A stretch of DNA of 64,000 bases, from assembly GCA_033220425.1 (NCBI GenBank), contig CM065649.1, forward strand, positions 3,162,001-3,226,000. The letters are read 5' to 3'. Below, in pieces: positions 1-64,000 of the stretch (its first letter is position 1; every line of letters starts with the position of its first letter). This DNA is from Lepraria neglecta. Lineage: Eukaryota; Ascomycota; Lecanoromycetes; Lecanorales; Stereocaulaceae. The translations under genes were made by a program, and so were the position numbers. Below the pieces are notes generated by a model. That model made no database searches. It was not told where the DNA came from and saw only the letters and a program-made list of their open reading frames with translations.

Positions 1-72
1 TGCAGCTATTATACTAGATCAGAAATAATCACCAATAAGAGATTTAAACGGCTTTCGTATCCAGAAAAATCT

Positions 73-1885
73 TTACGTGATATGCGGAAAATATGCAGAC
101 CAAGATGGCACCTCGAAAACGCCAGGAACAGAATCGAAGAGCGCAATGAAGCATTCCACCACAATAAAGATGCGCGCGAGACCATAACCCAAACAAATAG
201 CACCCACTGCATAATATCCTATCCATACCCCCCGCCGGAAAGCAAATTCAAGCACTGCTCTGAGAAAGTTGAGAAATTTGGAGAGCAACGAGTCTTCAGG
301 AACATGCCACCAGGGTTTTGAGTCGTCAGATTCTGGTAGCTCTCGCAATTGTCGTCTCTCTTTCATTTGGGTGAATAGAACCATGGCGAGGTACGCTGCC
401 ATGGCCACAGGCCCAAATCCTATTATCATTCCCACGGAAGCTCGCCATAGCACCTTCTCGTACTTCGTCCTGAAATCCGAGTTCCATGGCAATGCGTGTA
501 GGCCACCATATAAGAAGCCAGCGCAGACGAAGAGGACCCAAATTGACATACCAAGAGTGGCGCGTCGCTGGGATAGCGGAGGCCAGTCGGAGGTGTATGT
601 ACTTAGTAGCCCACCGTACTCCTCCCAGAACCCGGAGGGAGGATTCTCTTTGAATAAAGCCGCCGCGCACTTCCAGCGCTCCACGGCCATTGGATTTAGA
701 ATCGCGAACCACGAGGGGTAGTAACTAGCAGCATCGCCTTCATCGTAGAAGCAGAGGCCTGTAGAGAGAAGCTCATCGCAGTCAGCAAGAGCAATACATT
801 TTCCTGAAGACTTTCTGGATTCCAGCACCACATCTCTCGGCGCCTGAACCCCATCCCTGGCTGTGATCCGCGATGTGCTGATGGACTGGAAGTGCGGATC
901 GTCTCTATCGACTAGTCTGATTCTCTGAGCTTCGCGCCTGTCATCGCTGCTGAGACCTAAACTTTTCATTAGCATGTGCATAGACATCCAAGCGAGCAAT
1001 TCGCGTGCGCTGTCACCGCGTAGGACCGTTGGCTTGGCGATATCGAGGGGTTTGTTCCACCACTGGATGTAGATAACCAGAGCAAATATGCAATGCGCAA
1101 AAGTGTTCAACTAAATTCCTTCAGAGACAGACTTCAGATGGCGTCCTACAGAATTGGCCTACCTCTAGGAGACTTATAGGCGCTGATTGAATCAGCCTTC
1201 CCAGACATTGCAGACAGAACCATAAAGCCTGGCCGCAAACTATGGCCTTTGCCAAAGGGCTGGCTTTACTCTTGTCAAGTATAGCATCCGCGGGGAAATC
1301 TTGAAGTAAACCCGGCCTTAGCTTAAGAGCTACAGCGACGCCTTTCAACGTCAAACGCATCTTTTCTTTTTCTGCGGGGAGAATGGGTTTGTCGGTGCCG
1401 CTTGAGTCAAGCGCAAAGCCACCCATATAAGCATAGAAGGCATGGGCCATGGTCCATTCATTCTGACATGGTGAGCTTGGCGTTGGAAGTTCCGCTCCGC
1501 CTGATTTTTCATCAGCGTGGTGTTCAGACGAGTTGCCTCGATGAAACCAGTCCAAAATCTTCTCCACCCACGATACACTAGGCTTCTGCCCCACAGCCTT
1601 CTGTATATCTCTGAAGCCTTTCGCAGCGGCTAGTCTCTGATACCACGCGGTGTAAGCGACCATTTCAGGCGCGAAGAGGCCCACACCCAGCCAGTAGAGC
1701 TTCCGCCAAAACTGTGCATGCTTCTGGTCTGAAGGTGGGATGTTGAGATGCACCGCTGTCCATACGCACAGAGAGGTTGTAATTATGCAAACGGAAAGGA
1801 TGGACCAGGTACCACGGGTTGAAGGTTCAGGTTGCCAGATTAGGGTCTTAGTGCTGCTGCTGTTTCCAATGAAGACCAAAGACAT
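73..1885 (-). CDS. Multi-pass membrane protein, fungal family of unknown function
   Basis: Two exons on the minus strand (1885-1163 and 1110-73) flank a 52-nt GT-AG intron at 1111-1162; the splice is in phase and gives 586 residues. The predicted product has several hydrophobic segments, the first near residue 30 with the motif AVHLNIPP, and ends in YFPHIT. These landmarks, together with WNKPLDI just after the intron, line up with SVHLNAPS, WDQKPLDI and NYIPHI in the longer gene at 6694-9540, so the two are paralogues. This copy lacks the roughly 380-residue soluble N-terminal part of its relative. Proteins of this kind are common in Pezizomycotina and have no assigned role that I know of. 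The start at 1885 is the first ATG before the first membrane segment. Confidence 0.8.
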
Positions 1886-3302
1886 GATGTTTGCGTTGAG
1901 AAGATCGTCAACCCTTTAAGGTGCGTGTTCGATTGATCACACGAGCTATGGCAGCCATGATCTCAGAAATAGATACAAAGGTCGCTGGCATCGACAACTT
2001 CAGCCGCATGCACAGCCACCCCGTCTTTTGGGCTCAAGAGACTACACGAAGTCGTCAGGAGCTGTTACAAGTTCATACAAAGCTTTGTGGAACTGCAGAG
2101 CTCGATTACAGTGTCAAGAAAATAAAGATATGTTCATGATACTAATGGTTAAGAAGGACGAGATTTTCAAGATGGAATTGAGATAAAGCGTGGCAATACT
2201 AAAGATTAGCGTGAGAGATCTACCAATGGAAGCCGGGGATTTCTTTAGCCGCAGCAATGGTCATCTTAGTGTCTCCCGTACAAAACTGTCTCAAACCACT
2301 TCATATTGAGCCAAGCTCGGCCAATGAGCCAATCTCCTAGAGCTGGTGATAAGGATCTTCTAAAACAAACGGCGGATTGCTCAGTTCTGTTCTCGAGATC
2401 TCATGACCTACGAGCAATCAATAAGCTAAGTAAAAGGTTGGGCATCAGCCGGCCGCAGGCTGTTTGCTCAACCGATATGCCTTCCATTCGAACCATGCCG
2501 TTCGACAAGGAGATAGATCAGGCTACTAGTTGATCAACCTCAGATTTAAAGATGCAAGCCTAGAAGGCTCGTACTATTTTGAGCAGCCATTGTAGGCCAG
2601 AACAAAATATGGAGGCCCAACATTCGCAAATTTGCCATCATTCCTCTTATCGCAACCTGTATCGTCGTAGAATTTCATCATCTCAAATAGAATTGAGGAA
2701 TGCAAATCTAGGCAAGGCCTAGAACAACACTGCCGTAATCGTGAATCCATTTCGGAAAGTAATACGCCCAGGGCAGTGCAAAAGTCTGAGCCCTAGGAAC
2801 CTGAAATGCCTTGCCCAAGCGGCCAAGGCTGAAAACCCCACTGAAACGCCCGGTTTTTGCTGTACTGCGGGAAAACCGGTGATGAGGTCCACAGTTGGTA
2901 AGATCGAGCGTAGGCGGCTTGCAAGGCAGGGTAGGAGCAATGAGTGACAGGAGTGGCAAGATCATATCTAGAAGTGTATCTGAAACCCAGGTGGCAGCGA
3001 CGAAATGGCTGCCACGGCCTTTTGGAAGATTGACCTTTGTCACCTCAACGGTCGGAGGAGATAGTCACTCTAGTCAATGTAGATTGAATCTCTTGTGAAC
3101 GACGCCAAAACCTCACGTTATTGTTATGCTTTCGTGCAGGACCAAGTCCTACCCTAATTTATTTCGCTCAGTTACGCTTGTAAAATTCTCATTCGCCTTC
3201 AATCATTCATAAAGTCTTCTATTGCGACCAGACGTGTCCTTTGCTTGCTCAGTGACGCGAGTCTCGATCCATGGGCTCTATTAGACTGCTTTATTGAACA
3301 CA
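1886..3302. other. Intergenic, no supported gene
   Basis: Short open frames occur on both strands, but none has a recognisable domain, splice pattern or paralogue in the window. It holds the promoter side of the membrane protein gene at 73-1885. Confidence 0.5.
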
Positions 3303-3606
3303 TAGAAGGGTTCACCCCTCAACAGGCCAACCGGCAGGCCTTGTAGGGCTGTCACCCGGAACTGTCGATTTGTCTACCCCGGGATATAGCTCTAGGGGCC
3401 TCTTAGGACCCGAACAGCGAAAATTTACAGTACTCTTTAGCTCGCCAACTAGACAAGTTTCGATAAAAGTTTTAGTACAAAAGTTATAGAGATATCTAAG
3501 GCCTATAATAATATACGCGAAAATATTTTCTCAAACGGTACATCTGTAGAGTTAGAGAGGGGCTGCCGGTTGGGGGGTTCTGCCGGTTGAGGGGTGAACC
3601 CTTCTA
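3303..3606. mobile_element. MITE-like element with 21-bp terminal inverted repeats
   Basis: The ends form a perfect 21-bp inverted repeat beginning TAGAAGGGTTCACCCC (3303-3323 and 3586-3606). The outer TA at each end fits a TA target duplication, as in Tc1/mariner-derived MITEs. A second inner motif, CCGGCAG/CTGCCGG, continues the symmetry and is repeated at the right end. The interior (about 3430-3550) is AT-rich and has no coding capacity. The first 16 bases of the terminus recur at 52121, so this is a family with at least two members here. Non-autonomous status is inferred from the 304-bp size. Confidence 0.75.
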
Positions 3607-4219
3607 CGCATCCTCTACTTGCCCAAAACCACGGGCTCAGACCTCCTGGTAACAGTCTCGATTGACATTACTAAATGGTAGCTCCAACTATTCCAAGACC
3701 CTTCAGCACATCAGTCCATCAAAACCTCTCTATTCTCTGGTGTCCGCCCTTCACACTGAGCTTCGGATCTTGCAGAAAGTGGATCTTTGCCGTGCCATCG
3801 GGCTAGCACTGACTGCGACAACCCAGTGGGGCATCGATGCTGAGCACGTATTGACTTTGAGGTGGAAGCATACGTATATCGACACGACCTTCGCTGCTTT
3901 GCCTCTCGGTATAGACTAGGGCGGTACTCAAAATCGCTAAACGAGAGTAGCTTTGACGGCGGAATTCGCTCCTCGGAAGAACAGAGTTCTGCCGCCCAAC
4001 ATCGCGTGATCTAACGGCGGTTGTTCGCTCTTTACTCAGAAAAGGGGATGTAGCACTCAAGTCGGCTTGGAGGCCAAGGCTTGAAGTTGGCTTCCTTGAC
4101 AGGCTCATGTCTTGAGCATGTGAACGGTCTAAGCAGCCTTGTGCTAGAAATGTCGGATGCCCTTTATCCCAAATACATCCTCCTATTCGCTTGAGAACAT
4201 TTTTCGGACTGATCTCCAT
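3607..4219. other. Intergenic, no supported gene
   Basis: This lies downstream of the trypsin-like gene. A minus-strand open frame at 3803-4219 directly follows that gene's stop, but it is Ser/Arg-rich, has no motif and no convincing splice join, so I left it out of the model. Confidence 0.4.
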
Positions 4220-5976
4220 TCATGTTACGGAGTCACCATTAATAATCTCCATCTCGTCCCTTAGGCAGTGGTGGACAGGTCTTGCGCCACATATGCTGGA
4301 GTTCAATAGGTTGCCCAGTCTGATATCTTCCTGGAGTCTATCCTCATTCGACAAATGTTCCGGACGACCTCTTGCTGCCGGTGGCACGAATTGAAATGAT
4401 TGGAAACCAACTACTTGGCTCCATTTTCGCTTGTCATCCCTGGTGAGTACCGCCGCCCCGCTCATACAGTTCTTGTCCTCCAATGGCTTTGCATGACGTC
4501 GGAAAAGAATAGCTGTGTCCACAACATCTTTAGATAGCACGATAGTGTCTCCCCCATTCCTAACTTTAATCTCCCTTGTTGCGTATACGCCGCTGCTAAA
4601 AGACTTTCCTTCGCATTCGCCATCGTCGTCTAAAATAGTGACATCGCGTCCGGATGGTAATTGTCCGCCTGGATACCAGGAAAGAGCCTGCGAGCGTTGC
4701 GGAAAGCGTATTGAGGATGGTGTTTCTGAGGGCAGCTTGACCAAGCACAAGTCGTATGGCATGGCGTCTGGAAATACTGCGTTGCTCGCTACTGATCGTC
4801 CGTCATATATGAGCTCGTCTGTTGTCCTACCAATCTAATGAGAATGAACTGGTCAGTCAATCCGATTTCTTGTAGCCGGAAACCAGAATAAGAAATTGTG
4901 CCTCTTACCACCGTTCCTTGTAGGTCGCAGACCTCTATTCCACCCAGCACCACGTCAGAAGGCTTTGAACCAAACATTCTCCTGAAACAATCCTTCAGCT
5001 TGTCTCTCTTATGCGGTATATGTCTTGTTTGAAAGCGTTTGCCCGTCGTTCCTTCGAATACCGCATGTGTTGAAGTTGTAAGAAATTTTTGGCCGATAAA
5101 TTTCCCAGATATACCCTTGACTTTGACGGCAGCGATGCTTTCGGTGTTACCAATTTTTACTCTAGGGGAGGCTTCTGGCGGTGTTTGTTTGTGGCCAGGA
5201 TTGCTCCGGATGGCCGTGGGCGTTGGTGCCCATCGTGAGACGGACACTTCCAACCCAGCCACACGTGATGGGATTGTGAGCTGGGAAATGTCTTCTTCGC
5301 TGAGTTGTGGTGCCAGAAGCTGTAAATGGCCGTTCATCCAGATGCAGAATCCGGCAGCGAACGGGAATATCTTCCACACTGCTTTTGTATGCTTAGAATC
5401 AAGGTCGCTATCGAGATTGAAGCGGAAATTCTTCATCGGATCTTTCTTTCGTCGCGCTGTCAAAACAGGGGATATTGGCAGCATAGGAATGACTCGAAGG
5501 TCGCAGAGATAGGAGGGTAGCGTGATGGACTTTTCGGCGAGCACTTGTTCATAGTATACGGTCCAGACATGATGATCAGTATCTAATTGCAAAACCTTGG
5601 ATCCTCGGAGCTCCTTGGGCACAAAGTCTCTCTGAAACTCTCTTGACTGAAGCTCGTGAGGCATTGCTTTGAGCTCTGAGTCGTCCCCCAAGAACCATAG
5701 CTGGGCCCCCACCATCCGCCAGTTTTCGCAGGATATTGGTTCTTGTATCGAGCTGGGAGGCTTCATGCTCCAAGGATCACCCCGAGTTTCGCAACAGCGG
5801 TGGGGACAAAAGGCGGTGAGGTAGTCAGGGTATTCATGGACTATGGCAGGTAGATGAATATTTCCAGAAGTCATCGATCGCTGCATTAAGAAGCACAACA
5901 AATTGCCCAGGAACCAGTATATTCGGTAAATGTTTCTTACCAGAAACAGAAAGAAGACGCAGTGCTGGCCGTACAT
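4220..5976 (-). CDS. Trypsin-like serine peptidase domain protein
   Basis: Two exons (5976-4909 and 4834-4220) join in phase across a 74-nt intron at 4835-4908 with donor GTAAGA, a TTGACTGAC branch region and acceptor CATTAG. The model has up to 560 residues. The C-terminal half looks like a chymotrypsin-fold peptidase. His304 lies in TTSTHAVF, Asp384 in PYDLCLVKL and Ser481 in NCMSGAAVL, in the order of the catalytic triad. The N-terminal half is not recognised. The first 34 residues are very hydrophobic and may not belong; an internal ATG at 5874 (MTSGNIHL) is an alternative start giving 526 residues. Fungal relatives are usually intracellular and often sit near accessory genes. The catalytic assignment is by motif only. 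The next gene, at 6694, is divergent. Confidence 0.65.
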
Positions 5977-6693
5977 TGGTTAAGGCGCCTGACTTCAGTG
6001 ATTCTCGGGCTCATCGTCTGGGTGTAGCGCTGAAGTTCACGGCTTTGGGTATGCTGAGCAGATGAGAAGCGATAGGTAGAGTGGACTGGTATAGCCCGGC
6101 AGATCTTGTTGGGCAGAAAGAGCGGTGCCCGGGTAAGAGCAGAAATGAAGGCGTTGGAAGGAGGTTGAATGAGGAAACCCACAACAACTTCTGGGATCCG
6201 TTTGTTGTAAGAGCGAGGGGGCAATGCCCCGCAACCATCGTGAGGCTCTGAACTCCATATTGGGTAGGGCCCAAGCAAAGAGCATGCGACGAGAAGATTT
6301 CTTGTTGATCTACACAGCCAGGTGGAGGTAAACCGCAGCTTATAGGCTTTGCGGCTGCCTTCATCATCGCCAGGATCAGTCAGCCTAATGACGGCTGTGG
6401 GTTCGGCAGCAAACCAATCAAGCATCAACGGTGGAAATGTATGCAGCTTATCACAGAGGGTATGCAGCTCGGCTGAACCTATGCGGTGATTGGTGAAGCT
6501 TAAGCGAACGACGCCCGGAAAGCTAGGTGTCATCTGACGTCTTCGCCATTGCAGTTTAGTAAGGCTGGGACCTCAGCCCCAGACCCCACTCTACGTCGAG
6601 TAATTCGTGGAACCTTACCGCGCCAAATAGACTTAGATGCAGTCGCTACGAGGGTTCGCAATCTTTACGACGTCGGGTACACGATATTGAGCG
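5977..6693. other. Divergent intergenic region with an uncertain minus-strand ORF
   Basis: A minus-strand open frame covers 6533-5937. Its first 70 residues look codon-biased and protein-like, the rest less so, and no domain is recognisable. It could be an unannotated upstream exon of the trypsin-like gene or a fortuitous frame. The region also contains the promoter of the gene starting at 6694. Confidence 0.3.
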
Positions 6694-9540
6694 ATGCGCA
6701 GAAACCACGAGGACGAAGAGAGAGGAATGAATCTTCCAACGTTGCAGCTCGAAGGTACTACTTCTAACACCCCTGTATAACTGATGCTAATCATCGCTAG
6801 GACGTACTACTGTTGCTTCAAACAACCAACAGACTCTTTTGCATATCGTTTACTATGGCAAGACGTCTGGGGCCCGAGAAATCCGGATCGATCTCCTCCA
6901 ACCCTATGTCATCTGGCTCGAAGAAAGGCTTTTCGCTCGCAACCCTTTGTGGGTAAGGGGCTCCAAGGCGTCGATACCTTTCTTTGCTCAAGTAGTGAAC
7001 TTCTTCTCAGAGCATATGTGCTCCCAAAATTCCAGCGACGAGCCTGAAGTGCATCAATTTTTGATCGACCGTGGAGATTGCATAGCAGAGATCCTGGAGA
7101 AAACGCGCGATGATCAGCCTCGACCAGATCATACGGATCAGAATAAGGTGTCGGCAACGGTACGCTGTATTGCGCTATGGGCCATGATGGAAAATATGGT
7201 CAGGGAGTTCGAGAATGAGATGACGCTAAATTCGTACTGCAAAGCTTATGGAGGCTCTGTGGAAGACATAAGAATGGGCCACTTCTACATCACAAAATTC
7301 GTTGCCATTACCAACCTGGTCCCCAAGATTGACGATTGGGTTGACAGGATCGACCCCAAAGAAGCAATTGCCACGAAAAAGGTCAACGCTAGGCTTCTAA
7401 AAAGAATAGCAAACGTCGAATTTGAATGGACTTTTGACGCTGGAAAGCATCTAGAACTTCGGAATGGACGAACATTGAGCGTTTTCTGTATGCCATGCAG
7501 GCTCCAACGAGCACAGGGAGTAGCAGAAAACTCGCCTCAACGCGCACTAGCGTAGGTCTTCGATATCTGGCATCATTTTCAGCGAATTCTTGACTGATCC
7601 AGACACAGAAAAATGGGGTTCTCTCCGAAATACTCATGGGAAGTGCTTCAATCTTACGAGCTCCTCTTCGGGCCAAACTGTCGAAGTTTGGTCGATCATC
7701 TCATTGGCGAGAATGCATCCCCAGCACCTCTGGATCCTCAATTGAAAGCACTCTGCAACGACGTATCTACAAGCTCTGTAGGATGGCAGAAAGACCACTT
7801 TGAGCATCTTTGGCCACGTATTACGTACCTTCAAAAGCACCTGGACGGCATTCAACCTGATAGCTTTTGGAAAATCGTGTATCAAGATCGGAGGGATTCT
7901 CTGGGTTGGTATACTTTCTGGTGAGTCATGATCGTCAGATGTTGACAGGCTGTACTCAGAAATACAGTTTCGCAGTCGGCGTCCTCGCGCTCACATTCTT
8001 ATCAACAATTGCATCCGTGGTCCAAGCTACTAAAGCATTCTATCCATCCAATGTCCCAGGTACAGTTGCACAGCCCATTTTAAACCAACCGTCTGCGTCT
8101 CTGATTACAGTGACTACGACCAGCACCCAATTCACAGCAATGAGCGCTAGTACGCCCAGCTTAATAGCTGATTCGATCATTCCAGAAGTTCCTAGCGACA
8201 AGCGACTAGCAAACGGCTCAGCCGGAGACTGTGAATGCAACTCTCTGGAGACCAACTTTTCGAAGATCAGCAATGACACTTCTCAAAACGCAGGCTTCGT
8301 GGGCGAGCCCACGGGCCGAGGTACTTTTGATATCTTATGGAGTTGTATCTTCACACTCGCTCTCTGTGCTTACACATCTGTGCATCTTAACGCTCCGTCA
8401 ACGGCAGAGCGAGAATGGCACACTTCGGTCCGAAAGTTTCGGTGGACGTTGCTGAGTGCAACTGTCCCGGAACTGGTGTTAGCCTTCGCTACTGGTCAGA
8501 AATTAGAGGCAAAGCGTTCAGTAGAGATGTGGCGCAGAAATGGCTACATCGACTGGACTGTACGTCACGGCTTCTTTGCCAACATGGGTGGCCTCGAGCT
8601 GCAACCGCTAGATAGTCCGACTTTCCCCGTCAATGCCAAACAACTGCATTACTTGGTGACGAGAAACTATATTGATTACCCCCACCTAGACACAAGGGAT
8701 ATGCTTGACAAGTCAAAGTCGTCAAGTTTCCAAAGAACTTTGACTGGCATTCAGATCACCTGGTTCTTAACTCAACTCGTGGGCCGACTGGTTCAAAATC
8801 TACCCATTACCGCGATAGAGCTCACAACATTTCTCTCGGCTCTCTGTACATTTTTCATATGGTACAAATGGGATCAAAAGCCCTTAGACATTCGAAGTCC
8901 AATAACCCTTAAAATGCAGTCCAGCATAGCCGATGTGCTTAAGCAAGAGAGGACGATTCGTGGAGCAAGTCAGCCATATCGGCTGACACCTTTAGATTTT
9001 GTTGATGACCTTTCCCCGTCTTGGCTCGTTGACGTCCAGCCACTTCTCAAATGCCGCATGGGGCCTCGTCAGAGGCCGCTCCCGCGCTTTACAAACGATC
9101 GATTCACGCCTATCAAGCCGGGCAAAGTGGAAGTCCTGGTCTCACTCATTTATCCTGGCTTGTACCTACTGGGGTGGTACACCAGCTTCCCTACTCAAGT
9201 AGAGCAAGGTCTATGGCAAATATGCAGCTTCGTAATGGTGGCTGCTACGATCGTATATTGGATCTGTGAAATTTATCAAGACGGCCATCGGCTCAGTCGT
9301 TGGCAGCGGTGGCGCCTGAGATTGTTTCCCAAATATACAGTACATCCCCAGTCCATGGAGCAAAGGAATAAGGATATGGAGATCCTCCCTTTCTGGGAAG
9401 CCGCTGTTCTTACGCCAATGGCGATTTTATATGCTTTGGCAAAGGCATACCTTCTAGCTGAAGTCTTCTTGAGTTTGCGCTCTCTTCCGAGAGGAGCTTT
9501 CCAAGCAGTCAGCTGGGCAAATTACATCCCGCACATCTGA
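6694..9540 (+). CDS. Large multi-pass membrane protein with soluble N-terminal domain
   Basis: Four exons (6694-6754, 6801-7551, 7609-7920, 7968-9540) are joined by introns of 46, 57 and 47 nt, and all phases close to give 898 residues. The soluble N-terminal part of about 370 residues ends near WYTF, where the first membrane helix begins (FAVGVLALTF). Further hydrophobic segments follow, including LWSCIFTLALCAYTSVHLN. The C-terminal half is clearly related to the protein at 73-1885. The start at 6694 was chosen because only this frame continues across the first intron into exon 2; a different frame open upstream does not. This is a conserved fungal family with no assigned function. The third splice (7921-7967) is the least certain, because it puts Cys where relatives usually have Trp. 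Confidence 0.75.
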
Positions 9541-12500
9541 AGAGGTCATTGGTACGGGCCTCGAGGATGTTGAAACGTCGATAGCTCCTCTTGCTAACGT
9601 CAACAGCATCCTCTCCTTCCTCTCATCTCACTACGACAAGTCGGACCTGCGTCACCCCCAGTGTTTAGAATGAGCAACGATGGGCGGGAGGGCTTGAACT
9701 TTAGTGCATGACTTGTCTGATTCTTCATCTAAATTGCGCGAGCACGCAACATCTGAACCTTCTTCTAGGTACCCTTTCATGAGGTAGTCGCTTCACTCAG
9801 TACCTGCTTTGATAGCAACTACATTCTTGTCGTCCAATGTCTTGAAGATGAAACTTCGCGAATGGGATCAGCACCTCCTTCCAAATCTGTCTTTGATTGC
9901 CCCAACGAAAATCATCCCCTTCCAATCTTTACATCAGCAACCACCGCCGGGTTCCGAGCAGTTGTGAATCGGACATGGTCCGCACTTGGGCATGTCAGAC
10001 TGCTTTTGCCGAAATTCTCCATCTCCCTCAACTGCCTCCATGGCCAGTACCAAACCTCATGGGGCGAAGAGAGCATTTACAGCACGTTTTCTGAGCCTCC
10101 ATGACTCTTGATCTACTCCGGCTCGAAGCTGCGCGCTTGAGCGTAGAGTGGATATGAGATTCTGAATCGACTCTCTAGACGTAGCAAAGACGGCGTCGAA
10201 CAAGATTGAAAGGTCTATTCGCGAGAGCGACAATGCACCTCTACTCGCTCGGTCTGTTAATATCATATATTGGCAATCCAGCCATGTGCACCTCCACCGT
10301 GAACCAATCTACTTCAATGAATAGTTGACAACAGGCATTTGTTCCAATTGCTCCTTGGCACTATTTGCTATGGATGAAAGGCGCTAACCGTAATCTCACG
10401 GCTTATTGTGTGCGTTTTTCGCTTCGTCGAACATTATCACACTCGATCGCTGGCATATAGGTAGGGCTCTTGACAGAGGCATTCCAGGAGACTCCTTGAC
10501 CAGTGTGAAGCTCCAGAAACCTTACCAATACTTCTCACTCGTGGTTCGCATGTTGTTCACCGTTTATATCTAAAACGATAATGAGAGAGCTGCGGTATGA
10601 TCACTAAATCCTAACCGTAGAGTAAATAGGTAATCTTCAAATGGGTTGCTCAGACTCAACAATTTCTTATTCTCAGGCCAGCAAATTTTGCCCTTGGTAA
10701 CACACAATTCTCATCATGCATTCGCCTATCATTCATTCATTCAGTCCAGGGCAATCAGCGCCCATTCGCTACAGTGGGACTGTGGGTTAGTGTGTCTCAT
10801 GATCAGATGCGGTTTCAGCCATGGGCCATGACCATGGGCCATAGCGAGAGATCCGTGCTTCCTGAGAGCACTATTTGTATGAGCATCCCACCAGCAGTTG
10901 GCTCTTCAGTCGAGTTCATCTCTTTCAGAGCCATAGCAGTTCTTTCCCGCCCACCCGCACCTTATACATAGCCTATATATAGCCTATCTACACTCCAGGT
11001 CTATGCCGCCTAGGCATGGGAGTTTTCTAGCGCTGGGGCACCTGTTGTAGCCTTTCTAGGCTTGCTAGCCGTGGCGTTGGACCGCCCAAGCATCTATTTA
11101 CATATCCACTTGTGCCGGTGTGTATAGCTTCAGGAGTGAGAACACTAATGATAGAGCAATGTTACTTCACGCAGATTGGTAACATGCTGAAGAGGCATGG
11201 GTGGAAAGGAATGAATCAGATCGTGGAGGACAGGGTCTTGCTATCCAATTGGATAAGATGGTTTGCTCAAAGGACGCCGTTTGCCAGCTTTCTCTGGAGG
11301 GAAAGTGTATCCCACAGCGGCTGAGTTGATAGATGGACTACCTCGCTGACTTTCAAATTTATATTAGAATAAGATCAATGAATCAATCATGTGCTTTAGC
11401 TCATAGTTTTCGATGACTCACCTTGATCTGTGTGACTCTCGCCTTTCATTTCCGCAGAGCTGTTATTCTTGCTGCCATGCTCCATGTAGAAGTGTCTTTG
11501 ATCCAGAGAACCATCACAGCGCGCCGTATGCGATCAGCTGGAAGTTGCGAGCACTCAGAACTGATGGAATGCAGTCCTCACGGCCATATCGATCACATTG
11601 GTTGACCTATGAGTCGAACTCGGTAGTTGAAAGTAGTGACTCTCATGATGCCCCCGTAGCAAGCCAACGACACAATTATCAATGGGCATTCGTGTCTAAG
11701 CTCTTCTCATCTTCAAGCCTTCTTCACATGAATGTAATCGCCAGCGCTCCTTCCACCCATTCATCCATAGCCACTGTAACAGCCCAATCCATCCTTCCGG
11801 GTAGCTCTTTCCCCACAAATTCCATCACATGTCACAGCGTAATCTGTCCGATGTTCTCAAAGGTTGTGAAACATGATTCCCCCTCTAGACCGAACATCCA
11901 CTGTGCAACGCAAATATCAGGGGCCAGCATTATCTGTGAACTACACTTTCCGACCCTTGCAGATTCGAGTTCCGTAACAAAGGAGCCAAGACAACTTCTG
12001 GTAGAGCCGGTCAGTGAGATGGAATAATTAAGGGTGGATAGCTCGAGTGACACTCACCTCGAGGCTGGACCTCGATGAGATCAGGACAAAGCTAAGAGGG
12101 TTGACCTAAGAGATGAACTCCAAGGGAAGGCCAGGATATTCATGTTCTTTCATGTAGCAGATATCCCGTCCTGTCGTCATTTCATCATCCGTTGTTGTCG
12201 CACTTGTTGTTGTTAGCATTGTACTTGTGCACTGGGCTTATCATGATCGAGAGATCAGCACAGACCAGATGGTCAGTCAATTATGCCTTGAGTGGTAGGA
12301 GGCATATCTTACTCGATGGTAGTGGTATCTGAAATAGGGGTTCAATGTGTGGTACTGTGAAGGAATCAGCGCTAGTTGTCATGGATGAATCGAGGCAATA
12401 CAAAAGGTCATGCCTTAGTTTTGGCTGCTTCAGTCATGCGATGTGTTCGAAAAGAGAAGAAAAGAATAGCGACCGTGGAACATTATTTCGAATGGTCTAC

Positions 12501-13599
12501 GGTAGCTATTAGCATCCTAGGATGCTGTCTTCTGGAAAAAGTCTACCGTAGAAAAGTCAGGTCGTAAATGGCTCTGGCTGCTGCCAGGGACGGAATGTTT
12601 TTGGGGTTATGCAATGGATCCTTCATGACCGCATGTCATGCTGACTTACTGGGGTGTAGGCGACTGCTGTAGAAGACGTGAATCAAGCAAGGCTTACGCT
12701 CTGGACACGGTTGCAGTTGGAGGCTTGATCACATAAATATCGGCTTGAACTCTGAGATGAGAAGCAAGGCAAAAGCATTTGGCCAGGGTGACAGTCTTCG
12801 AACTGGTGCCTTGTGTTGAACATCCGCTGCCATCTTGCAACCCTAGACATAGGCAACTCCTTTTGTGGGCCGACAGAATTTGGAACGCGCCCGATGAAAG
12901 TAATGTTGTGGCTAGAATACTGCACGTTCGGCATAGCATATTTAAAGCAAGACACTTTACCATTGGATTTTATTTCTCCGCGACAGTCTGGACTTTGCAG
13001 CCGATTGCCTCATCCTCGCCCCCAGCTTCCATGGTCCAGCGCGACTGAATTTGTGAATGTTGACCCCTCAATCATTCACTCATCCTGACTAAATGAGTCC
13101 TTGAAGCCTTTCAAGCAGCCACTATTTAGTATACATTGACATAACTGCCTGGTGCGATAGCACGGCCTTCGATTTCGAAAACGTGAAGGATCTCATATCG
13201 TATACCACCTCTCCAAGCGCCCCAGTACCCACGGTCTAAGGCAGTGTTGACAGCCTAGCGATACGATTCGCTTACTTGCGCCAATAAGGAGCCAAGCTGA
13301 ACCATTACATGATTCATCGGACCCCAATACATATAGGCGTACTCATTAGGCACCAAACGAGCTCCAACTCAACGCCCATGACACTTGAACACATCGCCGA
13401 CCGAGAGAAACAAGCCAACGTCGCAGTGTAGGCGCTATGTAGCTCCAGTGGTGGGCGACAGATCTATGTAGGCGAAGAATCGGTTGATGGAGGACATGCA
13501 GTGAAGCAGGTCTTGCAGCTTACGAATATTCACGTTGAATTGGGTTTTAGGCAATTGAGTATTCCCGAAAACCACTAGGCCAGCGTAATAAGAGGCGGA
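9541..13599. other. Gene-poor region, no confident gene
   Basis: Four kilobases with only short open frames. The most protein-like is a minus-strand frame at 12053-11832, rich in Cys and Gly, followed after a frame change by another plausible stretch near 11830-11740. This may be a decayed small gene, but I do not recognise it. Plus-strand frames at 9862-10104 and 11413-12027 have no motifs. Confidence 0.4.
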
Positions 13600-14060
13600 T
13601 CGTGAGCTTTTTAATGCTAAATCCTCCAGCTGGATGCTGGCCTAAATGAAAGTCAAAAGAGCTTAAAAGATCATTGTTTTTGAATATAGGTATATGTATC
13701 GAGGCTGTATAAAAGCGAGTATAATTTAATATCGCTAAAGATGCTATATGCGTTTCTGTTTTAATTTGTTGATAAAAAGGCTTTTTGGGATATTATATTA
13801 ATCTCGATTTGAGCTACTGGACAGCGAGTGGATTCGTAATAACAATACGGTAGATCTAAATTAAGACGTCAGCGTAAAGACCGAAATAATTAATAATAAA
13901 TTTATTATTTCTAAAGATAACTAAGATACCTTATAGTGCTATACAATGCGAGCGTAACACGGAGAATAAACCTATATAATGAAAGCTACCCCGATAAGTA
14001 TAAGGATAAGAGCGGAATTCTGATAAAAAATATATACCACACAGGCGGTAACAAGTACTT
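13600..14060. other. AT-rich tract, probable RIP-degraded repeat
   Basis: Base composition shifts sharply to A+T, with many TATA, TTAA and ATAA runs and stops in every frame, unlike the flanks. In Pezizomycotina such islands are usually old transposons mutated by RIP. No terminal repeats could be defined. Confidence 0.5.
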
Positions 14061-14105
14061 TGAGAGGCATGTTGAAAGGCGTACGGATGGAGTGCTAGTA
14101 TGTTT

Positions 14106-14291
14106 TTAAGTGAGTTGATGCAGAATTGTGTGATGTTGATAGCCCGTATTGTAATCCCCTCGAATACTAATTTGGTCATGATGCCGTGGAGAGTGCGTGA
14201 AGCAAGGCGAATGGCTTGCGAACTCTTGCTTGGAGAGATCGATGAGCACCATCCTCAGGATCTCCCATGGTAGTGTCTCAAATGTAGACAT
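14106..14291 (-). pseudogene. F-box protein fragment
   Basis: The minus-strand frame starts with an F-box-like motif, LPWEILRMVLIDLS, at residues 7-20, matching the pattern LPxEILxxILxxL. It then runs into sequence without family character and stops 40 residues later, next to the AT-rich tract at 13600-14060. Upstream minus-strand frames (14321-14622) could be parts of the same or a neighbouring broken gene. F-box proteins recruit substrates to SCF ubiquitin ligases; this remnant is too short to do so. Confidence 0.35.
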
Positions 14292-15140
14292 TGCTTGATG
14301 GTTCGATGGTTTCCAAACGGCTATCTTTGGTAAGAAGTGTTGCCCAATATATATTGCAGAATTTGAGCCCCAGCAAGGACTGTCAAGGGAACTTCCTCCG
14401 AGTCAACGAGGTTGCTGAGGCTCTCTAGATGTGGAAAATACGCTTCAACGTGCGAATAAGGTGCGTAATAGACTGGAAAATTTGGGATCTTTGATTGTGA
14501 GGCGCGTCTGGCAAAGGACTCATCCATTTTGCAGGTATGGATGGAGATTGTGAAGAGGATTTGAAGAATTCGGTGAAGGACAGTAGCCGTAGGGCTGAAA
14601 GGTGAGCGCCGTCAACTCCCATTCGCGATGGCCCGACAGCTTCGTTGCTACCCCTCGTACGAGAGGAAGGAAGAGGAGAGTAGTAGGAACGGCCTTGAGA
14701 TACTCATATGGAAATTTGCCTTGCTTAGAATACTTGACCCCTGCAAGCTAACACTTCTAGAAGTTTCTTAGCTCTACCGCTTCTCAATAAGTCTATAGCA
14801 AGCAAATTCTCATGATGGCTCTGGGCATGCTTACCAGGCTACAAGCCTACCTCGATCCATTGATGTTCCTTGCGATGGCAGTGTATGGTCCGGATTAGCC
14901 CTTCGTGTACCTATCACACACAAGGTCGCTCATATGTGGCATAGGGATGCTCCTCGTCTTTCTGGAAATAATCACCTTCCAAATCCACCCCAAAAACCTT
15001 CTCAGCGGAGATGTAATGAGTGACAAAGTGTGTGGGAAAGTATGACTTAGGTTGAGTAAGTGCACGCTTCAAAATCCCAGCATTTCCTGTAATATCGTCA
15101 CTAAAGTCGAGGTACAGATAAGACCGTTGCTGCTGGACAG
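14292..15140. other. No confident gene
   Basis: Overlapping minus-strand frames at 14321-14622 and 14914-15171 have no recognisable domain. The second overlaps the methyltransferase remnant on the other strand. Confidence 0.3.
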
Positions 15141-15869
15141 TTGGAGACAAACCTCCCCAGCCTTGTGGCAAAGGCTAATGGTACGGTGCTGGAAGTCGGC
15201 CCAGGAAATGGTTACCAACTTCCTCACTACGACAAGTCGAAAATCACCAGGATCTACGGCGTAGAGCCAAACGTAGACCTGCATGATGCTCTTCGAAAGA
15301 CCGTCAAGGAACGTGGACTAAGCAACATTTACACGATCCTGCCATGCGAAGCTGAGGATTTCCAAACACTGGCAAAGTATGGGATTGAGAAAGGGAGTAT
15401 GGATACGGCACTGAGTGTCCAAGTAATATACGGAATGCCGTCGCCGCAGGAGACGACTAAGGGGATGTACGAGCTGCTTAAACCTAGGGGCAGATGATTT
15501 TCTATGAGCATGTGGAGAGCCATGACACGATTTCTCATTTCGTACAAGGTACGTAGGAATGCCAAATGGTGGGCGCGTTCGATACTGACGGGGCTTAGGG
15601 ATCTATAACATAGTCTGGCCTTTTCCCTTTGGGGTTGCCATTTGGATAGGCCGACGGGGGAGTATTTGATGAAGGCGGGGAAGTGGTCGAAAGTGGAGTT
15701 AGAGCCAAAGAAGGAGGAGGATAACTGGACTCTTTTCCCTGGAGTAATCGGGCGGCTTGTAATGCAAACATCAAATGACGAAGAAATTCAATATGTTGGT
15801 GGATATCTAAGCGCTAGCTTCAGGCGAATAACTTGCAAGATCAGGCCACTGAGCTGCGACTTGGTTTGA
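15141..15869 (+). pseudogene. Class I SAM-dependent methyltransferase, frameshifted
   Basis: The first segment (15141-15497) has the SAM-binding signature VLEVGPGNGYQLP and the acidic loop of motif II (YGVEPN), and runs to the expected LLKPRG. There the frame breaks. The expected continuation (QMIFYEHVESHD) follows in the next frame, as if one base were missing near 15491. An intron with donor GTACGT lies at about 15549-15599. A second one-base loss near 15636 separates WPFPFG from CHLDRPTGEYLMKAG. The family methylates small molecules or phospholipid-like substrates, but the substrate here cannot be told. Two separate frameshifts point to a pseudogene, though sequencing error is possible. 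It converges on the LYR gene at 15807. Confidence 0.7.
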
Positions 15870-16913
15870 CCATTCCAAACCCTCCTTCCTCTTTCGCGGG
15901 ACCTTGCCCTGCTCATCAACGCCCTCAAACATCGGAGACATCGATCGGTTGCTCTTTGATGGTAAAGCCAACCTCTTCGCATCCCTAGTATCTCCCCACA
16001 AGACCTCCCAGCCGCCCCTCCTCGAGGCATTCGGCCTCATCAGCGGACATTGCGCGAAGATCTTGGCCCATAGACGTTTCATGTATCGCGGTGTAAGATC
16101 ATGAGGACTACTCACGAGACCTGGGTATCTCATGAGGTCGTGCTTGAACCCAGCTATGTTATCTGGCCCTCTGCGCGGCACGGGACCCTCCCAAGGTGTC
16201 TCCCCGGAGGCCAGCTTCCGTAGTTCATTCCAATCTTTCTCCGGCAAGGGCGGCATGATCCTGTCAAGAGCCTCCGCGTACCATCGCCTCTTCATATTCC
16301 TCACTCTTCTCACAGGCATTGGACGGCCCCAGCTATTCTTCTCTGGTATATCTGGCGCTCGAGTTGGGTGGCTCGACTTTGAAAATAACGACAGCTTCCG
16401 CTGGGATTGTGACCAGATTAAGGCCATGAGCTGCTGTGACGGATGTGGCACGCCTTGCTCACGCACATCTGACAGTCTCTTCACAGCTGCCTCATCAATT
16501 GGGATATCTGGTATCTTCAAGCTTTTTAAAAGTAGATGCCTTCGCTTGCCAACGCGTCCGTACGTCATCGAGAGTATCTTCCCAAGGTGTAGTGGATGGC
16601 CATCGTTGGCGCGTCGTAGGTACAAGAGGCCTTTTCGTGCCGTCTTGATGAGAACAGGACGCCGTTGCTGAATCACTTGCATATGCTTTACATCTCTCTT
16701 TGTCTCAGAAACAGCGTTTTTGGGGTGATAGTCGCGGAATCTGGAGACTATATGAGCATGGAGGTATTTGCGAGCTTCTGGATCTGGCAGATAGGTGCAT
16801 TGGCGGAGAAGAGCTCGAAAGAGATGGAGCAGTCGTTGTCTGTCTATGTCGTCGATGGCAGCGTATCTGTGGTGGGCAAGGCTCTTGCTTCTCCCAAGCC
16901 TCCATAATTGCAT
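15807..16913 (-). CDS. LYR-motif protein, probably mitochondrial
   Basis: A single exon of 368 residues. The N-terminal 60 residues (RLLHLFRALLRQC, then a conserved basic FRDYH) match the Complex1_LYR/Cup1-like fold, whose members work in mitochondria, often with acyl carrier protein, in Fe-S or respiratory-complex assembly. The rest is basic, with a WYAEALDRIMPPLPEKDW segment typical of the fungal members. No intron is needed. A GTGAGT at about 16112 in the coding sense has no good downstream acceptor and is read through. It is divergent from the Mbp1-like gene, with about 490 bp between starts. The exact LYR subfamily is inferred. Confidence 0.7.
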   Translation of the reverse strand: MQLWRLGRSKSLAHHRYAAIDDIDRQRLLHLFRALLRQCTYLPDPEARKYLHAHIVSRFRDYHPKNAVSETKRDVKHMQVIQQRRPVLIKTARKGLLYLRRANDGHPLHLGKILSMTYGRVGKRRHLLLKSLKIPDIPIDEAAVKRLSDVREQGVPHPSQQLMALIWSQSQRKLSLFSKSSHPTRAPDIPEKNSWGRPMPVRRVRNMKRRWYAEALDRIMPPLPEKDWNELRKLASGETPWEGPVPRRGPDNIAGFKHDLMRYPGLVSSPHDLTPRYMKRLWAKIFAQCPLMRPNASRRGGWEVLWGDTRDAKRLALPSKSNRSMSPMFEGVDEQGKVPRKRKEGLEWSNQVAAQWPDLASYSPEASA

Positions 16914-17402
16914 GCTGCTTCTTCACCAGGATTGTAGAGCTGGTCTTCGCTTCGGTAAGGCATTTGCTTGAGGATCTCCTAGGGAGGGTGCATTCTGGTT
17001 CTCAGCCCTGATATTCCAGGAATCCAGAACCACCCGAGGCCTCAGAAAGACGCAGTAAAAGCTGCAGTAAATAGCCAATGGAAAGTTGAGCGCGGTTGGT
17101 TCATGCAAACACTTTATTTTCCGTAGGGCTGACTAGCGTCGGCTGAGAACGACGCGAAAATCGACCCCTCTTGCCGAGCCTCGCGACACGTCCCTGTTCA
17201 GTCACGTCTCAGATTTCGAATTGCCCGAAATCCACTGCGAATAGGAAAGTACAACTCACAGTGGTAAGACTACACCTGATGAGCATCATAAAGAGCCGTA
17301 AACCTTGAATATTACGCTGACTCTCGTTCGTAATTAGACGGCACGGCTCACGTGCTAACCGCTTATTCCTTGTCAGCGCACCCTCCGACTTGTACCACTT
17401 CA
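16914..17402. promoter_or_regulatory. Divergent promoter of the LYR and Mbp1-like genes
   Basis: This 489-bp interval separates two starts facing away from each other. It contains ACGCGAAAA at 17152-17160 (TTTTCGCGT on the other strand), matching the MCB/E2F-type core recognised by MBF. As the downstream gene encodes the Mbp1-like subunit, autoregulation is possible. This is motif evidence only. Confidence 0.4.
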
Positions 17403-20215
17403 ATGGCCTCTGCGGTTCACGCCGCCTCACCCTCTTACCCTCCCCCGCCTACCTTTTCTCAAGAAAGCACAAGCTCCTCCATGAACGGCATATACCCTTC
17501 TAATTCCGCCCTGAACTCCTTCGATGGACCCCAATCTGTCGCATCTACCCCAACCCCCACGCCGCCTGCTTCAAGGCATCAGAACATCATGCCATACAAT
17601 ACGTCACCCTATGGCCAAGTGAACGGAAATCATAGCCAGAAAAGTACGCCTCGGCATTATCAGGATCTCAAGCCAAGTATGCAGCAGCGGCAGTACCCTC
17701 CAGGCCAAAAGCCTCAGATATATACAGTACGGCTACCTCATGGGTGATCTCTACATTTTGTCAGCCTTCGCTAACGTTCTGTCTTTCAAGGCTGTGTACT
17801 CCAGCGTCGCCGTCTATGAAATGGAAGTAAATCAAGTAGCAGTCATGCGCCGACGTCGCGATTCGTGGTTGAATGCGACACAGATACTCAAAGTCGCTGG
17901 TATTGAGAAAGGAAAGCGCACCAAAGTACTGGAGAAAGAGATACTGTCCGGAGAACATGAAAAGGTTCAAGGAGGTTATGGCCGGTACCAAGGTACATGG
18001 ATCAGCTTCGTTCGCGGTGTAGAATTTGCCCGTCAGTATGGTGTCGAAGAATTACTACGTCCACTGTTCGAGTACGACATGGGCCAAGATGGCACGACTG
18101 TTCCAGGCCAAGGTAATCTTGACACGCCAACAAAAGAACAAGCAATGGCTGCGCAACGGAAACGAAATATGATGAACGGCGGCTCCGAGAGCAGAGCTCC
18201 TGCCCAATCACCAAATGGGACATTTTTCAAGAACATCTCAAAATCAGCAGCCAATGCTGTCAACGCAATCAGCAAGGCGAGGTTCGAATCCCCAGGATCA
18301 CGACCATCAAGCGTAAATCGTCCAACCAAGCCTATGCGGCGGCCATCACAGCAAATGGGTGCAAGCCAAGAGTCCGGCTATCAAGGAAGTAGCCAACAGA
18401 GTATGCAGAGCTTACATTCAGAGAACAGCTTTGGAGCCAGTCAGCTTGATCCGGCGCTTCGATCTCACAACACTCCGTACTACACTACAAATGATCAAAA
18501 TGGTGACTTGGACGGACCTCCACGTAAACGAGTTAGACATTCTCAAAGCCAAGACGTCTTGGCCTATGGCATTGATGGCGACTTTGACACTTCCATGCAA
18601 GACGTGACGCCAACGGAGGTCAACGAGTCTTTAGCGTATCAAGGAGCCTCTCAATCAAACATGGACTATACACTTACCGGATTGCAACCTCTTCCCCAGC
18701 CTACAGGCAATACAGCAGCCGAGAAGCAACAGCTCCTGACATCCCTATTCCTCGACCAAACCCAGACGGACTTCTCCAATCACCCCGCCTTACTACGCTT
18801 GTCGGGCGAAGATCTTGACATTCCCATCGACCAGACCGCACACACAGCCTTGCATTGGGCTGCCACACTTGCCCGGACATCGTTGCTTCGAGCACTGATC
18901 AACAAAGGAGCCAGTATCTACCGACTAAATGGAGGTGGCGAGACCGCTTTAATCCGTGCAGCGCTCACTACCAACAATCGCGACCAGGGAAGCTTTCCAG
19001 AACTGCTTGAGTTGCTTGGGCCTACGATTGAGATCAGAGATGGTCGAGGACGTACCGTGTTACATCACATTGCTATGTCTTCAGCAATCAAGGGCCGAGG
19101 CGTCGCTTGCCGATACTATCTCGAGTCACTTTTGGAATTCGTCGTCCGACAAGGAAGTGCTTCTAACAGCCAACAAAACTCATTTCAAGGACCTGAGCCT
19201 GTAGTATCAGGGCCAAAATCAATAGGCCTGGCCAAATTCATGGCTGAGATCGTCAATGCAGTCGATATGGCTGGTGACACGGCGTTGAACCTTGCTGCAA
19301 GGATAGGCAATAAGAGTATAACTCAGCAGCTTCTCGAAGTCGGTGCAAACCCTACCATACCAAATCGTGGCGGTCTTAAGCCTGTCGACTTTGGCGTTGG
19401 AGGAGATCCAGAGCTTTTGGAAGCTCAGCCTAACAGTCAAGTGACAAGGCTGGAGAAAGCTCCAGTCAGCAAAGTGGATGAGAGTAGGCAGGAGCTGATG
19501 AGCTGTAGGTCCTCCTGTTTTGCCAGGTTAAATTGCAGCTACTGACCTTTTCACAGCTATAGCAACGCTCCTATCTGAAACCGAATCAGCTTTCAGATCT
19601 GAACTCCAAACAAAACAGTCCCTCATCGATCAAACGCATGCCAAACTCCGAGAAACAACGTCCCTCCTCGCCGAAGAGCGCCGCCGCCTGGCAGACATTC
19701 AGTGCAAGGCTGAGGAACGCAAGGCTCTTCGTCAGCGCATTGCCAACCTCCGACGAGCCAATGAACAACAACGGGCTCAGCTTATGGCCGCCAACGGTCG
19801 ATCGGGTGCAGATATCCGAACAGACATCAAGGTCGGTGAAGCAGACGCTGGGCTCGAAATCGACACTTCTGTCCTCTCTCCTTCTGATGCTACTCAACCT
19901 CTCACCTTGCTATCTTACCAGCGGGAATACATCGCCAGCCTTCCGCCTTCCGCTGTTATTAAGGCACGCGCCATTGCCTACCGAAAGAACAATGCTCGCT
20001 TAGAAGCGCAAGCAAAGAGCTTGCAGAGTCAATCTTCAGAGCTAGAGGCGCAACTTAGGAAGGTAGTGAGTCTTTGTACTGGAGTACCGGAAGACAGAGT
20101 TGACGAGATGGTCGATGGGCTGAGTGCAGCTGTTGAGAGCGAAGGCGGTGAAGATGTTGAAGTGGGCAGAGTGCGGGACTTTCTGAGAAGAGTGGAGGGT
20201 GTCAGTGAGGACTAG
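17403..20215 (+). CDS. MBP1: APSES transcription factor, Mbp1-like (MBF complex)
   Basis: Three exons (17403-17726, 17791-19504, 19557-20215) with introns of 64 and 52 nt give 898 residues in frame. An N-terminal Pro/Ser-rich tail is followed by the APSES DNA-binding domain (about 107-205), starting AVYSSVAVYEMEV and including RRRRDSWLNATQILK. Ankyrin repeats span about 455-635 (TALHWAATLAR, GDTALNLAARIGN), and a coiled coil lies at about 685-770. This order is that of Mbp1/Res1-type subunits of the G1/S factor MBF, which bind MCB sites through the APSES domain and pair with Swi6 at the C terminus. The start at 17403 precedes the exon that splices exactly into the APSES domain. Well conserved and intact. 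Confidence 0.95.
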
Positions 20216-21238
20216 GCGTACAGAGCCTAGACGTGAAAGTAGTCCTTGCGGGCCTTTTATTACATGAGCTGGCACAAAGCTTCGGTGGTGGATCTCATTG
20301 AATGCATAGGTCAGGAAAAATTCACGAGGTATCTCCCGTTCTTGTCCATAATGTATGAACTTCATTTCTCTTGTATGAGGGATCGAAGATCTTGCAGAGA
20401 GATACGCAATATGTAGCATAGGTGCATAGTGCAATGATCACCGCGTTCAAGACCTGCGTTCTTTGCTCGAAGCTATGGGGTTTCCTCCAGCCATCGATAG
20501 TATCACTGCTAGCTCAGCTGCTTGCATGCCTTTAATCCTCGGCTCTGTACCGTCCATACTTCGACCCAAGTGGCCCAGACAGGTCCTTTGTGTTCAAACA
20601 CCCCTATCACCCTCACTGACCTTCAAACTTCACACCTTGCCACCCGAAAGAGCCCCCGTAAATCTAGGATGCATATTGTGGCTTCCAGAGGCATGAGGTG
20701 AAGTTGGATGCGACGTTCAACGCTCAAAAAATAAAAGCTCAAATAGGGATAGTGCCTCGTCGTTGCTCTGTGATGACCGCGTGTAGAGTGTTTGCGGCGG
20801 CTCAGAAGATCGTCAATATAAAGTTGATGTCAGATTGATAAGGTGGGTAGGCAACGATAAGAGGAATACGTGTTGAGGGATCTGGTTGGAGTCAACACAT
20901 GGGTGCTTTGGCAACGGCCTTCAACATAACGGTTGGAGAGGCGTATGAACATTCTTCGAGACTTGCGGAGTGGAAGGGGCAATTGCAGAGTATCTCAACG
21001 AAGGGTATGGAGGCATAGATGGGATTTCTTACCTCGCCTTTGACCTGCTGATCTAGGCTGTATTTCAAAGAATGAAGTACCAGAGTGGAACCGTGTCAAG
21101 AAAGTTAACCATGGTCAATGCCGATTGCTATCGAATCGAAGAGATCTTTAGGATACTATTCTTGGCCTTCTAAACAGTGCCTTCGTCCGCTCATCTAGTG
21201 ACTCTCTACCATATTTTGATCCTGTTAGAAGCCCCAGC
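20216..21238. other. Convergent intergenic, no supported gene
   Basis: Lies between the 3' ends of the Mbp1-like and GLTP genes. Only short open frames without motifs are present. Confidence 0.5.
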
Positions 21239-22114
21239 TCACCACTTCGCCTCCTTCCGCCCCTGGAAATCCTTCAAGATCCCCACCTGCTTCTCCAGCG
21301 CCCCCAACCATGTATTCGCCGTGCTATCCACCTTGCCCTGATCGTCGCCCAGTTTCGTATAGAAGTCTTTTCGATAGGGCGTAGCACTCATAGCGGCGCT
21401 GAAGATGGGTTTCACCATGAAGGAGTGGTGCGGTTTGAGCGTGTTGCCGTAGGCGTTGCGGAAGGAGACGGAGAGTTCGTCTGAGGGGTTGAGGAGATTG
21501 TGGCGGATGGCTTGGGCGGTGAAATCGAGGCCTCTATATGTCATGGTTAGGGTAAGAGAGGAGGAGAGGCGGGGAAGAGGGTCTGGCGGACCGGACGAGC
21601 CATAGCAATCCTTCTGTAGCTACATGCTTCTTCGTCTTGAGCTCGTTGATCACGAGGGATTGGAGCGTTTCTGATTCGGCGGGGCTGGCTAGTTGACGAT
21701 CGCGGACTTTCTTGTATCAATCAGTCTGAGAAAGCGTTTTGACGAAGAAATGGTGAGGATAGGGTGGGGGTAGTACCTTAATGTTGCCCACTAAATCATT
21801 CTTGACAGGTATGAAAGCCACTGAGCCCAACTTGTCTATGTTTCTATCAGTATATAGCATTCCAGTTCCTGGTGAGCCTTTTAAGACGGTGCTAGCAAAC
21901 CGAAGAGAGTAGTCAATGATTCCGCAGCCTGGAGGAAATCACCAGTGGGGATAGCATTGTCCTTGCTTGCATCTACTGGCACATCGACGAAGGACTTATT
22001 TAGGGTGTCAAACCAAGTTCCGCCGGCAGGATAGGTGGAGTTTGACGGAATAGCCATAATTGTAGCGAGTGCAATGGCAATTGGAGAGACGGTGAAGTGC
22101 TCTGTGGCTGGCAT
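21239..22114 (-). CDS. Glycolipid transfer protein (GLTP / HET-C2 type)
   Basis: Four exons (22114-21901, 21835-21777, 21710-21592, 21533-21239) with introns of 65, 66 and 58 nt close in frame to 228 residues. From residue 20 (ATG at 22057) the product is 209 residues, the usual size of GLTP, and that start is more family-like. Landmarks are FLQAAESLTTLFDKLGS, PVKNDLVGNI with the lipid-headgroup Asp, Asn and Lys, GLLWLVRGLDFTA and the His-containing YGNTLKPHHSF. GLTPs move glycosphingolipids between membranes in the cytosol; in Podospora the relative HET-C2 also takes part in heterokaryon incompatibility. Complete and apparently functional. Confidence 0.92.
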
Positions 22115-22295
22115 TGTTTAAGGGTCGGGGGAGCGCGCGTCTAGCGCCAAAATTCAATGTCTTGGCGGCGTCATTTGGAGCTCGGAGATGTCTGCTGTTC
22201 GGGTTTATCTGCAATAATACCTTTCTTGTATCTATTTACTTCTAGGGCTCCTGCCTAGGTGTGTGTTGTCCGCTGGGAGCTTTTTCCGCGCACAG

Positions 22296-25200
22296 ATGTC
22301 CTCCAGGGCATCTACGGAGCCGGAGCCCACGCCTGCTCATGATGCAGAGCCTGGGTCTTATACTGCTCTCCGTTTGGTAAATACAGCAATTTCATTGTCC
22401 GAAAGCTTCTCAGGGGTACATCGCTGACCTAGAATCATAGCAACATGCCTCAGTCGAGCACATCCACCTCACTACCCGCCGCTGCTTCATTGGCCCAATT
22501 CCCGAAGGCTGGCTCAAGAGTCACCGCAAATCCTGGTACTCGCGATACTTGAGCTTCTCGGACTATTCTTCGCGAGCCGCAACTTTCTCAGCGCGACCAG
22601 GCATATCACACCAACGGCAAATTACTGGCTTGGATGGGCCTTCAGCAAGCGCTACCTTGAGTCGAAGCTTTCCCCAGCCTGCGGATGTTGATGAAGAGCC
22701 GGAGGAGTCAGACGATGATGCCGGTGATAGCCAAGAGGAACAGGAGCAGGACAAGGACGACGGTGAAGTGAACGAGCTCGAAGCTCAGGCTATAAGAGAA
22801 GAGACAGATGATGGCAATCCTACCACAGACCACCCAGAAGAAGAGCCTCCCAATCCTAAGCCCAAGCGACGGGCCACTTTCAAAGACAGGCTCAGTCCTA
22901 AGAAATCAAACGATAAGCCTAGAAGCTCGTCATTCACCACTGCTCCAACAAAACAACGAAAAGCTTTCAAGTCTAGATTGGCTCCCGTCAGCTCTGCGCA
23001 AAGTCCCCCTGCTTCATCGTTCGTCACTGCGAAAGAAAATATCACGCCTCGCAAGAACATAGAAGAAATTACGAACGAGACTGCTATTGAGCAAACCAGT
23101 ACATTGCAACCTCCCCCATTCGAGCGTGAGGATTCTCCCACTAGCCCAATCAGTGCTACGCAGCCAAGGTCGAGCAATGGTGACATTACCAATCCAGCCA
23201 ACGGGGACTCGACGACCGCTTTACTCCCTCAGGGTATTGCTGGCAGAAGTGCTAGTGCCTCTCCTAACGTCAAGGCCAAAGATACGCCGCAAGCGCCCAG
23301 TGACGACCCTAGTCAAGTGCCTAAAGCAACAGCGCACGGTATGGTCAGATTCAACGTCACTGATAAGGTCAATCGCAGTGATGCTCGCACCGCGACGACG
23401 CTAAGCCAAGCGGGTCGGCGAAGAATCTGGAAGCGAAGTCGACAAGGATCATCTCGCCCTGGCGAAATCGTGAAGATGGAGAAGATGCTGGTGCGGGTTG
23501 ACTCCACTATGCAAGACCTTCCGCCAGACTATAACGAGAATGACAGCCTGAAGACATCTGCTCGTACAATTGAAAAGTGGAGAGAGTTTGTCGTAGTCTG
23601 CCGAGAGAGCACAACCGACGACGCAGACTTCTCGATACAGATGTACAAGACTCGAGTGATACCGTCAAAGGAAGATACTCATGCCAATAAGCGCTCGACC
23701 CACGAAATACCCTTAGATCGGAAAAGTACACGTGTCAATCTTTACTCTTCGCTTGACAAGACTCTCGTCATCTGGGTACCGTGGAAGCAGGGGACAGCCA
23801 TGTACATCCTTTGTACGCATTCAGCTGCTAGTGCTGTCGAATGGTATACCTTCATTCGCCAGAGTCTGGGCTGGCAGAGGTCTACTAGTCTTCAGGTCAA
23901 TGTACCGGATCTCAGCGTTACATTGCAGCTCAAGAACCCCTTCGAGGAGCTGGAGGCATCTATGACTGCCGCTCAAACAGCCAAGGCCGATGACGCAGCG
24001 ATCAACAAGACAATGGAAGTAGAGAGAGCAGTCGCCAGCACCATCATCCGGCGATCTCTCAAAGTGCTCGAGAACAACCCCGAATGGTCAGACGTCCTCG
24101 AGAAATGGCTTGCCCATGAAAAGATAGGACTTGCATGGAAACGATACGACCGTCTAGAGTGGGTGCATGGTGCTAACGAGCAGAGAATGTACGGCACGTT
24201 GGCTATGCAGCAATCGCATGAGCTTGAGCTAAGGCCAAAGAACCACTACCCCACGAAAACAAGACCTAAGGATGAAGAACCAATTGATGAGCCGGCCCCT
24301 GTTGAAGGCTTCTTGATCAGGCTTACCTCTCAGAAGGGCCACGTCAGGCGGCTGGGAAAGATGTACTTCAAGAGGCTGTACTTCACTACCCACAATCAAT
24401 ATCTTTGCTACTGCAGACCAGCAGCGGCGCTGCCTCCTCCGCCACCGAGGTTTCATCTATCCGAACATGCCACGGTCCCAAGCACAAGTGAAATCGTTGA
24501 TAACACGCCGTTAATCTACGCCGTGAATCCATATCCCAGGAAAGACGGCGAAATAGAATGGCTCAAGCAAGGCACCCCAGCCAGTAAAGCAAAGCATGAC
24601 GAGGACGCCTACAAAGAAGCAGAGCGCAAGGTCAACAGTGTGCTGCAAGCAGAAGGCTACATTAATCTCAGCCATATCGTGCGGGTGCAGAATGCTCACC
24701 GAGGCAATTCACCAGCAGACGAGAGAGTGGACCAGGGCCCAGATGTCGACTTCCACGAAGAAGTAGATGACACTGGACAAGACGATGGGAAGACAAATCA
24801 GTTCGACGACAAGCGTACATTTGAGTTGGTGATGAAGAACAAACTTGTCATCAGACTGCAGGCCTACAATGAGATCACGAAGAAGGAATGGATGCAACGC
24901 TTACGGAAGCTTGTTCAGTACTGGAAATCGCGGCTCACGAATGATGTGGAGTTGTTGAAGTCGGTCAGAGCTCATAATCTCAAGCGGCTTGAGATCGATG
25001 AAGAGACGGAGGCGTATATTGGTCAGTTTGGGTCAAAGTGGGAGGTCACAAGATCGGTGGCCTCGCCGAAATTGTTCAATATGTGCGGCATAGCTTGTTG
25101 CCGCGCTATTACAGTGAGTACTTTCATCACTTCTTCCCAGCCCCAGCTAAGACTTTTCAGATGTCAGGGACACTCTACCGCAAACCCAAGCGCCACTCCA

Positions 25201-25712
25201 CCTTCCAACGCTGCGGCGTTATCCTCTGCCACGGCCGACTCCTAATCTTCCACGGCACTTTACGCGAAATGTCCGGCAAAGAAGTCTCCCACATCCAGCA
25301 CGGGCGCCAAGCCTCAATCGATCTCAAAAACTGCTACATCTACAGCGGTCTAGTAACTGAGGGCGACCTCCTCTACCAAAACCAAACCTTCGACAGCAAC
25401 CACCCAGGCCATCATGCTTTGCCAAGAGTCTACCTCGAAGACGGGTGGACGTCTACTGACGAGGATACGATGACTTGTTTTGTGATTTGGCAGCCGCAGA
25501 CGAAGTCATTCTTTAAGGCGAGCGAGGAGCAGGATTCGGGGAAGACTAGGCAAAGGTTGCGATACGTATCGAGGCTGGGTGTGCCGGGACGGTCAATTGT
25601 GTTTAAGACGAGGAGTCGGGCGGAAAGAGATCATTGGGTTATGAGTATTGGGATGGAGATCGATCGACTGCAGGGCGGGGAGGATATCAGGGTTGTTGAT
25701 AAGAAGACGTGA
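22296..25712 (+). CDS. Spo71-like PH-domain protein
   Basis: Three exons (22296-22376, 22441-25113, 25161-25712) with introns of 64 and 47 nt give 1101 residues. The conserved start of exon 2 (CFIGPIPEGWLKSHRKSW) matches the N-terminal Spo7_2_N-type segment. A disordered acidic Ser/Pro-rich stretch follows to about residue 330. PH-like domains lie at about 405-500, at about 647-870 (split by an acidic insert) and at the C terminus after NMCGIACC (LYRKPKRHSTFQRC). In yeast, Spo71 acts in prospore membrane growth with Vps13. Filamentous fungi keep a homologue that is probably a membrane-lipid adaptor. The family call is from domain order and motif memory. Confidence 0.8.
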
Positions 25713-25900
25713 TGTGTCCGTACCTTACATTTGGTCGGTAAATTAGCTCGGCGTTGGTGATGGCGACGGGTACTGGAGAAATGTCATTAGCATTGGATGG
25801 CGTTGGGGTTTGGGAATGGTATATACCCTTAAGAGTGTCACCCTTTGATAGCAATCCTTGTTATCGAAGCGTTTTTCGCGCATGCTTCTTACGTTCCCAC
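25713..25900. other. Short convergent spacer
   Basis: 188 bp between the 3' ends of the Spo71-like and Imp2-like genes; nothing further seen. Confidence 0.5.
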
Positions 25901-26777
25901 TCAGTAGAATTCAATCTTCTCCACCTTTCCCCTCCCCTCCAACACCCTGAGACTCCCCTTCCAATCCTCGGGATCAATCTTACACCTCTTGTCAGACGGC
26001 CACACGATATGCGTCACCTTCCCCTCGATCAAGCTCTTCGATACCTGCACCGGTCTATTAGCCCCGATATCCACCTTGCCTGTTTCTTAATGGCAATAGG
26101 GTCAAGACTCACAGGCCCATAGTAGTTGCTATCTAAGCTCTTCTCTCTGTTTTCCGCATCCCCCTCAACCCACACATGTCCCACCGGCACTTCCTCCCTC
26201 GGAAACGGATACGGCGGTTTTGTAACCACCACATCCCCCTCGAGCGCTATGACACGCTTGACAGCAACAACATTGGGGTGATTCGGCGACCTGGTTTCCA
26301 TTCCACGCATTAGCCCCACCCCCACGACTGGCTCAAATACCACACGTACCAGAAGGCGATAACCATCCCTCTCTTCACGTCTTCACCAGCACGCCATTTA
26401 TTGACCCAAACGATATCTTTTTGGAGGCTGGAGTTGAAATCCGAGTTGAGGAAGGGATACATCGATTCCCCGGCTACGGATTTTATTTCGAAAACATTTT
26501 CTTTGATGAAGGATATGAAGGCGCATATGGCTGCGAAGGTGGTGAGGCCGGAGAGTAGTGTTCCGATATGGCGAAAGCGGGGAGGTCTAGGTTTTGAGGA
26601 GGGATTGGGAGTGGAGGAGGAGGGAGGTGGAGGATGAGGGTTGGAGGATGGAGGGCGGATGGTTGATACATTGCGCTTGGGGGCGTGGAGTAGGTGGAGA
26701 AGGTGAGGCTGGGATGGTTGGAGTAGGGCGCTATATGGGCGGTAGCCTGTACATGGCTTTATTTTGAGCAGAGGCAT
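25901..26777 (-). CDS. IMP2: Mitochondrial inner membrane protease subunit 2 (Imp2-like)
   Basis: Three exons (26777-26350, 26290-26113, 26044-25901) with introns of 59 and 68 nt give 249 residues. A basic, Pro/Ser-rich presequence is followed by one membrane helix (about 73-92). The S26 signal-peptidase catalytic serine is Ser105 in AGESMYPF, and the general-base lysine is Lys154 in [13 protein letters not shown]. The third conserved box follows ([11 protein letters not shown], then YGPVS). Imp2 works with Imp1 and Som1 in the intermembrane space, cleaving sorting signals of proteins such as cytochrome c1. Subunit 2 is chosen over Imp1 from these boxes. The gene is intact and single-copy here. 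Confidence 0.88.
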
Positions 26778-27160
26778 TGAGCCGATTGGGAATAATGGTC
26801 AATGCCTGTAGACTCGGGAGAATGTCTTTTGCACCGAGGTACCATTGCGTGAATTCAATATGAGCGCGGAATCTCCCCGCTTTAGCCCTAGCCCTCACAG
26901 ATCTCTCCGACCAATTGTCAAACGAGTTTCTTCTGACTATTCTGTTGGCCTTCTTTGGTTGCAGATTCAGGTAGTGGTTGATCATTTCTAATCACAGGTC
27001 TTCCACGCAGAACAAGCTCTACTCGTATTCCTAAAGAGAAGAGAGTGAAGCGCCGTTTATACAATATGGGGCTCTTAAGCTCCTCAGAGTCATTACTGCT
27101 TAATAGATCGTGTCAAGTTCTCGAACCAATGAAACTCGACGACTTTCTCTTTGCTGCATT
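26778..27160. other. Intergenic, no supported gene
   Basis: About 380 bp between the Imp2-like start and the transporter fragment; no motif seen. Confidence 0.5.
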
Positions 27161-27410
27161 CTATCCCTTCACTTCCTCCACAACCCTTTCCTTCTCCTCC
27201 ACCATTACTACCTTTCTTTTCCCAGCCTCAAAACTCTCCTTGACAGGATCGCCACGGGTGAAGATACGATCCATGGCTTCTAGCTCCAATCCTTTGGTTT
27301 CTGCAAAGAAAAGGTAGATGATTGGGGCCCAAGTTGTATTTAACAGTGCGAAGATAATATATGTTTTGTATCCAATATTCTGGATTGCTGGTGGCGTGAA
27401 TTGCACTACT
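27161..27410 (-). pseudogene. C-terminal fragment of an MFS sugar transporter
   Basis: The minus strand encodes the last membrane helix and tail of a sugar-porter family protein: QFTPPAIQNIGYKTYIIF, then a Glu-rich cytoplasmic tail after the signature FFAETKGLELEAMDRIF. This PETKG-like motif marks the end of fungal hexose transporters. An acceptor-like CGCAG just upstream (about 27415) suggests that this was a final exon. No other transporter exon is found in the 2 kb upstream, so over 80% of the gene is missing. Confidence 0.75.
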
Positions 27411-30246
27411 GCGTAATTACAAATCCAATTTGACGCTGTGCTGATCGAGGAGCCGCGCTGCCGAAGACGGAGGGGTGTAGCAGAGCGACTCTGGCCTCAC
27501 CACCAATACTACTATCTTGCAAAGGCTCATGTGATACTCGGACGTTCCGGGAGGAATCGAATTACACGTCGGAAGGGAGTGAGACGGAGCGTAACTGATG
27601 CTTGAAACCAACGAATGACTGCATTGCAGGAAGCCACAACAAATGTAAAGTGCCGTGCACTTTGCCTAGAAAAATTGCCAAAGCGGCCGGCTTCGTTTCT
27701 TGATTGAGCGTCACTCAGGTTAGTTTGTTTTGCTTGCTGCAGGGCTCTTGCATCGTTCTAGCAGGGACCAAAGAAGAGACGCAGAAACCCAAACACTTTG
27801 TACATCTCCCAAACGGTGCTTTGCGGTGACGACGAGTCTTCCTGCTAGCGCATAGCACCCATTGGTACGAAAAACGCGGGGAAGAGACCTTAGCTCTGTG
27901 AGTTAAGCTGTCAAAGTGCCGGATTATAGATTGAATGCAACTTAATATGTATCTCTCCGGCATACTATGGAATAAGTGAGCAAGAAATTGTGCTAGAAAT
28001 GCAGTATTGGTGTCAGGCTGATCGTATAGATGTGTAAAGCCGCATTGCGGGCCACCCGTGATGCTGTTTCAGTCGTCTCCGTGAAGGAGCTTAGGCAAAT
28101 AGGGCAAACAAAAGGTGAGGAATATTGCAGAAAGGAGCGTGCCCGTTGACAGTGGTCAGCGGCTTTCCTGATAGAGGACGGCAAAACGTAGTAGGCTGCA
28201 CCGAGATAGCCACACACACGGAAGCAGAGACAAAGGAAGAAGGTTGGTAGGAGAAAATAACCATGAGGATTTAAAAAAGCCAAAGATGGAAGCCGCCACC
28301 GTTGTCAAGGTGACAGAAATCTGCCCCCAGCTTCACCCCACCCCAGGCCTAGGGTGAGCGCCACTTTATGCTCGCGCGACGCGGGTGAGGATCGCATGAG
28401 TCTGGGTGAGCATGGGTGATAGGCTTCGGGCGAGGGTGAGCTGCTGCCTAACGGACTCTGCATCTCCAAAAATAGTATCCATTACGTTTCGATTTCACTT
28501 TACTGTTAAGCGATTTGTGATACTGCCTGGTGCGTAGGAGGTGCACACAGAGTCGAAGACTCGAAGCTCTATAGGTTAGCTCTACATGAGGGTCAACATG
28601 ACAAAGCTGCGACGACGTCGAAAGCATCTAACAACGATGTCGCTCCGTTCCCCTCCTCCCGTTTTGCACTCTTCAACACATTTTCAACTCTGACCTATCT
28701 GTCTCTCTACTTCTCTGCCTTTCAGTCCAGATCCACGCTCTCTCCAAACCCGCTCCTTTGACCCCGGCCGGCCCAATCAATCGCGATTATAACGGTCAAC
28801 TTCAGCTTCCGCGCGGCCCCCTTTGATCGAAAGCGTTCCCATAGCATCTGCGCTCTCGTGCGGTGCTCGGTCCTCGCTTCCCACTTCTATGATCAGACTC
28901 CACGATACCGTCGGACCCTCTATCATAGTCTTTTTACACTCGACCATCGCTCCCTGCTGCGCTGTCTCTAGCGTTTCAGCGGGCAGTCTGGCGGGCGTTC
29001 TGGCTCGCTGGACGCAGCCGGCCTACTGTTAATAATCGGCGCGGGGATAATACGAGGATTCCTGGTCGGTAGCTTCTTTCTTGCGACAATGACCAATCGA
29101 AAAATGCCTTGTATGCCTAAGCTGGATTCTCTCTATTACGCAGTCTACTATTGTCCAGGAGCTAGGCTGTTGAGCCGTTCTGCATTGAATCTGCCTGAAT
29201 CGACTGGCATATGCCAATAGCAAACCAGAAGCCGGGATGGCTGAGCATCGCCCTGTTTGGAGAAGGCCGGGGGGAGCGGCAGAAAGGAGAAGGAGGCGAG
29301 GCGAGGGGTGTGCGACTCATAAAATGGCGGCCGTGACCCAGTTTTGCCTTGATAATCTGTGTTTCGATAGACTTGTCCTTTTGCTCGTATAAAGAAGCTA
29401 CGCACAAATCATCTTTGCGAGTATGCCCAATGAAAGCGCTGTCACAAGCTGGGACGACACGATCCCGCTCTCGTGTCAGAGACCTGATGGATTCCTCCAT
29501 CGCCCACATTTTCATCATCCTCCAGGGACATTCTGCAAATCTGGCATCCTTGACAAGCCCACAGCAGCGGAAAATGCACGTAAGTAGACCCTAACAACGT
29601 CTCAAGGCTGGTATTAATTGTCGGCAGGTGACCCGATCGAAGTGGATAGCGGCGATGACTCCTCCTTCCCCCCCCTCCTCCTCCTCAGACAGCTTCGATA
29701 GCGATACCGAACACGAAGCCTTGTTCGCTACCACCCCTACGTGCGCCGTATTACCTGACTTCGGCAGCTCAAATGAGGGCAAGATGAAGAATACTATGAT
29801 CGGCGATGGAGGCACTGGAGGGTCTATTGCTGCTACATTAAATTTTCAGGAGCATCGGGAGAGCCTCTGGCTGGGCATCGACCGATTCCCTAATGGAGAT
29901 CAAGGGTCGGATCACAACAGCGGTGGGGCGGAGGACAAATGCTAAAAGATAGGATACATCGAGGACAAAATGGGATCTAATGGTGCCAAGGACGGTCAGG
30001 TTGAAGACTGATCTTAGAAAATGGACCGCAATGGCAATGGGGCTAAAAATGGTCCTGGGGACGAAGATGTGGAAGAGCACGGTAGCTCTTGTGAGGCTAC
30101 TAGCAACGTCTATAATAGCGGCTATCAAAAGATGGACGACAGGCAGAATATAGCTGAGGCTAGACTCCACGAGCCTGATCTCTATGATGGTACAAAGGGC
30201 TCGTGTGGAGCAACGAAGAAGCCCGCCAGAGCGGCGAAATTCTAGC
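27411..30246. other. Gene-poor region with scattered uncertain ORFs
   Basis: No confident gene in 2.8 kb. A 17-bp sequence at 28319-28335 recurs inverted at 39381-39397. Plus-strand frames at 29628-29945 (Ser/Asp-rich) and 30021-30245 have no recognisable domain. The expected 5' half of the dynamin-like gene (its GTP-binding P-loop) is not found here. Confidence 0.45.
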
Positions 30247-33172
30247 CTCTTCCATTCTCCTAACAAATAGTAATCTGCCGAGGATGCGAAACTCGTGAAG
30301 TCCCTTGCACGCTCGTATATAGCTAATGAGAGGAGCATCATTCTTACGGTCGTCTCTGCGAAGAATGATTATGCGAACCAAGTCGTGACCGACCTTTCCC
30401 GAGAGGTCGATCCTCGAGGTGCACGAACGCTGGGTATTATTACTAAACCAGATACCCTGGTTGTTGGATCCGAGAGCGAACGCTCCTTTCGCGACCTGGC
30501 CAAGAATGAAGACGTCGCCTTCCGACTCGGTTAGCACGTTCTTTGGAATCGAGACTTCGAGACCAGAGATCACTCCGTCGACGAGCGGGATCGTGAAGAA
30601 ATGGCGTTTTTTTCCTGGGGAATCTGGACATCTCTGCCGGTACACATCCTAGGGATCGGCGCTTTGAAACCTCGCCTGAGCACCGTGCTGAGGGACCAAA
30701 TTACGTCAGTGCTTCCGAGCTTGATCCATGACGTTGAATCCGGCATTGAAGATTGCCAAGATAGGCTGCGTCGACTGGGGGAAGCGAGAGGGACTGCACA
30801 CGAGCAGCGGCTCTCTGTCGTGTGCAAGACTCTTGCCAATGCTTGGCATTGACACTTATTGCCCCCCCCACCTCATTTTACATAGAAAAACCAACAAACA
30901 TCAATATATCGACATATTGCGCTCCCACCGTCCCAATCAGGTAAATATGAAGTCCCAGCTACTATTTATAGACTAATCCTTGGTGTTGCAGGTCCTCCAC
31001 CGCCGCTGCCGCCCCTTCCACCGCTTTGCGACAACTCCTTACTATATAATGCCGTACCGCCCAATCGACTCAGTTACCAAATCGAAAGCTGTGGTTCTTC
31101 TACATGGTCATTGGCGACCTGATGCTATTGCTGAGAGGTCACACTGCCACGAGTCGACGGTCTACAGATGGGAGGGATCCGGGCTTAGGCTTACTAAATT
31201 TGCCTGGAGTCCTTAGCACAAGCGGTCTACTGTGTCGAATATATACTACTATGAAAAGAAGTCTTCTCCAATAGGTGGATGAGAACCTGTAGGTCTATTA
31301 AGACGAGATAGCGGAGTTCCTCCTTAAGGAATAGGATATAAGGGTACACTAGAGTAGTGTCTCCCGACCCCTTCTGGATAAGAGTCTCTTTAAGGCGCAA
31401 AGTTGCTGGAGATCTATAGCTTATATAGTAATTAGCGATCCAGCTCTATAGCAAGATAATATAAGACGAGGAGACACTTGGAGTTGGCGCTAGGGCTACT
31501 GGTCAGGGGAGGCGGTGGCGGTGGGGGTAGAGGGCCTGGATCGAGAGGAATGGCGTCCAGACATTGCAACACCACCGTTTTCGTATTTAGGAGGCTTTAA
31601 GGCTTCAAATTTGACTATTATATCGATATATTGATGTTTGTTGGTTTTTCTATGTAAAATGAGGTGGGGGGGCAATAAGTGTCAATGCCAAGCATTGACA
31701 AGAGTCTTGCACACGACAGATACCTGGTTCGCGTCGGCAAGACGTTCTCCTCCCTTATCAAAGCTGCCATTGACGGAGTGTATGCTCCAACTTTCTTTGG
31801 GGATGCAATGACCGCAGTAGGCTACAGCAAGCGACTGCGAGCCGTGATTCAGAATCTTCTGTTGCAGTTCGCAGAAGACATGCGTCTCAAGGGCCAAGAA
31901 CGAGTCATCATCGATGACGACTCCCTTCGGAAAGCTGATCCAAGCAAGAGAGAAATCTCTAGGTCAAACTTCATCGACAATGTCCTTGGATTGGTGAAGC
32001 AGAGCAGAGGTCGTGAACTACCGGGCACTTTTAATCCTCTTATCGTGGGAGACCTATTCTACCAGTACTCTAACCCCTGGAAAAGCCTTGTGGACAGGTA
32101 TAGTGAGATAATTATAGACGCCACTCGGACGTCATTAGAAATGGCTGTTGCAGCTTCAGCAGACGTCACAACATGCGAAGGTCTGCTCCATGAGCTACTC
32201 TACCCAGCTTTAAGCCGATATTCAGAAGCCCTGCAAGAGAAGGTGGCAGAAATCTTGAGACCACACCAGCAAGGCCATCCCATCACCTATAACCATTATT
32301 TTACAGAGACCGTACAGAAAGCCCGCCAAGCACACGAGAAGAAACGACAAGCTCGGCAGCTCAATGCCTTCTTCAAGATACGGCCGGAGGCAGGGCCAAG
32401 CTTTGTCACTTCCCCAACGGGGTTCAATACTGGCGATCTCCTCAACACACTGAACCAGTCAACAGAGGCAGACATGGATCGACACGCATACTCTGAAGCC
32501 GTGGATTGCATGGAAGCATACTACAAGGCGAGGAAGGTCGTTGGTTGTTCTCGCCGATCTCAGGGGTCTGCTGGGCATCAAAGCCAATCTGACGCATTCA
32601 TAGGTTGCCATGAACGTCCTCGTTGACAATTTCAGTGTTCTTGTCGTCGAGAACTGCGTGATAAGCGATCTTGCGAATTGTTTATCTCCTGAAAGGGTAA
32701 TGATGCTTGATGATGTTCTGATCGGCAATATCGCTGCAGAGACGGAGGACCCACTGGTTGAGAGGCGGCGTACGACATAGAAGTTGCACACACTGAACGA
32801 AGGCATTCTGACCTTGAATCGTTTTAGTCGACACAAGCCGACAGGTCGGTCACGGCACCTCCTCGATTGACTGTAGCTGACAGATTCCCCTAGATCTGTC
32901 CGAAAGTGCACCCGAGTCTGTAGGACCCGATGCAGACTCTGTCGGCGAGAGCCTAGGCGAGGATGGGAGCGGCCGAAGTCTTCTCCACAAGCGAGACTCT
33001 CCTATTCAAGAAGCCAATCCTTCGAACGACGACATAGCGGGTTTAGAGAAGCCTGCAACTAGAACACCAACCGTTCTTGATGATTCCTGGCACAATGGCA
33101 ACCTGAAGTTATCATCAAAAAAGAAAAATCCTACAAAGAGCATTTTTGCTGATGAGGATGTGGACTTTTGAA
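30247..33172 (+). pseudogene. Dynamin-like GTPase, 5'-truncated and transposon-disrupted
   Basis: Coding similarity begins abruptly inside the GTPase domain, just after the expected DLPG switch (FHSPNK, then two stops at 30268-30273). It continues through the G4-type motif TKPD, the middle domain, GED and an acidic tail ending DEDVDF at about 33172. Damage includes stops at 30268 (TAG), 30271 (TAA), 30532 (TAG where Trp is expected) and 32778 (TAG), plus the 907-bp element at 30814-31720. Around that element the frame resumes exactly (CTC, then TAC). An intron at 32537-32603 is still recognisable. All four stops fit C-to-T or G-to-A changes. Fungal dynamin-like proteins of this type act in membrane remodelling or accessory functions. 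Not functional as read. Confidence 0.85.
30814..31720. mobile_element. Tc1/mariner-like element with about 99-bp inverted termini
   Basis: Both ends start TCTGTCGTGTGCAAGACTCT and stay almost identical as inverted repeats for 99 bp (30814-30912) and 98 bp (31623-31720). They differ by one substitution and by the length of a C run. Inside, an ATG at 31049 opens a short frame resembling the N-terminal helix-turn-helix of DDE transposases (residues around ESTVYRWE), which stops at 31216. The following 300 bp are AT-rich and full of stops, as after RIP. At 907 bp it is half the size of an autonomous element. No clear target duplication was found. It sits in the dynamin-like pseudogene. Confidence 0.85.
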
Positions 33173-34702
33173 CGGCGAGTGGATTATCCAGACGTTGAAG
33201 CTGCTGCTTTCCACGTTGTCTTAGGAGATGTAAAGGCTTTTCAGAATGTGCACTCCATAATGGCTGATGGGAGTGATGGTGTTGGATTCTAGAACACCGA
33301 CTTTTACCATATATGCTTAGCATGCGCATTACACTCATTCCGCTTAGCACCTACCCCCTGCTGCATCCAATGTTCTAGGATCTTCTACTAGATTCGATTC
33401 AATGGCGTCATCTGTATGCGAGATCGTGTATATAGGAAACGCTCATCCCTAGGTAGAAGATCAGGCAATCGAGGCAATCTATGCAGTATAATCCTTCAGC
33501 TGTTCCATCCAACAGATGGTTTTAAAAAAATTCCCCGCGGCCAATCTATCCGCGTGTTTTTGTGAAGCCAAGCAGTATATGCATTGCCTGTCAAGTCGTG
33601 CACGAAAACGATGTCAATGCTCGACTCAGTGTCACTATCGTACAGCTGTTTGATACTAGAGTTCTGGTCTATTTCGATGGATACGGAGGAAGCTTGCGTC
33701 TCCGTGTAGTTAGCGAGGCATCTATGGTCGTCTGCGAAGGTACGGCGGGTAGGTTCTGCGTAGTGGCGGCTTGCGAGGAGTATCCACGCGATACTTCGGG
33801 CACTGGAGGGGATGGCGTCGGCCGTAGCACTCTTGACTTGGGGCTCGATTATCGGGAAAGTTATAATAAGTAGAAAAGATATTATTATCGATAAAGTTTT
33901 ACTTAAAAATTAGGAATATATAGAGGAGTCTTATTTTTTTCGAGGTCGTAGTCTTCGCGGTAGAGTTAAGACTTTGATTAGATTCTCGAACAAGACTGAT
34001 TTATAACCTAGGCAGTGGAGCTCGGCGTAGAGGGTTTTGAATACTGGAGGGACGAAACTAGTAGTGATCCCAACATCGTCCATGCTGAACTCACCCCTTT
34101 TAGGTCACGAAGATCTAGACCTCTGTGTCCCACGAAGCGCTTGAATACCTCAAAGAGGTTCTTTAATAGACCTGGTTCGTCACCTTGGTCTAAATAGCCT
34201 GCAACAGTGATTCTGACAGGTCTGGGCCTTTGTCTGTTCGATCGATCGAGTTCGTCCAAAGCCCGTCGAGTGAGTCACAGCTTGGAGAGTAAATCCCAGT
34301 ATAAGTTCGATTAGTGGTAGAAGGCTTTGAAGGGTATGGCCTTGTAGATGTTCAACCGCACGACTAGTCTATAGCCACGGATTGACCTTGATAAGATATA
34401 GCTGACTCGGCAGGAGGTACAATAGTAGGCGGAATGCGTTGGCCTATTTTTAAATAGTATTATGAAGGAATAGCTGAAATTCGTTTGTATGAAAAGAGAC
34501 TTGTCGAGAGGATTCGGCCTACGTCTTAGGATCTTTCGGTATAGCGACCTGATAGAAGAGTGACCCCTTTCCGGTAACGACGGCACGTTGGCATGAATGA
34601 CCCTCGTCCTAATTCGTTTCGGGACCCTGCCTATATCCCGTCGCCGTTTGGCGTCGGCCATCTTCTCCGATACTGTCATTATCTAGGCGCCAATGATGAT
34701 GG
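33173..34702. other. Degraded, RIP-like sequence without intact genes
   Basis: Composition turns AT-rich in patches (33860-34010, 34300-34480), with stops in all frames. An open frame at 33562-33873 has no recognisable domain. Part of this tract is likely the continuation of the element carrying the OrsD-like relic at 34703-35020. Confidence 0.45.
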
Positions 34703-35020
34703 CTAATAGCATGGTTGAATATAACCCCCCCGAGATCGGCAGATGTAAGAGCATTGCCGGCATTTTAGGCCATCGGAATAAATTTGAATAAATGGGATAG
34801 GAGGGTCGTCGGGTTGAGGGAGGTCCGCAACAGTAGGCTTATTAGTCGTACAGCGTCGCAGGTGGCCGAAGTAGGCAATAGCATGCTGGCGCTCCTCGGG
34901 AGTAGTATTATGTTTATGTAGTTTTACGAGATCGCTTTCTAGCCCCGGACGAGCGACCCTGTTCTGACAAACTCGGCAAATGACGAGGCGGCATGGCTCT
35001 AAGTAGTAAAGAAAATCCAT
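34703..35020 (-). pseudogene. OrsD-like (DUF3505) double zinc-finger relic
   Basis: The minus-strand frame has two C2H2-like half-sites spaced as in the OrsD/DUF3505 family: LVICRVCQNRVARPGLESDL with LHKH, and after about 45 residues GLKCRQCSYICRS. Between them is the typical LPQPDDPPIPFIQIYSDGL linker. The second finger lacks its final His pair before the stop, and the flanks are AT-rich, so this is a fragment. Such domains occur in many fungal genes of uncertain function, some tied to mobile elements, as well as in the orsellinic acid cluster gene orsD. No other cluster gene is near, so a metabolic role is not implied. Confidence 0.55.
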
Positions 35021-35088
35021 TAGCTCTACAAATAGATTATTAGATCGCGGCCAAGTCCTGTAGAGGTGGACGGCCGATCGGAAAACCT

Positions 35089-37373
35089 TCAGAGAGCTCT
35101 GCTGGTCAGTGTATCTGGATGCTCGTCCCCTAGCACGCGTTTCCTCGTCTCCACCACCTGTAACTCCAGCTCCTCCGCCTCGGTATATCGTCCTTGTTTC
35201 CGGTATATCGACGCAAGGTTAGCTCTGCTGGTCAGTTTATATGGATGCTCGTCCCCTAGCACGCGTTTCCTCGTCTCCACAACCTGTAACTCCAGCTCCT
35301 CCGCCTCGGTATATCGTCCTTGTTTCCGGTATATCGACGCAAGGCTAGCTCTGCTGGTCAGTGTATCTGGATGCTCGTCCCCTAGCACGCGTTTCCTCGT
35401 CTCCACCACCTGTAACTCCAGCTCCTCCGCCTCGGTATATCGTCCTTGTTCCCGATATGTCCACGCAAGGTCAGCTCTGCTGCTCAGTGTATCTGGATGC
35501 TCGTCCCCTAGCACGCGTTGCCTCGTCTCCACCACCTGTAACTCCAGCTCCTCCGCCTCGGTATATCGTCCTTGTCTCCGGTATGTCGATGCAAGGTCAG
35601 CTCTGCTGCTCAGTGTATCTGGATGCTCGTCCCCTAGCACTCGTTGCCTCATCTCTACCACCTGTAACTTCAGCTCCTCCGCCTCGGTATATCGTCCTTG
35701 TTCCCGATATGTCCACGCAAGGTCATCTCTGCTGGTCAGTGTATCTGGATGCTCGTCCCCTAGCACTCGTTGCCTCGTCTCCACCACCCGTAACTCTAGC
35801 TCCTCCGCCTCGGTATGTCGTCCTTGTTTCCGGTATATCGACGCAAGGTTAGCTCTGCTGGTCAGTGTATCTGGATGCTCGTCCCCTAGCACTCGTTGCC
35901 TCGTCTCCACCACCCGTTGCCTCGTCTCCACCACCCGTAACTCTAGCTCCTCCGCCTCGGTATATCGTCCTTGTTCCCGATATGTCCACGCAAGGCTAGC
36001 TCTACTCCTCAGCGTTTTTGAGTGCTCCAACCCCTGCGTCTTCCGTCTAGACGCGCATGTTCGTCGGAATAGCTTTTCCGACTGAGAATAGAGTCCTTCG
36101 CGATACAAAATTTTTCCTAGAAGATCCAAGGCATCAAGCATATTATTGCTATCGTTGCCATCCACATTTTGGGCGATCCTCACCAACCTTCGAAAAGTTT
36201 CTTCCGCAGACTTGTACCTTCCTTGATCCATCATCAGCTCACCCAAGGGTTTCAGCACGTGCCGATAATTACAGTGGTCAGTTCCATAGAGTGTTTCGTT
36301 CTCAGAAAGTATTTGTCTTAGATGCGCTTCGTCTGCCTCTCTATATCGGTGCTCGACTGGGCCGAGACCCGTGTACCCAGTTGGATCGGTTTGATAAATA
36401 GGAGCGGGGCTCTGTCCCATAAAAGAGCTGGATGCAGGCTCAAGAATGCTGGAGATTGAAGAGGTAGGAGAGAATGGTTGAGGAGTCTGTGGGATGCTTA
36501 CAGCGCCTCTCACGGAAAATTCTCGGGTTCTCATCGAACCTGCAGGACTTGGAGCCGAGTTCTCTGTCCAACAATAAACCGCGGACGGGGTGTCTAGGCT
36601 ATGTTAGATGGTCGGCTTATCAAGGTCATGTCTAGTACTTGCTTACCTGCAGCAGGGCTCGGATGATACAAACTGCTCTCCAGAACATTGTTCCTCTTCA
36701 TCCATCCGTCGACTTTCTTTGGCTCCACGAAACTTCCTCTGATCTCAAAGTGAAGCGGCTTTTTATCAGTTTCAACCAACTTTCTGGTCTGTCGCTTTCT
36801 GACGATTGCTTTCATCTCTTGCGGCTTAATATTTTTGTCCCGACCCCATTGGCTTACACGCGTTCGGTATTGCCGTACCCTTATGGAAACAACAGTCAGT
36901 ATGAGAATACTTAAAAGCCTTGCCTTGACTCCTCATCCCGGAGAGACATACTCTGCTACGAATCCGAATTCCCTTTCCATAGTATCTTTTACCTCTTTCA
37001 GTGAAAGCGGCGGATTCTGCGTGATATGGAGCTCGATGATTCGAGCTTTGTACGGCTCCCACTCAACAGCGCGCAATGTCGGCGCTTTCCTTTTTCGCGT
37101 TTTAGTAGGTGGGCCCATGGAAGGTGCGAGTACATGGTGATGATCGCTAGAAGGTGAAGCGTTTGATGGCGGACAGGTGTAAGGCACGGGCAATATGTCT
37201 ATAGAATCCGATATGTAGTGGTCGGTGGGGGCAAGGTATCCTAATGGACCGAGCGACCCTAAGGCATAGCCCTCGAAATCAGGGTTGTTGCCATAGAGCT
37301 CCAGGGCTTGATTTGGCGTGGCTGAAGAACCCTGCGCAACGAAGGCAGACATGTCGGGGTAGACATGATCCAT
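35089..37373 (-). CDS. Clr5-domain protein with kinesin-light-chain-type TPR repeats
   Basis: Three exons (37373-36952, 36879-36647, 36593-35089) with introns of 72 and 53 nt give 719 residues. After an N-terminal disordered part with a basic KTRKRKAP stretch comes the Clr5 domain (about 118-170): WEPYKARIIELHI, then across intron 1 YRTRVSQWGRDKNIKP. Clr5 domains are thought to bind DNA or chromatin. From about residue 280 TPR units follow. The last seven are 42-residue copies (AEELELQVVETRKRVLGDEH, then PDTLTSRA) that are nearly identical at the DNA level. The protein ends within a repeat, so the copy number may differ between strains. Such arrays in fungi are often found in NLR-like or accessory proteins. 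Confidence 0.85.
35095..36000. repeat. 126-bp tandem repeat array encoding TPR units
   Basis: Seven copies with a 126-bp period (42 codons) lie in the 3' half of the Clr5-TPR gene; unit boundaries fall near 35095, 35221, 35347, 35473, 35599, 35725 and 35851. The last unit in this coordinate order also carries a 21-bp internal duplication, encoding VVETRQR twice. Units differ by few substitutions, which points to recent expansion or gene conversion. Confidence 0.85.
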
Positions 37374-38172
37374 CTTGAAATCAACTCCTCTATCAATCAG
37401 AAACGAGCTGCCTTCTTGGTGACTACCAATTAAGGATACTTGTCCAGGTTATAATATCGTAAAGCTCACGATTTGGTGGGACCCGTGCTGTTAAGTACCC
37501 ATCAAAGTCGAACGAAAAGGCTGAAAAGCGTCCTAGCTGCATGAAACTGTTCAGCCGAGGATGTGAATTGATTGGGCTGCACTCAAAACTCCTATTTCTC
37601 TTAGTAGTGTTAAGGATCGTGCATTAGGTGCCGCGCTAGGTGACAGCAACGCAACCTAATTTACCTTTAGTGCGGGTAGGCATCGGGCAAAACTACTATC
37701 CTCGTAAGCAGCCAGTCGGTGGAAGCCGCTTTCATTTGTAGCCCACTGCATGAAAAAGTCATTCAACGTCGCTTTGCACTCAGCCACGCTAAGTCGAGAC
37801 AATATGCCTGTTCTAAGACGCTGCAGTTTGTGGTCCACTGGCGGAGGAGTTGCATGGGGCCGCGACCTTGCTTGCGCTCTCAAAAGTACAATTCGGATGT
37901 CCAGTCTGAAGACAGTAGCACTCGCTAAGAGTAATGATAGTGATTAAAAGATCTATGACTAGGGTAGCATCGATCGTCCAAATGTTGGACCAGCCATTGC
38001 ATGTTCAGGCTGCTCAAAAGTCCTATTTCTCACTGCAGGATCTCCTGCCATGATTTCCTGCACACAAAAGTGCGAATGTCGTACACAGCATTGCGGCCAC
38101 TATAAATCCCAGCTGAGTCGCCCCCCACTTTCTCTCTCCAGCCCATCCATCAGAATCCTCCCTCGCTTCATT
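37374..38172. other. Intergenic with an uncertain minus-strand ORF
   Basis: A minus-strand frame at 37883-37656 (75 residues) looks protein-like in composition but has no recognisable domain; it could be a leftover of another Clr5-type gene. The rest holds the promoter of the small gene at 38173. Confidence 0.3.
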
Positions 38173-38438
38173 ATGGCTCGACCCCAGGTCTCGGCAGAGG
38201 TCATTGCTGCCATCATCTTCGGACTTCTACAGTTGATCGTTGGACTAATCTCGATCTGGCAACAACGTCTCCACCATCGAATAAATAGTAAGTGAGATTC
38301 ATTGCATTCGATCGGCTCACTTGCTGACGGTACAACGATGTAGTAATTGAGAGAGAGGCAAGGATCCTTGAAAGGCTAAGATTGCGGAACAACAATGCGC
38401 AAGCGCTGTTTATTTACGGCCTCGTCCGATTTTGGTAA
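38173..38438 (+). CDS. Small single-pass membrane protein, 69 residues
   Basis: Two exons (38173-38287 and 38344-38438) join in frame across a 56-nt intron with donor GTAAGT and acceptor GTAG. The product has a short polar start, one strong membrane helix (about residues 9-28, VIAAIIFGLLQLIVGLISIW) and a basic amphipathic tail (IIEREARILERLRLRN). The helix continuing from an ATG close to the upstream sequence, and the open frame across the intron, support a real gene. Similar tiny predicted proteins are seen in other fungi, but I know of no function. A chance open frame cannot be excluded. Confidence 0.55.
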
Positions 38439-39526
38439 TTTGTTGGGGAAAACCCCCGACAGGTATGTCATGAAAGGGCGTGCTGGGAAAAATCCGACGG
38501 TTACTGATCGTCGAATTTCGATAGTAACTCCTGGATGAGCTGAGCGGCGATATAGCGAGGGCGATAGATGGACGTCGAGCCCAGCGCTTTCTTTCGAAGC
38601 TGAAGCTCAAGTGGTGTGCAATTTCCCGAGATGTCCTTGCACTTTTATTGCAGCGGGCTGTTGGAAGATAGACCGTGCGTGATTCGATAGCTGTCGAGAT
38701 ATTGTTTCGCCACCGTAGACGGCGCTGCCATCTATAGCAAAATCTTTAAGCTTGTTCAAGAAGTCTGATGATGAGATGAGTGGAGACCAGGCAAGATCAA
38801 TGACTTCATCCTCTGGTGTGGTCAGTATCTTTTAAGCTGTCGATAATCCTAGATATCGTTCGCATCAAATTCCACCGTGTCTAGTATATCTTCATTCGAG
38901 TTTGAATGTCTAGTTTTTGAATTAGAAGCTCTTGGCGGTTTGCTCCGATATGCTGTGGTACTTGAGGCTACCTTTCCAATGTCGTTGTCAAAGCGCGAAA
39001 CCGTTGTTTCCTCCCCTCACGGTTCATCAATCTTTAGCGACGATAAATCGAAAATAGAGAGAAGAGTTAAGGATAACTGTAGAGGAGATAGTAGTTATAA
39101 TCTTTAGGTCATAAGAGTAAGAATTAAAGAGCCAGGATAGGCGGTATACCGCTCCCTTTTATACCCTACCTTAATAGCTATCTCTAAGATCCCTAAAGTA
39201 GGCTGTATAAAGAGCGCGCGCTTTTCTAGACGCTTAAATAAGGGGGCCTTAGTAAGTAGAAGGAAGGGTAAGCGTGAAGCGTTAATCACCCAGTCGGGGT
39301 GTTGTATCACCAGGGTGGGGTGGTCACCCCTGCTCACCCAGGTCCCTCGCTAAAGCGGCAGCCCCCGAGCGAGCTTCGACTGAAGCTGGGGGCAGATGCC
39401 AAGCCTTCACCAGAGCTCCAAACGCGCCTTCTCCAAAGTCATGGCGGGGAAGCAGCAACCCAATAACCACTCCTGAAGCTCTTTAGCAGTCATGGCGACC
39501 TTGAGCCGGATCTCAATACTTTCAAA
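38439..39526. other. Intergenic with AT-rich patch and dispersed repeat
   Basis: AT-rich sequence with many stops (about 39040-39240) suggests a RIP-affected remnant. Directly after it comes a GC-rich stretch rich in GGGTGA/TCACCC that includes TGAAGCTGGGGGCAGAT at 39381-39397, the exact inverted match of 28319-28335. No gene seen. Confidence 0.45.
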
Positions 39527-40737
39527 ATGTCTCCTAGTTCAACCCGACCTGTCTACAGGATCGCCTCTATTCCCGGCGATGGCATCGGCCCTGAAGTCAT
39601 CAGTACAGGCATTACAGTCCTCAAAAAGCTAGCCGCAGTGCTTGGGACATTCGATCTCCAGTTCGACCATTTTGATTGGAGTAGCGACTACTACAAGAAG
39701 TATGGACGATACATCCCAGAAGGTGGACTAGAGGAGCTGAAGAAATACAACGCCATCTTCTTTGGAGCTGTAGGGGCGCCTGGTATGTCCCCTTCCCTAC
39801 ATACACTGGCTTTACGACTGACATTGGGTCATTAGACGTCCCAGACCACATATCCCTCTGGTCCCTCCGCCTCGCCCTCGTCCAACCCCTCCAACACTAC
39901 GCCAACGTCCGCCCCACCCGCGTCCTCCGCGGCATCACTCCCCCTCTAACCTCGACCGCCACAAACCCCCAAAATCTCGACTGGGTCATCATCCGGGAAA
40001 ACACCGAAGGCGAGTACGCCGGCCAAGGCGGCCGCACGCACGTCGGTCAACCCTGGGAGGTAGCTACCGAAGTAGCGATATTCACACGTCATGGTATTGA
40101 GAGGTTGATGAGATTCGCGTTTGAGACGGCCCAGAAGAGGAAGAGGAAGAAGTTGTGTGTTGTTACGAAGAGTAATGCGCAGCGTTCGGGCTTGGTGCTT
40201 TGGGATGAGGTGGCCAAGATCGTGGGGAGGGAGTTTCCGGATGTGGAGTGGGATAAGATGCTTGTTGATGCCATGACTACGAGGATGGTATTGCATCCTG
40301 AGACGCTTGATACGATAGTCGCGACGAATTTGCATGCGGACATCTTGAGTGATTTGGCTGCTAGTCTTGCGGGCAGTATTGGTATTGCGCCGACTAGTAA
40401 TCTTGATCCTACGAGAGCGAATCCAAGTATGTTTGAACCTATTCATGGGAGTGCGTTTGATTTGGTCGGGAAGGGGACGGCGAATCCGGTGGGGACGTTT
40501 TGGACGGCTGCGGAAATGTTGAGGTGGCTTGAGGAGGAAACGGCGGCGGATGGGTTGATGGAGTGTATTGAGAATGTGACTGAGAGGGGTGTTAGAACGG
40601 CTGATCTTGGGGGGAATGCGGGCACGGAGGAGGTTACGAGGGAGGTTTGTGAGGAGATTGAGAGGGTGTGCGGTGGAAAGGGGGGAAGAGTAGCAGATGG
40701 GAGCGGGAGGGAGGCTCTTGAGTCTGGGGAATACTGA
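39527..40737 (+). CDS. Tartrate / isopropylmalate-type decarboxylating dehydrogenase
   Basis: Two exons (39527-39782, 39836-40737) with a 53-nt intron give 385 residues. The isocitrate/isopropylmalate dehydrogenase fold is clear: IPGDGIGPEV at the N terminus, the substrate loop RENTEGEYAG, DAMTTRMVLHPE, the NLHADILSDLAA metal-binding Asp box, then FEPIHGSAFDLVGKGTANPV for cofactor binding. The overall pattern is nearest tartrate dehydrogenase/D-malate dehydrogenase relatives, which oxidatively decarboxylate 2-hydroxy diacids with NAD+ and a divalent metal. LeuB-type 3-isopropylmalate dehydrogenase is possible but less likely, as fungal Leu2 is usually more divergent. No targeting peptide is seen, so probably cytosolic. 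The substrate is inferred. Confidence 0.85.
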
Positions 40738-41214
40738 TAATGACTGTGATCTTCACGATTCTTGAGTGCCATCTTGTAATTTTGAGGGAGATTAGGAGCA
40801 CGTTGTATACTACATGTTAACACTATCGAGCGGAGGATACCTCAATTGTATGCCAAGAACGCCGTGAACATGCAAATATTCCACTCGGAATTGACTTCAA
40901 GATTTCCATACCACAGTCAATCAGAGCAAGTTTCAACACGAATGTCTCTCAAAAAGCGCGAGGCTTTGCCAGGTTTAGAAGAAATTTGAGCAGGAGTTGT
41001 GCGGACATGTAGTTTGCATGAGCCGCGACTTGGAATAAAGATGACCAGACTTGTGGACGGGGAAAGCAACTAGAGCTAAGTCTTTAAGCATTGGCAAGCT
41101 GCATGATATTCGCTATCATGATCATTAGACATAGCTCGTCGTAAGCAATAGGGTATTCCCGAGCTCACTTCTCCAGCATAAACCTCCAACGCCTTGCCAG
41201 TCCGGAAACCTCGT
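40738..41214. other. Convergent intergenic, no supported gene
   Basis: About 480 bp between two 3' ends. No motif seen. Confidence 0.5.
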
Positions 41215-42473
41215 CTACCAATCTTTCCCAAGAGTATGCTCTGGCACCACCTTCCCACTGACAGCGGCCTCCTCCAGCACATCCTTCGGCTCCGGCTTCT
41301 CAACTTTCTCCCCATCGCTCCCAGCCAGGTCTGGTGCCTCAACCTTCTCGCCCTCTTCGCTGATATCTGTAGCCTTTTCCGATGCCGTCTCGCTGGGCTT
41401 CTCGACCGGCTCCCAGCCTTCATCTACAGCTTCTGATTCGGGCTTGAGCTTCTTCGAGAGTGGTTCACTGGCGGTGGTGTCCTTGCTTACTGCCTTGCCA
41501 GTGTGGTCTTCAACAGCTTCTGTAAGTTGTTCGTTGGGTGGGAGCTCCTCGCTTGTTGGTGGGAAGATCTTCCTGTATAACACCGACTTGTTATCCCTGT
41601 ATGTCTTGCCCATTGCGTTCAGAGTGACTCACGGCAACCACTCCTCATAAGCTCTCTCATCTTTCCTCTCAAAACAACAAAACACCACCCTGTCCAACCT
41701 TTCACCATCTTCTCTCTTTCCATCCTCTTCCAACCACCTCCTAACCTCCTTTCCAGCCACCTCGGCTGCCTCCCCGCTTGGATATCCGTAGACGCCAGTG
41801 CTCAAGCAACTAAACGCAATGCTTCCTCCCTTCTCCGCTGCCAAATCTAGACTTGTCTTGTAACATGATCGAAGCAGCTCGGCTGGATGCTCAGCGGAAA
41901 CTTTTCTTGCGCGGTAATATATTGGACCAACGGCGTGAATTATGTAGCTGCAAGGGAGCGCGTGCCCGGAGGTAATTTTGGCGGAACCGGAGTCACAGCC
42001 GTCGAGGGTTTTGCATTCATCGTAGAGGGAAGGTCCGGCAGCGGAGTGGATAGCACCGTCCTGTTGCGGAACGTGTTAGCTTGGATTTTTGCAATATAGT
42101 GGTGGAGTGCGTGTTGGATCATGCAGACTAAGGCACATGGGCAGCGGATGGGCACACTTACGACGCCACCTCCACCTAGTAGTGAGTTGTTCGCTGCATT
42201 GACGATAGAAGTCGTTGCAAGTGTAGTGATGGAAGTGCGGATGAGGGAGACTTTCGAATTGAGTATTGAAGATGGAGTGGGGAGCGAGGCATCTGTGGAC
42301 CCATGAGAGGAAGGCTGAAGCTGCCCATCCTTGTAGAGGTCGGATACTGTGGGGATTTCGGACAGAGGGACTGGGGAGGACATCTTGATATGTGGTGCGC
42401 CTAGTCTGGAGTTGAAGAAGCGTTGGTGGCAGATGGCTGATGAACGGAGCTTGGGAAGGTGCAAACCTCGCAT
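41215..42473 (-). CDS. Macro-domain protein (ADP-ribose-1''-phosphate-processing type)
   Basis: Three exons (42473-42162, 42060-41633, 41596-41215) with introns of 101 and 36 nt give 373 residues. The macro fold is marked by SIVNAANNSLLGGGGV, continued after the intron by DGAIHSAAGP, then GHALPCSYIIHAVGP and FSCLSTGVYGYP, the ADP-ribose pocket residues of MacroD-like hydrolases. These remove mono-ADP-ribose or O-acetyl-ADP-ribose. The first 30 residues are basic, like a mitochondrial presequence; an ATG at 42383 is the alternative start. An acidic Glu/Lys-rich tail of about 110 residues follows the domain. The second intron is unusually short at 36 nt, but the frame closes across it. Confidence 0.85.
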
Positions 42474-43284
42474 ACGTGTAACATCACTTCATATCCTAGA
42501 CAGCATATCACACAAGCATGGAATCTTCAAGACTCCCTAACCATCAAGAGCGTTGTTCTTGATAGATTTAGCTGCTGGGGGGATAATTCTTAAGTTGTGA
42601 GACGGAAAGGTGAGTTAGCCAACTGTACCTTACACGCACTTTTTCGGCTTCAGCCTTCACATTCACTCTATAACTTTCGCTTGAAATACATGTCTCGACA
42701 AAAGTCTCACCTCCAGACGAGCTCTTATCCTCAGGACCCACCCTTTCTCCATACCCAACCCTATTGCATATACCTTTCAATCGTCCAAGATTTACGAGGA
42801 CTGAACTTGCCAAGATTACGGTGCCAACCCGGCTTTTCATTATACGACATAACGCTATCTCAGAGCAAAAATCGTGCCAAAAGGTACGTCTTGGCAACGA
42901 GATGCTAACCGAATGGAAGGTGATAATCCCTAAACGTGCGCTATCCGTTTCTTAAGCAACGGTGTCGATCCCAGTGAAGCTCAATGACTATCCCAAAGTG
43001 TTCCAGGGAGATCGGATTGTGGCCCCGACAGGCGAATCAGGCGTGATATTCTTGCGGCAACTCCCGTACGATTGGCATCTTTGCATCGGGCCAACCTGAA
43101 ATGTTCCTCCCAATGAAGACCTTCCACGGAAATAGATCTCTAAGCCGTATCTGCTAGCTCCCTCCAATTAGCTTGGTCGAAGGCCATGGGGTATCTCATC
43201 TGTCCTATTGCCGCTTTAGTCCTTTCCGCCATCATCCATTGATGAGGATGTGGTACAGCTCACATGACACCGTTTGTGCTGCCC
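42474..43284. other. Intergenic, no confident gene
   Basis: A minus-strand frame at 42897-42568 (109 residues) has no recognisable domain. Otherwise nothing seen. Confidence 0.4.
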
Positions 43285-44139
43285 CTAACCCTTGGTAGTG
43301 TCCTTCCACGAACATGATGGCCAGTGGGTTACGACGCATGAGTATTTTGCAGACTCTATAAGCTTGGGCACTAAAAACATGCTTTGGATAGAGTTGCCTT
43401 GATGCAGCGGTTCCTTTGCTTCGGCGGTAAGTGCCATGATAGTCATTATCACCTGCTCTAGGCTTGAAAGTATCATTCTTTTCATACTGTTTTCGACATC
43501 GTAGACCATGTACTTGTCAAACAGTCCCTCAATATTCTAGTGTTCAATTCCCAGAACATCTCCAATAGGTCTAGAAACGACTTTTGCGTGGCCTTTGAGA
43601 CTAGGGTCTCGGGGAAAGGTTGGTGAAGTTTGAACGAGAAATTGATCTTGTCAGGGAGTATGATCCACAGCGAAATGCAGACATCTGGAAGATCTGCCAC
43701 TGTCACAATCATGTGGTAGATTGGAAGCTCATCCTGAATGGAAATCGACTCGAAAATCGAAAGTGAACGGAAATTCGGGACTGTGTTTCTCAGCTGGATC
43801 CGCGCCGCCCATGACTTTCAGATCGGCCCTCGGGTTTATGTTGGCAATGGTCAAGTGGACAAACGTATTCTCTTGATAGAGGACGTATGCAGCTTCCGAT
43901 CGAATCTGGCGGCAGGTGCTTATGATAGAGACGTGGGGACGCTCTTGATATGGAATTTCAAGCGGAGCAGAGCACTCAAGGTTGGTAGTAAGGAGGAGGA
44001 TGCGGTAGATTTGTACACGCAGTTCGGAAGGGAGCTTCAAAAACCCGGTGACTGAATCTGAGGAAATGGCTGGCATGTTGCTGTTGCTGCGAGGGTCAGC
44101 GAGACATCGAAGACAGCATATATTCAGAACTCGGCCCAC
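43285..44139 (-). pseudogene. F-box-like (LPxELRxxIY) family member, frameshifted
   Basis: The first frame (44139-43729) has the family hallmark FLKLPSELRVQIYRILL at about residues 33-49, followed by the conserved cysteine segment ISTCRQIRSEAAYVLYQENTF. It stops after VDFHSG. The expected continuation (ELPIYHMIVTVADLPDVC) is in another frame at 43712-43482, as if one base had been added, and a second shift near 43490 leads to YDVENSMKRMIL. The overall shape matches the intact gene at 44919-45971 on the other strand. These F-box-like fungal proteins are presumed substrate adaptors, and their functions are not known. It is decayed. Confidence 0.7.
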
Positions 44140-44918
44140 CTTGCGGATGGAGATCCCCTAGAGTATGTTGTCTGATGCTTGGCGGTATGGCTCAACAAGC
44201 CTGTGTGACTAGGCGATTCCTCGCGATGTGCAGCAGCCATGCTGGTGCAAAGATTATAGGAAACCTAGTGTAAGAATCGAAAATTCGTGAGATCAAGTCA
44301 TCTTACTCATTGTTCTTATCGTAGTTATTGATGATTAGTGTTGTAGGTTGATCTTAATTATGGAAAGAAATTGGGTAGGCCCATAGAATGCTCCGGAACA
44401 TGACCCTTATAGATTGATGACCCAGCAGTCCCGGTTATTATATAGTAGCCCAAGTAGATTACAAGCCAATGCGTTGAAAACAGGCTGCACTGTACATTCA
44501 CTGTCTATTGGTGTCTATAGATGTGCATGTTCTTTGTAGTTCATTGGTGCAGGAAGAACACTTGCTCAGACCCTATTCCTAGTTGATTATCTCCTCTCTG
44601 CTTTTCCCTCATCTACCAACAGTACATGACTGTCTTGCACTTGTCCAATTCAGCACATCTGCCGAACCATAATGACCACGCTGTGCCGTAATGTTGTGTG
44701 GTGCCGACCCTTGGTAGAAGTTGAGAATCATATGCAAAATCGAGAAAATCATATGCCTTCGGGTTGGCACAAAATAAACGATTTATTTTCTCCATTTTAA
44801 AAGCTGACTCCTTCCCTCAACTTTGGACTCATCCTTGCGAAACACTTCTCTGTCTTATGATCTTCAAGCCGAGTAAGATAGTACCTTACTGATCCGCCGA
44901 GCTTCTCACATATCCAGG
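44140..44918. other. Divergent intergenic, no supported gene
   Basis: Separates the head-to-head F-box-like pair. Only short frames; the promoter of the intact paralogue is expected here. Confidence 0.45.
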
Positions 44919-45971
44919 ATGTCCAGCCTCGATCTCGAAAAGATAGAAGGACCACCCAAACAGCATTTTGGCCTACCGGCCGAAGTACGAGTTAGGATCT
45001 ATGAGTACCTCCTTTTGACTCCCCACACCAGATTCACCTCGCTCTCCGATGGCTTAATACACCACAACATCCAGCCAGCCATCTTAAGGACTTGCCAGAC
45101 TATTAATCACGAAGCCAGTGATGTGCTCAACCGCAAGAACACTTTCATACACATTGTCCACAAATCGTCCGCATTGGAGAGGAACTTGAGCATAGGCGGC
45201 GTTTCACTGCTTAGCAAAAAAGCTCCGTGTAAGGCCTTCCGGCATTTTAGCCTCGAGATGAGAATCATTACCACAAATCTGCCGCTCTCAAACGAAGAGC
45301 AGCACCTGATGATCGCATCGGAAGATCTTCCGACAGTATGCAAGCTTCTTTGGGTTACACCATTTATCCTTGGAACAGACCATTTCAGCCTGGAATTGAA
45401 GCTTTCTGAATCCGCCTGCGGCATTGCGCTTTCCAAGAAAACGGAAGAAAGCCTCCTCTTGCCTTTCGAAAAACTTTGGAAAGCAGCAAGTATAACTGTG
45501 GAAGGCGCCACCAACAAGGACCTTACTGCTAAGATTGAGGCTGCTCCAAGAACTTGGTCGCTTATTTCGGCACACGAGTTTTCTCAGCTCAAAAAAGCTC
45601 TCAGCATACAGGTAGAAAAAGACATGCAGGCAGGCAACTATCTCGACAGCGCGGTCTCCTTCATCCGAAGTCTCGACACCGGCCGTTTATTCCGAAATAC
45701 CCGGCCTCTTGATCGTGGACAGCCTTGGGACTCTGAATTGCCATGGTGCATCTACACGATTGACTATGTTGATTTCTCTAACAGCTTGGCTTTGACTTTC
45801 ATAGAGATGGGGCAGTGGCGTCTCGCGTACAGTGAAACACGATATCTTCTGTCCAAAGTCTGGAGCGTGAAGTTCTTGTGGCCTGATGCAGACGAGGAGA
45901 TCGCGACGATTAAGGCCCGGGAGGAGGCGCTGAGAGCAAGATGTGATCAAGCTCACAATCAGATGACCTGA
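44919..45971 (+). CDS. F-box-like (LPxELRxxIY) protein, intact paralogue
   Basis: A single exon of 350 residues. The F-box-like start is HFGLPAEVRVRIYEYLLL, followed by ILRTCQTINHEASDVLNRKNTF, the conserved helix that ends this fold in fungal families. The middle has no named domain. The C-terminal part (LALTFIEMGQWRLAYSETRYLL) looks like a TPR-type helical pair and recurs as YLALGQWEVAYHQALLTLGL in the pseudogene at 49157 and ALAYVKLEQWEAASLLGCKAL at 51480. It is the only open copy among four related loci in 8 kb. The domain call is by pattern; substrate or partner unknown. Confidence 0.75.
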   Translation: MSSLDLEKIEGPPKQHFGLPAEVRVRIYEYLLLTPHTRFTSLSDGLIHHNIQPAILRTCQTINHEASDVLNRKNTFIHIVHKSSALERNLSIGGVSLLSKKAPCKAFRHFSLEMRIITTNLPLSNEEQHLMIASEDLPTVCKLLWVTPFILGTDHFSLELKLSESACGIALSKKTEESLLLPFEKLWKAASITVEGATNKDLTAKIEAAPRTWSLISAHEFSQLKKALSIQVEKDMQAGNYLDSAVSFIRSLDTGRLFRNTRPLDRGQPWDSELPWCIYTIDYVDFSNSLALTFIEMGQWRLAYSETRYLLSKVWSVKFLWPDADEEIATIKAREEALRARCDQAHNQMT

Positions 45972-47303
45972 TAGAAGTGACTCTTGATGAAGCTCCAAAC
46001 ATGTGGTTTATAGAGAGGTAAAATAGAACGAGATCAGTCCATAGAACATTGTCTGTATGGCCGCCCACTGAGAGATCGCTGCATTCCAATATATTGATTT
46101 GTCGCTCCTAAGACGTGCTTTTGACACGAGCTCTGCTCCAAGGTCACGTTTCGTTGCATGTGTTTAAATCCTCCTACTCGAGGTTATGTTCTCCAAAACC
46201 TGCTTCTGAAACATGTCTTTTGCCAAGAACTCTACTTCAACGTAACCTCCCGTTGCCTAGAATCGGCTGACGTCCAGATCTGCAATTTGATGATTGATAT
46301 AGCTGGAATAGGCTTCTGTATAAGCCGATATCTTCGTTCATCAAACTTCGACCCTCATGGATATACGGCATTTCATACACAAATTGAGCTGAAACTGTAC
46401 TGTTAGCCGATAGAATGAAGTTAAGTATATGAGCTTTAACACCAAAGACGAGCATTAAATCTGCCAAATATGCGCCGCCCTCCCGACAGTGTAATTTCAT
46501 CCACAAGTACACGGAACTTGAGTCCACAGGTATGTAGCGACAGTGCTATGTATATTTCTGGCAATAAAAATCATTTAATATTGACTGTCATGCACTTTTC
46601 CACTTACAACACTAATCAGAGCTGGCTGGGCTGCTAAATCCTGCCAAGTAGTCGCTGAAACACCAACGTCGGTATGTGAGGTCAACATTGGCTCGACTAT
46701 TATCCCACAGATCGGCCCAAACAAACGCTCCGCTTTTTTCAAACACCCTAATCGTTGGACATATTTCGAATCTTCTGCATCATGCCTCTGAGATCAAATC
46801 AACACTTCACGTGGGCTTGCACGTGGGATAGAGTCTGGCCTGACAGAGAGTAGATGTGGGGGTAAATACAGCAGACTCATATATTCATGAAGCCGACACA
46901 GCCAACCACGCCGGCCTCGTAGCTTTCAATGACAACACCAACTACGTTAGCATGACTGAAATTCCGTTCTAGTAACTTCATGAGCCTGATTCCTTGTATG
47001 ATCTGTGACGTGAATCTCAGAAAGAAAAACTGTTTGGCCAATTTAATGCCTTGATTGGTCAATCTCATGTGTAATTGACACAGCTTGGTGTCTTGCTGTG
47101 TACCATTCGTTGTCTTCGTCGACTCCAAGCGCATAGAATACAGCAGTTTTCTCGTGGGGTCCGTTGTCAATTTGAATATAAAGCAAAGGTGCCTTCCCAT
47201 CATGTGGCTCTATATAAGTATCACACTTCCGCTATTTTATGCCAAGCTGTGACTTGCAACTCGTCTTTATGTCCAAAAATTCTTACTGCAGATTCATAGC
47301 ATC
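45972..47303. other. Gene-poor, no supported gene
   Basis: Minus-strand frames at 46237-46527 and 46877-47203 have no motifs. Nothing else seen. Confidence 0.45.
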
Positions 47304-48593
47304 TTGTGTTGTGCGCTTGTCGTAATTTCCGTGATCGCCGCCCAAGTCACCTATTGGACAGATGAAATCTGCTCGAAAGATATTCAGGGTGCGATAGTTG
47401 AGGCAGCGAAAATGCATCGCAAAGCTCAATTCCGAATGGTGAACCCTCAAGATACAAACCAAGCCCGTGAATTTGAGTGGCTTTTCAAGACCACAGATAC
47501 CGATCTCTTCAATGATGTTGAGCGTATGTCTGGTATATACGATTCGAGCGAGGAATCTGCTAATTGGTCATAGAACGTGAACTTTTGATGGGTATGTTTG
47601 CAAATACATCGGATCAAATCAAATCTACTGTACGTATCTACTGTGATAACGATGCCTGGGGTACCGACCCCGCGGGTAATAAAAAACCGTTGTCAACCGG
47701 TCGACGATATCGATCCTCTGCCAGAAAACGTAACGCCGAACTCGAAGAGGAAGCTCGGTGTTGAACAAGAGTTCTGGGATAAGAGCAACGAGATACGGAT
47801 GCCTCTACCTGCTGTTAAGTCGGGATGGATGAGCTGCGCGAACAACAATGGAAAACAATGGAATGACCCAACCAATATCATGGCACACGTAATTAGACAG
47901 GAAATCCCTTGGGACGAAGTTAGTGAGCACAATCTATAGCGTTCCCCTATGACGGTATGGTATTCTTGCCTGCTCAAACACTCTGGACACAATCTTTCTG
48001 ACGAACTGTACACTACAGATTTGCGATGTGGCGAACCGCAAGCCATACATGCTTCAAACCGATATTATCGACAACAATGACATCGAACTTACACAACCGG
48101 TTGCATACCCCTACAGTATGATGGGCTTTGTGGAGAAGTCTTTGGTAAGCAAAACAATTGCACATGAGGTTAGTGGTCTTTCTGTGAGCTTTATCATTCC
48201 ACTGACGCAGGTAGTTTTCGCACATAAGTCCATTAGACACTAAGTGTGGTACACATTTACTTAGTGGCTTTCTCGTTTCATCGAAAGAGGCCAGACCAGA
48301 TTGAATGGCTAGTCTGTGAGGCTGTCTGACGATGGACATGTTCGCTACATCTTGCATCAAGTTTGCTAATCCCTGGCTAGGAGGGGGACGAATACCCTGG
48401 CACGAAGTCGCACGGATGGACGAATATTGTCAATCAATCATTATTCAGTGCTCATCAGTCGTTGTTAAATGCTGATAACTATGCTTACTTCGGACTTGTT
48501 CCTCTGTTGTCGGATCATAAATTCAGGCCAAATGCCGCAGATAGAGGTACAGGCGGTTTGATTAAGGACAATAGCTTGCTCACAGTACCTTGA
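47304..48593 (+). pseudogene. Secreted metalloprotease-like (M35-like) gene, broken
   Basis: The pieces lie in order on the plus strand. First is a hydrophobic leader (CCALVVISVIAAQ) with a helical segment ending near FNDVE. After an intron at about 47524-47573 comes STVRIYCDNDAW, then a frame change near 47680, then RKPYMLQTDII with KTIAHE. After a further intron, an open exon at 48381-48593 has GDEYPGTKSHGW and LLNADNYAYFGL. The leader, the Cys in IYCDNDA, the HE dyad and the final NADNYAYF block are arranged as in fungal secreted metallo-endopeptidases of the deuterolysin/Lys-specific group. The HExxH motif itself is not intact. The family call is tentative. Confidence 0.45.
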
Positions 48594-49156
48594 GAACCAT
48601 GCGTATGCCTACATCATTCGCAGAAAGAGAAAAAAGACAGATAGTGCCGTGGTACGGGCTAGACTTGGATGAGACCCATAGCCAAAATTGAGATTCTAGA
48701 GATATGATAATGAAAATTAGTGCTCCCATGATCCTGGGGAGAGTTTGTTGTGAAAGAGACGATGATAACATATGTTCCTTAATCGCACAGATCTGTGGGC
48801 GACGGTCATTTGACGAGTTGTGGAAGCTGGGTTCGCATCTCCTCATCTGCGAATATCCCAACATGTGGTTAGCATCTTGACTATAACTCGCATTTAGAAC
48901 CTGAAAATATGGCCATTTGGGTCTGATCTGTGCCACAAATCCGGTATTCCCTGTCATCCCAGACTTCTGCCGATAAGATTATGCATGTCTCTGATCGGCT
49001 ATGCATCTGGCCAAAAGGTACAATCCACTCAGCTGTTGCCTAGATTAGAAGCATTGTCAGCTGTGTCAGCCTGCTCGAAAGTCTGACATTCTTGATGATT
49101 GAAGATGTCCAAAGTCAAGCTCCACGCCTTCGAGAGAAAGTTACTTTGACCCTTCA
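48594..49156. other. Intergenic, no supported gene
   Basis: No motif seen in about 560 bp. Confidence 0.45.
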
Positions 49157-50175
49157 ATGGCGGCTCATCACTTCCTCAATCTACCACTCAAGATACGATT
49201 CCTGATATACAGGCATCTCATACTAACCCGCAACACCCCTCGAGCGGCTGCCTTCGGCAAGACTCTTCACCATTTAGCACACCTCAGCGTGTTGCCGCTG
49301 TTCCTACTATGTCGCCAAGTACTCCACGAGGCTCGCTATACATTCTATCAGGAAAACAGTTTCGTACCCATTGTGACGAATTACGAGCGCATGGCTCATG
49401 ATTTGGACGTGGCCAGCACCTCAACATTGGCCTGAGGTCGCGTCGCGCAAAATTTCCCACGCTACAGCTTAAGACTCTCGATCACATTCGCTCGGCCTGG
49501 CTCAATTTGGCACATCAAAGTGGCTCTCGAAGACTTTCAATCCATCTGCCACGTGCTTCCCTCCTTGCCAGCTTTTCGATTGCTTGCTCCAATTACGATT
49601 AACATGATGATCTTTGAGCCATTGCCAGCCGCATATCAGTCGTATTTCCAGCATTTTGAGTTGCCAAGATTATTTCGAAATCCCTTCCGGCCGATGGCAA
49701 CTGGTACACGAGATGGAGGACAATGTGTCAAAACTGATTGGATGTGGGAGATGGACGACGAAGCTTACTTGCCACAGGACACGGAAGAGCTCGTGAAGGT
49801 ATGCAATGACGTCTGAATCATGGGGAATGGCTTGTTAAAAAAAGATTTCATGTCGAAGCTGATTCTGCTTTTTTGGAAGTGTACAGGATGTGCAAGGCAT
49901 TTGAAAGAAGACAACACGCCAATACAAAATTATCTGCTTCCAACGCGAGATTGCGAATCAATGCCAGCTCTGTCGGAATCTACCTGGCGCTCGGGCAGTG
50001 GGAGGTGGCGTACCATCAGGCACTCCTTACGCTGGGATTGTTGGAGAAACCTAGGGGTAACTCTTCAAGCGTTGAAGCATACCAGCGTTTTGTGGACAGA
50101 CTTGGGCAGTTGGTCGAACAAGGGAGAACAGCTCCGGAGCGTCGCTGCGAGCTGCACTGGCCCACATTTGAATAG
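49157..50175 (+). pseudogene. F-box-like paralogue with stop and frameshift
   Basis: It starts with HFLNLPLKIRFLIYRHLIL and the conserved LFLLCRQVLHEARYTFYQENSF, then meets a TGA at 49433. The same frame continues with family-like sequence to 49816. A frameshift near 49850 leads into a third segment (49873-50175) with YRMCKAFERRQHANTK and the TPR-like YLALGQWEVAYHQALLTLGL. The total length and block order match the intact gene at 44919. The two lesions make it non-functional. Confidence 0.7.
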
Positions 50176-50595
50176 TATTCACCGAGCGATGTTGGGATTC
50201 CTTGATGCTTCGTACTCCGAATTTGACCTTTGCGGCGAGAATTTAGCCGGTTTGAGTAAGTCCAAGCTCTGCCACCGCTCAGTTTGGTAGAGGCGGATGC
50301 GCAAATGCGTGCTCTCATCATCTCTGAACAAATGCAATTCACTGAACTGCGCAGCTATGACTCATATTTCGATCGAGATGCTGCATGTCTCAATTTGATA
50401 GAAAGTTAAGCAAGGAGGATAGTGGGTCGAGGCTTCCGATTGGTCCCACGCGCTAGCGGGATGCGCAAGGCTGCATAGGGCAGAATTGAAAAAGTCCTTT
50501 TTAGCACTCATCCCCCTGAGAAAGTTGACAAGATTGTTGTTGGACACTCACTTCGTCAAAGGATGTTTCCAACACCAGAAAATCCTAGGGCCCCA
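50176..50595. other. Intergenic, no supported gene
   Basis: Spacer between two broken paralogues; no motif. Confidence 0.4.
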
Positions 50596-51614
50596 AGACC
50601 AATTAACCTACCCGTCGAACTCCGGCTCGAAATACTCTAATGCATTGAGTGGACGCGTCAAGTCGTACAAACTGGCCTGTTTTCTCGCCCTTCTCAGACT
50701 GATCTAGAAATTCCTGCTCGACAGCATCTCATGCCACAATGGCACTCTTTCTCACGTGTCGTCTAATCCATTCCGAGGCTATGGAGCTCTTCGAGCGAGC
50801 AAACGGATTCGTCCACGTTGTCACCAACTACGGCCATTCGAGCTCAGATCTCCAGGCAGCGGGGATATCATTGTTGAATGCAGGTATTACAGCCAGAGAC
50901 TTCCTTCACCACAAGCTGAAAGCCCTCATCATTTTTCATTCGTATAAGTCCATTGGAGAGTATCACCTCACGCTTTTTGCCGTGGATCTATACCGTGTCG
51001 GCTTGTTACTTCGCATACTATTCCAGTTTCAGATGCACCCCTTGACGGTGGACCTCACGGTTCTGACAACTCTTTCTGGACCAGATGGCCCGGTGAGTGC
51101 AACGCAAATGATGAAATGGTGTTTCAGTGACCTGCGGAGACTGTACAACGAAGATCCTGGGGCGGTTGACGGGTCAGACGAGTTACCGATCGAGAGCCGT
51201 TCGGGCCTAGGGTCTAATATAGAGATCAATGACGGAAATGAGCTGTCAGTAAACGCCGACGCGATGGTAGGATCTATGCATAACTTTGGAGATCTTGGAG
51301 ACGATGCGATGAACAATTCGAACCCTTTCCTCGCAGCAATGTACTATGTCGACGCATGCAGAATCGGTCAAGTCCTATCGGAAAGACCAGACACCAGGCT
51401 TATGCGAGGACTTTCGGCACATGATGGCATTGCGGCAGATGAAATTTGTGCTAGCTCCACAGCTCATACCCTCAATGGCCTTGCGTTAGCATATGTGAAA
51501 TTAGAGCAATGGGAGGCGGCCTCTTTGTTAGGTTGTAAGGCCCTTGGGCTTGCAAAGAAATTCTTTGTTTCTTATGATCCGGGAACGGACGGCTGGGTTA
51601 GCGAAGTACACTAG
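50596..51614 (+). pseudogene. F-box-like paralogue, third broken copy
   Basis: It begins with INLPVELRLEIL and then a TAA at 50638. The frame continues to about 50735, where a one-base shift moves into the long open segment ending at 51614. That segment has FLTCRLIHSEAMELFERANGF, matching the CRQI helix of the relatives, and LNGLALAYVKLEQWEAASLL near its end. It is the most complete of the broken copies; if translation began at 50739, a 291-residue protein lacking the F-box could be made. Confidence 0.65.
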
Positions 51615-52567
51615 GTGGACGAGCATGCTCGACAAATGCAAGCCGTGGAAGAAAGGGACACGAAGAGACCCTGGCCGAAGCTCTGGAGGCCTAGTCACTA
51701 GCGCTCTAGCGGGTCAGGATGACATGTTGTTGAGCGAGATATATTCAGAAAGGCGCAAGAAATCGGTCTGGGGTGGCTAGCGATTGGGAAGTTGCGATAG
51801 AAGAGTTCACCGCTCAATGGGCCACACTCCACCTGCCCGGAACGAGCCCCGCAAGTGGTCGTCTTGGCGAAAGATTTGGTGCCGGGGATGTTGCCCTCTG
51901 ATGGAGCTACTCTAAGGGTTTCAATGACAGGCTCTAGCGAAATTTTCGGTTTGAGTCGAAGTGCGGCATACTCGAGGGTGAGCTCAATATATAGCGACAT
52001 AGCTAGCAACTGAGCTCCGACCAGTGTAGCGTATTTGGCCTTTGACGCCTTCATTACAGAGATGTTCAAATAGGATATCGCAATGTTTGAGAGGCAAATG
52101 AATTCTAGATTATCAACCAGTAGAAGGGTTCACCCCCTAGTGGGCCATACCCCCGAATGGACCACTCTTAGGGCTAAAGCCCGTAAACCCCGGGAGAGTA
52201 TCCCTAGAGATCGTCCGTTATGCCCTAAGCCGATAGGTTCCGGGGATAAACCACTCGCCTAAGCAATCAGCTCTAGGGCACATTCTAGGGATGCTACAGG
52301 CATCAGCCCTACGAGTGGCCCATTCGGGGGTTTGGCCCACCCTTCCACTACCCGGCGCTCCTGCCAAGTACGTAGCCAAGGCACTACTTCCCACTTCTTG
52401 GCCGCATACCAAACAAGATGAAGGGGCTCTAGGAGCGCAACAGACTTCTATTGAGCTTCGAATTGCTGGCTGAGATCTTGTTGGCTCTCCAGATGGACTG
52501 AGAAACCAATCCTTGACTATACCCTGTGCACCAATCGCTCTACCGTCTCCCCGAACCGACCGCAATC
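51615..52567. other. Intergenic with a MITE-like element
   Basis: Apart from the inverted-repeat element at 52121-52350, short frames only. Holds the promoter of the Yvc1-like gene. Confidence 0.5.
52121..52350. mobile_element. MITE-like element related to the one at 3303
   Basis: The left end reads TAGAAGGGTTCACCCC, identical over 16 bases to the terminus of the element at 3303. Inner inverted arms at about 52140-52167 and 52314-52340 (TGGGCCA, a spacer, then ACCCCCGAATGG) pair with few mismatches. Both ends abut TA. The right terminus is shorter and diverged (TAGTGGAAGGG on the other strand). It has no coding capacity. Confidence 0.65.
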
Positions 52568-54556
52568 ATGGTCCAGTGGAAGAAGCTGTTCGGCCTAGAC
52601 AATCAAGACCGTCGTGGCTTTCGTGATGAGATGAGGCGCCGTAAGCATGAATAGCTCTTCCTGCTCTATTGCTGCCACAAGCTTACACGATTCTAGTGCT
52701 CCCCTCCAATACCAACGACCTAATCACTTCCGCCATGCCTCCAGCAGCCGTCACAAAGGTCGCCCTCCGTCTAAAATACCAAATCGAGCAAGTCATACCC
52801 TGTCAACTCGAAGAGTGGAAGGTCACCAAAGCCAATTCGCCTGTCATTACCCGCAAAGTGATCAGGACGGCAAAGGAGGCCGGAGGGAAGGATCACGAAG
52901 CCTGCGTGGTATACTGCTTGCTGGTATGCTATAGATGGTTCAAGAGACAAGCTAGCTTGGAGCTGTGGGATGCAGACCTGCATAATGTGAGGGCTGTGGC
53001 ATGTGAGGTGCTGGCGAAACAGCTCATCGAGCTCGAGGAAGATCAAGAATATCTGCTCCAGGACCTACTTCTCAAGCGCTACTCGATCCTAGTCAATGGC
53101 GAAGAAACCGAGCCTGCCAATGCTGTGGAGCGCGCAGTAGACCTACATGCTCTACGTGTCATCGGCTCTTCAGGTTACCAGAAATGCATCAGCTACCTCT
53201 GGAAAGGCTGGCTCATCCAGGACGACCAATACCCATCCAATTTCATTGCCTGGGACAACAAAGCCAATACTAACTACTGGGACCATTTCGACCCCGACCG
53301 TATGCGAGCACCCCTATATCAAAATGCCGTCCAGATCTTCTTCTCAATATTCTACCTTGCGCTCTACACCGGTGCAATCAATACCATCAATTCCACTGGA
53401 GATCTGGACGTCGTGGAAGGCATACTTTACCTCATGACAGCTGGCTTCATATTCGACGAGGTTGCTAAATTCTGGAAGGTTGGAAGATACTACATTGGTT
53501 TCTGGAACGTCTTCAACTTGACTCTTTACGCTTTGCTTTGCGTCTCGTTCGTTACCCGTCTGATCGCCTTGGGTTACCCAGTCGGAGATGATAGCGGCCA
53601 GAGGAGGAAGTTCAACGAGCTCAGTTACAACTTTCTGGCTTTCAGTGCGCCGATGTTCTGGATGCGGTTGCTACTCTACCTTGATACCATACGCTTCTTC
53701 GGTGCTATGCTTGTCGTGCTGAAAGTCATGATGAAGGAGTCGCTAATTTTCTTCGCTTTGCTCATCATCATTATGGTTGGGTTTTTGCAAGCTTTCATCG
53801 GCCTGGACCAAATTGATGATAATGCCCGAGTCACCAATTTCATCGTGCAAGCAATGCTCAATAGCGTCATGCAAAGCCCAGACTTTGGTGGCTTTGAGAA
53901 TTTTGCTCCGCCGTTTGGGCTAATTTTGTACTATATCTTTACCTTCGTAGTGATGGTCGGTAAGTAGTCCTCAGCATGACGCTTTTTTGACAGCAACCCC
54001 GAACTAACACATTACAGTCCTCCTCAACATCCTCATCGCCCTCTACAACTCCGCCTACGCCGACATAACCGACAACGCCATAGACGAATACATGGCGCTC
54101 TTCTCGCTGAAAACAATACAATTCGTCCGCGCCCCCGACGAGAACGTCTTCATCGCCCCCTTCAACCTCGTCGAAGTCTTCTGCCTCATCCTCCCCTTCG
54201 AGTGGTGGATGTCGACATCCCGGTACGAACGCCTCAACAACTACGTGATGGGCTTCCTCTACTCCCCTTTGTTACTGATAACAGCGTACGTGGAGACCAG
54301 ACAGGCGCACAAGGTTAAGCATAATCGACGGCATGGGGAGAGCGACGAGGACACGACGGAGGAGTGGGAGCAGATGGCGAGTGAGGTGGATTTCGAGAGT
54401 GATGGGTGGGCGAAGAAAGTGGAGGGAACGAAGCCGAATGTTGAGACTGATGTGGCGGTTGTGGAGATTAGGGAGTTGAGGGAGCAGGTCGAGGAATTGA
54501 AGAAGATGGTTGCGGAGGGGAAGGAGAAGGAGGGAGGGCCTAACGGGGGGACATAG
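52568..54556 (+). CDS. YVC1: Vacuolar TRP-type cation channel (Yvc1-like)
   Basis: Three exons (52568-52640, 52697-53959, 54018-54556) with introns of 56 and 58 nt give 624 residues. A cytosolic helical N terminus (about 1-230) precedes six membrane helices, from AVQIFFSIFYLALYTGAI to the pore end helix FVVMVVLLNILIALYNSAY. The linker and pore (QAFIGLDQIDDNA, then AMLNSVMQSPDF) are typical of fungal Yvc1. The C terminus is acidic, ending in a Glu-rich coiled coil (EIRELREQVEELKKMV). Yvc1 releases Ca2+ from the vacuole on osmotic shock or stretch. Complete. Confidence 0.92.
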
Positions 54557-54744
54557 CCAGAGAAGTGTCTACGCCTCTTGTAAATAGCCATGAATTCATG
54601 TATATGATCAACCTGCCATATCTGTTATCCTCAATACGCCTTGAGGGCTTTTCCTGTCCAACGCCAGTCCTAATGCTTTCATACGGCATACGGCATAAAT
54701 TGGCGACATGAAATCGTCCCTTACGTGGCCGCTGGTTACATCCA

Positions 54745-55925
54745 TCACATAGTCTCAGCAACAACCCCCTCATCACTCTCACTAACACTCTCATCCCCAC
54801 TAACCTCCGCATTCTCCCGCTCCCTCTTCTCCATAAGCGCCTGCAACTCCGCATCGTCATTTTCCGTCACCGCCTTCGGCGCCATCTTAACCACACACCC
54901 CCCTCCCATCCCCCCAATACTCTTCTCAATCTCCTTAATCGCTTTCTCCAGACACGTAATACCTGTACTCTTCTCCAAACACTGACTCGTAAGTACGTAT
55001 AAGGGTGGGGAGACGAGCTTCACTTTTACTTGTGCGTCGGGGTTGGATGTGTTTAAGGCTTCTGCTGCGCGCAGGGAGGTCTTGACGGCGTCGATGCCTT
55101 CGTAGCCGAAACAGGTTACTTCGATGTCGGCGCGGACTTTGGTTGGTTGGGGGGTTAGGCGTTTGGAGATGTAGGATTGGAGTTCGGATTTTACGACTGC
55201 GGAGGGGAAGGTTACTTCGGCCCAGACGTCTGGGTTGCTGTGGGGTTGGGGTTAGCGAGCCCTCACACTTCGCGCGAAGAGGGAGACGGGTATCGGAAGA
55301 TTGGGATGGCGAAGGGGGATGCGGGAGGGAAACATACGTTATTGATAATTTGAATGCGTCCACTGCGTGGCCGTACTTCTTATTCAACGGCCACCCAATA
55401 TCCTGATACAGCGTCTCCATCGGCGTCTTGGTCTTCTCAGCCACATGTCTCATAATACTCGCCACCATCTTCCCCTTATTAAACCGCTCCTCGCACTTCA
55501 CTATATCTTCCGCGGAGACTCGTCGCTTCGAAAGATCGATATAGCCCTTTTCTTTATCCACTCGTAGCACAACGACTACTTCGTTGCGTCCCACGCGGAT
55601 GAGCTTTTGTATTGAGCGGATTCGGCGCCTGGAGAGTTCGGAGAGCAGGATCATGCCGTCTATGTTGTCATATTCGAGAAGTTTGACGTAGGCGCCCATT
55701 TCGGCTATCTGAAGGGTGGGGTGAGTCATGCTGCTGCTGCTGCTGCTTGGGGTGATGCGGAGAGAGGGTGGTGGGGGCTTACTTGTTTGACCTGTAGAGC
55801 TGTTAGCGGAGGCAAGAAGGCGGAGGAGATGGGTAGAGAGGGTTGGGAAGGCGTACATTGACCATGACGAACTCTTCCAGATCTGGGTATTTGTTCTCGT
55901 AGAACCGACAATTCGTTAACGACAT
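54745..55925 (-). CDS. SUI2: Translation initiation factor eIF2 subunit alpha
   Basis: Four exons (55925-55857, 55791-55783, 55708-55338, 55237-54745) with introns of 65, 74 and 100 nt give 313 residues. Exon 2 is a microexon of only nine bases encoding VKQ; with it the N terminus reads exactly as in eIF2-alpha ([20 protein letters not shown]). The S1-type OB fold carries [14 protein letters not shown]. Its serine, residue 52 counting Met, is the Ser51 phosphorylated by Gcn2-type kinases, which lowers initiation and induces GCN4-type responses. The helical and C-terminal alpha-beta domains follow, with an acidic tail. Essential and intact. Confidence 0.96.
55783..55791 (-). other. 9-nt microexon of eIF2-alpha
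   Basis: GTCAAACAA is bounded by TCTACAG and GTAAGC. It restores the conserved VKQ between exons 1 and 3; skipping it would keep the frame but delete three conserved residues. Confidence 0.9.
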
Positions 55926-56447
55926 GGCGGCGGTTGTGTGCTCTCTCTGTACCTTAGAACGGCGGTGGGAGAATCGTAGTTGTGATTTGATGTCGCTCTG
56001 TGATATCTCTAGTTGACTGTAAGTATCTGGAATCGTCAGTATGGTGGTAGCAGTGGTTTAAGTCAAAGGGTGGCGGAGTTGCACTGTGAGTATTTGGCGG
56101 AGTCGGAAAGTCTCGATATAAATTTCTTGTAGGGCTGAGAAGTGCATGGCTCGTAAGTGCTGTGTTGGCGGCCATTCATTACACCATCACACCATCTCGA
56201 CCATCAAAACCCATTCTCCCTTCTGACTTTGTGTGGCGATGAGCATTGATGTTTGAATGTATCAATCTCTAGTACCTTGAATTATTGTCTCTGTTGAAGC
56301 TTCTCTCTTTAGGAGTCGTGATAATCTCTCACAGGCTTTTGACTTGATATATAGATTACGAATTTTGTATATTGATTGACGATAGCATGGATGGGTTCTA
56401 TCGAGGGTCAGGCAGGGGAGACAGCTTGCTTGTGGCCATAAACGCCC
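55926..56447. other. Upstream region of eIF2-alpha and 3' side of the UstYa-like gene
   Basis: Promoter and leader of the SUI2-like gene, which is transcribed away to the left. A minus-strand open frame (56175-55954) lies in the leader region but has no domain. No boundary element seen. This is the likely left edge of the RiPP locus. Confidence 0.5.
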
Positions 56448-57331
56448 TCATCCATGCTCCATTGTAACCAAGAATCCATGAGCATCAAGAGCCCTATGGT
56501 CCTCAGCCCAATCTTTCAATTCCTCAAAATCTCGACACTGCCGCGGGAACCCGGCACCCAGAAAACCATTCACAGTATCCACAGCCGGCTCAATGCTTGA
56601 GTCTGCCGAGCACAGAATTCCTTGCCTCAGATAATCGAAACAGTGTGCTACATGTGGCTTTCTTTCCTTGCCAAGGTCGAACTCCTCTAAAGTTCCCTCG
56701 CTTGTTGTTGAATAAAGGGCTCTGCGGACTGTGTACTGTTCCTGATCAGTGATATCTAGGTTCGAAATGTCTTGCGAGGCTTACTAGGCAGTGCAGCTGA
56801 TGGAAAGCGCTGAGGACGGAGGTGTTGATTGCTGTATTCGTGTCTTTCACATAGCCTAGGCCGTCTGCGGCAGCCTTTCAGATATTGCAGGCCAGTATCT
56901 CTAGTATCTGAGACTTACTGGGTATCATAGAGTCCCAGACTGGTTCTGATCCCCCGGCTTTAGGTGGTGGAGCGGCAAAGCTGCTGTTGTACTGGAATAT
57001 CTGCCTAGAAGTCCCAATGGGAACTATCTCAGAAAGGTAAGTAAGTGATAATGTGAGTTGGTTGGGCGGACGCTTTACCTTGAATGACTGTGCCTGCGAG
57101 ACGACCAACTTCACACTGGCCATGACTCTTGAGTGTACCGAGAAGGTATCCGGCCACACCAGCAAGAGTAACGAATATGGCAGAGAGCACTGAGTAAAAA
57201 TATCGAGACCTTTTGGAGCTACTTGGGTAGTGTATAACACCTTTCTCACAGGACTCCTCAACAGGACTGTCCTGATCTAGTCGACTGTATGGTGGTGATC
57301 CAAGGTATCGTTCAAAGATGTCAAAAATCAT
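56448..57331 (-). CDS. UstYa-family (DUF3328) oxidase-like protein, RiPP cluster
   Basis: Four exons (57331-57079, 57023-56919, 56864-56785, 56741-56448) with introns of 55, 54 and 43 nt close in frame to 243 residues. A cytosolic tail is followed by one membrane helix (about 46-67, type II anchor). The ectodomain has the two hallmark motifs: HQLHC at 141-145, and HC at 179-180 within AHCFDYLRQGILCSAD. A YLSEI-like acceptor region was resolved to TTCCC by frame. UstYa-type proteins form side-chain cross-links or macrocycles in fungal RiPPs such as ustiloxins, and related members act in cyclochlorotine biosynthesis. This gene is head-to-head with the precursor gene at 58360, about 1 kb away. 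It appears intact. The assigned chemistry is inferred from family and neighbour. Confidence 0.88.
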
Positions 57332-58359
57332 AGTGAAATGTTGCCAGAAACTGCTGCGATCTTAGGGAGCAAGTAGGTGAGACTTGGCTAACGTTAACAA
57401 ACAAAACTAAAAACATTCATTGAAACAATATCAACACTACTTACAAGATCTCATCAGTCGATCGGGCTGTTCCTAGCTTGCGTGTGTGTAAGTCGGCAGC
57501 TCAATGCCATTTGCCTCTTGCCCGAATCGATGGAAGCAGCGGCTTCCCATGACATCGAATACCCAGTCAGAAATCGCTTATCGCAAGTGACGCAATCCTG
57601 AAAATCCCATAATACCTGCCAATACTAATTCGGTCAGCCTCACATGTTTGGTTCTAAAATAAATCCTGCGGCATGACACATGCATGCATAGCCCCGACAC
57701 CTTCCTTGAAAAAGGGATTGGAGACACTTGTCAAAATATACTCCATCCTCCAGATCAGTTGGTCATGTACCTTCCTTTTCGAAGGACAGATTCTAGATCG
57801 AGCAATCGCTCCCTCTATTCTGCCATGTAACGTAAGCTAACTTTAATGCATGCAAGCATGGGTGCATCCTTCAACAGCGCCTGTAGTAAGAACAATTGAT
57901 CAGTTGCCGGCATACCATCCTGACATTATGTGTTTCACGCCGCGGAATTCAACCATTGTGGATTTCCTCCGTCTTTGTGATCGGCAGATTGCCTTTCTCA
58001 ATCAATAAACGGACCTTCAACCTTCCTATATGACGTAAAGCCTCATAGCAGCATTCCTTTCTCACCACACGATCAACCCCCATGATCGATGTTTGTTGAT
58101 CCCGAGCACGGATCTTGCTGCTGCTCCCTTTCATTATGCACCGCATCGGCAGCCTTGATGACGTGCAGGTTGCCTCGAACATATGATAAGGTTTTAATAG
58201 CGTGTACCACCCACTACCATATAGTATGTGAAACAAACATACTCTTTCCTTAGAATCTCTCCTCTACAATTACACTGCTCTCTAATCTGGATTCGGCAAA
58301 GACCTCTACCTCGCAAGAATTTGTACTGTGCATTAAAAACACTCGAAACCATACCTACC
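57332..58359. promoter_or_regulatory. Divergent promoter region of UstYa-like and precursor genes
   Basis: About 1 kb separating the two start codons that face away from each other. No coding frame supported. A shared regulator site is likely for a co-expressed pair, but I could not identify one. Confidence 0.4.
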
Positions 58360-58649
58360 ATGCAATTTCTCAAATCATCCCTTTTGCTCCTTGCCGGCTC
58401 CGCCGTGCTGGCTGCTGCAGCACCATCCCCTTGTAAGCTTTCATCTGCCCTCAATGTTGGACTGCTACTTATGGGAAATGCGTAGTGCGGTCTCATATTG
58501 ACCCAAATCTCCGTCGAGATGATGATAGAGTGGATGTAGCTGATGGTTTCAAGCGGAATGTTGAGACAGGGGACGGAGTCGACGTCGCGGATGGTTTCAA
58601 GCGTGATGTGGATACGGGTGCTGGCGTTGACGTCGCTGATGGTTTCTGA
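58360..58649 (+). CDS. Repeat-containing secreted RiPP precursor (KexRiPP/dikaritin type)
   Basis: Two exons (58360-58432, 58486-58649) with a 53-nt intron (GTAAGC/CGTAG) give 78 residues. A signal peptide (about 1-21, LLLLAGSAVLAAAA) precedes a short leader with RR at 34-35. Then VDVADGF occurs at 40-46, 56-62 and 72-78, an exact 16-residue spacing. The first two copies are followed by KR (47-48, 63-64), Kex2-type cleavage sites. The third ends at the stop codon. Spacers are acidic (NVETGDG, DVDTGAG). This layout is that of UstA-, PhomA- or AprA-like precursors, whose cores are released and cyclised. Each core has a single aromatic residue, Phe, at its end. Product unknown. The leader-repeat design and the flanking UstYa genes make the call strong. 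Confidence 0.9.
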
Positions 58650-59139
58650 GCTGTGGAAAATATGATGAAACTCTTTGTATCAATATCCTATCATTCGTAT
58701 TGAATCTTGGTTAGCCTCTTAAGGGTAAAGCAACAATTGTCAAACTTGACAATTGAAATATCTCAAGTGGAAGCCACATAAAAAACATCCAAATGACCTT
58801 GAAAGAAAACTAGTTACAAGTCTTCAACTTCTGTGTATTCTTCTATGTTTTTGGAGAATCCCCCATGCATGTCCACGTCGCGTTGCGGATCATCAAGGGT
58901 CGAAATTGATCCTGGCAACCCGGTTTTTATCCTGAGTCCGTATTGTGGACATGCTGTCACAGTCTGTTCAGTCACTATGGTCCAAGTGAGGTTAGCGAGG
59001 CGAAATAATGATGTTCCCGCTCATCTTAGATCATGTCTAGAGTTCGTTTGAGATGCTTCCTCAACGTCTAGTACATAAAGATATTGTAATCGAGACACCA
59101 AACATTCCACGTATCTCCTACTACTTAAACTGGATCCTC
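58650..59139. other. Convergent spacer between precursor and second UstYa-like gene
   Basis: About 490 bp; no gene supported. Confidence 0.5.
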
Positions 59140-60010
59140 CTATACACTATAACCCGAGCCCTCAGGACAAAATTTGTACTTCTCAATATTCCGCATCCCT
59201 TCCACAGGCCGATCTGGACGCTTGTAACACGCCGTATGCGCCTTCGCCCATTTCTCAAGCCTGGCCCAATCCCGGCATTGCGGGTACTGGCCAACGCCAG
59301 AGATACCACCCATCTCACGTTGGACTGCACGCGGGGTATCATCTGCGTCACAATGCACTTGCCTTCTGAGTGCGTCGAAGCAGTGAGAGATGTGGCCCCA
59401 TTTTCTGCTTTGTTTTTCGCCAAGTCGATACTCTTTGCATGGAGATGTAGATGATTTTCTGTTCATGGTCATATTATTCGACGTTCGTGAAGCTAGAGGG
59501 AAAAATACCAGACAGTGGAGGTTATGGTAGCCGTGTACGATGTATATGCCTTTCGTCGCGTCCCAGGGGAAGCGTTAGGCTGGAGGAGACTCTTAGAGGC
59601 TACGTAGTCGTCAGACAGGGCTATGACGCTACTGTCGATGTCGATGTCGTGCCATAAGCTTGCTGTGAGAGAAGCGTTCTGGTTATCGCTGTATGGTGTC
59701 TCCTCGTAATACGGCTGAGTGAGATGTCGAGATAGGGAAGCTACAAATATTTGAAGGCTGTCAGATATGGAGTAATCTTTATCCTGGGCCAATAGACTGA
59801 CCATATCCAGAGACCTCGTGAGATTTCCGTTGCTGCCGCGCCAGTAACCAGAGGAGGGTACAATTGAGACATGTTGACAAAAGCAAAAGAAGAGCACCCA
59901 CTCACTCCCAACACTCTGATAGGCAAACGAGGATAGGCTGACTCTTTTGCTTCAACATGCAGAGCAGGTACCATGTTTTGATCATCTTGTAAAAGTCTCT
60001 CTTTCTCCAT
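59140..60010 (-). pseudogene. Second UstYa-family (DUF3328) gene, frameshifted
   Basis: Segments on the minus strand run in order. An N-terminal part starts near 60010 (EKERLLQDDQNMV). A central part has SLWHDIDIDSSVIALSDDY. Then FPWDATKGIYIVHGYHNLHC, the first signature motif, lies in a second frame. After an intron at about 59473-59517, WGHISHCFDALRRQV has the second HC motif and the gene ends CPEGSGYSV at 59140. Frame is lost just before FPWD (one base missing near 59570) and again just before EYRLGEKQ (one base extra near 59455). Both hallmark motifs survive, so this was a genuine UstYa-like gene. It lies tail-to-tail with the precursor gene. Sequence error is possible but would have to occur twice. 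Confidence 0.75.
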
Positions 60011-61215
60011 AGCATGGGACAATTGCAAATATTTGAGGGAAGAACTAAGTAAGTGACGCAGGCAGACAGGAAGACATTGCCTAAGTGCAAATTTCTATCT
60101 TCAGAAGGTCTGCTGGCTGTGCGAACCGCTAAGGTGCCGGGTTTCGGTCCAATTGGGCTCGGCTCTGTCTACCTTAGGTACCATCGTAAAGAAGGGACAC
60201 TACCTCTCCGTCGGCAATTGATATTTTTGGTATGCATACGACGCTAGACTCAGCCTTTCATGTGAAAAGAACAACTACGGGAACGGAGGCTTCCGTCCCT
60301 CCCTTGCATCCGTCCTTTGACATTGCATCGGCGCGCTGAATCAGAGCCGCGCCAATAGATGTGACAGAACGAAACCTGTCAGAGACAATAGAGATCAAGT
60401 GCAAGGAATCGATTGGCGTGCAAGTCCGCCAGGTGGAGCACCTCTAATTATGGTCCTTCTAAATTGCAAAGATGCCTGTCCCCCTGCGTCAATATGGTGT
60501 TGCAAACCTGTCAGTCCTTACGTCAATAGATACGAGAATTGAAATCCGTGGACGTTGTCGTCCACGTCTATGCCATCTAGCATATGCACGTCACAGCCAC
60601 ATGGATGATGCGGTCCGACAAGCGGTCAAATCGCAGAATATCAATTGGCTGGATAATCAGCGTGCGTGACTGCATAAGATCTGCCACATGGCCAAAGTGC
60701 GAGTCAACTTCAGGATCCACCCTATCATGACTGGGGGACAGAACGTGTCCACCCAATATGGATATTATTTTTCATTGGTCCGATCTTGATAGCGCCTACA
60801 GTGATGAGGCGTGGCTTTTTGCCTAGAGCGGACTTTGGTTTCAAAGCCATGCAATTGCAACCTCCTCCTGATCATCCTTCGACGATCCTTCGACAATCCT
60901 TCGACGATCCTTCGACAATCCTTCGATGATCCTTCGACAATCCTTCGACGATCCTTCGACAATCCTTCGACGATCCTTTCAATCAATACCATTTGTTTCT
61001 CAAAGAGGGGCTTGCTATAAATGTCAAGTATATACAGCCCTGTTACGTAACAGTCAAATAGCCCACAACAGTTGTTGCTGCAAAGAACGACTTAAATTCG
61101 CCTCGTCCTCGAGTGCTTCGATTCCTCAATTGTCTTCGCCATCGATGTCATATTCATTCTTCTACTTGCTCATACCACTTTTCATTACCAACCAAACACA
61201 TTTGAACGAACTAAC
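60011..61215. other. Intergenic with an 11-bp tandem repeat
   Basis: No confident gene. Contains the repeat array at 60874-60977 and the promoter of the SAT4-type gene. Confidence 0.5.
60874..60977. repeat. Minisatellite, 11-bp unit
   Basis: About nine tandem copies of ATCCTTCGAC followed by G or A alternate nearly perfectly, so the effective period is 22 bp. A single change (GATG) marks one unit. Confidence 0.9.
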
Positions 61216-62571
61216 ATGGGCTATTCCTTTGCACAAGTAAACGACCGCAATGGTCTTATTGCCATGTGTGTGGTTTTTTCGATCACCTCTACGACAGTAG
61301 TTGTTTTGCGATTCTACGCTCGCAAATTTAAAGGTCTGCGATTTCAGGCAGATGACTGGCTGATTGCTGTCTCTTTGGTAAGTGCATGCTCTGAAGGTCA
61401 GTGCCGATATTTTACTAACAAAATACTCTCCCTAGGCTTTTGTCCTCGGCCTGAATGCCATGTTCCTTGCTGGTATATACCACAAACCCCTTTCTTCATG
61501 ACGATACTTAAGCTTGGCTGTGTCAGGATGTGTCCAAAGGCTCATCACAAATCATTCGCCTGTCTTGGATGACTGGCCAATCTCGATCGAGACAGAACAC
61601 CTGGCTGAAAAGGTTCGTCGTCCGAGTTACCTCCAGTCTACTCAGCATCGGCGCTCATACCGCTCTCAGTATAAATACGGATTCCAAACCACAGAGAAGG
61701 TCGCTTTCGGCCTGATCAAACTGTCGATCCTGTTCTTATGGCGACGAATATTTGGCCACGTTAGCGCTTTCAACATAGCTAGCTGGATTATGATTGGAAT
61801 CATAATTGCATCGAGCACAGCATTCTTCTTTGCAACGGTCTTTCGGTGTGGACTGGACTGGAGTCTTAACTGGGCACCAATCACCGTCTTCTTGACACAA
61901 TTTACCAACACCCTTGACATGCTGACTGTATTCACTGCGACTGACATCATCACTGATCTCCTAATCATTGCAATGCTGATCCCAATGGTGCGTAAAATAC
62001 ACTAAGGGTAGCCTAATATAAGGCTGATATGCACTAGATCTGGTCACTTCAGATGAGCGTCCAGGGAAAACTTGCCATCAGCGCCATGTTCCTCGTTAGT
62101 TTTTTGGGTGCTCATGAGCTCTTATGAGTGTATCCTGACAAAGTATACTGATGATAATACAGCGCGATTGGTGCTGGTATTGCTCGCATGGTTGCATATC
62201 TTGTCACATCTTACGGTAAGTTTGTACGAAACAACAAAAAGGACATCCAAGGCTAATGATCAATCATATAGAAAAAAATCGAATCCGGACTTCATCCGTG
62301 AGTACCATAATCCGTTTTTTGGGCCTTCTGCTAACGATACGTGATAGAGGACTTCACGATCTTTCTACTCTGGAGCCTTGTTGAGTTAAATGTAGCTATG
62401 ATCTGCGCATGCCTACCGACTCTCCTTCCCGTTGTCGCGAAGTTGCCTCGCAGCCTCAGATCATTCGAGAGTTCGAAAAGATTATTGTCATTTAGCTGGT
62501 TCCGGACTCAGAGAAACCAGAGGCGTTTGGACGGCGATTCTCACAGCACTTCAAGCTTCAAAATGCTGTAA
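61216..62571 (+). pseudogene. SAT4-type (rhodopsin-domain) integral membrane protein, probably impaired
   Basis: The first five exons join in frame (61216-61377, 61436-61472, 61527-61612, 61670-61987, then 62053 onward). They encode a seven-helix type protein: GLIAMCVVFSITSTTVVVLR, then DDWLIAVSLAFVLGLNAMFL, VAFGLIKLSILFLWRRIFG and the late helices. The loop RFYARKFKGLRFQADDWL is characteristic of this fungal family (SAT4/Pth11-related). At the next two joins (about 62107 to 62161 and about 62306 to 62347) the expected continuations, AIGAGIARMVAYL and EDFTIFLLWSLVELNVAMIC, are out of phase by a base with the best splice sites. The gene is therefore likely damaged, although an unusual splice cannot be ruled out. 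No function is known for this member. Confidence 0.6.
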
Positions 62572-63272
62572 GCTGAATTTTCCTTGCCGAGTGTCTTTCG
62601 CTATATCAACAGCGTGGCTGTTGCAATGTGGCAATAGGCTGGGAAGGATATCTAGCTAATGGGGGCCCCCAGGGCCCCATATATGGCAATAACAGACAAA
62701 GAACGGTTAGCAACAGGCTTCTGGAATCGCATAGAAAGCAATCAAGCAACGGATTGCAACAGTGGCTTCGACAACACTGACTGATATCTGTTCTCAGTAA
62801 CGAAAAGCCTTTTGGTGCTCAAGCAAAGCGCTTTGAACCTAGCATTGAGACTACTATCTGAACGGTGCCTCATAACATCCACCTTGAGATGCAGCCACAG
62901 ACGGATCACGAGATTCTCGTTCAGCAACATTTCGCATCACGATAGCACCATAGTCTAGGCTATCATCAGATATATATGTATTCGTATGAGATAGTCCCCA
63001 TACGAGGGGTTGAAAGTATTGTAAAATGTTTTTAATACATAGCACGTGAATGTAATATACCGTAATCAAATTCCCGCGCGGGGCAGCTATTCGATCCCTA
63101 GTTGGAAGGGGGCCGGCAAGCGCCTTCCCTCCAATGAAGGAGGCCTGCATACCCCTAAGTTCTTTGAATATTAAATAAGACATAAGGCATTCATCGCCTA
63201 CCGTGCACGGACGTCAGCTCTTCTATTTTGCAAGTAACTTACAGCCCAACTTTTATTTGTCTTCTTTCAAAG
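62572..63272. other. Intergenic, no supported gene
   Basis: About 700 bp; no motif. Promoter of the carboxylesterase gene. Confidence 0.5.
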
Positions 63273-64000
63273 ATGGCTTCCCATATTAGCCTCTGTCGCC
63301 AGCCCCTCGTATTTGTTTCCATAGCTACACTCGTCGTTCTCATAGCTGTGTTATTGAATTCGACATCGCTATCTCCCTTTGTCTTGCTCTCCAACCAACT
63401 TAACGCTTCAACTCCATATGTCACGAACACACGCACTGGAGTTTCCTATCGTGGCACATCTACAAATGGCATTGAGCATTTTCAAAACATATTCTACGCT
63501 GAAGATACCTCGGGGTCAAATCGCTTTGCCCCGCCTGTCCCGTACACGCCACCACCAGGCACCACAGTAGATGCTACGGCCGCCGGCGCCTGGTGCCCCC
63601 AAGGGGTGGGACCAGCTCCGTTGCCATTCACAAGCCCTATCACCAACGTGAGCGAGAACTGTCTTAGCCTAAGAATTGCACGGTCGTCTGGTACAATTCC
63701 ATCTGCGAAGCTTCCGGTTCTAGTTTGGATTCACGGTGGTATGTATTCTCCAAGTTTGAGGAGGACTTTCGTAGTCGCTGACCAAGCGATCAGGCGGTGA
63801 TGCGCTTGGGAGTGCATCCGATCAACTCTACCAGCCGGATGGCCTAGTCCGACAGGCAAGATTGAATGGCCAGCCAGTGATCTATGTCGGGATCAATTAT
63901 CGATTGGGAAGTATGACTCGATATCTGAGCCAACAGTTTTCTCGCAGGTATTAACCAGCGACATAGTATTCGGTTTCGCCACGAATAAAGCGCTGATCGC
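63273..64000 (+). CDS. Type-B carboxylesterase, 5' part (runs off the window)
   Basis: Exon 1 (63273-63738), a 55-nt intron, exon 2 (63794-63910), a 56-nt intron, and the start of exon 3 (from 63967) remain in frame. After a hydrophobic N-terminal anchor or signal (residues 10-30, FVSIATLVVLIAVLLN), the esterase blocks appear in order: TGVSYRGTSTNGIEHFQNI, RFAPPVPYTP, ENCLSL, LPVLVWIHGG at the oxyanion hole, then after the intron GDALGSASDQLYQPDG and VIYVGINYRLGIFGFAT. The catalytic Ser, Glu and His would lie beyond position 64000. Probably secreted or membrane-anchored; substrate unknown. Whether it belongs to the RiPP locus is unclear. Confidence 0.85.

Follow-up and report, generated by a model that had tools for sequence, protein, structure and literature searches.

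A candidate Kex2-processed, UstYa-modified ribosomal peptide locus with a repeated, tyrosine-free core in Lepraria neglecta

A small repeat-bearing gene located between two genes of the UstYa family in the genome of Lepraria neglecta, a lichen-forming fungus of the Stereocaulaceae, raises the question of whether it encodes the precursor of a ribosomal, enzymatically modified peptide and, if so, what the modification might be. We examined this gene in a window of 64,000 nucleotides on contig C4 (5,201,525 bp), and scanned the whole genome (42.0 Mb, 11 contigs). The precursor gene sits ~1.0 kb from one UstYa-family neighbor (UstYa-1) and 0.5 kb from the other (UstYa-2), and both flanking genes match PF11807 as individual pieces, UstYa-1 doing so also in the spliced form. 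An eIF2-alpha-like gene marks the left boundary of the locus, and a fungal-rhodopsin-domain protein and a carboxylesterase, neither of which we assign to it, are encoded to its right. The preliminary description of this DNA had interpreted the arrangement as a dikaritin/KexRiPP-type cluster, a reading that is supported by a conserved precursor family and by one intact flanking UstYa gene: the locus probably encodes a Kex2-processed, UstYa-modified ribosomal peptide of L. neglecta.

The precursor gene (58360–58649, plus strand), derived from open reading frames, their splicing and a comparison with relatives, consists of two exons (58360–58432 and 58486–58649) and encodes 78 amino acids. Its predicted 53-nt GT-AG intron (58433–58485, plus strand) was chosen from the possible splice sites because the relatives P0002 and P0003 start like exon 2; four other GT-AG choices, all of which likewise produce a protein ending in VDVADGF, were set aside. 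The spliced protein has a hydrophobic N-terminus that originates from the ATG-started exon 1 and of which ~22 residues (58360–58425, plus strand) are signal-like by a hydrophobicity rule, not SignalP, in agreement with the signal peptide proposed earlier. Three exact VDVADGF repeats follow, located on the plus strand by degenerate DNA patterns and codon comparison: cores 1 (58530–58550) and 2 (58578–58598) are each followed by KR, core 3 (58626–58646) lies directly before the stop codon and forms the end of the protein, and RR precedes the first repeat unit. As in dikaritins and KexRiPPs, a predicted signal peptide is combined with repeated cores that have dibasic, putative Kex2 sites between them. 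Tandem Repeats Finder (TRF) reports a 48-bp array of 2.5 copies (score 133) in the precursor. Splicing, TRF and the PF11807 matches thus bear out the three identical cores with KR spacers between two UstYa-family genes.

Across the 42-Mb genome, degenerate DNA patterns for the core produced two plus one matches, all at the precursor, and a control pattern of the core read backwards produced none. The core codons display 4, 3 and 2 base differences in the three pairwise comparisons, all of them synonymous, so the cores are no recent exact copies of one another; between the two aligned spacers, 9 bases and 3 residues are different. Together with the TRF array, these results set the repeat apart from a chance occurrence.

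A search for homologous precursors, which the preliminary description had proposed, covered 5.77 billion proteins (2,549 candidates) and returned 11 relatives at E ≤ 1. The best has an E-value of 2.9e-35 and nine are below 1e-7; the two weak relatives (5.5e-3 and 2.9e-2) both end in the same core. The relatives include proteins of Fulgogasparrea decipioides and Squamulea squamosa, both lichens of the Teloschistaceae, and no relative was found in the searches of viral contigs and genome contigs. Judging from these matches, the VDVADGF repeat is not unique to L. neglecta and is present in other lichen fungi. The earlier statement that the core is not recognized from a described compound stands in that the strings VDVADGF, DVADGF, VADGFKR, DIADGF and ADGFKRD were not found in the main texts of the literature searched, and has to be amended in that the repeat itself also occurs in other fungi.

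The 12 precursors, including that of the window and the weak matches, contain 37 core units, counted under the rule that a unit must have F, Y or W as its last residue; some of these precursors are close to one another (for example, P0009 and P0011). At the last core position, 34 of the 37 units have F and the other 3 have Y, the aromatic nature of this position being partly a product of the counting rule, and the residue four positions before this end is V in 31 units and I in the other 6. The entropy over the 37 units is 0.36–0.89 bits at positions −8 to −1 versus 2.04–2.79 bits at positions −14 to −9. Every non-terminal core is followed by KR or a near form, and the protein ends with the aromatic residue of a core in 10 of the 12 precursors, P0004 and P0006 being the two in which it does not. 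At the level of these sequences, the peptide core is kept and the spacer is variable. Tyr seems to be acceptable at the aromatic end, since the first units of P0008, P0009 and P0011 end in Y and not in F (MDVASGY, MDVAPGY).

UstYa-1 (DUF3328, PF11807; 56448–57331, minus strand) is intact. As established by reading frame analysis, Pfam, relatives and BLAST, it encodes 241 amino acids in four exons, with introns at 57024–57078, 56865–56918 and 56736–56784 (minus strand) that were modeled against relatives. An earlier 243-residue model was discarded because its 3′ splice site is unsupported by relatives (P0013); this earlier version was used in the relative search and in the comparison with PF11807 (6.4e-21 for the spliced protein). 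UstYa-1 has one membrane helix, as judged by eye, and carries both HxxHC motifs (HQLHC and HVAHC), so that a DUF3328/UstYa gene with two such motifs, as is typical of dikaritin/KexRiPP loci, is found ~1.0 kb from the precursor. The best match is a protein of Stereocaulon virgatum (77% across the full length); two comparisons agree on the value of 77% for UstYa-1 against P0012, and the queries P0012, P0013 and P0030 of one of them may have carried alignment gaps, which BLAST drops. The 70 relatives at E ≤ 1e-10 (2,011 candidates) belong to other lichen fungi, Aspergillus, Penicillium and Xylaria, among others. In an alignment of 30 of these 70 relatives, hand-picked as near full length, each HxxHC motif keeps its two histidines and its cysteine without exception, and the UstYa-1 profile had no match among solved structures at E ≤ 1.

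The public L. neglecta model of this gene, P0019 (OEA41_008019, 178 amino acids), is identical to long parts of the UstYa-1 reading frames in the window and is devoid of the exon that holds the first HxxHC motif. Annotation-based surveys that require two motifs could therefore miss UstYa-1.

The second UstYa gene, half noticed in the preliminary description, turned out to be broken, so that only one of the two genes named there is intact. UstYa-2 (PF11807; ~59140–60010, minus strand, its N-terminal limit being uncertain and adopted from that description) was delineated by Pfam, reading frames and relatives as a C-terminal piece that carries HNLHC and HISHC motifs and matches PF11807 with an E-value of 2.7e-16. 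Near position 59583 of this assembly, the reading frame shifts and a stop follows, which breaks the gene. The Lepraria finkii protein P0086 follows one frame of UstYa-2 up to ~59583 (93% identical) and another frame beyond it (71%); the break leaves no space for an intron, and a stop occurs soon after in the second frame. There are 45 relatives of the C-terminal piece among 56 candidates, and 7 of the 11 relatives inspected (P0083–P0087, P0096 and P0101) read through the break region. Immediately to the right of UstYa-2, at 60874–60978, there is an 11/22-bp tandem repeat (ATCCTTCGACG).

Relatives of the precursor and of UstYa-1 are found on contigs of equal size in 2 of the 11 precursor records: 4,677,656 bp (P0002 and P0025) and 3,768 bp (P0004 and P0073). 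We take equal size to signify a shared contig, in which case the smaller one would place the two genes within 3.8 kb of each other. In the other nine records, no contig is in common with the UstYa-1 relatives listed, the comparison being based on the longest contig per record and on lists filtered by E-value and length. By the same longest-contig comparison, none of the 11 records has a contig in common with the UstYa-2 relatives listed. The UstYa-1 relative P0058 and the UstYa-2 relative P0088 have an equal contig size (39,828).

How does this locus relate to known systems? Dikaritins such as ustiloxin and phomopsin are described as combining a signal peptide with repeated cores that bear Kex2 sites, and as having DUF3328/UstYa genes nearby (PMC7329392), all of which have counterparts here. 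However, the cores of ustiloxin and phomopsin contain a Tyr that is cross-linked to Ile, whereas VDVADGF is free of Tyr, and their pathways need a tyrosinase (PMC7329392), whereas all 16 tyrosinase (PF00264) matches in the genome lie outside the window, the nearer C4 match at a distance of ~1.5 Mb. The earlier claim that this trio of genes defines ustiloxin- and phomopsin-type pathways is correct in that the three parts are present, but "defines" is too strong, since both pathways need a tyrosinase and have Tyr-containing cores. Victorin of Cochliobolus victoriae has a multi-core precursor (PMC9233826), and the cores described here end in an aromatic residue too; the terminal Phe is a feature shared with victorin, which, according to this review, is said to be cyclized between the side chain of its C-terminal Phe and an internal residue. 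This likeness would be an analogy of logic and not a sign of membership, as a Phe-ending core alone is insufficient. Asperipin-2a perhaps resembles our locus, given its broken UstYa-2, in having a single DUF3328 gene (PMC7329392, PMC12048977), but both linkages of asperipin-2a are made via Tyr side chains (PMC9233826).

The lichen RiPP clans R1 and R2, described in a 2025 lichen survey of 111 genomes whose main text contains neither Lepraria nor Stereocaul- (PMC12048977), are likewise Lecanoromycete loci with DUF3328 genes that carry two HxxHC motifs. Unlike the locus described here, in which the precursor repeat is plain, neither clan has a repeated core according to the authors of the survey, which makes the VDVADGF locus and the ten other candidates described below useful. 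The catalogues of Kex2-processed repeat proteins, or KEPs (PMC7329392, PMC6339444), cover the general class to which our precursor is similar, and their main texts mention neither ADGF nor lichen; 22% of KEP genes are near DUF3328 genes (PMC7329392). The kind of pathway is already known, and the core family was not found in the main texts of the literature searched.

We propose the following pathway, for which the secretion, Kex2 cutting, trimming and UstYa step of alpha-factor and ustiloxin maturation (PMC7329392, PMC9233826) serve as the model. The precursor would enter the ER and Golgi, Kex2 would cut it after KR and after the RR ahead of the first unit, and a carboxypeptidase would trim KR to give peptides ending in VDVADGF. 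UstYa-1 would then oxidize or cross-link these core peptides as a copper oxidase akin to CctR, a copper- and oxygen-dependent DUF3328 enzyme with two coppers at its HxxHC(x)nHxxHC motifs (PMC12435403). That the product is a processed and UstYa-modified peptide is, in our estimate, likely. The Tyr-based linkage of ustiloxin is inapplicable to most units because the core has no Tyr. As the core is Tyr-free and every counted unit ends in an aromatic residue, the C-terminal Phe would be expected as one cross-link partner, by analogy with the cyclization reported for victorin. As its counterpart, the V or I four places before it would be the likeliest choice, and a cross-link between Phe and this beta-branched residue is put forward tentatively. 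The product may be cyclized, as the preliminary description had supposed, or UstYa-1 may hydroxylate the peptide and form no ring, as CctR does. Among the repeats of KEPs near DUF3328 genes, 65.6% contain Tyr (PMC7329392), which counts against a Tyr-free core such as VDVADGF. The absence of Tyr also means that the core offers a direct mass-spectrometry test of UstYa chemistry at a C-terminal Phe. A broader proposal, which we consider speculative and rather unlikely, is that VDVADGF represents a conserved peptide backbone of lichen fungi common to Stereocaulaceae and Teloschistaceae, with a UstYa copper oxidase linking its C-terminal Phe, replaced by Tyr in a few units, to the V or I four places before it. 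If true, the conservation of the core over two orders would fit a signal of the lichen lifestyle better than a species-specific toxin.

The absence of Tyr would also fit a reading in which the precursor gives rise to unmodified linear secreted peptides, similar to a pheromone or a signal, and the UstYa genes serve another product. A signal-like N-terminus, dibasic repeats and the trimming logic are shared with alpha-type pheromone precursors, and nine of the 11 precursor relatives have no contig in common with the UstYa-1 relatives listed. Yet UstYa genes are found ~1.0 and 0.5 kb from the precursor in a 42-Mb genome that has about 22 UstYa places by our grouping, and annotated mating factors, with three exceptions, are described as having no DUF3328 neighbors (PMC7329392); we regard linear peptides as quite improbable. 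An uncut secreted repeat protein of, for instance, the wall or surface would be compatible with the fact that Kex2 processing is a prediction, but not readily with KR or a near form after each non-terminal core of the 37 units and with spacers that vary where cores do not, which makes it very improbable.

The state of UstYa-2 bears on a different alternative, in which the cluster is decaying in L. neglecta, its product is partial or absent, and the relatives keep the pathway whole. UstYa-2 shifts frame and runs into a stop in a region that is open in L. finkii P0086 and in other relatives, which points in this direction. Nevertheless, the changes among the cores are only synonymous, UstYa-1 is intact, asperipin-2a manages with one DUF3328 gene (PMC7329392, PMC12048977), and the break in UstYa-2 may be an assembly error. 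Decay is improbable in our assessment, and it is compatible with the KexRiPP reading for the ancestor of the locus.

The KexRiPP reading raises the question of how many UstYa genes of L. neglecta are accompanied by a repeat precursor. The 42 UstYa matches in the 42-Mb genome were grouped by hand into about 22 places, and 20 of the 21 places other than the window's (all except C4:4501488) were scanned for repeats that lie close to dibasic sites and behind a signal-like N-terminus. A candidate precursor was found in 10 of these 20 stretches when at least two copies were required (L014, L015, L016, L017, L019, L020, L024, L025, L029 and L030) and in 6 when at least three were required; L019, L024, L025 and L029 have two exact copies only. 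Example repeats are IAYPDSY-KR (L020) and DADEADGNYQG-KR (L016). The repeat scan found no precursor in the remaining 10 stretches and, whichever of the two copy thresholds was applied, none in 60 Markov-resampled stretches. Applied to the 64-kb window, the rest of which constitutes a small natural control, it returned the VDVADGF precursor and one spurious place (53979) with at least two copies, and the precursor only with at least three.

At L018 (G000:C1:6124834-6129131), in which the repeat scan found no precursor, two UstYa matches and one tyrosinase match are located within 4.3 kb, as in ustiloxin-like clusters. The letters ADG are common to the repeats of three precursors, namely FEADGML (L015), DEADGNYQG (L016) and VDVADGF in the window. 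Elsewhere in the window, a gene for a TPR-repeat protein (35092–36603, minus strand) contains a 126-bp tandem array of 6.5 copies with 93% matches.
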